From Lasiosphaeris hirsuta (lineage: Eukaryota; Ascomycota; Sordariomycetes; Sordariales; Lasiosphaeriaceae), in the NCBI GenBank assembly GCA_030549175.1, contig JAUKUA010000001.1, positions 930,001 to 994,000 of the forward strand: a DNA stretch of 64,000 nucleotides, given 5' to 3'. Shown here in pieces: positions 1 to 64,000 of the stretch (the first letter of the stretch is position 1; each line of letters begins with the position of its first letter). A program made the translations under genes and the position numbers. The notes below the pieces were generated by a model. It was not told the DNA's origin. It worked only from the letters and a program-made list of their open reading frames with translations, and did not search any database.

Positions 1-2511
1 GCTTGCCTCGACTCTCGGTGCGGTGATATGTCCCCGAGGCAAGAGCTTCCGAGCCTCATAGCACCAAACCCAGTGGCTACGGCTTGACTTGCATCCCTTA
101 TTGCGGCGTAAATAAGCATTAGCCTATGTTTGAGGTCCAGTATTTGTCGCGGCTCACAAATTTGCATCGCCGAAGTAGCCCTTCCAAAGTCTTAGATGGA
201 CACTCGGGATGCTCACCTACACGGTGTAAGCAGCACCCGTTGTCTAACCGGGATCACGTTAGAAACCAGGACTGTGCTAGCGATTAAGGAGTGACAGCGA
301 TCTCGATGAACCATGGACGCGTCCGAGGCTACCATAGATCATCACACGTCTCCCGGCATGTTCCCGTGTCCTTGTTACGATAACAGATCTTGCGCATATG
401 GTGTTGCCTAAGGATCCCCGAATCATACTGTAGTAGATGCTTCGAGATGAGCTGATATCGGTTGCTTGTCAAACAATCCCGCGCCAAGCTCATACGTGGC
501 GGTCATTATGTCCGCCGCGCACTAATGTGCAACACGAATGCCAAATAATAAGCTTCGCTGCCAACTGGGTCTGAGTATTTTCACCAGTGTTACCGTTGTT
601 GGCTAACGAGCTGAACGCAGTCATCAAACTTGCTCCATATACAATGCTACGGTTCGCTCAGTTATCCTTGCTTGCTAGTTTGAGTAAATTGGCACGTCGA
701 ATCAACTCGACCAAGCTCCCGCTCGCCTCCGAAGAGTAGACAGAAGCACATCTGCCCATCGGCGTCCTCCTCGGGCCGAACGGGCCGGTACAAAAGGCAT
801 GAAACTCTGGGCCGTCTCGGGATTCTCGGGCATCGGAGTATGTATATAATAGAGTAAGCAGGGTCTACTTGAGACGACTCAAGAGATATGCCTCGAAGTA
901 CCAACCAGTAAAGCTACTAGAGGTTAGTAACCTCGCCCTGTTTTGACTCGGAAGTGTATCAAAAAGGATATACAACGTGATGACTATGAGGCACAAACAC
1001 GAGCCAACACGATGAGGAAGTATATATCGTGCAGATCTCAGTCCTTTCGAAGCACTTATCTAACTACCATCGTTCCAAATACCAGCCACTTATAGTCTAA
1101 CCAGGGATTACCTACACAATGCCGAAGAACCAATCGAAGATCTCAACCTTCCCCCTTCCCTGGGCAAGGAGACCGGTATCACAAACCGCGTCACTGACTA
1201 CTTTCTTGCAGACCCAACCTTCAAGTAGGACGTCTCCGAAGAGCCCAATAATCCGACTTCTGGAGCCGTAGTCTTTATCCTGTTACCTACTCGTGCTTTT
1301 TTTTAGGTCGGTGAGATAGAAACAGGTTTGCCCATCTCTCCCGTAATTATACACCTGTGGATTCAAGCCACCCCTTGTGTGTTCTCAATCTTTCTCTTCT
1401 GTTGCTATTTAAGTAATCTGTTAGTTAGTTTTCCACATCTCACGCCACAAAAGGGTACATCAACCGCATTTTCCTATTTTTCTCGGTAACCAGAGCTTCG
1501 TATCATACATGCATTTGTAGAAGCTATGCGATGTAGAAACACAATGGAGAAATACCATCATTAACCCCCAGAGAAAAATGAAGCTGCTGGCAAACTTCGG
1601 GGGCTTGGGGCCCATCGATGTCACCACAAGCCTCGGTTTTGGTCGACACTACCGTACCTAGGTAATCTAAGTCCCATGCAATGTGGGGATGTGTTGAGGG
1701 ATACATTTATTCTATCTAACCACTTGATTCCTACCCAGCTTCCACCACGGATCGTGTTTTCATGTTACTCGCAACAACACCTACTAGGCATGGCAGCTAG
1801 TGTGCTCCAGCAGTACCCTTTTGTTGCTGAAATTGATTGTAATAGCCTCCACGTCACGCTTAGTATCACATGGCAGAACAAGTTGACGCCACAGAAGGAA
1901 AAGGCCCATGGCACACAAATGGGGTGACGGAAGCCCACACAGGATTATCATTTCATGATTCTCATACCTCATTTCTTCTCACCTCATGCCCAGCAGTTGT
2001 CAAGCTTCCGAAATATACACCGCCCTAAATCTCCTCCGCCAACCCACACAAGCGCATCCAAAGTTGTCAAAATACACCCTCCCCGACATCCCAACTCCAT
2101 GCAGTACACAAAGTCTATGCTTCGCCCTTGGAACGGAGAACAAATAACAAAGATAACAAACAAAAAAAATGCTTGCGCCACCAGTATCTTGCTTTCGGTT
2201 CTCCCAGCGTTGTTCACGCAGAAAACAAGTCGAATGAGGATGCAAAGCCGACTTGCCGGCCAGGGCAAAAGCGAAATGATCATCATATCAATATGCAAGG
2301 GTCGTAAGAGGAAGAAAATCCATCGTCCAGGACCTGATCCAAGCCGAGGCCATTTTCCATCCTTTTGTCCACCGCTGTCGAGGGTGATCCAAAGAGTGAG
2401 CTCTCTCCAAATTCTCCATAGTCTTGTTTTGGTTTGGTTCGGGTCTTCATCATCGTTCCGTCATGTCATCAAAGGGATCGTCGGCCAGCCTTGACTCGCC
2501 AGAGGTTTTTT
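1..2511. other. Gene-poor left edge, no recognised gene
   Basis: I see no convincing protein gene, tRNA or complete mobile element here. Open frames are short and look like chance frames. A stretch near 1140-1215 reads as a short peptide ending LADPTFK and then stops; it could be the end of a decayed gene, but nothing identifies it. The last few hundred bases are probably the 3' untranslated and termination region of the leftward Ras gene. Confidence 0.5.
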
Positions 2512-3640
2512 TTATACAACCACGCACCGGCTCTCCCTGCCACTTCTCTTCCTCCTCCGCTTCCGCTTGGAGGATGAGGGGTCTTCGGCCTTTTGGTAGT
2601 AAATATCATGTGTGTCATCATGAGCGTCATCCCGTCGAAGCATCTGTCGGCAGAGGTCTACAAAAACCTCGTCGACGTTAACTGGCGAGTAAACACTGTC
2701 AGCAATGGGGTAGCAGGCGAGGGGCTGGATGACCGTACCCCGCGTCCTAGCACTGGCCTCGTAATATGGAGCTTGCCACCGCTGAGAGAGGGAGAAGGCT
2801 CTGGCACGATCAACAACACGTTGGTCGACTAGGTCGGCCTTGTTCCCGACAATGACGATGGGTACATTCTCGTCATCTTTAATGCGAATGATCTCCTCGC
2901 GCAGGGTGGCGAGCTCCTCGAGAGAGGTCCGAGAGGTGATACTGAAGACGAGGAGAAAGCCTTGGCCAGTCTTCATGTAGAGATCTCGCATAGCAACTGA
3001 ATGGTGGTGTGAGTCGTGGTTCCAATTGGACTGAGCCGGTTGGCACTCACCAAATTGCTCTGTGCCGGCCGTATCGAGGCTACATGCTGAGGTTAGAAGC
3101 CGGACTTGTCTCAGAAGGCACGCGAAGCCTTACATCTCTAGCATCACTTGCCGCCCCTGAACACGCCGTGTCAGCCAATGCCATGAAGGTAGTCATACAG
3201 AAGGCGGACATACATCGACAGAGACCTGTGTCCTGTATGAGTCCTCAATGGTGGGATCATAGCTCTCAATCCATTGGTTGTGCACAAACTGGGCTGTTTG
3301 CAAGAGTGGCCATCAACATTAAGGGGCTCAGGGGTAGCCGAGCAGGGATGGGGAGCCATACCGGTCAAACAACTTTTGCCGACACCACCTTAAGTAAGCA
3401 AGTCGTCATGTCAGCAGATGAAGCATGTGATGCCGACGTCTTGGCATGGGAAGGGGCACTCTTTTTGGATTTTGATCATAGGAGTGAAAGAGTAATAATA
3501 ATACAGAGTAACAAACCTGTTCCCAAAACGACCACATGATATTCACGGCTGCGTGAGAATTAGCACTTGGATATTTTGAGAGAGAGAGTCCTTGATGAGA
3601 CGGGTGCTCACGAAGGCTGGTAGCCGTATCTTGACGGCAT
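2512..3640 (-). CDS. Rap/Rsr1-type Ras small GTPase (KREV-1-like)
   Basis: Small GTPase of 215 aa, probably acting at the plasma membrane in polarity signalling, as Rsr1/Bud1 and Rap1 do. Eight exons (on the minus strand): 3612-3640, 3517-3548, 3362-3388, 3214-3293, 3134-3156, 3051-3079, 2739-2996 and 2512-2681, 648 nt in total. Visible motifs are the P-loop GTGGVGKS (residues 19-26), the switch I effector loop YDPTIEDSY (about 41-49), the G3 box DTAGTEQF (66-73), NKAD (125-128) and EASAR (153-157). A basic tail KRKRRRKR is followed by the prenylation box CVVV. Thr stands where classical Ras has Gln61, as in Rap1, and AMRDLYMK is also Rap/Rsr1-like. The first exon is inferred from ATG plus a GTGAGC donor. 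Five exons are shorter than 35 nt. The Rap/Rsr1 assignment is firm; the in vivo role is inferred from the family. Confidence 0.93.
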
Positions 3641-6600
3641 GGTCACTGGATCTGGCCTGCTTCCTAGAGCAGGTCACACGTCCTATCGGGGATCTCGGCC
3701 TCTTCGTAAATTCGCCCGTCTTTTCGTCCTTCAGCGGGGACTTGCAGCTCTAACTCCTCACGGGACGCAGAGATGGCGGGTGCGGCGGTCTCAAACTGAG
3801 GACCACCACATGCAGCAATCAGCCAGCGATGGCCAGTGATGGCCAGAATTTCACAGGGCAAAGATGATATAAAACAGTGGGACAGGAAGAGATAAAGAGT
3901 CTGCTCCTTGTCGGGGAATTTTTTTCCCTCTTGAGCAAGACGAGCGTTGTTTTTTTTGGGGGGGGGGGGGGGTTCCTAGATAGATTTGGGGGCTTGCAGC
4001 GGGGGGAAGGCGGGATGTGCAGTTGCTGCGGTCGGTGTGGTCTAGTGTAGGCCACTGATGGAACGAGGGGCAGTTGCACAGCGGAGGGGCACCCAGCAGG
4101 GTTCCTCGAGAAGCAAGACAAGGCAACCCAAAAGTAGGAAAGGCGGCCAGCAAGGTCTTGTTGTATTGAAATGGAGCGAGATCTCGGATCGACAGGGTTT
4201 GGGAAAAGTCGGAGGGTATAAGCGGCGGGATAAGACAGGTGGTGCAGAAAGGGTTATTGGCTGGCGCTGTGGAAAAGAAGGTCGCCGCTGGTCAATGGCT
4301 GATGCGAAAGGGGGAAATAGACGCCGGCCGTCGCTAAGTCGAGCGAATCCGGAACGCCGGTGCTGTTGTGCGTGATGGGAGGGATCTTGATGGAGCCGCG
4401 GGAAGGGGGCGAGGCCAGGTATTTAGTAATGTATAGCAAAGTAGTAGCAAGTCGGATGTGTCCACGAGTGGCCAGGGTATTTGTATGTGCTAATTGTGTG
4501 TAGTATGTGCCATGTAAGAGAAACCTGCGCGGTAGCTGGGTAGCAGGTAGGCCTTTATCTTGTCTTGCATGTCCCCTTTCGCTCGCCTTGCGCATGGTAT
4601 ATCCGCATTGGATATCTTAATGCAGCAGATATCCCCCGCCGCCGGGGAGATCCCGACGAGAGAGTCGTGGATCGTGGGGTTCGAGCGATGGAAGGGAAGC
4701 TGAGGCGATGGATGGCATAACCGATGCGCAACCTCAAGCCAACCTTCTTGGGTCCTAAGGGGGTCACGGCAGCACAGACAAGTGGCCGACAGAAAGACAG
4801 ACAGACAGACGGTGGCGCGGATCTGAGCTGTCTCGAGGGTCTGGCATCTGTCTGTTTTGCCTTTTCTTTTCTCGGCGTCGAATTGGTCGACTTGAGCTCT
4901 CGTGCAGACGGGCGCAGGCTGCAACTGGGCAGCTCGCCCAGTGTGTTCAAGTGAACGGCGACCTCAGTGACCCTGCGTGGACATGCAAGGACATGCAAGG
5001 CTAAAAGAACGGACCAACTGGGGCTATCAAGGGCTGTCGATGGTCGGAAGGAACCAGTCATCTGCAGAGCGTTGCTTCCCCGGGCCGGGCGTTGCTGATG
5101 GAGGGGCACACACGATTTTTTTTGGAGGGGCCCTGGGGGTACCTAATTGCACCCGTGAGTCCAACCAAGCTCGTCAAAATCCCAGCGTCACCCGTGTGTC
5201 TCCTCCTTTGCTGCCTCTCAGCCAACCAACGACGGCGGTCACCTCTCCAGATGCACCTAGATGCACCAGATGCACGAAAATGCCAAGAGTCACTGGCACA
5301 TTGGCACACAAGCCTCTCGCCAGTCATCAATCGACCGTCGCTCAGTCAGACAGGCAAGGAACGGGACTTTGGACAGCCAGGCACAGGAACCGGAACCAGA
5401 CAGGCACAGGCACACAGGCACACAAGCCGCAGGCACACAGGGTACAGATTACGGATTGCAGGGTGCGCAATGGCTGCTGTACGCCACCGGCTTCGACGCC
5501 TCAATGCCTTGCCCTCCGTAGACGTCAGGCGACTGTGTCCGGCTGCTTAGCTCGGAACCCGGAGTATCTTCCTTCACACGTCGAATCCACCCCATTCGCT
5601 GGTCCAGAAACCTGGGACGCTGCTGCCCCAGTCCGCCCACCTTGCAAGCCTGGGTTTCAACGTTGGAGCCGTCTACTAGCAAGTCGTTCTACACCGGTCG
5701 CCCAGACTATCTAGTCCGCTGCCTTGGCTCCTAACAAGAGTTTCGCCTACCTATCCTCCGCATGGCAGCGTGTCCGAGTATAACACTACCAAAAGCGTGA
5801 TACTTTTGTTACGCGCGTCATGGCCCTCCGTTGCAAGACTCCGTTGAACGATAGCCGGCAGAAAAAGGAACAAAAACCAAGACAGCAGGGCTCGCCGGCC
5901 GTTTGGCCAGCAGCAAGAGATCGACAAGGCAGCCTCGGATCTCAACGCTCCATGGGTATGTGCATGCATTGCCTAAGGTGTTCGCCGTGACTCCAATCCC
6001 CAACCAGTTCAGCGAGTTTGGGACAGTTCGTGGCGTCGCTCCTGGGGAAACCGAGCACAGCGAACAAAAGGCACTTGGACACTCGAGGGTTGGGCATCAC
6101 AGGCTCTCGTTGGCCATGTTACGCCGCAGCTCGTATCTTGTGCATTCGCCCTCTTTTGCAGCTTCTTCCGACTGGACAGCTAAACATAGGTTATCCGTCG
6201 TCTCTCCTATCGTAGTATTGTTGCATCGTGACATCGCGACAAGAGGGTGCGCGGCTCAGGGGTTGGTGGGTGAATGGCCCGTGCCCTGGGGCTAAGCTGA
6301 CCTCAAACTGAGAGGGAGCTCAGTCGAACCCTATGGTTTTTGGTCAAGGCCCTTTTTTCCCCGTCCATCTAGTTGTCTCTCCCGCTGCCAAGACTACACG
6401 CACTGCTGTTTTCCCTTGGGCCTTGCTGTATAGGATGCCCTTGCTAGCTGAGACTTACATGATATTTCACAATCATGACACATACATCATCTGGTCATTG
6501 CGGTGTCAGTGGCGTCCTAGGAACCAAAACCCCGGGTCTCGTTCACGGCCTTGCGAGGGGGCGAGGGATCCAGCTACCGGCAGTGCGGATGACGGAACAC

Positions 6601-7334
6601 AACGAATTTTCTCTAAACCGAGCTCGCTTACACGTAGATCAGGTTCGCCTTTCGGCGATACTAGTTAAATTTATGGACCAGCAGGTGTTCACGCTATAGC
6701 GTCCGGGGGGGCGATAAGCTCGTCTCGTCTTACTCCCGGGCACCAGTAGGGGCTGGCCTATGTCTTTCGGCAACCAACCTGGTTCGACGTTTCCGTGCGG
6801 ATCTCGATGTTCAACGCGGTTCACCAAGCCAGCGGGACGAACACGTCAAGGACCAACAAGAGAGACCGAGATGTGCGCTTGCCAAAGCTTGGATAGCGAG
6901 TTCATGATGGACCGGCTGCTTCGGCCTCTTGAAACCTCCTTTCGGACCTTGTAGTACACTTGACAATTGTCCACTAATCCTCGGCTGTTTTGTGACATTA
7001 TATATCTACAGATGATGGAAACGATGTGGTTGATGTCTAACAACATGTATCACAGGCATGCCCACGGGGCCGTCACTGTTAAGCTTACCTTCCATCCCCC
7101 CCCCCCCCCTTGTGCTATGTATGATGTTTGTGGGTCTTGTTGTCTCGGAAGTCGAGGCGCAAGAAAGTCTTGACCACTGTTCTCTCAAATGATTCCCCTA
7201 AGTTGGCCCACCAGTCATAGATCTCGTCATCATCGCAACTACTCCCCAGTGGCTAACTAATATCCAACTACTACTAGTCTATTATATAACCCACCTGCCA
7301 CCACCCCCTTATCACCGCGTCACTAGCTCACAGT
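3641..7334. other. Intergenic region with simple repeats
   Basis: There is no gene I can support in these 3.7 kb. The region holds a T8G15 homopolymer junction at 3950-3972, a short GACA repeat near 4793-4811, purine/CA-rich degenerate repeats of the type CAGGCACA at about 5385-5445, and a C-run near 7098-7110. A possible GTATGT...CCAG intron at 5956-6007 sits between frames that look weakly coding, but no convincing start or homology supports a gene. Part of this region is presumably the promoter of the Ras gene. Confidence 0.45.
3950..3972. repeat. T8-G15 homopolymer junction
   Basis: Eight T are followed directly by fifteen G on the plus strand, upstream of the Ras gene. Such a G run can form G-quadruplex-like structures and is prone to sequencing and replication slippage, so the exact length may be unreliable. 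Confidence 0.9.
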
Positions 7335-8881
7335 CTAACCCTCCTCCTCCTTCCCCCGGCCAACAGGTATCTCCCCATCTCCCATGTCTGTCTCGGATCC
7401 AGCTACCACAACAGCTGCGTTAATGTCGCCATCAGCCCGCTCAACATTCCCCATCTGTGCTTCCCTCTCCCGTCGGCTCTTCCGCTCGGCCCACTTGAAT
7501 GGAATCCCCTGCGCTTCATGTTCGGCCATGGTGTCGTCGAAGGTCTTGCCATCGGCTGCCGCCGCCTTACGCAGTTTGCGGGTGCGCAGGAGCCAGATGA
7601 GGTGAGAGACAAAGATGCCGAGTTCGAGGCAGGCACTGCGTCTTGGTTAGATATGGTGGGGTAGAAAGGTGGATTAGGGGAGGGCACACCAGAGGATGTA
7701 GAGGACGCCGCCGAGGACATCAAAGGTGAGTTGGGCGACTTGGGTTTGTTAGTTTCTACTGAATTATGTGGAGGAGGGTTGGTGGGACTTGCCGAGAGCC
7801 ATGAGACTGAAGACGGCACCGAGCCAGTCCATTGTGAGGAAGATCTTGAACTATTAGCCATGAAGACTGTTGGTTATGGGGTGGATGGGTGGTGAGTACC
7901 CAATTTATGCCGATCACGCGGCCGCGACGTTTCCAGATCTCGCCATATGGCGGGAGAAGTCCCACAGCGAGCAGGATGGCTGCTACAATGCCGACTATGA
8001 GCATCGGAGTTTCGTTTCCGCGATCGTAGACGGGCTTTGAAGGGTGAGTTGCGGGTCTTTGTGGTGAGTTATAGACGTGTTGGGGTTTACCTTGAGCGTT
8101 AAGATTAAGGCTGCCTCGATACCTCCAAAGATAATGATTATAGCGGCGCCTAGAAGAGATGCCTTCCATGTTGCCCAGTTTCTGTGTGAGGTGTTGGAAT
8201 CGGTACACTAGGTCAAAGGAAGGTCTTATGAGACTTACTCATGGTACATCAATGTCTGAACCCACCCGACAAGGCAGAGGACCAGAAAGACGTGTGGTTG
8301 GACTTGGAGCGGGATATTGAAGTTTTGTACGATTGCGTATACTCCAAACGGTACGCCGCCTGAGCGGTTGTTCAGTTTTTGGATCTTGAGATTCCTTGTC
8401 TAGGAGGAGTGAGCCACTTACAGAGAGCCCATAGAAACATCATTGTCCCCGGCAGTCCATCGGTCTTCTTCGTCCGCCAATTTGTCCATACTTGGGGAAT
8501 CAGCTGAGGAAATGTTAGTATGGTGAATGGGAGTACATTTCGGAGTGTTTTGGGTACGAACTTGGACACACCAGAATCTGTAGGCCAAATATCAACACTT
8601 TTAGTTCTCTGTGGCTAAGGGTAGGAACGCTTACACTAGCAGACAGATTTAGCAAGTCTCCAGAATCTTTGGTATTCTGTTTAAAGAGGTTCTTACCAGT
8701 GCCAATTGTCTATAAGCAACATGTCCGTGTTAGGATTGTGATTGTGCTGCAAGGGACAAATATGCAGAGGTCACTTACGCCGAGCACGTTGGCCGCCTGC
8801 GAGGGTAGTATTGTAAGTACAAGATCGCACAATTCTGCGGAAAGGGGCACATACTACGGGGATCTCTGTTTGCGGTGCCAT
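7335..8881 (-). CDS. PQ-loop repeat membrane protein
   Basis: Multi-pass PQ-loop protein of 303 aa, in the broad family of cystinosin/Ypq-type lysosomal or vacuolar transporters; its substrate is unknown. Twelve exons, given in coding order with descending coordinates: 8855-8881, 8779-8796, 8697-8709, a single base at 8635, 8562-8577, 8422-8503, 8239-8359, 8091-8181, 7900-8034, 7793-7850, 7690-7738 and 7335-7635. They total 912 nt, divisible by three. The first PQ loop reads FWCVQLIPQVWTNW (about residues 21-34). The second, GLLPPYGEIWKRRG, lies near the middle and has PP instead of PQ. Several hydrophobic helices follow, then a charged cytoplasmic tail. The start is ATG in MAPQTEIPV, the first in-frame Met. 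The intron after MAL uses a GC donor. Family assignment is firm; the microexon is an inference from frame and motif. Confidence 0.9.
7739..7792 (-). other. GC-AG intron in the PQ-loop gene
   Basis: The exon ends ATGGCTCTCG and is followed by GCAAGTCC, the usual GC-donor consensus; the acceptor is CCCAAG. Removing these 54 nt joins MAL to VAQLTFDVLGG in frame. No GT donor nearby keeps both the frame and the conserved sequence. Confidence 0.8.
8635..8635 (-). other. Predicted one-nucleotide microexon (T)
   Basis: Read on the minus strand, the base is flanked by GTCTGCTAG on the left and GTAAGCG on the right. The upstream intron (8636-8696, 61 nt) begins GTAAGA and has a TGCTAAAT branch-like site. 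The downstream intron (8578-8634, 57 nt) begins GTAAGC, has AACTAAAA and ends CTACAG. Joining G+T+A makes a Val codon and gives GTVFWCVQLIPQ. Without this base the next exon reads out of frame, and the CAA|CTGATT junction then gives a stop (AAC TGA). Confidence 0.72.
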
Positions 8882-10113
8882 GATGTGCCACGAACCTGCA
8901 GCCACCCGAGGTGAGACTTCGCTCCAACCGCTTTGCGCAACGGATTGATAGCGAATACGGGGCACCTACGTCAATCCGAATCCGTATCATGAACAGCTCG
9001 AATGGGAAAACATGCACCACGAAATGCATGTTGGGGATAAAGAGCAAAATACGCCGAGGACGGCTTTTCTTGTCGACGCATCATTCTCATCCTATGTGGA
9101 GAGCACACAGTGAGAATAACTCTAGATAATGGACATTTGCCCTCCAAGAGGGGCAATCGATGACTAAAAATGGCTTCGAGAAGCATAGTTTGGTTGGCTT
9201 GCCTTATCGGTTTGGGGGGCATTCTCTCATCACCCTGCATGCTATTCCCAATTGAATGGGCGTACCTCGGCCTGCCAAGGTCACAAGTCCCGTCCCGTCG
9301 CTCCTCCCACTTGCCGGCCCGGAGCGGCGGGGGTAGGCGCGCAGGCAAAAATTGCTTGGTTTCCGGGCTGATGACGTGACATGGCCAAATCCAGGCTTGT
9401 GGGAATAGCACAGAATACAATGAAGACAACGGAGACCTAGGTCTAAGTACGGCCATTAAGATAGAGTGAGTCTTGATCGAGATTCTCAGCTTGGGTTGCA
9501 CAGGTCTGAACCTTTCCAAAAAGGCACACAACGTACAGACCTTCAGCCCGCGTGCCTTTTAATATTGGGCTAAACGGCTATCTGCCCCTGTAGCAAACAA
9601 CGAGTTGGGAAATTACTATTCAACTTGAATGCAGTGGGAGATAAATCACTATATGATAACAAAGCAGTATGCTGTTGCTGTTTGGTTGCTCCTGCTTAAG
9701 TCAGCAGTTTTTCGCTAATCATTGGCGCACTGTGCAAGCTTTTGAGCTGGGCGCTGACCGCTGTTTCCTCAAAATGCGGTGCTGGAGCCTGAAGACGGAC
9801 AGTGCCCAATATGTACAGGAGAAGCTAGCACTGTTACTTCCAGAATTTTTCAAGGTTCATGGAAACGAAGCACGACCCTTCCCATGCCGATTTCCACGGC
9901 AAGCACTGTTTTCATTTCCCGGAAGAAAACATCACTTGCTGAGCGGCGTCATATTTAAGCATCGCTGCTTCCATTTTTGGGTCGTATTGCCCCCACTCAA
10001 ACTCTATGGGCTTGCATCCCAGATTCCTGAAGTAGCCGTCAAGTGCGATCACTAGATCGGAAGGGGACTTCGGATACCGTGACAACCGTCACCAAAGGGG
10101 AGGGAAGTCAAAG
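8882..10113. other. Divergent intergenic region
   Basis: This 1.2 kb spacer lies between the leftward PQ-loop gene and the rightward CMS1 gene and should contain both promoters. An unspliced frame at 9669-10055 (128 codons, ATG start, hydrophobic N-terminus) resembles nothing I know and is probably chance. Confidence 0.5.
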
Positions 10114-11060
10114 ATGGCAGGTTTGACCAAAAAACCCGCTAAAATGGCCCCTGAGGGACAGGCTAAGAAGAGGAAATCAGCGGAAGACGGCGGTGCACGC
10201 AAGAAGCGGAAGAAGCAAATGCGTGAGGATGAGGGCGACCTCGATGTCGAGGTTGGCCTGAACAAAGGTTTCGAACGCATGGACGGCCAACTACTTGCCG
10301 ACCACATCGCGCAGAAGACGACTCGTTTTGGGGCAGATTTGAGCCCAATCGAGCTTTCTGATTTGTACATTTCGGGTAAGGAAGACCAACCGGCTTTTTA
10401 CGAGGGAATGCAAGACCACTGACTGGAGCATAGCCAATGCCATCAAGGATACCACATCCTGGGAGAGACCGCGATCGCTGGACAACCTGCCCGATTTTCT
10501 TGAGTCCTTCTCTGAGGATTGGAACAGGCTTCGGTCGGCTCCCAAGGTGAATGGGTCACCGCACACCATCATCGTGGCGGGAGCTGGCCTCCGTGCTGCC
10601 GATCTGGTCAGGGCCGTCAGGAAATACCAGACCAAGGGAAGCACCATAGGGAAGCTGGTAAGTTACAGTTAGGGTGAGGCGTTCAGGGGCACAGTTCTGA
10701 CCTAAGTATTAGTTTGCCAAACATTTCAAGCTTGAGGAACAGGTCGCTTTCCTTGAGAAGACCCGCACAGGTATCGCGGTCGGTACACCACAGCGTCTGA
10801 TCGACCTACTTGAAAATGGTAAGATGGATGTGATTTTTGCAAAGGAAGCCGCTTGCTAACCTAAACTTCAAGGAGCCTTATCCATCGCTAACTTGAAGAG
10901 GGTAGTGGTCGACGCATCGCATATCGACCAGAAGAAGCGGGGCATCACAGACATGAGAGAGACTATGATGCCACTTGTGAAACTTCTTTCCAGAAAGGAG
11001 TTGAAGGAAAAGTTCACGACGTCGGATCAGTCTCAGGTGGCTGAATTGATTTTTTATTGA
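10114..11060 (+). CDS. CMS1: CMS1-like ribosome biogenesis protein
   Basis: Nucleolar protein of 259 aa. The CMS1 family is associated with 90S pre-ribosome (small subunit) assembly. Four exons: 10114-10375, 10434-10657, 10713-10818 and 10873-11060, 780 nt in total. The N-terminus carries basic nuclear or nucleolar stretches (AKKRKS, RKKRKKQ). The core looks like a degenerate DEAD-box fold: SPHTIIVAGAGLRAADLVRA, then TGIAVGTPQRLIDLLENGAL, and VVVDASHIDQKKRGI where a helicase would have its DEAD box. The normal ATPase motifs are absent, as expected for this family. The protein ends in a short hydrophobic LIFY. The GTGGCT just before the end could in principle be a donor for a further exon, but the in-frame stop gives a family-like length. 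Confidence 0.88.
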
Positions 11061-11639
11061 GCAAATTCAGTTTCCGAGATATCCATCATGAGCATATCTT
11101 TTACCCCCTGCCATTTTTCTTAACGACTGCACTTTGCGAGGTTTATCAAAACCCCTCGATGGGATCGTCGAATTGCAAAGCATTGGGTACTCTCGAGAAG
11201 GTGCTTACGTCAATCTGAATTGCTGTCAGGGAGGCACTGTACCGAATTCTGATCTCAAGACGGGGGAAGGCTCGATCTGTAGTGGAAGGCGTGGATTCAG
11301 CTATGCCCCTGAATATGACCGCAGTGAGCACTTGCCACAGGCTCGACATCTGTGACGTCCGGCCCGCCTATCTCGTTCCTGCTTCTAGTTTGGCACTTGC
11401 TCCCAACGGCTTTGTCAGAAATCTCAGATCGTATTTCAACACCTCTCGCTGCAAAGTTTCCTTTCTTCTCTTCCATAGCCATCCATCATCACCCATCACC
11501 ACCGATCTTTTTTGGACGTCACTCTTTTTTGGATTAGAAACCCAAACTCATTTCACGTCAGTCGTTTGACACTCTTTTTGGAGATCATATCTTTGCTTGC
11601 AACCCTCCAGGCGGCCATCAACGGCCTCGCTTCTTCGCC
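11061..11639. other. Spacer between CMS1 and CFEM genes
   Basis: No gene is seen in these 579 bases. The last 150 bases are pyrimidine-rich (CATCATCACCCATCACC-type), which is common in promoters and 5' untranslated regions of fungal genes. Confidence 0.55.
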
Positions 11640-13874
11640 ATGAAATCCACGGCGCTCTGGAGCTTTACGCTATTTACATGCCTCCCGTCCGTCTTGGGAC
11701 TAGACGCAACATTTCCCGCCTGCGCTGTGAGCTGTTTGGGGCCTGCATTTCAGGACTCCAGCTGCCCTGATCTAGGCTGTGTTTGCCAGCGAGACCACGA
11801 GCTGCAGGCAAGACAATCCCTCTCCCATCGAGATCATATTCTTGGCATTGGCTAACGCCTAGCTTATTTACAGAAACTGTTCCAATGCCTCTTCACAAAC
11901 TGTGATGCTGAGACATACGCTCCGGCTATCAAGCAAATCACCAATGATTGCATCAATGCGACTGTTGTCAACACCGTCCAAACCCATCTCAACATGCCGG
12001 ACCCCAGTCACCTCGCCACCCACAGCTCTCCCATATTGCTAAATGTCAACCTTGACATGGCATCCGGGGAAACTCCAGCCGTCGAATCTCGTGACACTGG
12101 CCGGCCGCTTGCACTGAGCGAGAAGTCGAGAGTTATACCCTTGGTTGACCGCACGATCAGCAACCCATCACCAATTGAGATGAACATCAACGTCAGCTAT
12201 GGGACAGGCAAGGTCAGCACAACTGGGACATCTATCAACCCAGGCACTCATGCCGAACGGCTTCTCTACGGAACATCTCCCGTACTGAACAACACTCACA
12301 TCTTGGCCGACTGTCCACCCGACCAAAATCCCAATGGTGATCGCAGCCCAGGCCCGTTTGTCACAAGCGGACCCCCTCCCCCAGGCCCACCTGGTCCTTT
12401 CATCACAAGTGGCCCTCCCTCCCCTGGGGCGGGAGGCAACGGTCAATCACCGCCCTGCCCACCAGGTGTCGGTCCCGGCGGAGGAGCAGGCAATGGCAAC
12501 GGCGGTGGGCAGCCTCCGTATCCTCCCCAGATCACAGTCACACAGTTTGTCGCAGCTCCCAGTCCACAAGCAGGGCCAGGCGACGGTTGGCCGCCATCCG
12601 GGGCTAGCGGTCCCGGCGATTATGGTCCTCCTGGTGGCGGTAATGGGGGGAACACTGGTGGTAACGGTCCTGCAGTATATGGCCCCAACTTTGGTCCTGG
12701 CGGCGGAGGATTTCCGAACGGCCTAGGTCCCAGCAATGGAGCTGGCGCCGGTCCCGCACCCTATAGGCCACCTCCTACCCCTTTCCCCGCTCTAGCACCC
12801 GCCGGTCCTCCTTTTTCTCCGCCCTTCCCCCCGGCCTTCCCACCCGCAAACAACGGACCTATCCTCACAATCGTCGAGACAGCAACAGTCTGCCTGAATC
12901 CGCCATCCCAGCCATCTCTTGCAGGACCGCCCTTCAACGCAGGCCCAGGATTTGGACTTCCCAACAGCAGTGGCTGGCCCAATGGAGATGGTCTCGGTAA
13001 TGGTGCGGGAGGTTCACCACCTTGCCCGCCCGGATCCCCATCCGGACTTGGCAATGGCAATGGAAACGGATGGCCAGGCCCAGGGCTAGGTCTCGGTATG
13101 GGTGCCGGTGGTGGGCAAAGCCCACCCTGCCCATCTCCAGCCAACATGCAAGGGCCGTTTGTCGAAACTGTTTTCGTCTTGGGAACACCAAGCCCAGAGG
13201 CTATTGTGTCCACAAGCTGCCCGTCATCGCCGCCACCTCCGCCTCCGCCTCCTCCTCCGCCTCCTCCTCCGCCTGCTCCTGCACCCTTCCCCGCAAACCC
13301 ATGGCCTGCACCTGCAATGCCGATGTTTCCAGCACCACCACCGCCGCCCCCGCCTCCTCCGCCTCCTCCGCCGCCTCCAGCACCGCCAATGTACGCGCCT
13401 CCATCTCCCCCATGCGCATACTATGGAGCCAAGTTTGTTGGAGCCAACCTTGAGGGACCGGTAGCAACGTCATTTCTTACCGTCACAGTTTCTGTTCAGC
13501 CCCAGGGATTCCAAAACAACGTAGCCTCGCCTGCGATGGGGGCTTATGGTGGTGATGGGACAGGGCCAGACAACGGAGGAGCTGGAGCACAGCCCGGCAG
13601 TGGAGCACCTGGAGTACAGCCTGGCCCTGGTGGAGTTGGCCCCGGAGGAATCGGTCCTGGAGGAGCCGGTCCTGGAGGAGTCGGCCCTGGAGCCGGTGGC
13701 GGAGTTGCGCCGGGTAACGGCGCTCCACCGCCGACTGTAACAGCCCCTGGTTTCTCACCATCAGCTCGCAACCCCTTTGCTCCAGCACAGGTGACGGCTT
13801 CCAAGGCCCCGATACGCAGGTCGTCCACCATTCTCCTTTGCATCCCTTTCCTCGGCCTCGCCCTCGTCTTGTGA
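11640..13874 (+). CDS. Secreted CFEM-domain protein with GPI-anchor signal
   Basis: Extracellular, probably cell-wall or membrane-anchored protein of 722 aa. Two exons, 11640-11807 and 11874-13874, give 2169 nt. Residues 1-20 form a signal peptide ending SVLG. A CFEM domain follows (about 24-86) with all eight cysteines in order: CAVSC, SCPDLGCVC, QCLFTNC and NDC. Known CFEM proteins bind haem/iron or act as surface receptors and virulence factors. The rest is a very long low-complexity stalk: Gly/Pro/Asn-rich blocks, two long poly-proline runs (13225-13275 and 13335-13385) and a GPGG[VIA] repeat (13620-13700). The C-terminus has a hydrophobic tail, STILLCIPFLGLALVL, typical of a GPI attachment signal. 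The single intron interrupts the CFEM domain and has a GC donor. The domain call is firm; a role in adhesion or iron uptake is inference. Confidence 0.92.
11808..11873 (+). other. GC-AG intron in the CFEM gene
   Basis: The exon ends GAGCTGCAG and continues GCAAGAC; the acceptor is TTTACAG before AAACTGTTCC. Removing these 66 nt joins HELQ to KLFQCLFTNC and completes the eight-cysteine CFEM pattern. No GT donor is available at this point. Confidence 0.85.
13590..13710 (+). repeat. Gly-Pro tandem repeat inside CFEM gene
   Basis: Degenerate 12-15 nt units encode GPGGV, GPGGI, GPGGA and GPGGV in series, flanked by related GAQPG/GVQPG units. It belongs to the coding sequence of the stalk and is expected to vary in copy number between strains. 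Confidence 0.8.
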
Positions 13875-15777
13875 GGCACCATGGCTTCATGGATCTCTTC
13901 ATTTGAAACTTTCTGGCACAAGCATCATATTGGGTTCGAACTATGAGAGAGGCGGTACAAGTCTTGTAGTATATCAGTTATCGTGGCGTCATTCGAGGCG
14001 TGTGGACTGGTCCACATTGTCGGTATGTTATTGAACAGAGGGCTGGTATCATCCTGAGGGAAACACCTCCATTTTGGGCTCTTGTATCTCATTCGTGGAG
14101 GCACGGATAGTTACGATAGTTATGTAGAGTGGACATTATTGGGGTTGCCTTGAGTTTTGTGTTATTGAAGTGGTGATATTGTGAACCCGGATGGGAATTA
14201 ATGACCGCCCTTCAACAGTGAGGATAAAGTCCATGTCGTCGTCTCCGTCCAGGATGCGAGACTGGGGGTAGAGTTGAGCATTGCATTTCCTTCCTGCCAC
14301 CCATCAAATCTCTCAATTTTCCACCTCTTTCCCGTTGATTGCTTTGATGAGGGCGTAGTGTTTCACTCTAGTAGGAGCCTTCGTGAAGACGTCTGCAATG
14401 TTGACTTGTCGTAGATATCCTCATTCAGTTTGGCGTCTTTTAAACTTTCCCCGAATACAAAATCGCTATCATCACGAGCCCTATCTTCCCCAAGCGCTGC
14501 GAGTGTGGCAACAGTCCTGCAATGCTTCTTGCACAGGGTGAGGAGCTTGAACGGGCTAAAATAGAGATATTGATCGTGGCAATCGATGGGCGGTAGGGTC
14601 ACATATTCACTAACACACAAATCAATTTCAAGCCATGGAAATAATATTAGATATTAAGTTCTGTTTTATTTCTACTAGCTGAAGTGTCACCTAGATTCCC
14701 TAGACTTGCGAAGGGAGCCAGGCCCCTACCACATTGTGTTCTCAATGATGGCTGGTAAATCTAGAGTCATGTTAGCCGAAAAGTTCTTGCAACAAGTTTC
14801 GAACAACTGTGACTTGAATGGTGTGTTCAGAATATGTAAGAATAGACTATCATGTATCCACTGGATATAGAACACCGGCGAAAGTGTCCCATCCGAATGG
14901 CATCAATCGCAAATTACGCTCATCATTACGCAGTGCTGGGGGCAGGTAGGGGATTTGGAACGTACCATTAGTTTGTGAGCTGTCGTGGGAGCTAAAGATG
15001 CAAAACAACAATTGAGAGATCACAAAACCAAGACAGCTCTCCTGGGGGTGAGGAATAAATAACAAGGCAGGCGAAGATCCAAGAGGAAATTGCCCAGCCT
15101 TTTCCTGTCGCCCGCGCAGGAGAGCGGCCCTGGACCAGCCAGAAGGTTGAGTGAGGTGTTGCCTTGGATTGTTGGGTTGAGTAGGGGAAAGGAAAATTAT
15201 TCGACGAGTTTTTATGGTCGTAGAATTTAGACTTTGCGCTTACCTAAGCGAAGATTTTCTTGGTGGGGCGGGACAACCAGCTGCCGAGCCGTCAAGGTTC
15301 CATGGATCCAGCAATTTCAGCTTCGCAACCCACATTCACATGTGGTCTATGCTTCTTTCCCTTTCAGTCAGACTCGGATCTCCTTTCTACCGTTCTTGCT
15401 TCAGTCAACGGTTGATGCGGTGCAGGGAACGTGTCCCGGACAGACTTGGTAGGCCTGAAGTCAGGTTCTTGTCGCATTGAGTCGGTACGTCAAGTGGCTG
15501 CCTCTTGCCAGTTCGCAAGGTTCGCAGCCCATGTGCTGGTCGCCGTGCATTACGCTTGTCTCTTGTCAGCATCTATCTGGGAACTCTATCTGCGCCTCTC
15601 AACTCTTCAGTCGACTGCACCCCGGGAAATCCGTTTCTAAATGGGTTGGTTCTCCCTACATGACAAGTTATATTACTCCAACCCTGCTCTCCGAGCTACC
15701 CAGAAAGTTACCTTCGAAAGTAGTAGCCTTTCTTTCAGTCTATCCGCCTCTCACAAGCGTACTTCTCGGGCTTCGCG
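13875..15777. other. Region with retroelement debris
   Basis: There is no intact gene here. The first part is the 3' flank of the CFEM gene. A minus-strand fragment resembling the end of a copia-type polyprotein lies at about 14310-14410 and is listed separately. The remainder, with frequent stops on both strands, shows no recognisable protein. Confidence 0.5.
14313..14414 (-). pseudogene. Copia-type retrotransposon polyprotein C-terminus (relic)
   Basis: The minus strand reads GYLRQVNIADVFTKAPTRVK and then HYALIKAI before a stop. The NIADVFTK motif is the hallmark of the end of the RNase H domain of Ty1/copia polyproteins (NIADIFTKPL in many elements). An in-frame stop lies just upstream, and no integrase or reverse transcriptase sequence is found beside it. 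This is therefore a short decayed fragment. The match rests on about 30 residues, so chance similarity is possible. Confidence 0.5.
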
Positions 15778-16550
15778 ATGTCCAACGACCCCAATACTGG
15801 GAATATGAACCCCGACGCGGGTTCCGAGACTACAAACCCCGGCCCAAATGTTAGGAACACAAATCCCGGCCCAGTTCACTGGGACCCAAGATCCGCCATC
15901 AGCCCCCAGACGGCTGCTCTCATCTTGACATATCCGCTGGCCGGATCATCACGCATATGGGAGCCAGTAACGATACTGCAGAACGAGACTGATTTTTTAT
16001 CGTGGGTGAAACAGCTTGGAGCAAACTTCAATGGCCATGGGCTGTGCGGGGATGACTGGCGCCTGGATAGGCCAATGCCTAGTGTTCCTAGGGAGGAGCT
16101 CGGGCGTTGGGAGCAAGAGCGGTTCGATTGCCTGTGTCTAATATACAGCTCGATTGAGTCCAAACTCCTCGACAGAGTTTGCTTCATGAACTCTTCAATG
16201 CCTCTCCACAACAGGTCCTTTCCATGATCCGAAAGACTCTGTGGAGTGCTACCGATAAAATAAAGTCACAGCTACAACAAGATTTTTGCGGGAAGACTGT
16301 GAGGCATTTCGGCTCCTTGGGCGAATGCATTCAGTTCATGGACTACGCAAGGGAGCGACTAAGGTATCTAGAAGCCAATTTCCGCGACAGATTCGAAATC
16401 AATCGCCTGCTGGAAGGTGCTGAACTCGGGCCCCCATATCACAACTTCCCAAGGGAGGCAATGGCCTTCAACATGGATTGGGAAGAAATCGTGGGGCACT
16501 TGGTGAATATTGCGATTCGGTTGTCGCGTGAGAACGATGGTTCATATTGA
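15778..16550 (+). pseudogene. Gag-like reading frame in two pieces
   Basis: The first frame (15778-16227) starts MSNDPNTGNMNPDAG and contains FLSWVKQLGANFNGHGL and, later, ERFDCLCLIYSSIESKLL. The second frame, open from 16158 to 16550, continues LLHELFNASPQQVLSMIRK and ends in SRENDGSY. Read together they resemble the helical Gag domain of copia-type elements (an aromatic 'W-V-Q' start, then an 'A-L-I-I-S-I-E' block, then an 'AR-RL-LE' block). The change of frame falls between 16158 and about 16210, and I find no intron of plausible length there. A frameshift in a decayed element is the simplest reading. No protease or polymerase region follows on this strand. It could instead be a lineage-specific host gene with an assembly error. 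Confidence 0.4.
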
Positions 16551-16562
16551 GCGCTTTCCCAG

Positions 16563-16579
16563 TTTTTTTTTTTTTTTTT
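16563..16579 (+). repeat. T17 homopolymer
   Basis: A run of seventeen T lies 12 bases after the stop of the gag-like frame. Read on the minus strand it is an A17 run downstream of the exon pair at 16658-16802, so it may be a relic poly(A) tract or simple sequence. Confidence 0.85.
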
Positions 16580-16657
16580 GCATAGCGTTGTATGATATTC
16601 AGATTCAACAGCAGCCAATGGATTTCAGTCTCCATTGGTAACTAACACCGAATGGCT

Positions 16658-16802
16658 TCACATGTTCCACTGCGCCACCATATCTTTCAACAAGCTTGTG
16701 AGCAGTCAGTCGATATCATGCAGAGAAAAATAGTTAGTTACTTACTTACCGATGGTAGACCGCCACCGCCAGGGCATCGCAGCGAGCCAATATCTTTTCG
16801 GA
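16658..16802 (-). CDS. Last two exons of an unrecognised spliced gene
   Basis: Two minus-strand exons, 16750-16802 and 16658-16694, are joined by a textbook 55-nt intron (GTAAGT donor, CTAAC and CTGAC branch-like sites, CACAAG acceptor). Upstream of the first is another acceptor (CTAAC...GTGCAG). The best frame gives SEKILARCDALAVAVYHR followed by LLKDMVAQWNM and a stop, with coding-like third positions. I could not settle the first exon; candidate starts lie between about 16890 and 17025. An alternative frame ending in KSIGCC is also open. The protein is not recognised. Confidence 0.33.
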
Positions 16803-18223
16803 CTGCACGTCGAGAGTTGTGTTAGTTCGCGCTGTTGCTGATTTCCTCTGAACCCAAATCCCGCGGAGAAGAAGTAATCAGGGACAGCCAGCTTGACAAA
16901 TATCGCATGGCCTATCGTCATGGGCTGTGGGGGATCGGCTTATTTTCAGGGCTAGGGCTGAAGCATGGGGACAAGCTTATCACAGGGCGCGGTGAATGTT
17001 ACGCCGAAACCTCCCTCCTGACATCGAGGTCACGTTTTTTCTTTCCTCTTTCGTGTCGGTCTTGAAATATTCTATCGATTCAAAAACCATATTGACCACT
17101 TTACAATTAACTCGCCACCCTTACTCTGCCTGCAACAGAACCTACATCATCATCAAGCCGACCCCTAGCCGTGGCGGCTGCCGCTTATGAATTCATGATT
17201 ACTTTGCTCGTGATTACACTCCACCATCCCAAAAATCTCAAATCTCTCCCCCACCCTCCTTCTTCCGAGTCCACGTTACACGAACAGGCCAGCAGCCACC
17301 ACCGCCCTCAAGCAACTGAAACAATGTCTCTCCAGCACCGGGCGACCCCCCGGACAAAAAAAGTTCTCTCCTCTCGTACCTTGCACACTACACCATTCCT
17401 GCATGATACTACCACCTCCCTAACCCAACTCTGGCGCAGCTACATTCTCGTTCCCGTCTGCTGCTGCAGCGCTGTGTAACCCTCTCCCCCATCCTTCCCA
17501 CCCTCCCTCACGTGGTGGCTGGCGCCCCAAACATGACCCTAGCACCCTTCAGCTTCTCGAACTTCCCCTCCTCCCCATGTGTGCAACCCGAGCCACCAGA
17601 GCGGCGCGCTAGAACGTGTGTGCACCGTTCCCTCGACCCTGTCGGATGTCAACCAGAGTCCTCAATATGAGATGGGCTCATGCCATGTAACCCCAGTGCC
17701 GTTGTATGACCAAGACTCGACCTGTCGTTGAATTCCAGCGAGAGTTCATCATCCGGCGCTAGGGTATTCGACAGACACTGTTCTTCATCACTAGATATGC
17801 AGCAGCTGGGTTGCCATGTTGTTGAAGGGAGAAGAAAAGTTGCTTTTGGGGTATTAATACGTCTAAGTCAGCCCATCATTAACTCTAGCCTGCCTGCCCC
17901 CATTTTGTAGCCCTAATGTATCACCCCAATGACCCCCAGTTCCCGAAAGACCAAGCCAAACGCCGTCCTCATACAGCCATTCATTCCATTACCCTCCGAG
18001 TATTCATCAACGTGGAACCATAGAAAGCACCGCGTAACCCAAAAGCCCTGATGCTAATGTAGAGAGTACCCCCGGAAGTGTCATGCTGTCAGGCCATCTT
18101 CCGATGGCACTTGCTGTGCCACTTCTCGAGAATCGCTGCTTCGTTTTCCCTTGGTAGGAAAGGTGCTGAACATGCCAAAGTTTTCGCTTTCTTTTTTTTC
18201 TTTTTCTTCACCGAGGAGCCGGC
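16803..18223. other. Intergenic, possible start of small gene
   Basis: This region holds the presumed 5' exon(s) and promoter of the exon pair described at 16658-16802. On the plus strand a 51-codon frame starts at 17324 in a good start context (AAACAATGTC), but it has no other support. The rest has no visible gene; near 18180-18210 it is probably the 3' flank of the microprotein gene. Confidence 0.4.
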
Positions 18224-18457
18224 CTAGCTTTCGTAGCAGGCTGTGCCGCAGTCACCGCAAGCGCGGCCGGGGATGACCCAGACTTCGTTGCCCTTTGCGG
18301 CACAGGTCGGGCAGCGGACTCCGGGAAGCTGTAAGCAAATGGTTGTTAGGTCAGCTCTCACATGACATATTGCCACTGCATCGCCGCGAGTACCCGGGAT
18401 GTGAGGGGTGGGACGCGGGCAGGGTGCAAAAAGGCGAATGAGAGTTGGCCATACCAT
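18224..18457 (-). CDS. Cysteine-rich 35-residue microprotein, probable zinc knuckle
   Basis: The coding sequence is ATG (18455-18457), an intron of 126 nt (18329-18454; GTATGG donor, GACCTAACAAC branch, TTACAG acceptor), then 18224-18328. The product begins MLPGVRCPTCAAKG and ends GRACGDCGTACYES. The pattern C-P-x-C ... C-G-x-C-x3-C is that of a small zinc-ribbon-like fold. From the TATA-like box at about 18710 to this ATG there is no earlier ATG on the minus strand, and the ATG context TTCACCATGG is strong. The intron has no in-frame stop, so a retained form would encode 77 residues. I do not recognise the family. Its size and clean splicing suggest a real conserved microprotein rather than noise. 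Confidence 0.55.
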   Translation of the reverse strand: MVWPTLIRLFAPCPRPTPHIPGTRGDAVAICHVRADLTTICLQLPGVRCPTCAAKGNEVWVIPGRACGDCGTACYES

Positions 18458-18708
18458 GGTGAATGTGATTGGGACAGGCTAGGAGGAGCTCGTCTTGCAG
18501 GGTTTGGAGTTCCGGTGCGGATGTAGATGCAGTGTGGGGATATGTCAGGGCGCTGCGTGTGGAATTGCGGAGGGCAAAGGCTTGGGAGAGCGACGTTGTG
18601 AGGGTGCGTGTGGATGAGTGCGGAGTCAAGGCGAGAAGATGACGACGAAGCTGAAGCTACTCGTGTGATGAACAGAAAGGGAAGGAGAACACGAGGTGAG
18701 GTTGTGGA

Positions 18709-18717
18709 ATATATATA
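18709..18717 (-). promoter_or_regulatory. TATA-like box of the microprotein gene
   Basis: TATATATAT on the minus strand, followed by a pyrimidine-rich stretch where transcription could start. It lies about 250 bases upstream of the first ATG of the small cysteine protein. Confidence 0.45.
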
Positions 18718-21700
18718 CTTGGTGGAGAGGGTCGGCGACTACGCCGTTATAGCTTGGGGACAGGGGGCTATGAGTTGTTGAACGAAGGACAATGGTAGGT
18801 ATGTGACTTCGGGTTTGCGCCTCGAGGGCCGGAACAGGAAAGCAACAAAGCGACCAGTCCCTGCGCTTGGAAGACACATCACCGTGGGCCGCCGCCGCCT
18901 GATCGTCGGCGTGTTCCCGCCACGGAAAGGTAGAAGCGTGGAGGCAGAGAGGACCAGAGAGACGCTAGATGGGCGATTGCAGACAGCCATGCCCGTCGAA
19001 GCCGGTGTAGGCATCCCCGTCGGGATGTGGTGTATGGCCGTGTGTACCAGGGTTGTCCTCCGGGGAGTGTCTGTCATTGCCGCCCTGGGAAAGCTTGGGA
19101 CGGCCTAGGAGAGAGCTAGGAGGGCCTAGGGCAAACAGAGACACAAAAGGCTGTCGGCAGAAGGGCTCTCTGTCTTTTGACTCGGCAAGACAGCCCAGCG
19201 CAGGGAAAGAGGAGATGGAGCGAAATGGAGGAGGGCACGCGTCAGATGTTAGGACTCGTAACTCAGCCCCACTACCTTGAGCAGCCAGCGAGAGCGCAAG
19301 AGGGGGTAATTCTTCAATCTTGGACGCTACCCCCGTTTGGAAGTCTTCAGATCACAGCCTAGGGGCATGTCAAGAGCCTCGATTGGCCGAAGCCGCATTC
19401 TTGGGTTCGCCCTTGAACAAGGGGGTGGACAAGGGCAAAAAGCAATTCGGCTTTGCGAGTCTCTTTTGTCGAGCGAGTTGATGCGCGACCGGGATACTGG
19501 GCCCCTGTCTGTCGGCTTTTTTTTTGTGGACGGTTTCTTTTGCAGACGACGTCGGGAGAAGAACCGTCGAGGGGGGGGCCAGTCAGCTAGCTGCAGAATT
19601 TAGCTTGTTCTCCGCTGTCGTTTGCATGTTTCGGTCGCGTCGATGCCACCTTACTGTCGCGGCGGTCTCCCGGGCTGCAGCGTCGACTGCGGTTCCACGT
19701 TGATGCGCAACCTGACGCTGTAGCTACCCCGCGGGCTAGGGACCTGCACTGGGCAGGCGGGGCCTCAGGGCTGCCCGACCTACCACTGGCAGTTTGCCAG
19801 CCTGCCGCTGGCCTGCTGTGACAACGCTGTGATTGCGCTGCCGTCGATTGATTTGCCATCGCCTACTTGGGCACAGTATCAAAACCCGTTCGCAGCCGCG
19901 GTGTTCGCTGTTCCCTTGTGGCTTGTCTCCAGTCCGGGTCTATGCTCTGAGACTGCCCCTCACATCTGACAAGCGGCTGTGAGATGTGACAAAGATTGTT
20001 GGACGATGCCGATGGCCGGTGATGGCTGCTGGAAGGGAGTGAGACTTAGTTCGTAACCGCGGGGGTGCCATTGGCGCCTGCCATTGGCCCGCATAGAAGC
20101 AGCGCGTTGGTAGGCGATGGGCTGATACTGACCAACTCCTAAAAACTGTCCCAGGTGTCGGGTGTCTGTTTGTAACAAGTTGCGTCTCTCTCTCTGACTC
20201 TCTTTGAGCGCAAGCCGGGAAAACGGACCAGAAAACGACGCTATTTGGAATTGCCCCACAGGTCTGAGATTCTCTTGCTTTTTCTTGCGCGTGGCTTTCT
20301 TCGGGCTCTCATGCATTTCTTGACCAGAAAAGGCATTTTCAGACCCCCATCCGATGACACCATGGCACCATGCTCTCGCTCTTGCCTCTGAAAGTAGGCA
20401 ACTTAATCTGCGATATCGCTAACCACGCCATGTAATGCTCAGGCAGAGCCATTCTTCTTACTTATTTCATTTTATTTGGCTTCAGCCACCCTGGCTCCTC
20501 CGTCGGGCAGGATTCACTTGAGTGATTTCGTGATTTGAAAGCAGGAAGACTTCCTTGTCGGTACGAAAGGCGCTAACATATGCACCAGGGGAAGAAGTTA
20601 CAGATTGTGGGCTCGCTGGTCTCCCTGGGACCAATGAAGATGGGCCCTTGGGGATCGCCAATCGCTAATCTCGACGATGCTCTGCGCATCATCACCTTCC
20701 CTTGTCGTCTCTCGCCTGTGTGGCCAACGAGAGAGAGACATGCCAGGGGTTTCGGCACAGGGTCCGCGATATTTCTCTCTTGCTGATGATGCTGTTGCTA
20801 GTTGCATCGACACATCGGCTCCACCTCTCCGCCAAGCTGCGCGGGAGGCTTCATTCCCAGCCCTCGGTACCAGCTCCCAGCAGCTCTTTTGAGCTCGAAG
20901 CATCTTGCCTCGCTCTACGCACACTAACGACGCCAGGAACCCTTGCCCACCATGCTGTTGCTGTCACTAGCCATCGAGCTAGGAGCGCAGTAGTGAGCCC
21001 ACCACTCGGGCCAAGAGCTGCGATCAGTCACTGGACTTTGGAGGAGCGTTTGCCATGTTCTGCCGGTAGTTCCGGGTTTGTCGCTGACTGCCTCGCTGTC
21101 TTTGCCACATTTTTACTTCTGTTCGAGACTTATCCCCGTGCACCATCCCGCCGGCTTTGAACGGACATGAGGTCTTCTCCGTCGGCAAATAGCAACACTG
21201 GGAAAGACTCGCGAGACTTATCCGTTTCTCCAAGGCTTCACCGCTGACCCTGGTACGGCGTAGTGTGCCAGAGCTGGCCGGCAATCTGAGGTTGGGAGCC
21301 ACGGAGCTCACCGCCCTAGCGTATTTCGAACCTTTGATGGAGCGCATTGAGGCGCTTTGTGGCCTGATGAAGCTTCGAAAAACGCCCTGCTCAACCCGCG
21401 CGTGTGCATCCGGCGTATGCATGCCTAAATTTCAATTAATAACTTCCTGCGCAGGAGACTGTGTGCAGCAAATGGTCTTTACACAACACTCATGGCGCCT
21501 TGAGTGACGAAGTTGGTCACACCAGTTTTTGAGATCCGGGGGTTGTGGCGAACCTAGCGCCGATCGCAGATTTGATCACAGACACCTCGCTATATCCTCG
21601 CAAAGCTAAGGATACCAACCAGTCCCCAGAGTGACTCTCCAATGATGCTCAAAAAGTCAACTTGAAAAACGGCCGCTTCAGCTTGAGACAGAGCTGCATT

Positions 21701-23205
21701 TTGTCAACGACGGGAGCACGCTCAAGCCGGTTATCGAGGCTTGACATGGTCGATCAAGCAGCCCTTTGTCCCACAGCTTCCGATCCCGCCTAGACATCCT
21801 CACCCCCCGCCGGCAGACATCTATGTAGCCGATCGGCCACGCTCCGGCTCAGTTTTTGACCCGCGGGAAAAGCGTGTGGCCGAGCCACAGCATGATGCTG
21901 TGCAGAATGTGGTGACAGGCTCGGGTGTCCGTCCATCTGTCTTCATCCGCGTGCGTGTTTGCTGTGACATGGTACATACCCGAAAGTTGGTGTCGGGCTA
22001 GATATGTATGTTATGCCTCACGAGAAACGGAAAACGAGAAACAACGCTGCGGGTGCCCTCAAGCTGGCGTTTCCTCCCTCATCTCGCACGTGCACGGCAT
22101 GGCAACATGTTGGAACGCTAACTTGTGTACGGATATATCATCTAATCCAACCTCAACCACAGGCCCCCGTAAACATCGCCGGCCACAGTTCAAACGTCTG
22201 CCGTGTGTTACCTGACTTAAATGCACGGAATATGGCGTGCATTTTTCCCGCCTTTGCGTTGCACAACACGAAGAAACGACTGCCAAAGGAAGAAAAAGAG
22301 TAGAGAAGAGACTTTCGCGGGATGCGACCCAACCTGCCGGGACGGATTGCGTTTGCCGGTCATGTTACACACCACCAGCACGCCACCCCTGTGTGTCTTT
22401 GGGGGGTCGGGGGAGCACACATGTTCAAGGCAGACGGCCTAGACCGCCACGCCGGATATCTGCCGACTTGAAACGGTTTTCATCTGACGACTGGTGGACT
22501 GGTCATTCTCGTTCAAGGGGTTATGGACTGATGATATTGAAGTTTGCTTCCATCTGCATATGATAGAGCACATGTCTGACCGTCTTCACCCTTCAACCGT
22601 CATGTCAATGCGGATGGCCGTTTGTAATACTCTCAGCCGAAATCACGGGGCTAGGCGTTTGTTGATGCTGTTTGTTTTATGATGAGAAGGTATCCTGAAT
22701 TCGTTACCTATATTTTCCGTCAAAGCCGCAGATCGAGTGCCTTGCCCACTTCCCTGGGTATCCTGTCCGCCTGATCCTGATTGGAGTGCAAATCCACACA
22801 AAATAGACTTTGCCTTCCCCTCCTCAAGTCTTCTTCACGTTAAAAAGTTGTGAGGAATGTATGCGAGAATAGAAAAGAAAACCTCAGGTGCAACCAAGCC
22901 GATGAACACCGCAGGCTACCCAAGCCCCCCAACCAGAAAAGAAAATCCATGGAAATACCCAATGTCCCTTGCTCCAGATGATTTGAGCTCTTCTAATGTG
23001 CAGTAAGCCAAGTTCACCAATACCGAATCCAGTCTGTCCGCCAGTGTGGCCCCCATATACGCCATAACCAGATACGCCGGGATGTTCAAAAGAAATAGAA
23101 AAGATATTTTCTAAACTCGCGAAAAAGCAAGACGTGCATGTCTCGCGACTATGTCACTAGCCCATTGGCCTACCCTTCCACTACATGCGGCATGTAGACA
23201 CGCCG
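18718..23205. other. Gene desert of about 4.5 kb
   Basis: Neither strand shows a convincing gene. Frames are short, overlap one another and have no consistent codon preference or intron signals. CT-rich simple sequence occurs near 20185-20205. The last 400 bases, up to the PLC stop, are probably PLC 3' untranslated sequence. Confidence 0.45.
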
Positions 23206-25754
23206 TCACTCCTGAAATTTCTTGTCAATCTTGACAAAGAGCTGACCAGGACTAGGCCGGCGGGTGTTCGGTTGCAGAAGGTCGATGCATCGATATCCTT
23301 GCTGGAGGCGGTCAAGACGAATGCACGCCCACGCCACCAACGGCTCCCGGAAATTGCTCGATCGGTCCTCGATCCTGAATCTGTTGTTGGTTCGAGAGTT
23401 AGCAACCATCTTCCCTTCCACCACGACACAAGACGCAAGACGCAAAATGAGTGGTGAGCGCCTTGGGGCGTTTGGGAAGCACGACCCTCCCGTCTCCCCC
23501 GCCGCACGTCATTTAAAGGCCCCGCGCTCTGTCATGTGTCTCCCCGGTAATTTTCTCCCCGGAAACCCATAACGCCCCCATGACACCTCGAGCGACCGTC
23601 AAGAATCTGGAAATGAACCATCGCGATCATGCATGCATGGACAGGAAAGCGGACGGCCAACCACTCGAGAACTCGGGAAGAGTATACAATCAAATAACGA
23701 GAATAGTGCTTACCTGAGAAAACTGAGCTCCTCAATGACATCTTTGACATTGAGGAACTCCAAGGGGGCGGCACCGTGCCCCCAGTCCGGATTGTCCGTC
23801 TCACGAGGAGGCGTCTCCCGTGTATAATCAACCGGCTTGACAGCCTTCTCAACGTGCAGCTCGAGCTTCACGGTTGGACGGAGCTTCTTGTCTCCTGCAA
23901 CACCCACACCATTATGCTTGCGCACTTCGGCCAGGGGAAGAAACTGCCCAGCGAGAACTGTGATTCGGAGGTCTAGTGTCTTTCGCGGTATGGCCTCGAC
24001 ATCGACATCGGCATCGCTGCGAAAACTAGCCGGTTTGAGAACCCAACCTTTCGTGTCGGCAAACATGGCATCGTTAAGCATCATGCCTTCGTCTGTCTTC
24101 TGCCAGTTCATAGCAACCATCTGCACCCCTCGCCGCCAGTGAAAGCTGGGGTCCGGGTTGCTGCTGTCGACGCGGGTGCCCTTTGGGTAGATTCGCATGA
24201 AGAAGTCTCGATTGTGCTCAAGCATCTTTCTATGCTTGTGCGTGTCCTGGGCTAGGGTAGAGAATGAGTGTTCGCTCAAGCTGAAAATATGACTCGGAGT
24301 CTGCGACGCCAGGGATTTATGGTCCTCGAAGTGTTCGCTATGGGTATAGATTGCGAGCGCTGCGAGTTCTTCGCAAATGGGAGGTTTGGTCGAGCGGAGC
24401 GGGTCAATCTGAAGCGTCCGGCCACGTTCGCATTCCAGAGGCCCAAGGTTGGGATCCAGGCGCTTCACCTTGATCAGGATCTTGCCATAAAGCTCATCCA
24501 ACCGGGGCTGGCATCTGTGAGGATCGCAATGGTCAAAAGGCTTATCCAGAAGCATGTCCTTCCACTCCTCCTTCATGATCTGCACCATGACTATCTGTTG
24601 CTCACGGTCTGCGCCAACCTCGAGGCTGATGATAAGAGGCAATTTGTTTTCCTCGTCGAAGGCACTGTCCGCAATAGCACGACAAACTTCCCGGAATCCC
24701 ACTGTTGACGTCATGGTGCCGTGGTGGTGAACGACGGGTTCTCCTCTGCAGACTGACCTGGATGAGGATCTGGACCGCAAGAGGCGCTCGGTGAGTTCCC
24801 TCGGGTCCAAGGTTGGTCTGCTTTCTCTCGCTTCGGTTGTGACGATACCCGGTTGGCTAGCACTTGCGGCACGACTGTGACGGCTGACGAGACCAGACAT
24901 AGCTAGTTTGATTGTTTCGCCGGTGAGTCGTGTTATAGAGGGAGAAGAAAGATGCCTCTGATGTGTTCGGTCGGGATTCGGAGCTGGTGATTTAGAAGGT
25001 GTGCGTGTCGAGGGGCCGTTCCAGACGTCGATCTCGATACATCGACACCCGCTCTTTAGGACCTGCAGCACTGTTAGTGTTTGTTGCTAATCGGGAACAG
25101 GTAAAACACATACAGCCCGGTATGCCTCCGCTGAGCTCTTTGACGCCAACTGGTTGCCCTCCAAATATGTGTTGTGACTACTGCTGATGAAGTAGTTACT
25201 GATCGGCATTGTCGGGGGATTCTCGTCGACGCGAATCTTGCGGCTGGCGTGCCAAGCATCCTCGTTGGTGAGCCAGACATAGAAAAACTCTTGGAAGGTG
25301 TAGTATGGGGGGTCCAGTTCTAACGGTTCAACAGCCACCACACCCTGGGTTTCCTTCAGAAATTCGAGGAACTTCCCGCGCGACAGCTTCCTATCTCGGC
25401 CACGCAGCGTGTCGTATATTTGTTCAACATGCCTCCTGACAGACTCGTGACAAGCTTTCTTCAGTGGCCCATCTATTGCCCCGTCGGCGCCGACCATTGT
25501 CCTAAGATTGCCGCCAAGCGCAGTTCCGAGAAAGGCGACATCGAGCATAGCGAATCTGGGTTGGTGGGGGTTGCCCCGGCCGAAAGTTGTCATCCTGCGA
25601 ATGAAGGAGGATTTTTCCTTGGGCTTCTCTCTGCGGAGCTGGGAGGAAGAACATGGTTAGAAACAGCCATGGTGAAAGAGGCTAGCTGATTGCTGGCAGA
25701 GGCATCGGGTGTCGCGAGAGGGTTTGCACATAAACTCACATTGAAGCACATCAT
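23206..25754 (-). CDS. Phosphoinositide-specific phospholipase C
   Basis: Delta-type PI-PLC, about 687 aa, which hydrolyses PIP2 to IP3 and diacylglycerol at membranes in a calcium-dependent way. Exons, from the start: 25740-25754 (MMCFN, inferred), 25114-25638, 23714-25062 and 23206-23380. An EF-hand-like region (SRGKFLEFLKE, YTFQEFFYVWL) precedes the X box: PISNYFISSSHNTYLEGNQL with catalytic His at about residue 160, and EIDVW supplying acidic ligands. After a Ser/Arg-rich insert of some 80 residues comes EPVVHHHGTMTST with the second His, and later IISLEVGAD. The Y box includes FSLSE, NRDFFMRIYPKG and GVQMVAMNWQ. A C2 domain ends in LQQGYRCIDLLQPN and VKIDKKFQE. The last intron (333 nt) is long for this genome. 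Family certain; the 15-nt first exon is inferred from splice signals and frame. Confidence 0.93.
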
Positions 25755-28427
25755 CAGGGCTACCGATGGCCAATTGGCCTCGCAATGCGCTGCCTCGAGC
25801 AGAGTTTGGTCACTCTTGGTTGGGACCCCCAGTTATCTCTCTTATCAGCACGTCAAGCGGGAGGACGCTGGGACCCGATTTTGACAGCTTCCGATCCCTA
25901 GCTAGAACAGGAACGAAAGTCCAACAAGGAAGCTGTGCGAGCGGAAGCTCCTGTTGCTGTTTGAAGAAGGGTGCCGCTCCCCAATTTTGGAAGAGGCGTC
26001 TGGGGATGAGAGGGGGGAGGTGGGTATGTTTAAGTTGTCAACGTTGCAGGCGGAGCGTGCTCAGCTCTCGACAGAGCCTCGCCCCGCGCGCAATCAGCTC
26101 TTGGCCAATGAATCCGACGAGTCGCCCCGCTACCGATTGCAACCGCAGCACCTCGGTGGCCCGAGGATGTGGTTCAGGAACGTTTTCCGAGACACAAAAG
26201 ACTGAGTTGCTGGGTCGAGGAATTCTCGATGGCTTTGCCGTCGTTTGTTACCTAAAAGATTTCAGACGAAATACGCGATGAAGTGACAACAACTCGAAGA
26301 CAGACGTGGAGAAAAGTTGGGCCTCGATTCGCGTTTAGGTACAGACATTTGAGACTTACAAATCAGAAGGGAAAGGTGTCCAGGGCTGTGCACCCACGGT
26401 TCGGTGAAGGCGGATGGGTTGCCATCAGTCAATCAGTCAACGGTCCGTCCCAATGAATGTCTCCCCGCCATTCGGGCGCCGTTGGAACTGGTGCTCAGGG
26501 CAAGCGAGACGCTGCGAAGGTCTTTGGAGCCCTATTGCCAAGAACAGACCCCATCAGCCCTACCACGAGATGGCAAGATGCATGAGCACACGACCTGGAT
26601 TGGCCTAATGGGCCAGGCTGCCAGGTTTCGCCAAGGCGTGGGTGAGAGGGGGACATGGTGGATGGTGGCTGTGCCGTCAACCAGACATTTTGACCCTGTC
26701 TGCCGGTCTGCTTTCCCCGTCTTTCGTGTCTCCAATGATGGCCAAAATCCTTCTCGAAGCTGTAACAGCTTCTTCTTCCCCTTGGAGCGTGAAAGAGGTC
26801 GGTTTTGCGGATTCGAGTGATTACGCAGAACCAAGGTGCCGGCTTCGCGCCCTGGGTATTCAGTCCTTCGATTTCTTCATGACGTCGACACGTGAGAAAA
26901 ATGAAGGGGAGGGTCAATTTGGGCATAGATCCAATCAGACTGCATGGCACTAATGTGTAACCAACGAGGACAACAACGAGACCAGCAGGTGCACAGCCTC
27001 TTTCCGCCAGCATGCGCAGTTGCGACAGCATGGCAAGCAAGCAAGCACAAGCAGTGTCTGCGTCGACAGCCTGCCCCCGCGAATATTGCCGGTTTTGATT
27101 GATACTGCGCATCACCACAGAACGGGACACTGCCGTCCAGGCGACTTATTGATGCAGTCCTGGAGAGAGAGAGAGATTCCTGCGGCACAATTGGCTGCAC
27201 CCCAGATCTGCATCGTTTGGAGTCATGACACGGGAGATCTGGCTGTAAGAGCTGTCGAACCGTGACGCTCCCAGCAGCTCAGCAGAGCTTCTACGACGTG
27301 TGTCATCACCACTGGCGGTTCCGTGTCTGGTTGCAACGTGATGTTGTTTCTAAGGTCCGGCGTTCGCCGCTGGTGTTGGAGCCTCACGACCGCCACCGTG
27401 ACCTGGGGGAGCCCCTTGAAGCGGCCGGAGAATGGCCGGCCTAGCAAGCGGTGAGCCAAAGTGGGGGACAAGGTAGGTAGGTAGGCTTCCCGTCCGGGTC
27501 GCGGGGCGGCACGGGGCTGCCGCAATCACAAAAGTGCATCACACTTAGGTAAGCTATGAGGTTGAGATGGAACGTCGGAGCTCGATTGTCTGGAATGACT
27601 CCAAAAGAACGGCCACACAACTGCTCCTCGGGCGCGAAGCCGGCAACGGGGCCCCTATCGAGACAGAATCGACCGCCGCGGCGAGGGGCAGTGCAAGCTT
27701 GCAGTGCAGTGCAAAGAGACCTGCAGGTTTTTTTCTCTCGGCATGCGGCCGCAGGTCGCATTCTGATTGATGATGGAGTTTGCTTTTCCGTCCCGCCGTG
27801 CCTTCATCCCATCGTCTCTATCAGGCGTCATCCTGTTACCTTGCCTCGCCTACTGCTTCTGCCAGGGCGGCATCGCCTTCAACCCTTTCGGTTATTTGAT
27901 TGCACTACATGTTAGGTAGTACAACCTCAAAATCCTTTAACATGGCGCAATAGAGAAAATTGGCGATTGTTGCTGGCTATTTCGGGCCAATGTCGTGACA
28001 CGACCTGCCGTAACAATGTCAAGGGGCATGTCCTGATATAATTTACACTATTAATAACTTCTGTCCCTTGCTTATCGTGGTGCCAGTGTAGTGTAGCACG
28101 GGAGCCTCAGCTCGCACTTCCTCGACAGCTTCATGAGGGAATGAGTGGGTGGCTTCGCATAGGTAAAAGCTCACTCAAGCGCAGATATCGCAACGAAAAT
28201 TTGACCATTTAATAACTCAAGCTAGTTATTCCTCGTCGCACGAACACAAAAAGATCATGTATAGTCCCAAGCCACATAAACCAAAAGAGTATTGTCGTAG
28301 CATCATTGTCTTTATTGTGTCGAATTGCTTTTCCTATAGTACAAAGGCTGGGTTTCTTGAACCATGCCACACTCTCTCCCCCGTTCCACCAGACCAGACT
28401 AGATCATGCGCGATCTCTCCCTCAGGG
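25755..28427. other. Intergenic region
   Basis: No supported gene in 2.7 kb. The part near 25755-26400 is probably the PLC promoter. A short GTAG tandem repeat occurs near 27474-27487. The region from about 27900 to 28400 is richer in A and T than its neighbours. Confidence 0.45.
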
Positions 28428-28436
28428 TATATATAT
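28428..28436 (+). promoter_or_regulatory. TATA box of the orphan gene
   Basis: TATATATAT about 70 bases upstream of an ATG in a strong context (CAAAACAAAATGCC). The intervening sequence is pyrimidine-rich (TTTTCTCACTTTCCCCTCCC), as in many fungal 5' untranslated leaders. Confidence 0.55.
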
Positions 28437-28504
28437 CAATCCTCTTTGCAACCCCCTTTTGCTGTCAGTTTTCTCACTTTCCCCTCCCTCATTTCCAAAA
28501 CAAA

Positions 28505-28786
28505 ATGCCAACCTATGTAAAGCCTCAGAAAATGCGCCATGACCAATATGTCTTCGATGTCGAAACCAATCCCCTCGCGATTGTAGAATGTGGCTTTGCC
28601 GCCCGTTTTGGGAGGGAAGCAAATGCCAGAATAACTACAAAAGAAAAGCCTGAAAATGACAAGCGTGTAGCGTTTGTTCGTAAATATCGCCGAGAAAATT
28701 GTGCGGATGTTAAATGTACAGTGTTGGATCGTAACATGAAAAAATACCCTCGATCCAAGTTCGAATTATTGGGGGCGATCAAATAA
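28505..28786 (+). CDS. Orphan basic protein of 93 aa
   Basis: Single-exon reading frame beginning MPTYVKPQKMRHDQYVF and ending SKFELLGAIK. It has a clear TATA box and a pyrimidine-rich leader. The protein is basic with two Cys, has no signal peptide or membrane segment from this start, and I recognise no domain. A longer in-frame reading from 28406 would add a hydrophobic N-terminus (ISILFATPFCC), but that ATG lies upstream of the TATA box, so I prefer the later start. Base composition is more A/T-rich than in neighbouring genes. It ends tail to tail with the large minus-strand gene, 160 bases apart. Confidence 0.5.
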   Translation: MPTYVKPQKMRHDQYVFDVETNPLAIVECGFAARFGREANARITTKEKPENDKRVAFVRKYRRENCADVKCTVLDRNMKKYPRSKFELLGAIK

Positions 28787-28946
28787 ACATGATGCGTGTA
28801 TAGCGAGTGTCGATGTGACTATTCAAATGCTCGATGTAGATGGGACGCCAATTATGCAGGATATCATATGTCGAAAACCGAAATATCAAGATAAAAGAAA
28901 ATGCTCCGCAAAGTAAAGTTAGGTGTCATCGATAGACGTCGCCGCT

Positions 28947-31900
28947 TCAGCCCCAGATGGGGGCGTTTCGGTACGCGGGTGAATTGTAGCTGTGGAGGAT
29001 GCGGAACGGCGCATTGGGGCCTTGTGCGCTGCGGCTGACGCTGCGGTTACGGTTGTGGCCTCGAGGAACATATGGTGGGTAGCGACCATCCTGAAGCCAC
29101 TGGCCAGCGCCAGGATCTAGCTCACTGTTGCTACTCCAAGGGTTGTAGCTTTGCTTTAGGCCCGAGTACCCGTTCGACATCGATGGAGGGTGGCCGGATT
29201 GTGCACGCTTTTGCGGGTGGTTGAAACCGTCATAGCTGGCTCGATGTTTGAGCTTTTGGGGCCGGGCAGTTCGAACTTGCCAGGATTGGGCGCTGCTTGG
29301 ACGTGGAATGGCGTAACCGTCCTGACCCTGTACAGAAGATACCGAATTTCGCCGGCTAGCCTGCGCCGACGGCGGCCGAGAGACCTGGTTGGATGGGCCA
29401 TGATCTGTCTGCACATTCCACTTTGGGGTCTTGGGCTGCGGTGGCTGCGAATGCCGGAATGACATAATCCGGCGCGGGTCCATTGGAGGAATAATAGGAG
29501 GAGATGGATTCGATTGCTCTGAGCCGCTATCCATCACCTGCTGGAACGACGGATAGCTGTGGACGTTATTCCTGATTGGCTTCTTCGCCAACTGCTGCGA
29601 GGACGGGTAGCTTTGAATGCTTTCTCGGCTCGCTTTCCGGCTCAGACTCGCTGTAGACGACTGTGACCGTAGTGGTGGAGGGACTCTCAGTGACATCGGC
29701 CTTCGAGTGCCCATACTGATCGGAGGAGATCCTCTCTCCCTTTCCCGGGTCTCCATGGATAGCGCTCGTGCTAGAAGCGGGCTTGGGAGAGCAGGGGATG
29801 GAAGGTCCAGAGGCGAGTTTGTAAGAGTTGGGGATCTCGTGTCCGGATACCGCACCGCGGATTCTTTGAGGCTCATAGTCCTGCCGATCAATCTCGGCGA
29901 CATAGCACCATCTCGGCTTCCGGTCATTGCAACAAACGCAGCATCATACGCGTTGTTCCCGAGGCTAGCAGTTATTGAGGAGTATGATGAAAGATCAAGT
30001 TCAGAAGGGAGAAGCGACTCGGGGGTAACCACTTTTTGTGGCACCTGTTCTTTCCCTTTGACCGACTCCTGACGGACTGGAACTGGCTTCCTCGGGATTG
30101 GCTTCTTCGGGATTACATGCGATGCAACATGTGCGATAGATGATGGCATCCCTTGAAGAGTGTGTCTCCATGAAGTCTCCTTTGTCTCTTGCGCTGTCTC
30201 TCTCTCTTCCTCGGGAACTTTCGCAACTGATGGAATCGCATTCGCAGCTTCGAGGCTCGCCTCCATACTCCCTACACTGAAAATGGTCTTCAAGGTGTCA
30301 AAGCTGGACCTCGGCTTTAAAGCCAGCCTCTTGGTTGTCAACGGAAACAGCCCTGTGTGCTCGTGAAATTTGGTCTCAACGTCTCGCGGAATAGCAGGGA
30401 TATTGCTCTTCTCAACCACGTGCGTCGTGTGGACGGTCAAAGGGCCAGCAGTAGGACGCCGCGCCCCGCTCAGAAGCCTTTGCAGCTTGCTTGGTTTGTG
30501 CGACCCGCTGCTGATGCTCAACGCTGAGGTTGAATTATCGGATTTCACTGACGTTACGCTGACTGGCGTGCAAGGCGTTGATTCTGAAGACCTGGGGCCA
30601 GAGTCTCCGGAGGAGAAACTAGCGAGTTGGGCAGGGTTAGGTCTTGCCGCTCTCGGAGCATCCTTTGACCAATTGCTGCTGGACGGGACCGGTCTGGGAG
30701 CAGGGCTCGCCTTTGACTGTATGGGGGAAATGGGCGGAATATCTTTGGGAGGAACAGGCGGGGGAGGGGCTTCCCTCTGAGGTGGCAGTATGTGAGAATG
30801 AGCAGTTCTGAAACTGGATAAGCTGCGCTCCTCAGACTGCACTGACCCGCTCCGCTGGCTTGAATGTGTGAGCGGCTTGTCAAGTGTCAACGTCAATTCC
30901 CGGTCTTGAGCCTTCAATTGAAAGGAGCGCAATGACACATTTGAGCTATATCCAGAATCGGCCTTTGTCAAGGGTTTGTGCGAGGATTCGGAAGGACTTC
31001 TTGTGGACATGAAGCCGCTATCAGTCCGTGGAAAGCTCTTGCCAGCCTCCTCACCAGCCTGTCCATGATGCGATTTCGCACTAGGGTCTAAGCGAACATC
31101 CAGCACCTCAACCGAATCATACTCTGGCTGGGCTTCGTCCTCGAACAGTTCATCCTCTGCTGCAGTGGCCTTGGAAGTTGTTTGAAGCTTTGGGCTTATT
31201 GGCAGAGGATCCAGGAGGGAAAACGGACTGAAGCTGATGTCGGCTAGATAATCTGGTTGAACGGTAGAGGCGGACGTGATCGATGTGAGGTCCGTGGGCA
31301 CAGATCCAGAGACGGTGCTAGCAGCATCCACACTTAGAAAAGATGTAGCAATCGGGCTCAGCTGAAAAGAACGGGGCTGTGGCGCTTCAAGCTGTGGAAA
31401 AGCTGGAGGCATGGTGGTGACGACACTCGGCTCATCAGCCGTTGTCGCGGAGAAGTAATCATCACCATCACGTCTTCCGGGACTTCCCTGGCTAGTATCT
31501 CCCCTTCTACGGCTCTTCTCAATCTCGGGACTCGCAGGGCTTGCCGCGCCATTGGTGATACGCAAGGACCCGAGCTTGAAGGCGCCAATTGATTGATACT
31601 CGTCTTCGCATGGCGTGACCACGCGCGGTACGTCCGCGTCCGGTATGCACGGCGGCATTGACAAGACGCCGCTTTGGTAGGACTCGAAGGATTGCTGTCG
31701 AGAGAGATTCGGTGTAGGTGGGTGGCTGTAACGAAAGTTCACCCTTGATTGGGCGGGGCTCTCGCGGGTTGAGTTGGATCGTGTCGCCACGCCCGGCTTT
31801 TGAATCACGGAACGCCTCCTGACGGGCATATAGAGCGAGAGGTCCGAGTTGGCACGACTGATTGTGGTACTCGGGGGGTTTGTTGGTGGATGCGTTGGGT

Positions 31901-32584
31901 TTGAGCTTTTCCACGTTGTCTCAGTAACCACCGTCATCCTGTTCTCTGACATCGCCGTCATCTGCTCGAAGGCTGGCTCTTCATCAAGGTTCAGCAGACG
32001 CTTAGCTTCGTAAGACGACATGTCATAGTTCCAAGAAGTTCGAGATCTGGGTGGCCCCGACCAACTAAGCACACAGGACGGTCAGCGATTGGAAGCGTTC
32101 CACAGCTTTGAGTCCCGGGAAATGCATACCTTTCAGGAGCCGGCTGTCCATAGTACGAGATAGCAGACTCGTACGTCATGGAATTGGTCCTGCCCAACTT
32201 CTCGGCAACCCGCGAGGCGGGATTTGAGCTGCGGTGCCGCCGCTCAGGATCTTCGACCCCTTGTGACGAGTTAGAGCGAAACAGGCTCCTCCGCCTCGAC
32301 TCTTTCTGTTGAACCGATACAGCTGAGGCGCTCCTCTCGATACGGGGTGTGTCGAGGGAATCTGAGGTTTCGGCGGTGGAGGACGAGGTCGCAGTCGTCG
32401 GGGTGGACACTGGTGATGGTGGTGGGGGTTGAAGGCTCAGGCGAGCATTTGAGAAGCGCTTCGAGCTATTTGAGAAGACACCAGGGCTCAACAGGCCGGC
32501 TGTCGCATGATTACCCGTCTTCGGCTTCGACAGTCTTTGGGAGCGCCTCCGAGGTTCCCCAATGGACGACTGGGAGTTACCCAT
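28947..32584 (-). CDS. Large disordered Ser/Pro-rich protein, N-myristoylation-type start
   Basis: Protein of 1190 aa from two exons, 32130-32584 and 28947-32064 (3573 nt), separated by a 65-nt intron (GTATGC donor, GTGCTTAG acceptor). It begins MGNSQSSIGEPRRRSQRL: Gly2 with Ser6 fits an N-myristoylation signal, and the next basic residues would favour membrane binding. Nearly the whole chain is low-complexity Ser/Pro/Thr sequence with many RxxS and SP sites, suggesting a phosphorylated scaffold. Proline clusters (PPPPVPPKDIPP) could bind SH3 domains. A compact C-terminal block, APFRILHSYNSPAYRNAPIWG (read with a break after NSP), looks conserved rather than random. I do not recognise a family. 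Membrane-associated scaffold is inference only. Confidence 0.8.
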
Positions 32585-35500
32585 GGTGTGGGCAGGTGGG
32601 CGGTGCCCGGGGCGACGGCAGAATATTATTATGCGGAAGCAAGCACTTCCATGCCGTGAACCCGACCCGTTCTCAACGGCGGGCAGCTCGCAAGTTCTTC
32701 ATGTACATGAGGAAGGCAGGAAGGGCAGCAATAAAGACCAGACACGAGAAGCGGCTCGAGTTGTTTAGAAAGCTATGCACCGGAGGGGGGTAGGGTAAGG
32801 TAAGGTAGGCAATGGCCGAGGTGGGCGGAGGGCCCTGTAAGTAATTATTTAGGAAAAGCAAAGGTCAAAAGCAACCTGGGAAAGAAAAGGGCCGTCAAAC
32901 GGAATAATGCCCAGTCAGAAACCAGCCTGGCTGGTTCGATGGCGTTTCTGATCTTGTTCGCTCGCTCAGTCTGTGGACTGGGTCCAACGGGAAACACCCG
33001 TCACCCGCTTTTGAGACCTGAGACGCCAGCAGGGCACGAGAAAGAAAGGGCGAGGTGAGAGACAGAATGGCACCGAGGCACAGAGGGCTGGTGAGTGGGA
33101 AGAAAGACGGGAAGAGCTTGCCTGATGAGCAGGCACACACCCCATGTCCATGCCCGTGTCCATGCCATCATGGCGGGCTCCATGGCGGGCTCCATGGCTG
33201 AGTCTGGACAATCCAAGCAGGAGCTGCGCGGTACATTTGGTACGGGACGTGCGCAGGCTCCGACACAGAGATCTTTGGGGCCAGAGGCGTCGAACAAAAC
33301 GCGAAAACGGGGAGGGGGCTTACGCTTGACAGTGTGACGGTGGGGAACGGTGGGGGATGGTGGAGAGGGATCGCTGTCTGGGATCAGATTCCCTCTGCGC
33401 TTGCGGCTGCCAGTGACGGCAACGACGGAGCGAGTGTGCGCGAGAGCAAAAGGTGCGGCCAGGCGAGCGACAGAAAAACGCTTCGGTTTACGCTTCAGTT
33501 ACAGGAGCCGGCCGTGGATGACGCCTTTCATTATCTCAGACGAGGGGCACTCGTCCCCGTCTGTAAGCCGACCTCCGTGCTGCACACAGCACGGCGCGCG
33601 CTGCACCACAGATGAGCCTGTATCCAGAACTGTCTGATCCCTGCCTCCTCCCTGCCCCCTCGAGTTCCTGGCGAATCCCTTCTCGGTTCAACAGTGGAAG
33701 GCTGGAGTTCTTTGGCCGCGATAGAGGTATGATGGCAGACTGTAATATCGCCGAGCGGCCTTTTACCTTCTTTTCTCGACTGCGACCGTGTCATTTCCCA
33801 GTATTCCAGCTTTGGCCAAAAAGGTGGATGCTACATGGAGCACAGTTGGGTGCATCTGGGCACTTCGGAGGGTGGCTCTGAGACGCTGGCCTGAGGGGTC
33901 TTCCCCGCGGCACAGCGACTTTGCCAACCGCCATTGAAAGCCTGCTTTCCACCATGCAATGATACGTGAGGTAGGTACCAAACCCACATATCTCGTGGAT
34001 GGCCAATCAAACCAAGCGTTTACTTGACTGGGAGGGCTGGAGAACTAAGAGACGCCGTTTCCATGTGTCCAAATGCGCTGGCCGTTGGGCGGCGTTCTAG
34101 TACTGACGGTTGATCCGAGAGGCGCCAGGAGAGCTGTCAGCAGCTCGAACTGGCGTGTCTTGAATGGCCCCGTCATCCGTTAGGTTGTTTCCTGTTGCAT
34201 CTTGGGGCTCGGCCCCGTTCTTGGGGCCTGGGCATGGTGAAGCAAGCTGAAGACACGCAAGCTCGAGATGATTGATTCGATGCTGTGCTGGGGCTGTCCA
34301 ACTGTGCATCTGCACGCACCACAGTCCGAGCAGCCACGGCAGTCCAACCAGCAAAAACAGCCTGACCAGCAAGCCGTCGGCGGATCGACCTTGCTTTTTT
34401 AGACACTATGGAAGCAGTTTCAGATGTGCAAAGTCCTCCTCAGCCAACCCAGCAGTGTCGCAATCATAAACCCTTCCCTCTTTCGGCCATCTGATGGCGA
34501 ATTTGGGTCGCGTCTCTGCGACGGCGGTCTGTCAAGACCGCTCCGAAGCTGGCCGCGCGCATTCGATCCTCCGGGGCCGGGCCACAAAAAAGATTGACTT
34601 GCCACTATTCGCCGTCGCAGCCTCGGTCCCCACCAGGCTCTCGCACACACCTTACCCTGTGATCACCTCCTTGAACAGAACCGTATACGGACCAGAGAGG
34701 AGCAGAGGGGCAGTAGCGAGCAGCAGTCGTGCTGCCAAAACCCGGGTGCAGAAAAACCTTTGTCATGCTTTTCTTGATGTGACCTCACTGCCGGGAAGCA
34801 ATCCGGGTGGCAAGCGCGCTTCCACTTTTCGCACGAAGCCAAGAAAGACTCGAGATGCGGGCAGTCGTCAGACTGATCCAGACCTCGTCGCTAGAGATAA
34901 AACGCTACGACACCACACCCGCCAACCTCCCCCGACGATAGAAGCACAGCATCCAGCCAGCATCCCCCACACTTGGCCAACTTGGACAGGGGGCTTGCTG
35001 AGGCTCCCCAGCCTGGATGTAACGCTGGCTTGAGATTGGATGGGAGTGGACGTCATCATTCGGTTGCGCCTGGCCTGTCCTGCGAGGCCCTGCAAGGCCT
35101 GCCACCCCCAGTCTTTTCATCTGCAAGTTCAAAATAAAAGGCGAGAAACACCGGCACATAAATATCGCGCGCATTGTTTCAACGAAGAGTAGGAAGAGCG
35201 CGAGCAATGGAAAGCAAGCAGGTTGGAACCAAGATTTGCACCGACGCCTCCCCAGCTCTGGGCATTCTGTGCATATCCGTTTCTCGGGAAGAGCATCGAG
35301 ATCTCGGATAGGCTGGCCAAAATCTCCGGGGGCCCTGCTCAGCGTCCAAATGCCAGACCGAGATCGCATCCCCCTCCCCCACCGTTATGACGGCAGAACG
35401 GCGTTCAAGACTGAAGTACCGAGGAACTCGGCGTCTCGCACAGAGCAGCTATCTCCAAGAGAAGGCCGCATAAGGTCTATCTGTCGGCGCCGCGCTGTGG

Positions 35501-36521
35501 AAGGCTAGCTCAATCAACGAATAGTTGCGCTGTCGTCTCGGCACTGAACAGCAGCTACCTGCGTCTCTTAAACACCGACGCGGCTGCGTAATGGATTATG
35601 GCGCGCTGCACGATAACTGTCTCGACAGGCGGCCGGCCGGTGGTAGACTGGCGGTCAGTCAGAATTGCGCAGACCGGTTCGTGCGGTTCGCAGCTCGAAA
35701 TCCTGCCATTGGTCCTCCCGCTCACCTCCGCGGTGGTGACGGCAGCGCGTCGATGCTCAGAGAGGCGCCAGGAGCGCCCAATGGCCACGTGTGAGACAAA
35801 CGGACGAAAAGGGCAAATGACAAAAGGCCTTCTCGCTCATCTCCGACTCGCTGGGTGGGTTGCTGATGCTAGCTCGAAAACCGTGACTTGCAGAGAGGCT
35901 ACATTCGAATGCATCATGTGAATCAAGACAGCCCCGAGATGTAGTTGTAGTGTGGAAATCGCGATTCCTTTCTTGGGTCTTGATCCCGCTCGTCACCAAA
36001 AATACGGTATCCCGACTTCTGGAAAGAAGCCCAGCCACAGGTGCTCCGGAGGACCAATGGCGCTCGCTGAAACCCCCACGATTAGCGGTTCCAGGCCTTG
36101 ATCGGATGTCGGAACCACAATCAATTCATCTCTTGGCGCTTCCGTTTTCGATGTAACTCTCCAAATGCATCCTACTGTTTATCAACTGACACCATTGCCG
36201 GGCAAGGCCCCAGCCCCATTACCAATGGAACCTTACCAGCCTCTCGCTATCATCAAGGCAGCTGAATATTTGAAGGGCCTCAGCGGCACTTGGTCATGAT
36301 TCTCTGTGTTGGGTCTGTGGTTGTTAGACCAGCCGCCAGAGGTCCAACTTGCTGACAGCGCCAGCCAGCTTGGACATGTCGTGTCACGAGAGCGTCCCCT
36401 GATTGGTCCCAGCCTGTTCGAAAGCGAAACTCGGTTGCGCGAGGCCGCATAAATCGTCAAGCCAAAAGACTGCCGGCAAAAGTCGCTTTGAGACGACAAG
36501 ACGACACGGGCTGACCCCAAG
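32585..36521. other. Intergenic region of about 4 kb
   Basis: No supported gene. Immediately upstream of the large disordered-protein gene this should include its promoter. Short repeats built on CATGTCCATG and GGCGGGCTCCAT occur at about 33143-33196. Frames on both strands are short and mutually overlapping. Confidence 0.45.
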
Positions 36522-36865
36522 ATGGAAGCCGCTCAGGCGAGCGTTTGTAAGGCTCGCCTAGACATGGTCGACATGGTCATCCGACTGACACTCGCCCAGC
36601 TGCAAGGCCTTATCGTTTTTGCCGTTCGGAAGGGGGTCGGTCCTTGTTTCCTGTTTCCCGCCTCTTGGAGAACAGCTCGCTTTCGCACCCCCGCCCAGCA
36701 AAGTGTATTGGTAGGCACCATTAGCCGCAGCCGCCAAAGCAGGTAAGTCAGAGATAGTCCAAAAAGGGATCAGACGGTAAAGTTCCCTACCTCTCCCCTA
36801 GAAATGGAAATGGTGCCGAATTTTGGGGGGCTTCCCCGTCGAAACCAGGAGTCGCGACGCCGTAG
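36522..36865 (+). CDS. Possible small spliced gene, 94 aa
   Basis: ATG in a good context (CCCAAGATGG) opens a frame MEAAQASVCKARLDMVDMV that runs to 36742. There a GTAAGT donor, a 59-nt intron and a CCCCTAG acceptor join it to 36802-36865 in frame (285 nt in total), ending GVATP. A TATA-like CATAAAT lies about 75 bases upstream of the ATG. The branch site is weak and no family is recognised. This may be chance. Confidence 0.25.
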
Positions 36866-37921
36866 ACTTTCCCCGAGGAATGATTTTCAGGCTCGGCATT
36901 CGATCAATTATTCTAGCTCGCTCTTTCCGTACACTAGGCCGTTTGGCTTGTTCTGTCCCCTGACTGGGCTTTCCCTACCATACCCCAAGCTCGCCTTGAC
37001 CCCTTTTCGGGGGACATTGTTCCACAATCTTTTTGTTAGAGAGATCGGACGTTTCATTCCCACCCGCTCAGTTTTCGAGATAGACATGCGAATCTCAGAT
37101 CGACCCAGACTAATTGTCGATGAGGCGAGTGTAATGTAGTTTAAGCTATGGTGAAATTGATATCTACTAGGGTGTCGATGCCGGGTAGAGTCGAAGGATG
37201 TGACAAGGTAGCGGCAACTGCGGATCGTTTCGATCACCTTTTTTTTCCTTCTTCAAGATTGCAGATGCAAACCGTATATACCATCGTATTCTTGCGTGCC
37301 ATTCAACAGTGCCTGCCATCTTGCTGTTTACTCGGTCGATTCCTGCCTTGGACGCGTAACGTATGACAGCAAGAGGCAGCCGCTAGATGCGGAAAGATTG
37401 ACAAAAACAGGGCCGCAGCCCACAAGCCAGACTGCAACCACTCATGTCAGAGACAACATAAGTACGGATACTGCAGACGGGCGGCGGGCATCCGTAAAAT
37501 CGCCCCCCGCGCCGCCGCCCCTCCCCTATCTCGGCATCGTGAAGCTGCCAACCCAACACTACTCATCTTGTCTGTCTCAGATCCCACACCCACATGCCAG
37601 TACATACATACATACAGAGAAACGCGGTCATGGAAATTTGGGTTGCGCCTGCGGTACCCCCTTTCCCCTCCCTTCGCTGCCGCGCGTTTGATGTGACTGG
37701 AGTGGCAATTGGTCTCGGACCAAAGGGCAAAGTCGTACGAATTACCACACGCACACACGATAATAAATAAATACCGGGCTGGGTCAGTGTCGGGGCTTGT
37801 TGGGCCGATCTGTGGGCTTTGTGTATGTCGGAAGTGCAGGTCTCGGGGTGAATGTTGTGGTTCCGCGAATTGATGTGAGTGGGTGGAATCAGGGTAAGTA
37901 GAATAATAAAATAACAATGCC
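36866..37921. other. Intergenic region
   Basis: No gene seen in about 1 kb. The right part is the 3' flank of the cupin gene and includes short CATA repeats near 37603-37614. Confidence 0.5.
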
Positions 37922-38268
37922 CTACTCTCCAATCACGTACGTACACCCTTCTCCGCCAATCCATACCTCATGAACCCGGCCAGCGGCGACATCGATGCGA
38001 TCACCAACGCCATACGTTGTCCTTGTTTTGTTGGTGTCGTCGGGCGGATAGGCGATGGTGAGTCCGCCCGAGAGGATCAGATGAGTCGTGAGGCCGGCGT
38101 GCGAGTGAGGAGGATAGTCTGGGCCTTGGTGAGTGTTGTGTCTGGGATTGCGGGTGGGAAAGGGGGCTGTTGTTTACACGCGTCGGGCCTGTCGGTCCAG
38201 GTGAAGGCGTGTGAGAAGCCCCAGGCGCGGACTTCGGCCTCGGCGCCCTCTGGTGATTTCGGCGCCAT
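37922..38268 (-). CDS. Small single-domain cupin
   Basis: Protein of 97 aa from exons 38178-38268 and 37922-38124 (294 nt); the intron is 53 nt (GTAAAC donor, ACCAAG acceptor). It begins MAPKSPEGAEAEVRAWGF. The cupin motif 1 is DYPPHSHAGLTTHLILSGG, with metal-ligand His37 and His39. Motif 2 is VGDRIDVAAGRVHEVWIGGEG, with His82. The usual motif-1 Glu is replaced, so the metal site may be reduced or different. Small cupin_2 proteins of this size are often enzymes of unknown substrate. The fold is well supported; the reaction is unknown. The start is the ATG that gives the shortest complete cupin. Confidence 0.82.
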
Positions 38269-39086
38269 GGGTGGGTTGGAAGGCCCAGGGGCTGACAGCG
38301 TGGACGAGTCTAGGCGAGTACTGTAGTGTGTGTGGAGTATTATCGTGATCGAGATAGTGGTGGATGAAGCTTGGTTGATGAGATCATCGATTCGAGCGGT
38401 TCTCGTGGATTTGACGTCCCCCGGGCCGGGTGCCAGTGTGGGGTGCTGGTGCGAGCCGCGACGGCAGAGACGCCGTTTCAAGGCACTAGGGGCTGACTGC
38501 ATTCAAACTTAATTTACCATCAACTGCCGTTTTCTTACCTCGATATTAAACCATGAATGTTGGCAATATATAGATTGAGGCTCTTATTCAGAGCCCCATT
38601 TCTGTCCTTGCTGAAGACAACGTCATCGCCGAGCGACTTAACGAAATGCCATGACTAACGTGGGGTGTTTGACTCAATCCGCAGCCTAGGCAGACATAAC
38701 CCATTGTCGGACCAATCCTCAGAGATATAACTTTAATCACTAGGTGGCCATCGTTGGAACACTTAGATCAAACCGCCATCGCTACCATCCATATGCCACG
38801 AAGCAGTTGTGCAATGGTACTATGTGCACACTGAATCTCTTCATAATGGCATATCGTCATCCCATACCATCCCTTGTCTGCCTCTACCCAAACCTTACAG
38901 ACCACAGGGGGCCAACACGATCCACACTTACGTATCATCTTTTCCACCCTTTGTTATCGGTTCTTCAAACACACCTCGTGTATGGGAGTATGTACAGGTT
39001 CATTGAGAGTAACACCGATTAGAGACGAGGGAGTGCCAAGTCCTGGTGTCAAGACGTCAGATTACCAAACACAGATATCCATCCCT
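38269..39086. other. Intergenic region
   Basis: Between the cupin start and the stop of the next leftward gene. No gene is seen. It should contain the cupin promoter; a TATA-like TATATAG occurs near 38568-38574 on the plus strand. Confidence 0.5.
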
Positions 39087-39904
39087 CTAATGAGGGGTGT
39101 GAGTTGCGCATTGGGGGTAGGGACTTAGCCTTCTCGAAACATTCCCATAGAGTTCGTCCATCTCTTCCATCGTTACAATCGCAAGCATCCCCTCTCCACC
39201 ACTCTCTTCCCCGGAATCTGATGCCTCCCTCTCAACAACACACATCCGGAATCTTTCCTTCTCCGGTTGACCAGCGGCCTGAGGAAACGGGTACCTGTAC
39301 TCCGGCCCGATCAACGTGACCGGGCGTCTCCTTCTCGCGAACCGCCCTCTCCTTTCGCCCTCTTCACCAAGCCCATTCTCACACAACCCACCCTTCCCAA
39401 CCCTCCTCACTCCCTCCACCACCCTCCCCCTCCGATCCGCCCTCCACCTCACATCCCCCACCCTCACCTCGGCACTCCTCAACGCCTCTAGATTCACCAC
39501 TGGACAACTCCGCCTGCCCGCCTCCACAGGCTGATCACTCCGCAACCACACGCGATCGCCTGCCCTGCGCCACGTCAGTCATCACGCACTCCCACACAAA
39601 AACAGTACAAGAGAAGGAGAAAACCCCACCAACACCCCCGTTCCACTATCCCATGGGCCGTCGACACCGCCTCCAACGGCACCATGGGAACCACGTCCGC
39701 CGCCGGGACCCAGTGGACGTGGTTGTCGTCCACTCCGCCGCGCTCGCGGACGACGATGTGTGTCGCAGGGTCTAGGGAGCCACTCAGAGCGCTCGGCTGG
39801 GGAGGGGGTAGGTGGTTGATGTCTTGGGGTGATTCGAGGTAGGCGGTGGACGACGGGTGGGGAGGGCTTTTGTAGCGGTAGCGGTAGACTTGGATGTTGA
39901 ACAT
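39087..39904 (-). CDS. Unrecognised 248-aa protein
   Basis: Two exons, 39636-39904 and 39087-39564 (747 nt), with a 71-nt intron (GTGTTG donor, GGCGCAG acceptor) joining GIVERG to AGDRVWLRSD. The protein begins MFNIQVYRYRYKSPP. A well-formed middle (HIVVRERGGVDDNHVHWVP, then MVPLEAVSTAHGIVERG) precedes an Arg-rich segment (RRADRRGRVVEGVRR type) and ends in an acidic segment (SGEESGGEGMLAIVTMEEMDELYG). The last dozen residues look less constrained, so the true end could use another splice. No domain is recognised. The frame continuity and composition make a real gene likely. Confidence 0.62.
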
Positions 39905-40686
39905 GTTGTTGCTGAAGGGGGAGGGGGGGGTATGGGGGTTGGTGATTATGAACTGAAGTGAGGGTGACGTGGTGGGAGGTGTAGAGACGAGGGCAAGGGC
40001 ATCGCCATACTTATGGCGTACACTAACGAGGATATTTATAGGCGAAAGTCATATGACAAGTGATGGGAATGTGCTGCTTGCACTTTAAAAAGGGGCGCTC
40101 TTGTCTCAGATTTGACCAGGAATAGCAGGTCTTTTGATGCCGATGGGAGCACACGGCCCGTCTGCTCACCTGATGGGACCGCCACGACGGCAGGTAAGGG
40201 GGTCGAGTTGAGGAGGTGAGTGCCAATCAACGGCCCGTTGACGTCGAACAAGGCATCGGCTCCGCGGAGCAAGAAACATGACAGGAGCTGAAAAAGAAGG
40301 GCCTAGATGCAATGCAAAGGGGAGGAAACCGAGCTTCCCGATTGATCCACACATGCATGGTATCGTACACTAGACATGCTGCTGAAGTCTGACGCCACAC
40401 GTGGCCGAGACTCTCAAATTGTGTACAATGGTAGGACGCCGAACTCCCTCAAGCCGCGTCCAAAAATTCCAGGCCGACTTGCTCGCGGTGGGTGTAAAGG
40501 CCGTCATGGTGCCGCCCTCTGCCTCCCCCTCCTCCGCCCCAATCCCAAAACAGATGCTATCCCCTACTCCCAAACGCCCGTTTATGTATGCACCAGAGTA
40601 GAGCTGTGTGACGTGTTCGTCACTACCGCCCTCTGGCGGCTGGTGTTAGACATCGCAATTCAGAAACATCACATTATTATCCCACT
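39905..40686. other. Intergenic region
   Basis: Between the 248-aa gene and the AIM11 stop. No gene seen; short G-rich runs lie upstream of the 248-aa gene (near 39919-39930). Confidence 0.5.
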
Positions 40687-41391
40687 TCAGCTCTTGCTCT
40701 GCTCCTCCTCCGCCGCCGCCGTCTCCTTCACCCCTAATGTCTTGGCCATCCACTCAGCAATCTCCTTCTCGGCCGCCTCGTCCGTCACACCCGATCCCTT
40801 GATCGACTTCCTCGCCAGCCAGCGCAGGTCGTCGATTGACGAGATGTCAAAGACCCACGACACGCCGCCGGCCATCATCATGGCGAAGCTCATGACGTGG
40901 AGCGTGGCCAGGTTGAAGGCCTGCACGGCTAGGAAGGGGTCCTTCTTGTCGACGCCGGCGCCCGCGTACGTAATGGTCGTGTTTGTCACCTTGCCGTAGT
41001 TTTGCTCAAAGAACTTGAGGGCCGAGTTGAGCTGGTGGCGGCGCACGGCGCGCCGCGTCAGGAAGACAGAGAAGCCCATGAAGACGCCGCCGCCTGCGAA
41101 GAGCCCGAGCTGGCGGAAGGAGCGCCGCGAGAGCACATGGGTGTGTGGCCGCGACGGCTCGTCGGGGATGGTTTCGGGCGCGGGTGCGGGCTCCGATGTG
41201 CTGGTGGGTGTGGCCTTAGAGGGGATGGTGGCTAGGCGCTCGGAGGAGCGGGAGAAGGAGGCCAGGACAAAGGATGATTGCGCTGGTTGCTGCTGCTGCG
41301 ACTGCGACGCCGGCGGTGGCTGCAGGGGCGCGGCATCCTCGGCGGGCTTCTTGATCCCGAAGATGGAATTTATCAAGCCCGAGATGATCAT
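40687..41391 (-). CDS. AIM11: AIM11-like mitochondrial membrane protein
   Basis: Single-exon protein of 234 aa. The start chosen is MIISGLINSIFGIKK; the frame stays open upstream, but the sequence there does not look like the family. After a Gln/Pro/Ser-rich linker, the AIM11 core begins at SRRSFRQLGLFAGGGVFMGF, the first membrane helix, followed by TRRAVRRHQ. The second helix is NLATLHVMSFAMMMAGGVSWVF, followed by DISSIDDLR and a charged C-terminus. AIM11 (altered inheritance of mitochondria 11) is a two-helix mitochondrial protein of unknown mechanism. Identification rests on helix layout and the R-R-x-x-x-Q-L-G-L-F motif. Confidence 0.85.
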   Translation of the reverse strand: MIISGLINSIFGIKKPAEDAAPLQPPPASQSQQQQPAQSSFVLASFSRSSERLATIPSKATPTSTSEPAPAPETIPDEPSRPHTHVLSRRSFRQLGLFAGGGVFMGFSVFLTRRAVRRHQLNSALKFFEQNYGKVTNTTITYAGAGVDKKDPFLAVQAFNLATLHVMSFAMMMAGGVSWVFDISSIDDLRWLARKSIKGSGVTDEAAEKEIAEWMAKTLGVKETAAAEEEQSKS

Positions 41392-42400
41392 ATTGGGCAG
41401 GCGTCGGCGGGGGTTGCGAGGGAAATGTTGAGGGGCCCGCCGAATAAGGAGAGTGGTGCGTTGACAGGTGGATAGGCGTGTCCCTCTGTCGTCTATGGAG
41501 CTACAGCTCGAGAGAAAGAAAGAAGAAAAAAAAGACACCAGGAAAGCTTTGGCCTGCTTTGCTTGGACATGCCATTGAGCGAATGGCGTGGTGCAGCTGC
41601 TTAAGCGGCTTTGCGGGGGAAATGCATATAGGCAGAGCGTAGCGTCTTGGCAATTGGAGATCCTCGCTCCCCCACAGACCAAGGCACTGATCGACTGCTC
41701 CAAGTTTATGAAAGGCGGCATTGGAAGAGAACGTCCCCCTCCCGCCTCCTTATTGAGACAAGTTTTCTCTCTGCCAGCGTGTTGCGCGGTTTGTGTTGAA
41801 TTAACTACTCACATTGTTAATGTGCATGTCCAGGGAAACAGTTCACACGCAAGCATGTCTCATCGGCATGTCTTTTTTTTTTTTTTTTTATAGCCTATCC
41901 TATATCCCCCACCATCACTTGAATGGTTCTTGGAGATGCTGGCTTGTTGGCTTGCCGGTTTGATGGAAGTGGGTGTCGGTCCTTGAATGGAAATGGCGTG
42001 GACTGCATAGGGCTGGCATTCACCACTGCGCCGCGCCCAGCTATAGGTCACTTCCCGCGATCAAGTGGGGACCTCGTTGACAAACACCGAACGAGGGCTG
42101 CGTATTGAGAATGCTCTCGAGGCTCGAGACACTTTCGCATCGGTCTTTTTTAAAAGAGGAGAGTCCCAGATCAGGAGATATCGCCAAACCCAGCCGCCAA
42201 TAATCACAATCACCTGCGAGAAGCCATTCCGAAGGCTGGCCATCCAGAAAGCGGGGTATCATCAACTGCTGGTCTTCACCTTTCATCAACAATCAACACT
42301 CAATCTTCGTCTCGGTCCTTAACGCCCATCTCGACTTCGGCCCACCACTCCCAAACACACGGATTCCCTCCGTTTCTCACCTTTTCACCTCCCCAGCCCA
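41392..42400. other. Divergent promoter region
   Basis: One kilobase between the leftward AIM11 gene and the rightward oxygenase gene; both promoters must lie here. It contains a long T run near 41872-41889 and no gene I can support. Confidence 0.55.
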
Positions 42401-43670
42401 ATGGCCAAAGATAAGCGCTCCAAGGCCGCCTCCAGCAGCATCAAGCAGCCGTCACTACTATCCCTGGCAACTAGGGCTGCTGCAACCAACGTCACACCTG
42501 CCTGGCCGACATTCAAGCCGGAATTGCCCGCAACCGATCTAGCCCTAGAGACCGTCGTCCCGGACAAGGTCGTTGTGTTCCGCTCCTTCTTCCCACGCTC
42601 TCTCTGCCGTGACTACGTCTCCTTCCTCGCCAATCTCCCGCTCACAACCACGCCTGGCAAGCCTAAGCGAGGGCATGCCGTACGGGTAAACGATCGTTAC
42701 CAGATCGACGATGCCACATTTGCCGACCGTCTCTGGTCTGAGACAGGTCTCAAGGACGCTGTCCTAGATCCTGATCTTGCCCACCTCTGGTACCTTTCTC
42801 TTTCCACCGCAGTAAGCATCGCCGTATGTGTGCTAATCGGGCGGTTGACTGGATAGGGGGGAGAAGTCATTGGCTTGAATCCCAATATCCGAATATACCG
42901 GTACTTGAAGGGTCACTTCTTCGATGCACACTGTATGCAGCTCATCTTGTATTTCCTGGTTCCCGGTATTCACCGCCCCGTTCCCGCACCCCCCCTCAGC
43001 CTGTCGTGATTCTTACCTTTTCCTCCCCACATTTTCGCCTCTTTTCATTCCTGGCTGATGGCTTGGGACAACGCTCCAACCGCAGTCATACCTGTTTCCC
43101 CTCCATAAATGCATTGTATTTGCATCGAATCCTGCCCTGACGACCTATGACCAATGACCAGATGACGACTCCAACAATGTGACCATCAAAGCTGCCGGCA
43201 GCAATGATATCGTCCCGGCAAAGACGACCTGGACACTCCTGCTCTACCTCACTTCTTCTGCCGATGGCTGGTACGTACTCTCCGGCCAAAACGAGAAAAA
43301 AACCAACCCCAACCTAACCATCCATAACAAGTACCGGCGGCGAAACCGCCTTCTATCCCCACGAGAGGCGGTCGGCCAAAGAGGAGATAGTAGTCAACCC
43401 TGAGACGGGCATGCTACTGTTGCATAAGCACGGGGACGACTGCATGCTGGTGAGTTTCTTGTCCCGCCCCCCTTTTCGACACTACCACCCCTCTACCTGA
43501 GCTTGCAACCCTGTCTCGACTCCCTCCCTCTCTACTCCTCCATTATATATTTGTAGATACCCACACCAACTAAGTCCACTCTCTGACGTATCCTATGACA
43601 GCACGAGGGAAGAGAGGTGACGGCCGGAGAGAAGTGGATTCTCAGGACGGATTTGTGTGTTAGGAAGTAG
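42401..43670 (+). CDS. 2-oxoglutarate/Fe(II) oxygenase, prolyl-4-hydroxylase-like
   Basis: Protein of 260 aa from five exons: 42401-42811, 42857-42932, 43162-43270, 43332-43449 and 43602-43670 (783 nt). It starts MAKDKRSKAASSS. The double-stranded beta-helix core shows GEVIGLNPNIRIYRYLKGHF, then the metal-binding HYD in FDAHYDDSNN, with TTWTLLLYLTSS and GGETAFYPHE as the central strands. The distal His is in CMLHEGREV, followed by the 2-oxoglutarate-binding basic residue in GEKWILRTD. The enzyme would use O2 and 2-oxoglutarate to hydroxylate a protein or small-molecule substrate that cannot be told from sequence. No signal peptide is seen, so it is probably cytosolic or nuclear. Intron 2 (229 nt) is the longest. 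Confidence 0.9.
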
Positions 43671-44176
43671 CTACGTACACGTAATAAACAAAGTAGCATA
43701 TTCCCTTCGCTACAACATCGTCGTTCTGCGCAAGATATAAATGTGGCGTCCACACTGTTCCTACACATCGTTTGGCCTGCCATAATACTCCTCGTTGGCC
43801 CCTTCCATATCGTCAACACCATGCCATGTTTCTCTACAGCCAACCGTTCGTTCTGAATACTACAGAAGCTCCTTCAACCTCAATGTGTTCTTCAATTACC
43901 CCTAAAGGGACCCCAAAACAATCACACTGGAGGTCACAACACAATTTTTTTCTCGCCAAACCAGCATCTATTTACGCTTTTAACTAGAAGTTACATACCA
44001 TACCTTGCGGCACAATACAAACCACCCTAAACAGATCCGCTAGTCCTACACACGCTATCTGACCTCGCTCTTATCTAAACCCGACACGTTCAAACCAACA
44101 AAACACATCTGACCTTGCCCGTCTCTAAACCTGAAGCGTTCAAACAAAACACAACCACAGACTCGCTGACAAACAC
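43671..44176. other. Convergent 3' flanks
   Basis: Spacer between the 3' ends of the oxygenase and the RdRP genes. No gene. A pair of similar short stretches (44056-44100 and 44108-44150, both with TCTGACCTTGC/CTCTAAACC and CGTTCAAACCAA-like sequence) forms an imperfect direct repeat. Confidence 0.5.
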
Positions 44177-47100
44177 TCACCCAAACCTCTTAATAAGTCG
44201 TTCCATCGTTGACTCGGCCTCCATCACGACGACTTCTTCCTCAAACTCCAGCTCCTCCTCGCCCTCCGAATGCATACCGAGCAGACCACCAGCCCCGCCA
44301 CTAGAGACAAGCATATGCTTATGATCCTCGACCATGTGGCCTGACCAGGCACCCTCAGTAAACTCCTTCGCGTCACTGCCGCTTCCCAACAGGTCCGATT
44401 CGCTACTGGTGGACGCGGTAAGGGTGACACCGGTGACGGAACTTGCCCCAGACTCGACCAAGGTCGTCTGGGCGGAGTTATCATTAGCATAGAGAGGCTC
44501 GAGATCGATAAGGTCAACCCCATCTGGCTCAACCCGAGATATCTCGGTCGGAGCCAACTCAGCCTCATCCGGCTTAACTTCAACCGATGCGACCTCGGCA
44601 GACCCAACCTCAGCCGACTCAACCTCAACCGGCTCCTCGGTTGGCGCTTCGGCTGGTTCCTCGGCTGGCTCCTCAACCTCCGGCCCATCACTAATGTGAC
44701 AAAACAAACGAAGAATCTCGCCACGGTGGACAAGAAGTCCATCACTGGTGTGCGTATAGTCCATATTCAACATATCGGCACCGCTAATCTCACGCTCTCT
44801 ACCCTCACTAGGCTCTTCGTGGCCGCTCAGTCTTGCCACTTCCGTAGGTGGCATTTTCTGGGCAGCTGGAACGGCTGTTGCCCCAATGGAACCCATTCCC
44901 GCCTGGACCGCCGCATCTCCAGCAATTTCCCCAAGAACGCTGTCAAATAGCCATGGGAAGCTGATCAGGGGCATCGACCGCGCGCTGATATTTCTCAATC
45001 CCACCTTGCCATTGGGGTAGACGTGAGGCTGACGGGATTCGTGAAGCGCAATCTGTACCTCCTCCCAGGTTACTTGGTACATCGCTGCAACAAAGGGCCT
45101 AAAGGTCTCGATTTCGCGCGAGCCACCTGCTTCCTGAATGCAAAGATCGCGAAACTGCTTTTTCAGCGCATACGACTCTTGCCCTACTTTTTCTTGGAGT
45201 TTGTAGCTAGAGCCAGTCTGCGGTTTGGAAAGGACAAACGTGGTCCAGACCTCAAACTCTGTTCCGATCTCGAGTTGGCCCATCGCCCGACGCATGGCGA
45301 TGTCGTACCGACTCTTGATGCGCCTCACCTTTTTTAGTAGGTCATTATCAAGACGGTATCGCTTCAGGATTCGGCTGTCGAATGGCAGCTTGTAGCCCTC
45401 ATTTACGTCAAAGACTTCCTTCTTGACCATGTCATAAAGTTGGCCCAGGGCCGTAGTTGAATGATAGCTGGCTTTCGGGTTCTTGTCCATGAAATGGGGC
45501 CACTTCCTGGGCTCCATGCTCTTGTTCCAGTCGGCAGCGACGCCCGTCTTGACGTAATCAACCGCCTTCGAATGTAGATTTGCCAGTTCCAGGCCTGCAG
45601 TCAACAAAAACATCAGAAGGTGTTCTTCTCTCACAGTTGGGTTTCTGACTTACACTTCACATGATCCGCACCATAAGTGTCCGCCATTGCCAAATGGGCA
45701 TGTGCAATCAGAGGCAGGGTATTTCTCTTCATGTAAATCACAAAGAACTCCTTCAGATTGTCGGCCTTCACAGCATTTCTTTCTCGAACCGGCGGCTCGG
45801 GCGTGTAGTCCATCGGCGGATAGCCCCTCTTGTCCTGGGGCGGAAGCAGTCGCTGGTCCCAAAGCACAAAGAAGTCATCCCCATCGAGATCTCCTCCTGA
45901 GCACATGCTAGGCAAATCTCGGTCCCCCTTTAAGGGGAATACCACAACATTCTTGATATGGCGAAGGATCGGAATATCCACTGCCTCCACCATACGGATG
46001 TCGCCGGGATGCAGCGAGGGATTGCGTCCAACGGCACAAAGTCCGGTGATGATCTTGAAGTGCCCTTCGTTATCTGGATTAGAAACCTGCAGGAAAATCT
46101 GTGGGAGTTTGCCTTTCAGAAGGTTTCTTTTGCCTTCAATGGTCTTCGAGTGTCCCCTCAAACTCCCAGTCTCGTCAACGCAGCCGAGAACGAAGGCGCC
46201 CTTATCCACAACCAGCCTCGCCTTCTCCTTGAGGCCCTTTATTGACCACGACCGCCATAGCTGGAGCAAGGTGTCGACAAACGGCTCACGTGTTTTCATG
46301 AAACCGCTTGTAACCATCCCCGCGATGGTCTTGGTCATCTGGTTTTCATCGACATAACGAGAGAGAAGACCCGCAGCCTTGGAAGAGTCCGTCATGGCAG
46401 CGTCATAGTTGGCAACCTGCTCGCTCATCATATCGACGAAGACTTGATCAGGCACCCCGAGACAAGACAATATGCTGATTGTTTGTCGATTTAACGTGGC
46501 GCACGCAAATTGGGAGCAGCGAATTACTTCCAGTCCATTGTACTCGGCCAAGAACTTTTGCTGAGACTTTCGAATATGAACCTCCGTGCCTTTGACCTCT
46601 GGCCAGGATACTAGCACGCCCTTACAACCGCCCATGCGAAACTGGACCGCTGAAGGGGAGGGCCAAATCTTCCAGTCGTCGGCCACTATTTTTGTTAGGA
46701 TGGGTGATATCTTGCCAACACCATCAGTGAAGCAACAGTCGCCCCTCTCAACATCAGGGATCTTGACGATGCGAGGAGCAATGAGTGCTCGCACAGGCCG
46801 TGTAGTTGAGAAACACTGACCAATTCTGGCGGCGTATTTCGCCACGATAGTGATGTGATTGAATTGGCCCATCCACTGGCGGATCTTGTCGCAGGTGATA
46901 ACATCTTCAGGGTTGCCTTCAGGTTTGCAAAAAAAGAACGCACCATTTTCGCGAACTTGAGAGTTTCCAAAGGCGAGAAACTCCCAGTGTACATTGCCCA
47001 TCCGTATTCCCTTGTCCAGGACCCGGTACGCGCGGGTGTAAATTAGATCATCTTGATATCCTTCACATCCTGTTATCCGGCCTTCTGCCAGTTCATCGGT

Positions 47101-48675
47101 AAACTGGATCCGGAGGAAATTGTCTTGCAACCTGTTGTAGTGACGGATCACACGATTCGTCACCTCAACCGTAGGAGTTTTGAAATAGATCTTTGTCGGT
47201 GTGATGATAGCCTTGCGGATTAAAGCACAGTGATTCGGTAGGTTTGCGGTTGCAGGGAGATAGTCGAGAGCACTTGCATTATCAAATAACTCCATCGGCT
47301 CGAAGATGCGCTTTCCCTCATCGGCCGCATATTCGAGGATAAGCCGAGCACGGTTGACGTTCAGGGTCTTGAGCTTGGAAAATTCCAGAAGCTTCTCAAT
47401 GAAGTCGCGGTTGAGGTTGTACTCGCTGAGTACGCCATTCGAAATGCATACCTCGAGCTGATATCGTACATCGAAAGGCAAGGACTCGGGAGTAGGGGAG
47501 CCCAGAAGGGCGAGGTCAGAACTGAATCGTGATTGGGATACTGAAATTGGCATGGAAGTCTGATGGTCCAGAATTTCCCACAGCTGTGGTTTCTCGTCCG
47601 GGATCAGCTTGAGGGCCACGTCGGCCTTTGTCTTGATATTCCAGTCTTTCAGCCGCTTCTCGACACCCAGCCACTGTTCTGTGGGAAGCTTATCAAGAGA
47701 GACCCAAAGTGTGGTCCAGCGGCCTAAGTCTATAAATTGGTAGTCTTCGTCAAGTGAAACAGGCCGTGACGGGGAAAGCGGCCTCTGGTTGATCTCCACG
47801 GCGCGTTGCCAAAGCTCACGGTCTCCCAAGATAAGTTGGGCCGATAATTCCTTCAGCTTCTCCGCCCGCTTCCTCCAGAAAAGAGGAGGGCCATTGGTGG
47901 ATATGACTACAGCTGAGCGATCCCCACTCAAGCCAACTCGGCGAATTGTATTGATATTGCCGAATTTGATGTCGGCCCTGAAATATTGGTTGATTTGACA
48001 AAAGAGGACGGTGAAGTAGAAGATCGCCTTTTTTCGCTTGAAGTCAATGATAAGTTTCACAGGGTGCTCATGTCCAGTTGCACAAAGCTCCCTCTTGGCC
48101 ATGACTGCTCCCGGCTCTGTAAGAACGCCAAAAGTGAGGCTGAATGGGTCGAGGGTTGTGAACTCCGGGCAGGAATTTCCCGTAGGAGTCCGGATGGTGG
48201 CTTCCTCGTCTCCATGCCCAGGAAATCCCACTACGGGCCACGCCAGACGCAGATAATTTTCCTCGCCATAGGTAATCTTGCAACGTCCTACGCTGAAGAA
48301 ACTCGTATTGTGTGGCGGAGGCTCAAATCGGACTCGCGCCTTCCGCGGGGCTCTGGAGTCGTCATCCAGTTCAACATACACAATACTACCGTAATCCTTG
48401 AGGCTCGAAACAATGTCCCAGGACGTGACGGCATTGGGAATATCCGTGAGGTGAATCAAGGCACTGCGTCTTTGCTGCCAATTCGGAGGGATCGTTACGG
48501 TTGAGTAGCGGCCGGGTCCATTGTTTTCTCGCTGAACATGATTTGCGTGACGGGAGCCTGCCTGTTGCCTTCTGGCAGAATCATTGGAGGTGTTCCTCGG
48601 GTGGGGAGATCTATTGTTGACAGCGGGTCGTGGTTCAATCGTAGGGGCCAGCTGTGAGGCCCAGCGTGGAATCAT
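44177..48675 (-). CDS. RNA-dependent RNA polymerase of the silencing pathway
   Basis: Protein of about 1479 aa from two exons, 45654-48675 and 44177-45594, with a 59-nt intron (GTAAGT donor, CTGCAG acceptor) joining ADHVKC to LELANLHSKA. An RRM-like N-terminal segment (SALIHLTDIPNAVTSWDIV) is followed by the catalytic region. The signature CSGGDLDGDDFFVLWD holds the metal-binding DLDGD at about residues 929-933. Eukaryotic RdRPs of this type copy single-stranded RNA into dsRNA for Dicer in quelling or meiotic silencing. The N-terminal RRM suggests the SAD-1/Rdp1 branch rather than QDE-1, but I cannot decide this by eye. The first ATG in good context gives MIPRWASQL; the frame is open upstream without an ATG. 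The C-terminus carries an acidic Glu/Val/Pro repeat region (about residues 1320-1360). Confidence 0.94.
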
Positions 48676-49721
48676 CTTGGAAAACAAGCCTAATGCTAGT
48701 GCTAGGGATATTAGCGTTTTGGGAAGTTCCGTTAGGTGGAGGGGGCTGTACCTTGGCTTGATCAAAATGGTGACTTGGTTGACAGATTTAGGAAAGGGAG
48801 CGGAATATTTCTCAGCCCCTAGCCCAACGACTTAGGATGAATGGGTTCAGCTCACTCTCTGAACCTGTCTTGGGTGCTTTCCTAGGAGGACATCGCTAGA
48901 GAGTACATGTAGCGGTGCTCACAAAAGAGCGGAGTCTTTCATCGCTGGTGCAAAAGGATATTTCTAGGGGCCGTTTGAGGGCTGTGGTTATGAGGGACTC
49001 GGTGATGGAGTGATGTCGCCCCGGCGTCGGGTGAAGACCTGCCGTGTTGCTTCCAGAAGATTATTGAGGATCAGCTCAACTTTCCGGACCTCTTGGCCGC
49101 GGGATCCCCAGGGAAGCTTGGCTAAGCATGAAAATAGGGAAGGCAGCAACCTAGGAAAGCTTTCGAAATATACTGAGAGGGATTGCCAAGGGTTTGACTC
49201 TCGTGAACAAGTGCCGCCTTGACACGGAAGGTATCTCGTTGAACGCGAGGCGCGATACTGTAGTTAGTACCAGCTGATAGTTTGCCCTTTCCACGTATGT
49301 GTATGTGCATGTTTACAAATAGAGAGAAGAGGAAGTCGCAAGCCAGGGAGATGGCACCTATCAACCCCGAATGCAGGTGCGAAACGAAAGAAATTAAGGC
49401 GGATGGATCACGGACTCTGTTTCCTTCCAGAAAGAACTTTTGGAGAAAGAGTTCCATGGGTAGTTTTAGAGGAGTGAAATGAAACTGCGCAGACAGCCGT
49501 GGTGCAAAGGCGGAGTGCTTGCATGAGTTGGTACCCGTGTTTGCAATCAGCCTCCCATCGTGCCTTCCCTTCGTATCCTCCCAACCCCCCCAGATTTCCA
49601 GCTGCCTTTACCTTTTTTTCGCGTCCTCTCTTCCAGCCGAGGCACGACTTAAGTCGAGCAAATCCCACAGCTAAACACCCGTTATTCCTCGCCTGCAAGA
49701 AAACTCCTAGGAGACGAACCC
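48676..49721. other. RdRP promoter and intergenic region
   Basis: About 1 kb upstream of the RdRP start. A further non-coding or short 5' exon of the RdRP gene is possible, because the sequence before ATG ends TTTTCCAAG, which could be an acceptor. No separate gene is supported. Confidence 0.5.
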
Positions 49722-49722
49722 G

Positions 49723-49896
49723 ATGGCCTCAACTGACAACCCTCGTGCTCCAATCACATCTCCCAGCTATCACAAGAGCACCAAGGTAGCATTGTAAATC
49801 AACTGAATTCCATAATCTCAAATCGCAATGCTACTAACGATAACATGCAAACAGCCTCCCAGTTGCTATGATATTCCAATGCGGCCGCCCTCATGA
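49723..49896 (+). CDS. Small spliced ORF, 34 aa (or longer in another frame)
   Basis: A clear 70-nt intron lies at 49785-49854: GTAGCA donor, CTACTAACGATAAC branch site, CAAACAG acceptor. In the frame of ATGGCCTCAACTG the exons 49723-49784 plus 49855-49896 encode MASTDNPRAPITSPSYHK and end DIPMRPPS, a 34-residue protein. In a second frame the same splice joins a reading frame open from about 49520 to one ending NFAIIHSDT at 49936. The intron signals are better than chance, so a transcript is likely; which frame is translated is open. No family is recognised. Confidence 0.35.
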
Positions 49897-50328
49897 CGAA
49901 CAGAGCAACTTCGCCATCATCCACTCAGACACTTAGCCGAGGAGAACCACGCCACTTTTGCCCGCTCCCCTCCCCAAATGCAATAACTGATAAAGAAACG
50001 ACAAAGGTTGAATTGCAAATATGTTAGAACCCGCCCTGTCCGATCAAATGATGAAAAAAAAAGCCCCCCCTGTTTTGGCCTGACACCGAAACTCGAACTC
50101 AACCACCAGCCCAAAATGCTTGCTTCCATCCTTCCATCGCATCTTCCAGTGAAGTGAAGTCCCATGGCACCACCCGGTTATGCATACCCCGATAGTATAT
50201 ATATATACATAATGCCCGTCTCAGCCCGCAGCTCGTGTATCGTGTGTAAAATGAGACACTAATGCTCCCCAAGATGGTTGCCCGGTCCCGATGTAAAATG
50301 CCAAGTCAAAGATAGCTACTCTCCAAAA

Positions 50329-52396
50329 CTACATCTCGCGTCTCTCACAGACACCATGCCGGTCAAAGATCTTTCCAGGGTTCCTGAAAAGGGTTGTCAG
50401 CCAGGTGGTTTTGTCAAAGAATAGATGTGGAGAAACAAACATGATCCAGTTCGGGTCTAGCGCAGTCTTGATAGATTTCTGCCACAGGTTTAGCTTCTTC
50501 ACAAAAATAAAAGGTGGCGGTAGTGATCAAACAAACCATCACACCCAAGGTATCCGCGCCGACCTCCCACAGCAGGGACTCCTTCTTGCCCCAGCCAATT
50601 GAGTGCTCGCCTGTGCATGTGCCCTCCATCTCTAAAGCCCTCTTGACCATGTTCTTCACACAGGTCTCAACCTTCTCCCTCTCAATAGGGTCTGTTCGGT
50701 TGTAGATGATGCTCTCGTGGAAATTTCCATCTCCAATGTGGCCAAGGATGCTGGCAAATAAACCCAGGTCGTCCATCTCCTTCTTGCTGACCTCGATGAT
50801 ATCAGCGAGCCTGCTGAAGGGTACTGCCACATCCGTACTCCCTGCGATCTAATGGTAAGCCTCTGCAACATTTGTCACTTGATCAGTTTAATCGACTTAC
50901 AAACTTCCTCGCCCTCCTTGCGCAACGCAAGCATAGACCACAGCGACTCCTTGCGGGCCGACCACAGGAGCTTCTGCTCCCTCGCGTCCTTGGCAAACTC
51001 AAAGTTGCTGCCCTTATTTGTTTTCGTAATCTTCTGCACCAAGCTGATGTTCTCCTTTACGCCCGCCTTAGTCCCCGAGAACTTGAAGAAGAGCGTAGGT
51101 GACTCCTTCCAGATCCGGGGGGCTGTAGCGCCGCCCATATTGACCACCTTCATCTGTACCTCGTCCATGATCTCCATGGCAGCCACTGGAATACCCGTCT
51201 GCATAACCTCAGCAGCAGCAGACGCAGCATCCCGGATCGTTGGGAAGGTGACGACAGCCACAGAAAACTCCTCGGGGATGACGGTAAGCTTGAGAGTGGC
51301 CTCAGTCACTAGTCCTAGGGTTCCCTCTGAGCCAACAAACAACCCATTGAGGTTGTACCCTGCCGACGATTTGCGAGGCCGGCGGCGGGTCTTGATGACA
51401 GTGCCGTCGGCCAGAACAACAGTCAGGTTGATGACCCAGTCCTTCATGGTACCGTACTTGACCGCGTTGGTACCAGAGCAGTTGGTGCCAATCATGCCAC
51501 CAATCTTGGCGCTCGGGCCTAAATATTGTTAGTGTATGTATGCCTGTAGAACACGAATGTTTCGAACGCACCAGGGTCAATTGGGAAGAAAAGTCCGCTC
51601 CCAATCTTGGCCAATTGCTCATTCAGATCCTGCCAGCCAATGCTGGGCTGAACGACAACGTCCATGTCATCCTTGTTCAGCTGGATGATCTTATCCATGT
51701 AAGCAAAGTCGACGCTGATGCCGCCAAACGGCGCCGAGAAGTTGCCCTCGAGGCTTGACCCCCCTGAATAGGGGATGATGGGCACGTGGTATTTGTGGCA
51801 CACGCGGGCAATTGCCGCCACGTGCTCGGTCGAGCGTGGATAAGCCACGGCGACCGGCAAGCCCTCGGGGTTCGTTGTTGACCATTCCGAATATCCGTGG
51901 GCGTGCAGGTCGTCGGGGTCGGTGGAGATGAGGTCCTCCTCACCGAGCTCTTCTCGGATTTCTACCAGGGCCTGGAACACGTGGGGAAAAAAAGAAAAAT
52001 ATTGTTAGTGCAGTCCGTGAACCCGGAGCCTTCCCAGGCGCACAGACGGAGGCGGACGGTTGTGCGACATACCTGCTCCATCTCGCGTACGCTTGCATAT
52101 CGCGGCGCCATGAACCCGCTATCGAGCAGCATGGTGCCAGGGAAGTTGCCGTGCCGGAGTTCGGAAGCGCCCCAGCCCATCAGGCCGGCACCCGCGGCGA
52201 CAGCAAAAATGCCCGAAGAGGACCATGCCGAGGCCGTTCGCGGCTCTGGACCCTTGCCGCCGGCAATGGCGCGCCGAAAAGCGGACGTACTGAAGTGCTG
52301 TGAGCGGCCGGCGATGAGTCTCGAAGTAGAGCTGCGGAGAGTGGTCGCGGCGGCCACGGACCGGCCGAGGGGCTTCGCCGCCTTCGCGAAATACAT
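50329..52396 (-). CDS. D-lactate dehydrogenase (cytochrome), mitochondrial
   Basis: FAD enzyme of 584 aa that oxidises D-lactate to pyruvate and passes electrons to cytochrome c, in the mitochondrial inner membrane or intermembrane space. Exons: 52073-52396, 51572-51971, 50901-51518, 50537-50841, 50441-50493 and 50329-50383 (1755 nt). The Arg/Ser-rich N-terminus MYFAKAAKPLGRSV is a targeting sequence, and SSGIFAVAAGAGLMGWG is a membrane helix. The FAD-binding half has VAYPRSTEHVAAIARVC, IIPYSGGSSLEGNF, MIGTNCSGTNAVKYG and LFVGSEGTLGLVTEATLKL. The C-terminal FAD-oxidase half has ILGHIGDGNFHESI and CTGEHSIGWGKKE, and ends ALDPNWIMNPGKIFD. The acceptor after GATCGCAG restores VWSTDVAVP. The length matches yeast Dld1 (about 587 aa). 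D-2-hydroxyglutarate use cannot be excluded. Confidence 0.94.
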
Positions 52397-55300
52397 TGCC
52401 AATATGCAGGACGGCCCTGAGAGAACACAGAGATGTTTCACGGTACGACTCTGAACACTGTCCGGATCGGCAGTAATCGCAACACCACGCTCTGTCTGAA
52501 TTGGCCTGCCGTCTCCTTTCGTGTTATTCCCGTCTCCTTGGGTTGCTTCTTGGCTTTTTTCTCTCTTCTTTCCGCTCCCGGGAGCAGCTTGTGCAGCGAG
52601 ATCGACTTTAAGCTGCTTGGCTTTCCGCCGGAAGAATTCCCGATCAACTCACTAATAAAGCGCGCTCTTCCTTACCGTGGACCTTACCAGCTCCTTCAGG
52701 TAGACTGTATCTTTCCTAGCGGCTGGATTGATCCGATAATACCCACTCTCCACTTGGTCAGCTTAGATATCGAAATATGGCTCTGGCCGATGCTTGAGAT
52801 AACAAGGTCCCCGACGTCGCACGATGCACACGTCGCGTGCAGGCACACCAACACGTGCAGACACCCGAGACAGCAGGCGAATATGTTGTTCGTTTCGGAC
52901 CCCCGCGGGAGGTGAAAAAGGAGACTAGGGATTATGACGACCAGAAATAGCAGAGGCAAGCGTATGGCGGAACCATAGTGGGCGGCAGAAGTGAACCCGG
53001 AGGACGTTCTCCCTAATGCGACGGAGTGCTGCGCGGGTGGTGTGTTTGGGAGTGACGATGTGACGATGTCGGGTAGGTATTGCCTCTTAATAATGGATGC
53101 CGCGTCCACAATCGGAGCTGGGTGCAGCACAGGGGTGGAGCACCGCCCTAGATCCAATCAAGCTCGGCCCGAACCGAGCTATGTCGAGAAGAGAAGGGGT
53201 TGAAGCTTGATGCACCAAGATCAGGACTTGGAAGGGTGTGGTGGTGACAGCTGAGAAGACTGGGAGGTCGAATCACCTCACGGGGAGAGGAGGCGGCGCG
53301 AGAGAGGCGGAGTGACAGACAGGGCCGTAGAGGGAGGAGGACTGGATGGGAGGGAGCACGCTGGCAGGCGCGAGATAAGGTAGGCAGGAGGGGAGGTGAG
53401 CTTGGGTAGGTAGAAAACGGGCATGGCGAGCGAGGCCATCGAGAAACGACAAGGAGTCAAGACATGTATATGTATGTAATGCAAGCGCAGGGCGGGCCAA
53501 CGGGCAGAGCGACTGGACGGGGCTGGAGAGGAGGCCAGAGCTTCAGCATGTCCAGGCTGTTGGATGGCGACAGCGCAAGGAAGGCGTCCTCATGCTGGCC
53601 GCTGCGACTGCTCGGTGGTCGCTGCTTGCTGCCCTGCCCACTCCCGTTGCCCACAGGCAACCTTGTCGACCGGCGCTAAGGTAGTCGAGACTACGGCAAA
53701 CACGGGGTCTGGCGGGACTTGCGAGGTACCTGGGCTCTGGGGATCATGCTAGGGCAAGGCCGATCCTCGAAAATGGGACGAGGGACGGGGAGAGACGAAC
53801 AGCGGAGACGTGCCCGTGTCTGTTTGCGGCATCTGACATGTTACACGCCCTCGCCCGTCGCGGGGCCGGCGTCGAGATGCCCATCTGCACGGCAGTGGGG
53901 TGCGACGTTGCCCGCCCGATCTTTTGCTAGATGAAATATTCAGATGTCGGAAGACAGCCATCGGCCACCACCTAGCCAGCAAGCGACCAGAGAAAAAAAA
54001 ATTTCTCGTGCTTTTGTCGTCCAGGTACCGTGCGCCTTGCAGATCTCGCCTGCTTGGCTTGTACCGAGGGGTAGTTGCTGAGCCCCTGAGCAACGTGTGT
54101 TTCTGCTCCGGACACTGCCGTATTGGGCTAAATGAAGCTGGCGACAAATCGCTCTCGGGTTTCAACAGAATGCATATCTGGTTTTGACACCGCCCTCAGT
54201 ACGACCAGAAAGTGCCATGGGGAAACGCTCATGCTGGCGGTGGGTCCTGGGTACTGCCATCACCTGCTTGCTGCCCGGGGGGTGAGAGGTCGGAAGGAAT
54301 CTGCATCCGCCCCGCACCTGCCATCCAGTCCTCAGGGCGTTGGTGTCGTCAATGTCAGGATTGATACACGGCGCACAAGACAGGGAAAAGGTGGTACCAC
54401 AAAGAGCCACTTCCATCTTGTCGCAGATGCTGCTGTGTGTTTCTAACGTCTTTGCCTCTCGTGTACATCCGTGCAATTACCTGATCGGGCGTCAAGGGCG
54501 ACATCTATGCGGTGAGAATGGCGCTGTTTGGTCGCGCTGACTAACTGCCACAGCTTGGTTCTCTCTCTCTTTTATTTTGTCGAGCGGGCCGCCTAGGGGG
54601 TGATGCAAAAGCCGGAGCGGCCAACGGCACACCAGGACGCTCCGAGGGTGCTGGTGTTGACGACCCAACTGCAGATACATGGCAGTACATGGGTTGGTAG
54701 TCCTGTACCTGCTCTGAATAGCTCTGCTTGTGGTTATCCCGGATTACAGCAAGATGACGGGAGACTTGCGCAGCGCCAACCCATCCTCCCACAACACGGA
54801 TGGGCCTTGACGTCTGGACGGATTGAGGTGCTTCCGAGCCTGTTTACACCCGTGCCCAGCTGGCGCTTCACCGGCCTCTCGGGGAGCAGCCAGAGGAAAC
54901 GAAGGGTAGAGAAGGGTAGTTTTCTTTATTCTAGTGTATCGCGGAAACGCTGTTGTGTGACCTCTTCGTCGGAACCGCTCAGCCTTGATTAGATCAGGCC
55001 TCCATTTCGAGACTGGCCGCCAAACGCGACACGCGGGCCAGAATCATCTACACCCGAACTAGGTACTTTGTGTATACTGCTAGCTCGGTACAACATCGAG
55101 CCGGACCGGAATCTAGGCTCAGAATTGCACTTTTAACTTCTGATGCAAGTGCGAGCGAGATATCGTATCGAACAACCACCATCAAGCAAGCTAGAGCCAC
55201 TCCCGGGTAAGCGCTGAAATTGGCACGCAATAGGTTAGAGAGAGCCTCCTTCGTCATGCTGCTTTCGTGAGATGCGGAATGGTCAGCACACAGGGATGTA

Positions 55301-58300
55301 TTTGCCGAGGGGTCATGAGGACAGAATCGATTTGAATCGGACAAGCTGGATAACAACCGAGCTGCAATAAGAGGGCAGAGGATGTCATCTTCAAGTAGCA
55401 CCATTTACAGGGTGGTTACCGAGCTTCCCCAGACCGCTTCGTTGCGTGGTTGCGTGGAGCCTGCGAAGAAAAAGGAATTGATGACACGGAATTCGAGTGA
55501 CACAGGGTGCAACGGTACTTTGGATATACAGTGCTTGTACGGATTGCGGCGCTGACATCGGTGGTTGGAAAGCCTCCTTTTACACGGCTTCTACGGAGCA
55601 GACACGCTGTTTGCCTGTCATGTCATTGAGAGAACTTTTCTTGCTGGCTGAGGGAGGACGGTTGTGTCGAGGCTGGGAATGAAATGCCCTGTCAGTGGCG
55701 GCCGGATGATCCTGGATGGAAGCAGCAATGGAACAGTTGAAGAACAACTGGGGCAACATGGATGGGAGCATGGATGAGAGGCATGGTCCAAGCGTGCTGG
55801 AGTTCACGCTGCCCCCTCTCGAGCCCCTCTGCTGCCCCTCGTCGCCCTATGCCAAGCTCCTTCCTGGTTCCAGTCTGCCCCGCAATCCACAATGCTACGG
55901 CGGACTTTTAGCGGCACCTTGATGGGGACCCACCGCGTTGAACCAGGGGTTTTTCAGATTTCAGATTTTGGAGATTTTGCATGAGGCTATGGGGCATGCG
56001 AGCAATCAGGAGATATTCCAGTCCGGACGACCTGATCTCTGGGACTCGATGAGACCCGACGTCCCGTCCCATAATCGGGCCACTTACGCTACGTCGGCAC
56101 CCTGATGTTTCCCATCGCTGCGCGCGGCAGAGGACTTGTCGGCCGCGGCTGTCCCCAACGAGGAAGCCGCGCCAGGAGAAACTCAATTCTAGGTCTTTGA
56201 AAAAGAAAGCACCGCGTAGCAACGGATCTGTCAAAGCTGCTCCGTCCTGCTTCCTGACCGATCGAACGGCCAGGAGGGTTTCGTCCCTGTGCCAATGAAA
56301 CGGTCGGGATCAGCCAGATTGGATGCAGGTCGCCCTGCTGTTTGCGGGCATAGGTAGGGCGCACCGCGAAATTCACAGGGCGGGTAGGTAACATTAGGTA
56401 CAGTTTGTGGGACGGTGGAAAGCCGACTGCGAAGTTCCGACGCAGGCATTCACGCATTCAGGGCCTTGCAACCACCGCTCTCGCTTGGTGGGTTTGCACA
56501 ACCTCAGCTTACAGACAACCACGCCGCCGACCCTGCATCTCAGCCTGAAGCGCCAGACACCGGAGGGTATGAGGCTCTGAGGCGTTGGCCTCGTGCTGCC
56601 GCATCGGTACCGCATTGAGCCTCCGGTTCGCGAATCCCATCATGAATCCCACTCTGGCCGCCCGCGCCCGACGGAGAATTCCACGGATCATCTGGCCCAT
56701 CTGAGCCATCTCACTGCTTTTTCCAGCTCGCATGTTTCGGACCCTGCGAGTCACACGCCAGTCCCGCTCCCTGGTACGCTAGAGCAGTTTTCCCAGTGCC
56801 GACCGCCCGTCCTCGCCGCTCGGCGCTCGGAAAAGCCTCTGTCGCTTTTTTTCTTTTTGACTGCACTAAGAAACAGGTTATTGCGGCGTGCACACCGTAT
56901 CTTGGTTTCCCCCGCCTTTTCCAGTGGTTGAACGTCCTATGGCAAGCAGCCAGCCCCTCCTGTAGGGGCGTATTCAAGCTGCGTAAACGCACGTGTTGCC
57001 TCCGGCGGCGGACCACCCAGCCCAAGTTGCACACCAAGTGCAACTGCTGGGCCCTCCAAGGGCGCCACCACGACCAAATCTGTCAGTGCCTGTCAGTGTC
57101 TGGCAACGGACAGGCACACACACACACCACAACAACACACACCCGACGCACCAGACGCACCCGTCTCGAGTTGGTCAAGCGAATCGACGAGGCGGAAGGG
57201 CCGTCCCTTGTCGGCCATGTCTTTGCTTAACCCCAGGACCCCAACTGTCGGTGACCTGGCTGGGAGCTAGTTTTTGACACTTGTGGCAAGGTGCTGAAGC
57301 CTGAAAGCCACTGGCTACTCCCTCGCCGGCCAAGAGAGCCACAATATGGGGTCCCTCAGGCGGGCAAAAATGCGAGAGGCGGGATGAATCGGCTAGAAAC
57401 ATTACACGAATATCCTGCTCAAGGCATATACCGCCCCGCGCCCGGACTCAGCTCCTTCCCCCATAGCCTCTGCGCGCACACGCCAGGCCTGCCCCTGGAG
57501 CTGGCAAGACGATCCACCTTGTATGGACGCCTGGCCAAGGAGCAAATTAAGGACCCTAGAATCAAGGCGCCCCGGGGGTGCACAAGCCGAAGCATTCCGT
57601 GTTATTGATGAGCGATATCCAGAGCCGCCTGCCAGGACAGGGCAACGGAAGCTTTGCCCAGTCCAAGATTTCGGTGAGCCCGGCCTGTCAAAAATTGTTC
57701 GAGGTGGGGGAGGGGTAACTTCGGTGCTTCTAGATCCTTCAGCCACGTGCAACCCAACGGTCAAAGGTATCTCGCTCGAGAGGGGAGTCATGAAACGGGT
57801 GCAAGCCTGTCAGTGGTCCCAATGCTTCAGTATGGAGGGGGGTAGCTAATCTACACTTCCACCGCCCTCCCGCATCTCTGAAGTCTGAGGTGTGGCCGAC
57901 ATTACTTGACCCTGGGCTTAGAGGGACACGTCCAACGGGGCGTGGATTGAAAGCCTACCATGTCTAAGCATTCACCCGCACGTCAACGGAGGGTCACGAG
58001 ACAGTCCTTGATGGAACGTCAGTGGTTGAGGGACAAATCTTGCCTATCCCTCTTTGTGTGTGTAATGGGATGCGGTCCATGGTTCTTCTCTTGAGAGATA
58101 GGGGGCCTAGTGTGAGTGGTTGTCGAGGCATCTGCCCAGTACCTTACTTCTACCTAACACGGCGTTCCTCCAGTGTTACTTGCTTCCAACCAAGCAAAAT
58201 GCCAAACAACAGCGTCACGTTCCAGGCGCGCGTAAAATACCAGTTTATCTATCGATGCCAAATCAACATGTTTGCTATTACCAAATAGTAACCACTCCCC

Positions 58301-60084
58301 TCATTCCACCCCCGCCTCCGGGCATCACTCGGTGCTGGTGCTTCCTGCACTTCGCTGCCTCGATGTGAACAGACGGACATGTGCTGTGTGTGCCCTGCCG
58401 TGCATCTGGGCCATCGAAAGGGTACGTGAACCTACATCCTGCGTCTCCCTACCCGATATCACTCCTCCCCACAGTTTGGACCCTCACCAAAGGTGTACGC
58501 CGTGTGCTGTCATATCTCCGTGGGCACGCCGAGTACCCAGACACTAGTCCTGTATCTACTCCAGATCTTGCTCATTACAAAGCAGCGCGAACAGACGCGT
58601 ATCTGCCTAAGCCTTCCCCCGTGGCCCACCTCATCGTGTATGCCGTCCCTGATACCCGGATGTAAGGAAGCGCGGGGAAAAAAAACCGGTATCAAATAGC
58701 GCACCCTTCTGCCTTGATATCGGCGGGGCAGCGCGACATGGCTGTTATCTCGTGCGCGGCTCTTTTTGGCAGAGATATTTCCACACGCAAACATATGTCC
58801 CTCACCCACAACGACAACCAACAACAGCCACCGCGCCTGTGCCTGACGATACAAACAAAACGCTCGGAAGCCCGAGCCTAAACCCCGAGCCCGGCGAAGG
58901 CGAAAAAGGGGAGGTGATGAAACAAAGGGCTGCCGCTGCCCCTTGCTCCTCAACCCATCCAGGAACCGGAGGGGGAAGAGCCCGCAGAGACCAGGGGGCA
59001 TGTCAACATAGGCACCAGCCCCTGATAGTAAACCGCCGAGAGATACTTGCCAGCGAAGCCAACGACCGGCTCACGTTGACAACGACGTGGGGTACCGCGC
59101 CGAGCCGAACCGTCCAAGCCTCAGCTTTTCACCCCGATCCTCCATCACCATCACACAGTCCAGGGACGTCAACACTAAAACGCGAGCCCCTAGCCGTCGT
59201 TCGCCGAGACAGTCGCAAGCGACGCCGCCGGCGTCGTCTACATCAGAGCCCAACCCGGCGCGGCCCAACTCTCACATCAAACGTGGGATACCCATATCGT
59301 ACCATACCCTGTACCCCTCAAACCTCACCTCCACGCTCACCATCACGCCTGTATCCCACCCTAGCACCCCATCACCTCACCTCCTCCTATGTTTGCCCTA
59401 CCTTCACCGTCACATCCCCATCCAACATGCGGCCGACAGGCAACCCGCAGTCCGCAGCCTACCCCAGCAGCCATCACCTCATCTCCTCTTGCTTGCTGTA
59501 TGCACAGTCTGCAGCGGGGGATGAGGTTAGCCGTGGTGAGTTTGCATGTCTCCTGCCAAGTACAGATGGGGCTTTCTGGGCCAAGTGCTGTCCGCGTCGT
59601 GACAAAAACCCCAAGTGCAGGATTTGGGACCCTGCACGAGGACCGATTGGGTGTAAACAAGAGAGGGGCTGGATATCTTAGTCCGCAAAGGCACGGGGGT
59701 ATCAGCCGTGATGTGCCATGGCGGTAAGACTAGCTCAAGGGTGCGTCCAGATTATGTATGCATGAACCTCAGCGCCATGTTTTCCTCACCGCTTGGTGAG
59801 GCACTGAAGATCCAGCAAAGCATATGCAGGCTGGAAGAGATATTGCACAGGATTAAGCGGCCGCACATTCACATAGAAATCGACCCCAGAGCAGCGGAAA
59901 GACGACTTAGGTTCGATACGATCCAGTATCGAGGCCGAATTCTGGCCCATGAATACTAGCTAGCTGGAGGCTCATAATAACTGAGCCCAAGCTAAAGCGA
60001 CATCCGGTACTCCACCCAGCATGCTTTTGTAAATCAGCACCTAAAGTCCTGTTCCGCCTTCCCCGAATCCCTAGGAAAACTCCC
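52397..60084. other. Gene desert of about 7.7 kb
   Basis: The longest stretch without a supported gene. Long frames near 58.7-59.7 kb lack an ATG start, overlap on both strands, and read as Pro/Arg/Ser/His-rich chance sequence. A 66-codon frame at 59762-59959 (MNLSAMFSSPLGEALKI start, RYRGRILAHEY-like end) looks more protein-like but overlaps the 3' flank of the eS4 gene. CA-rich simple sequence lies at about 57113-57165. I found no tRNA, no transposase and no terminal repeats. The regions adjoining the flanking genes are their promoter (left) and 3' flank (right). Confidence 0.45.
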
Positions 60085-61193
60085 TTAGTGAGCAATGGTG
60101 GTGGCCCGACGGCGGTCACGCTCCTCAGCGATGGTGAGCTTGACGCCCTTGCCCTTGGGCAGAGAGATCCACGGCTTCTCGCTGCCGATGACAAAGACGT
60201 TGGTCTCGCGGGTGGCGAACGAGTTGTCAATGGCATCCTTCAAGTGGATGATTCCGAATCCACCGTCGTGGCGCTCGCGGTTGGTGATGACACCAACACG
60301 ACCCATGTTACGACCACCAGTGATCATGGCAATGGCACCAGTGTCGAACTTGACCGAGTCAACGATCTTGCCAGTCTCGAGGTCAATCTTGACGGTGTCG
60401 TTGACCTTGATGGTCGGGTCGGGGTAGCGGATGCTGTTTCAGTTCGTTAGCGAGCCGAAAAGGGTATAAAACATACCAACCGTCGTCCAGATCTTGTAGA
60501 TCTTCGCTTCTTTCAATCGAAGGTTCTTCCCGCAGATGGGGTAAGAGCCCACGATCCACCAAAGCTTGGTCCAACGGCTGATAGATGTCGACAGAACTTA
60601 CGTCCTTGCATCATGCGTAACCAAGAATGGGATTCCGCCACGGCCGAGCTGAACGCGCTTGACTTTGCCGAGCTTGTACTTGGCCTCCTCGTCCTGGATG
60701 CGGTGGACGGTGAAGCGACCCTTGGTATCGTAGATGAGGCGGAAGTTCTCGCCGGTCTTCTCGATAGTGATGACGTCCATGAAACCAGCGGGGTAGGTCA
60801 TGTCGGTGCGGACCTTGCCGTCAACCTTGACGAGGCGCTGCATCAGGATGGCGCGCGTCTCGCGGTAGTTGAGAGCATACTTGAGTCTGTTGCGGATGAA
60901 GACGATCAAGGGCATGCAGTCGCGGAGCTTGTGAGGACCGGCCGAGGGGCGAGGGGCGTAGACGCCCGAGAGCTTGTCAAGCAGCCAGTGCGACGGGGCG
61001 CTCAAGCGCTTTTGGTGCTTCTTACTGTGGTGATGGGTTAGCTATCGTGAGCCGTGAATTTCGACCTCGGTCCATCAAGGCGCAGAGGCACGAATTCCTT
61101 GCGGATTTCGTAAAGGCAAGTGCCATCTCTTCGACTGATTGAATACTGATATTCATCTAGGAATGTTGGCTACACTTACGGTCCTCTACCCAT
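60085..61193 (-). CDS. rps4: 40S ribosomal protein eS4 (RPS4)
   Basis: Small-subunit ribosomal protein of 261 aa, the standard eS4 length. Exons: 61180-61193 (ATG GGT AGA GGA CC), 60602-61024 and 60085-60433 (786 nt). The start [20 protein letters not shown] is the canonical eS4 N-terminus. The S4 RNA-binding region ([34 protein letters not shown]) and the KOW-type motif ([20 protein letters not shown]) follow, and the protein ends [12 protein letters not shown]. The tiny first exon and relatively long introns (155 and 168 nt) are typical of ribosomal protein genes in filamentous fungi. There is no doubt about the identity. Confidence 0.98.
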
Positions 61194-62731
61194 TTTGACG
61201 TTATTGCTGACGAAATTGGTGGTTGAGGATTGGGAAGAGATTCTCGCGGTCGTGGAATTCCAAGGCGGAGATTGATGCAAAAAATGTTTTGTGCCTGCTA
61301 AGCCCTAGCGGGTGGGCTGGTGGGCGGGCGGAGAGCGGTGGCAGAATAGGCAAGGCCGTGCGTTGGCACATTAGAGGTTTGTGGGGGATATCTGCCCCAC
61401 CAGCAGCCCGGCTAATCGCGGGTTAGGGTTGACTACGGTTCTGTTCACATTTCCCGTTCAGTCAACTTGAACTTCAATTCATCGAAGCAACCTGCATGAG
61501 GCCATGGAAGTCCGAGCCTTGATTAGTCGGAATCTCTGGCTTGTCATCCCCAACCTACCCAATCCCTTCTTTCTTTTCTTTTTTTCCTCCTACGCAACAA
61601 TCCTCTCACAACTCACTTAATTCCTTCACCGCATCCTAAACACACGACCGAAAAACCGCCGACCAACACAGCCTCCGGCTCCGGTCTTCTCCGTCTTGGC
61701 GCGTCGCGTGGTCCTTCTGAAAGCTGTATGCACCGAGACTCGAGCACTGACTTCGCCCAGTTACTTTGACAAGTGAGTTGCTAGATGTCACAGAGCATGA
61801 TTGCTAGAAGGACACCTGTGTGGCTGGTGAGTGCTTCCCCGCCGGGGCGCGTGTGGATGTGGGCTTTCAATTCCATCAACAAATCGACTGGCTTGAGTGG
61901 GGGTACCATTCAGATCACCCGCGGACATGATCGTAGGCAGGTACCAGCCAAGATTCGTACACGCGTGCACCTCACTTCCAGACACAACAGTCATCCGGGA
62001 TCTGAACCAAACCGAACCGCATCAGCTGCGCTATTCCACACCCTATACTGCTATTCTCTTTGCACAAACCGAACTCACACACCCGATCTTCCCACTCTCC
62101 CCCTCCGCTGTAAAGACCGACTGGGGGAGTCCAGAGAGAATGTGATTTCTCCTTCCCCCAGAAAGGATAGCACCAAAAGAAACTCGCACTAGGATTGCTC
62201 CCTTTCTAAACCTGTAGATATCCCATCCATCAGATACATAACAGGGAAAACATGAGAAGAGGCAGAAACAGCATTCATCATTTCTCCGGCCCCAACGGAC
62301 CTGCGCCCCCTCCCCCCCCCCCTTTCCAACAATATGGCATCGGTCGCCAATCCAGTGAACACCAGCAATCTCGTCTTTACCACTTTCTTTTTTCTTTAAC
62401 CCAGCCAGTCCTGTAATGAGTGATAGAGAGAGATAGAGTCAGGAACTTAGGCCTGTAGAAGCTCTAATCTGGGAAACATCGAGAGAAACATGTCTTGCAT
62501 CAATGAAAACAACCAATCTTCCTTTTAGACAAGACAAGAAAAGAACAACCGGCCGTGACTCCTTGTAGACTGGGGGAAAAAACCGACAGATGCAGAGTGT
62601 GCCTGAGTCGACTCGTTCTTCGCGAAAAAACCTCTTCTTTATAACAGGACCATCATGGGCCCTTGGTCTCGGTGCCAAATTTTCCAAGCCTACTCTATCC
62701 ATAGAGGCACAAGGCAAGACAGAAGGGTTGA
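61194..62731. other. eS4 promoter and 3' flank of the telobox gene
   Basis: The left part carries the eS4 promoter, including pyrimidine-rich tracts (CTTCTTTCTTTTCTTTTTTTCC near 61567-61588). The right part is probably the 3' untranslated region of the Myb gene. A C-rich run is at about 62309-62323. No additional gene is supported. Confidence 0.5.
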
Positions 62732-62807
62732 TCACCTACCCCCCATTCCATACCTTCCATCCTCATATCCCCCACCACCACCTCCATACCTCTGATGATG
62801 GTGGTGA

Positions 62808-62859
<52 letters not shown>

Positions 62860-64000
62860 GCGGGTGGTGTTCCACGTTACCATCATCTAACAACAGTCGG
62901 CTGATATCCATATCAGTAGCACCCACATATATGGGCGGCCCAGATCCCCCAGAACCCGTTCCCATCATAGTAGTGCCTGATGCCGATGACGATGGCTCGT
63001 TTCCGCCGCCTCCCAGTCCACCCAAATCAAGTAACACATCTGCAAATCCCGGAAGGGTTCCTGGTAAGGACTCGGTTGACGACTCGTAAAACGCTGATGT
63101 CGGGATCCACTTGGGCATCTCATCCCTCGAGCTCGACCGGTTCAGCTGCTGTTGCTGCTGCTGCTGCGCCTCCAGCGACATCACGCCACCCGTGCTCGAG
63201 GGGTGATGCAGCGCCTTGAGCTTCTCAATCGTCGTATTTACCGACACCAATGGCTCGAGCAACCCCCCTCCCCTCCCTGCTCCCCCACTACCATCACCCC
63301 CACTCCCCCCACTCCCCCCTGTCGCTCCTGTCGGAGCCCCACCGGCGCCACCGATAGCACCATCCTTGACATGAAAACTGCCCTTCTCGATGCGAGCATA
63401 AATCTCAGGATACTTGTTCCGCACGCGATCACGCAGATCCGTCGGTTGGCGGGTAGATAGGTTGTACCGCCGATCGCGCTGGATCTTTGTCCAGGCCGGG
63501 CCGTACTGGTCGAGGCCTTCGAGGATCTCCTTGTCGTCCTGTTCGGTAAAGGGTCGCCGCTCCCGCCGGTGCGACTTCTTAAAGGGCCCGTGAATGCCGA
63601 GCTCGACGAGGTCTTCGAGCCTTTTGCGGTGGGCGCGGCTCTTCCGCTGCTGTTGTTGGTTTTGGGGATCGGAGTCGGGGTGCTGTTGTTGTGAAGATGA
63701 TAATGTGTCTCTATCTCGGCTAGCAGAGGGTAGAGTCGGGGTAGGAAGACCCTCGGGGTCGATTAGGATGTTCTCCAAGGGCAATAAACCGTGGCTGCCA
63801 TGCTTTTGACTGCCGGTGCTGCCACTGCCGCTGCCGCCCCCGCCCCCAATGAAGTTGTTGTCATCGCTTGTATTCCCGTAAGGGCTGGGCCCAAGGTCGG
63901 TCCTATCCTTGCCAGGCCGCTTCTTTCCCGTAGATCCACGTAATTCGTCCGGACAACATGTGCGGAACCGGTCTTTTAGGTCCCCCGCCGTCCGCTCGTT
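62732..64000 (-). CDS. Telobox/Myb-type DNA-binding protein (5' end outside window)
   Basis: The last 422 residues of a leftward gene that continues beyond base 64000. The visible part starts inside a first Myb/telobox repeat, NERTAGDLKDRFRTCCPDE, whose DLKDRFR matches the third helix of TRF/Tbf1/Teb1-type domains. A second repeat runs RRPFTEQDDKEILEGLDQYG, then AWTKIQRD, and ends TDLRDRVRNKYPEIYARI. Two closely spaced telobox repeats suggest a Tbf1/Teb1-like factor that binds TTAGGG-like sequence in promoters or subtelomeres. The C-terminal half is low complexity: Gly/Ser-rich, two polyglutamine tracts and a polyhistidine run, ending GGGGYEDGRYGMGGR. No intron is seen in the part present. 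Confidence 0.85.
62812..62860 (-). repeat. CAA trinucleotide microsatellite (polyQ) in coding sequence
   Basis: An almost perfect run of CAA codons (TTG on the plus strand), followed by CAT/CAC codons for a polyhistidine block, within the Myb protein's C-terminal region. The purity of the codon run points to replication slippage and likely length polymorphism. Confidence 0.9.

What the first reader, a model, noticed from the sequence alone, without database searches (positions are those of the whole stretch)
8562..8709. One-nucleotide microexon in a PQ-loop transporter gene
Between exons 8697-8709 and 8562-8577 lie 119 bases that split naturally into two ordinary introns (61 and 57 nt). Each has a GTAAG donor, a CTAAA branch-like site and a YAG acceptor, and a single T is left at 8635. 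Direct splicing without it shifts the frame and reaches a stop at the next junction. With it, the codon G-T-A is rebuilt and the conserved helix FWCVQLIPQ appears. The whole twelve-exon model then sums to 912 nt, exactly 304 codons. One-base exons are extremely rare; the case known to me is in a plant. An in-frame alternative exists: a GTACCC donor at 8557, giving DSGVSKF in place of VFWCVQ. It destroys the family motif.
Basis: partly seen in the sequence, partly recalled or inferred. Interest (0 to 1): 0.9.

Follow-up and report, generated by a model that had tools for sequence, protein, structure and literature searches.

The report
One-letter exon in a fungal gene
A fungal membrane-transporter gene appears to contain an exon of a single DNA letter; such exons are very rare and easily missed by gene-prediction software, but a few, including one in another fungal gene, are already published.

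Summary
On the minus strand, 8696-8578 (119 nt) divides into a 61-nt and a 57-nt intron around one T at 8635. Both introns score as ordinary under a splice model trained on 264 kb of this genome (72 introns, this gene not among them); 33 of 20,000 shuffles give as good a pair around one base. The frame is lost without an added base. Exactly one residue between TIGT and FWCVQ gives the best Pfam PQ-loop score: 70.0 bits with T, 69.8 with the other one-base option (C8629), at most 57.0 for 11 readings without a one-base exon.

On splice and coding scores alone T8635 ranks only seventh of 327; with homology added it ranks first.

No RNA and no ortholog DNA could be reached, so the splicing is inferred, not shown. 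One-nucleotide exons are published for plant APC11 and VPS55 and for Fusarium CYP621A (2026). This is a probable new member of a known, very small class.

The parts
8855..8881 (-). exon 1 (27 nt), MAPQTEIPV
8779..8796 (-). exon 2 (18 nt), AANVLG
   Evidence: intron 1 of 58 nt before it
8697..8709 (-). exon 3 (13 nt), TIGT plus first base (G) of the Val codon
   Evidence: intron 2 of 69 nt before it
8636..8696 (-). intron 3, 61 nt, GTAAGA...TGCTAAA...CTGCTAG; GC 0.38
   Evidence: score 8.66, 14th percentile of 72 training introns; GC
8635..8635 (-). exon 4: one nucleotide, T (A on the + strand), middle base of Val codon GTA
8578..8634 (-). intron 4, 57 nt, GTAAGC...AACTAAA...CTACAG; GC 0.44
   Evidence: score 8.60, 14th percentile; GC
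8562..8577 (-). exon 5 (16 nt), last base of Val codon plus FWCVQ
8504..8561 (-). intron 5, 58 nt, GTTCGT...TACTAAC...CCTCAG; weak donor 1.56; a competing GTGTGT donor at 8571 (6.27) would drop FWCVQ
8422..8503 (-). exon 6 (82 nt), LIPQVWTNWRTKKTDGLPG..., the PQ motif
   Evidence: Pfam PF04193
8239..8359 (-). exon 7 (121 nt)
8091..8181 (-). exon 8 (91 nt)
7900..8034 (-). exon 9 (135 nt)
7793..7850 (-). exon 10; begins at 7850 (58 nt) or, better scored, at 7844 (52 nt)
7690..7738 (-). exon 11 (49 nt), preceded by a GC-AG intron (7792-7739)
7335..7635 (-). exon 12 (301 nt with stop TAG)
8629..8629 (-). alternative one-base exon C (Ala), with weak acceptor GTGTAAG and weak donor GTTCCT

Best explanation
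The gene encodes a small fungal PQ-loop membrane protein, and the T at 8635 is a constitutive one-nucleotide exon. The spliceosome recognises introns 3 and 4 as two ordinary short introns (intron definition) and removes them one after the other, because the 3' site of one and the 5' site of the next are one base apart and could hardly be occupied together. If intron 3 goes first, the junction ACTGT|GTAAGC is a normal donor for intron 4. The retained T completes the Val codon G-T-A in the first helix and keeps that helix in register with the PQ motif. Shown here: sequence layout, splice-site scores, frame requirement, protein-family fit. Inferred: that the RNA is actually spliced this way, the order of steps, that it is constitutive, and that skipping gives a frameshifted, probably degraded RNA.
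For: Introns 3 and 4 score 8.66 and 8.60, within the range of the gene's other introns (1.03-10.2) and above one 119-nt intron, 5.98. Median intron here is 58 nt; 3 of 72 training introns are 110 nt or longer. As good a twin pair arises in 33 of 20,000 shuffles. Pfam PF04193: 73.2 bits full length with T, 53.1 with the GTACCC donor; N-terminal part 70.0 with T, 69.8 with C8629, 47.5-57.0 for 11 readings without a one-base exon. A profile of eight other PQ-loop stretches of this genome ranks the two one-base solutions first and second of 327 (36.7 for T, 36.5 for C; best without any one-base exon 29.7), and they stay the top two in 8 of 8 leave-one-out runs. Splice, coding and homology together put T8635 first, 25.3 against 20.9. 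Gly 13 residues before the PQ proline is found in 7 of 8 of these stretches and in cystinosin (alignment). The 119 nt have GC 0.40, against 0.48 (sd 0.07) for training introns and 0.58 for training CDS.
Against: No RNA, reads or ortholog DNA could be reached. On splice and coding scores alone T8635 is seventh of 327, behind readings that keep intron 3 or both introns as coding (4.4 and 4.2 against -0.1). The gene finder, allowed one-base exons, used none: at one intron cost it found only the 3' end of this gene, at a lower cost it read through intron 3. The model needs a weak donor at 8561 (1.56) although a strong GTGTGT donor lies 10 nt upstream (6.27). Both branch sites are CTAAA, not CTAAC. 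66 of the 327 solutions contain some one-base exon, so the possibility of one is not itself rare. C8629 fits the protein about as well: it beats T8635 in 2 of 8 leave-one-out runs and ties in one.
Confidence: 0.8

Rival explanations
1. No one-base exon: intron 3 (or both introns 3 and 4) is coding, and exon 5 ends at the strong GTGTGT donor 8571, giving TIGT + 21 or 40 extra residues + ILLIPQ.
For: Best splice+coding scores of all 327 solutions (4.4 and 4.2); the form with intron 3 kept was chosen by the gene finder at the lower intron cost; in frame, no stop.
Against: Loses the match to profile positions 2-13 and the Trp 6 residues before PQ: 47.5 and 49.2 Pfam bits against 70.0. The 119 nt have intron-like GC 0.40 and a coding score of -2.6 nats in that frame, and carry complete GTAAG...YAG signals twice.
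Confidence: 0.09
2. One ordinary 119-nt intron in the living fungus, with one base lost at the exon edge in this assembly (sequencing error) or as a real deletion (pseudogene).
For: Cannot be tested without reads; explains the frame with one event.
Against: The rest of the gene is open through 301-303 codons; no run longer than two bases at either exon edge; a chance twin pair of this quality occurs in 33 of 20,000 shuffles; 119 nt is long for this genome (3 of 72 introns are 110 nt or longer).
Confidence: 0.05
3. A different ordinary splice form, such as a 99-nt intron 8696-8598 followed by a 26-nt exon to the 8571 donor (TIGTVLIFGLQILLIPQ), or the GTACCC donor (DSGVSKF).
For: In frame. The first keeps a hydrophobic helix; splice+coding -0.6 against -0.1 for T8635.
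Against: Pfam 52.7 and 47.5 bits against 70.0; weak acceptor AAAAG (intron score 1.8); weak donor GTACCC (-0.93).
Confidence: 0.03
4. A [D1,2] stwintron: the first intron splits the donor of an external intron as ACT|G[intron]TGTAAGC.
For: The class is known in ascomycetes; in frame together with the 8571 donor, splice+coding 0.0 against -0.8 for T8635 in the same run.
Against: The external donor GTGTAA scores -0.09, while GTAAGC two bases on scores 4.05. It shortens helix 1 by four residues; paralogue profile 23.9 against 36.7 bits. Combined 16.4 against 25.2 (first profile).
Confidence: 0.01
5. The one-base exon is C8629 (Ala), not T8635 (Val).
For: Same spacing; 69.8 against 70.0 Pfam bits; 36.5 against 36.7 in the paralogue profile.
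Against: Flanking intron scores 6.1 and 2.1 against 8.66 and 8.60; donor GTTCCT -1.77, acceptor GTGTAAG 0.06.
Confidence: 0.02

Closest known systems
Fusarium CYP621A one-nucleotide exon (Nelson and Syed 2026, PMC12940212; abstract, introduction, results and discussion read)
   Same: Fungal nuclear gene; AG-N-GT inside what looks like one long intron (139 nt in F. graminearum); omission breaks phase within a conserved protein motif; middle base of a codon.
   Different: Other gene and protein family; retained base G, not T; orthologs from 20 species compared and RNA reads in two species there, neither available here.
Plant APC11 one-nucleotide exon (PMC4674806; passages read)
   Same: One base flanked by AG and GT; needed for frame; [quoted passage not shown]
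   Different: Plant; 422 nt of intronic sequence; tested with constructs in Arabidopsis and rice.
Plant VPS55 one-nucleotide exon (PMC8831610; passages read)
   Same: Membrane protein whose first helix is misread if the base is missed; GTRAGT donor after the base.
   Different: Plant; conserved in many land plants; RT-PCR and RNA-seq confirmed; alternative forms in some lineages.
Ascomycete stwintrons (PMC6616335, PMC12403724; passages read)
   Same: Two U2 introns together, removed by consecutive reactions under intron definition in filamentous ascomycetes.
   Different: There one intron interrupts a splice signal of the other and no exon base lies between; here one base stays and both introns have complete signals of their own.

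Membership tests
Nuclear one-nucleotide exon | Single base flanked by AG and GT of two introns of usual size | tested here: met
   61 + 1 + 57 nt, GTAAG donors, TAG/CAG acceptors
Nuclear one-nucleotide exon | Omission breaks the frame; inclusion restores a conserved motif | tested here: met
Nuclear one-nucleotide exon | No canonical alternative explains the gene as well | tested here: inconclusive
   First on combined score, but seventh of 327 on splice+coding alone
Nuclear one-nucleotide exon | RNA containing the base | not testable with these tools
   no reads or cDNA held
Nuclear one-nucleotide exon | Conserved arrangement in orthologs | not testable with these tools
   Protein database switched off; one scan each of virus and prokaryote contigs, for close relatives only, confirmed none; no close paralog in the own genome at E 0.001
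PQ-loop protein (Pfam PF04193) | Profile match over the curated cut-off | tested here: met
   73.2 bits against a cut-off of 22; residues 11-69 to positions 2-60 of 61, same length
[quoted passage not shown]
   External donor would be GTGTAA (-0.09); in-frame readings lose the motif

The most novel reading that the evidence does not exclude
The pre-mRNA holds two overlapping one-nucleotide exons, T8635 (Val) and C8629 (Ala), with the stronger GTGTGT donor at 8571 and retention forms competing, so that single-base exon choice acts as a switch between a working transporter and non-productive RNA.
Probability: 0.05. Interest if true: 0.7.

Novelty: new member of a known kind. Interest (0 to 1): 0.5.

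Why it matters
If the RNA confirms it, this would be another fungal gene with a one-nucleotide exon besides CYP621A, in an unrelated protein family and with a base other than G. That would suggest the class is under-counted because gene finders cannot see it. The pieces are small enough for a direct test of how two introns one base apart are removed in order under intron definition.

Tried and rejected
Single 119-nt intron (frame lost); donors 8557, 8567 and 8571; acceptors inside the 119 nt; exon 3 extended with a GTCTGC donor at 8644; stwintrons D1,2 to D5,6 (no D5,6 element occurred), A1,2 and A2,3. In the combined score all come below T8635. Shared intron positions were sought in own-genome relatives: L003 and L004 have introns near the site, but at other codons by my reading. 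Orthologs were sought and not found: protein database switched off, one scan each of viral and prokaryote contigs with six peptide patterns confirmed no relative, no close paralog. Solved structures give only weak cystinosin matches (best E 0.14). A first exon model was off by one base at several later exons and was redone. A first self-training of the splice model drifted to poor introns (292) and was replaced by a stricter one (72 introns). The first paralogue profile contained intron read-through residues in the L003 and L004 rows; I corrected these and rescored: the margin of T8635 over the best reading without a one-base exon rose from 5.4 to 7.0 bits. MAFFT put a 3-residue gap upstream of the helix in three of six stretches; I used a hand alignment anchored on PQ instead. 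A genome-wide count of AG-N-GT twin introns was not obtained. Structure prediction was not tried: the tool takes letter-for-letter translations of the window, and a spliced protein is not one.

Full report
What is there. The gene lies on the minus strand, 8881 to 7335, with twelve exons (27, 18, 13, 1, 16, 82, 121, 91, 135, 52 or 58, 49, 301 nt) and introns of 49-69 nt, one of them GC-AG. Without an added base the frame ends at the next junction. I would start exon 10 at 7844 (TTCAAG acceptor), giving 906 nt and 301 aa rather than 912 nt and 303 aa.

Are the two introns ordinary? I trained donor, acceptor, branch and length scores on 264 kb of the same genome: the window plus 200 kb of the same contig. 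From 46 genes kept, 72 introns were used; median length 58, and 3 of 72 are 110 nt or longer. The PQ-loop gene was below the score limit for training (4.6 against 20). Introns 3 and 4 score 8.66 and 8.60, the 14th percentile of the training set but within the gene's own range of 1.03-10.2; a single 119-nt intron scores 5.98. In 20,000 dinucleotide shuffles of the interior, 33 contain a twin pair around one base with at least the observed sum; of 704 scored donor-to-acceptor segments of 100-140 nt in the 264 kb, the one that reaches it is this one. GC is 0.38 and 0.44 in introns 3 and 4; training introns average 0.48 (sd 0.07) and training CDS 0.58.

Does the protein need exactly one base? I enumerated 327 canonical solutions from exon 2 to exon 6, 315 distinct readings; 66 of the 327 contain some one-base exon. 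Two readings keep AANVLGTIGT-x-FWCVQLIPQ with one residue at x: T8635 (Val) and C8629 (Ala), both one-base exons. I sent 17 of the 315 readings to Pfam. PF04193 gives these two 70.0 and 69.8 bits. Four that keep T8635 but move another site get 55.5, 61.2, 61.4 and 62.7; 11 without any one-base exon get 47.5-57.0. All 327 were scored with a profile of eight other PQ-loop stretches of this genome (loci of 8 of the 11 matches; L001/L004 and L005/L007 lie close together and are probably two loops of one gene each). The first profile held intron read-through in two rows; corrected, T8635 gets 36.7 and C8629 36.5, and the best reading without a one-base exon 29.7, with poor splicing. In 8 of 8 leave-one-out profiles the two stay on top; T alone is first in 5, tied in 1, and C is first in 2. 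Without L008 the margin falls to 23.5 against 19.3.

The profile is a hand alignment anchored on the PQ motif; MAFFT on six of the stretches placed a 3-residue gap upstream of the helix in three. Gly 13 residues before the PQ proline occurs in 7 of 8 stretches, two of them (L003, L004) after removing an intron that I chose by eye, and in cystinosin in the alignment (E 0.14, weak). That Gly alone is not specific: 53 of 327 solutions have one there. At the Val site the eight stretches have V, G, V, A, I, G, F, A, so Val and Ala are both acceptable. T is preferred over C because of splice sites: 8.66 and 8.60 against 6.1 and 2.1.

What speaks against it. On splice and coding scores alone T8635 is seventh of 327, behind readings that take intron 3 or both introns as coding, the best two ending exon 5 at a GTGTGT donor (8571) that scores 6.27 against 1.56 for the donor the model needs. 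Allowed one-base exons, my gene finder used none in the window or the 200 kb at either intron cost; it found only the 3' end of this gene at one cost and read through intron 3 at the other. Homology is therefore what decides. Adding it in nats puts T8635 first, 25.3 against 20.9 (25.9 against 20.7 with the uncorrected profile), and 25.2 against 20.0 when stwintrons are allowed (uncorrected profile). This sum includes no extra penalty for the rarity of one-base exons, which would narrow the gap. I recall fungal relatives with a TVxWCxQLIPQ-like helix, but no call showed one; this is a lead, not evidence.

How it would work. Ascomycete splice sites pair by intron definition, and nested introns are removed by consecutive reactions (PMC6616335, PMC12403724, passages read). 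Two sites one base apart could hardly be used at the same time, so removal should be stepwise, as proposed for APC11 (PMC4674806, passages read). After intron 3 leaves, the donor of intron 4 keeps a normal score (4.05; 4.43 before), and the cryptic ACT|GTGTAA donor is poor (-0.09). The order is inferred, not shown.

Known cases. One-nucleotide exons are published for APC11 and VPS55 in plants (PMC4674806 and PMC8831610, passages read) and for CYP621A in Fusarium, with RNA reads in two species and the claim of first in a fungal gene (PMC12940212, abstract, introduction, results and discussion read). A single-base exon in placozoan mitochondrial cox1 appears as a title in the listing; I did not read it. 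The completed searches for such exons were made; timed out, so other cases may be in print. None of the titles and abstract beginnings shown names a PQ-loop gene.

Verdict. Observation confirmed; interpretation favoured at about 0.8; class already known, so a new member.

Noticed in passing
window 8881-8562, minus strand: The 5' end of the gene is split into unusually small exons (27, 18, 13, 1, 16 nt) with introns of 57-69 nt.
   Followed up: partly
window 7792-7739, minus strand: GC-AG intron (GCAAGT...CCCAAG) with an AACTAAC branch-like site, needed to keep the frame.
   Followed up: partly
window 7109-7096, minus strand: Run of 14 G about 230 nt downstream of the stop codon, a place where assemblies may slip.
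   Followed up: no
window 8034-7900, minus strand: A second, PQ-like stretch reads LLPPYGEIW: PP instead of PQ. Pfam reports one PQ-loop stretch only.
   Followed up: no
L003 1464-1517 and L004 1437-1499: Two other PQ-loop genes of this genome also seem to have an intron within the first helix, at other codons.
   Followed up: partly
window 2512-2991, minus strand: Open frame with the look of a Ras-type small GTPase (NKAD motif; naming recalled, not searched).
   Followed up: no
window 11994-13874, plus strand: 626-aa proline- and glycine-rich low-complexity open frame.
   Followed up: no
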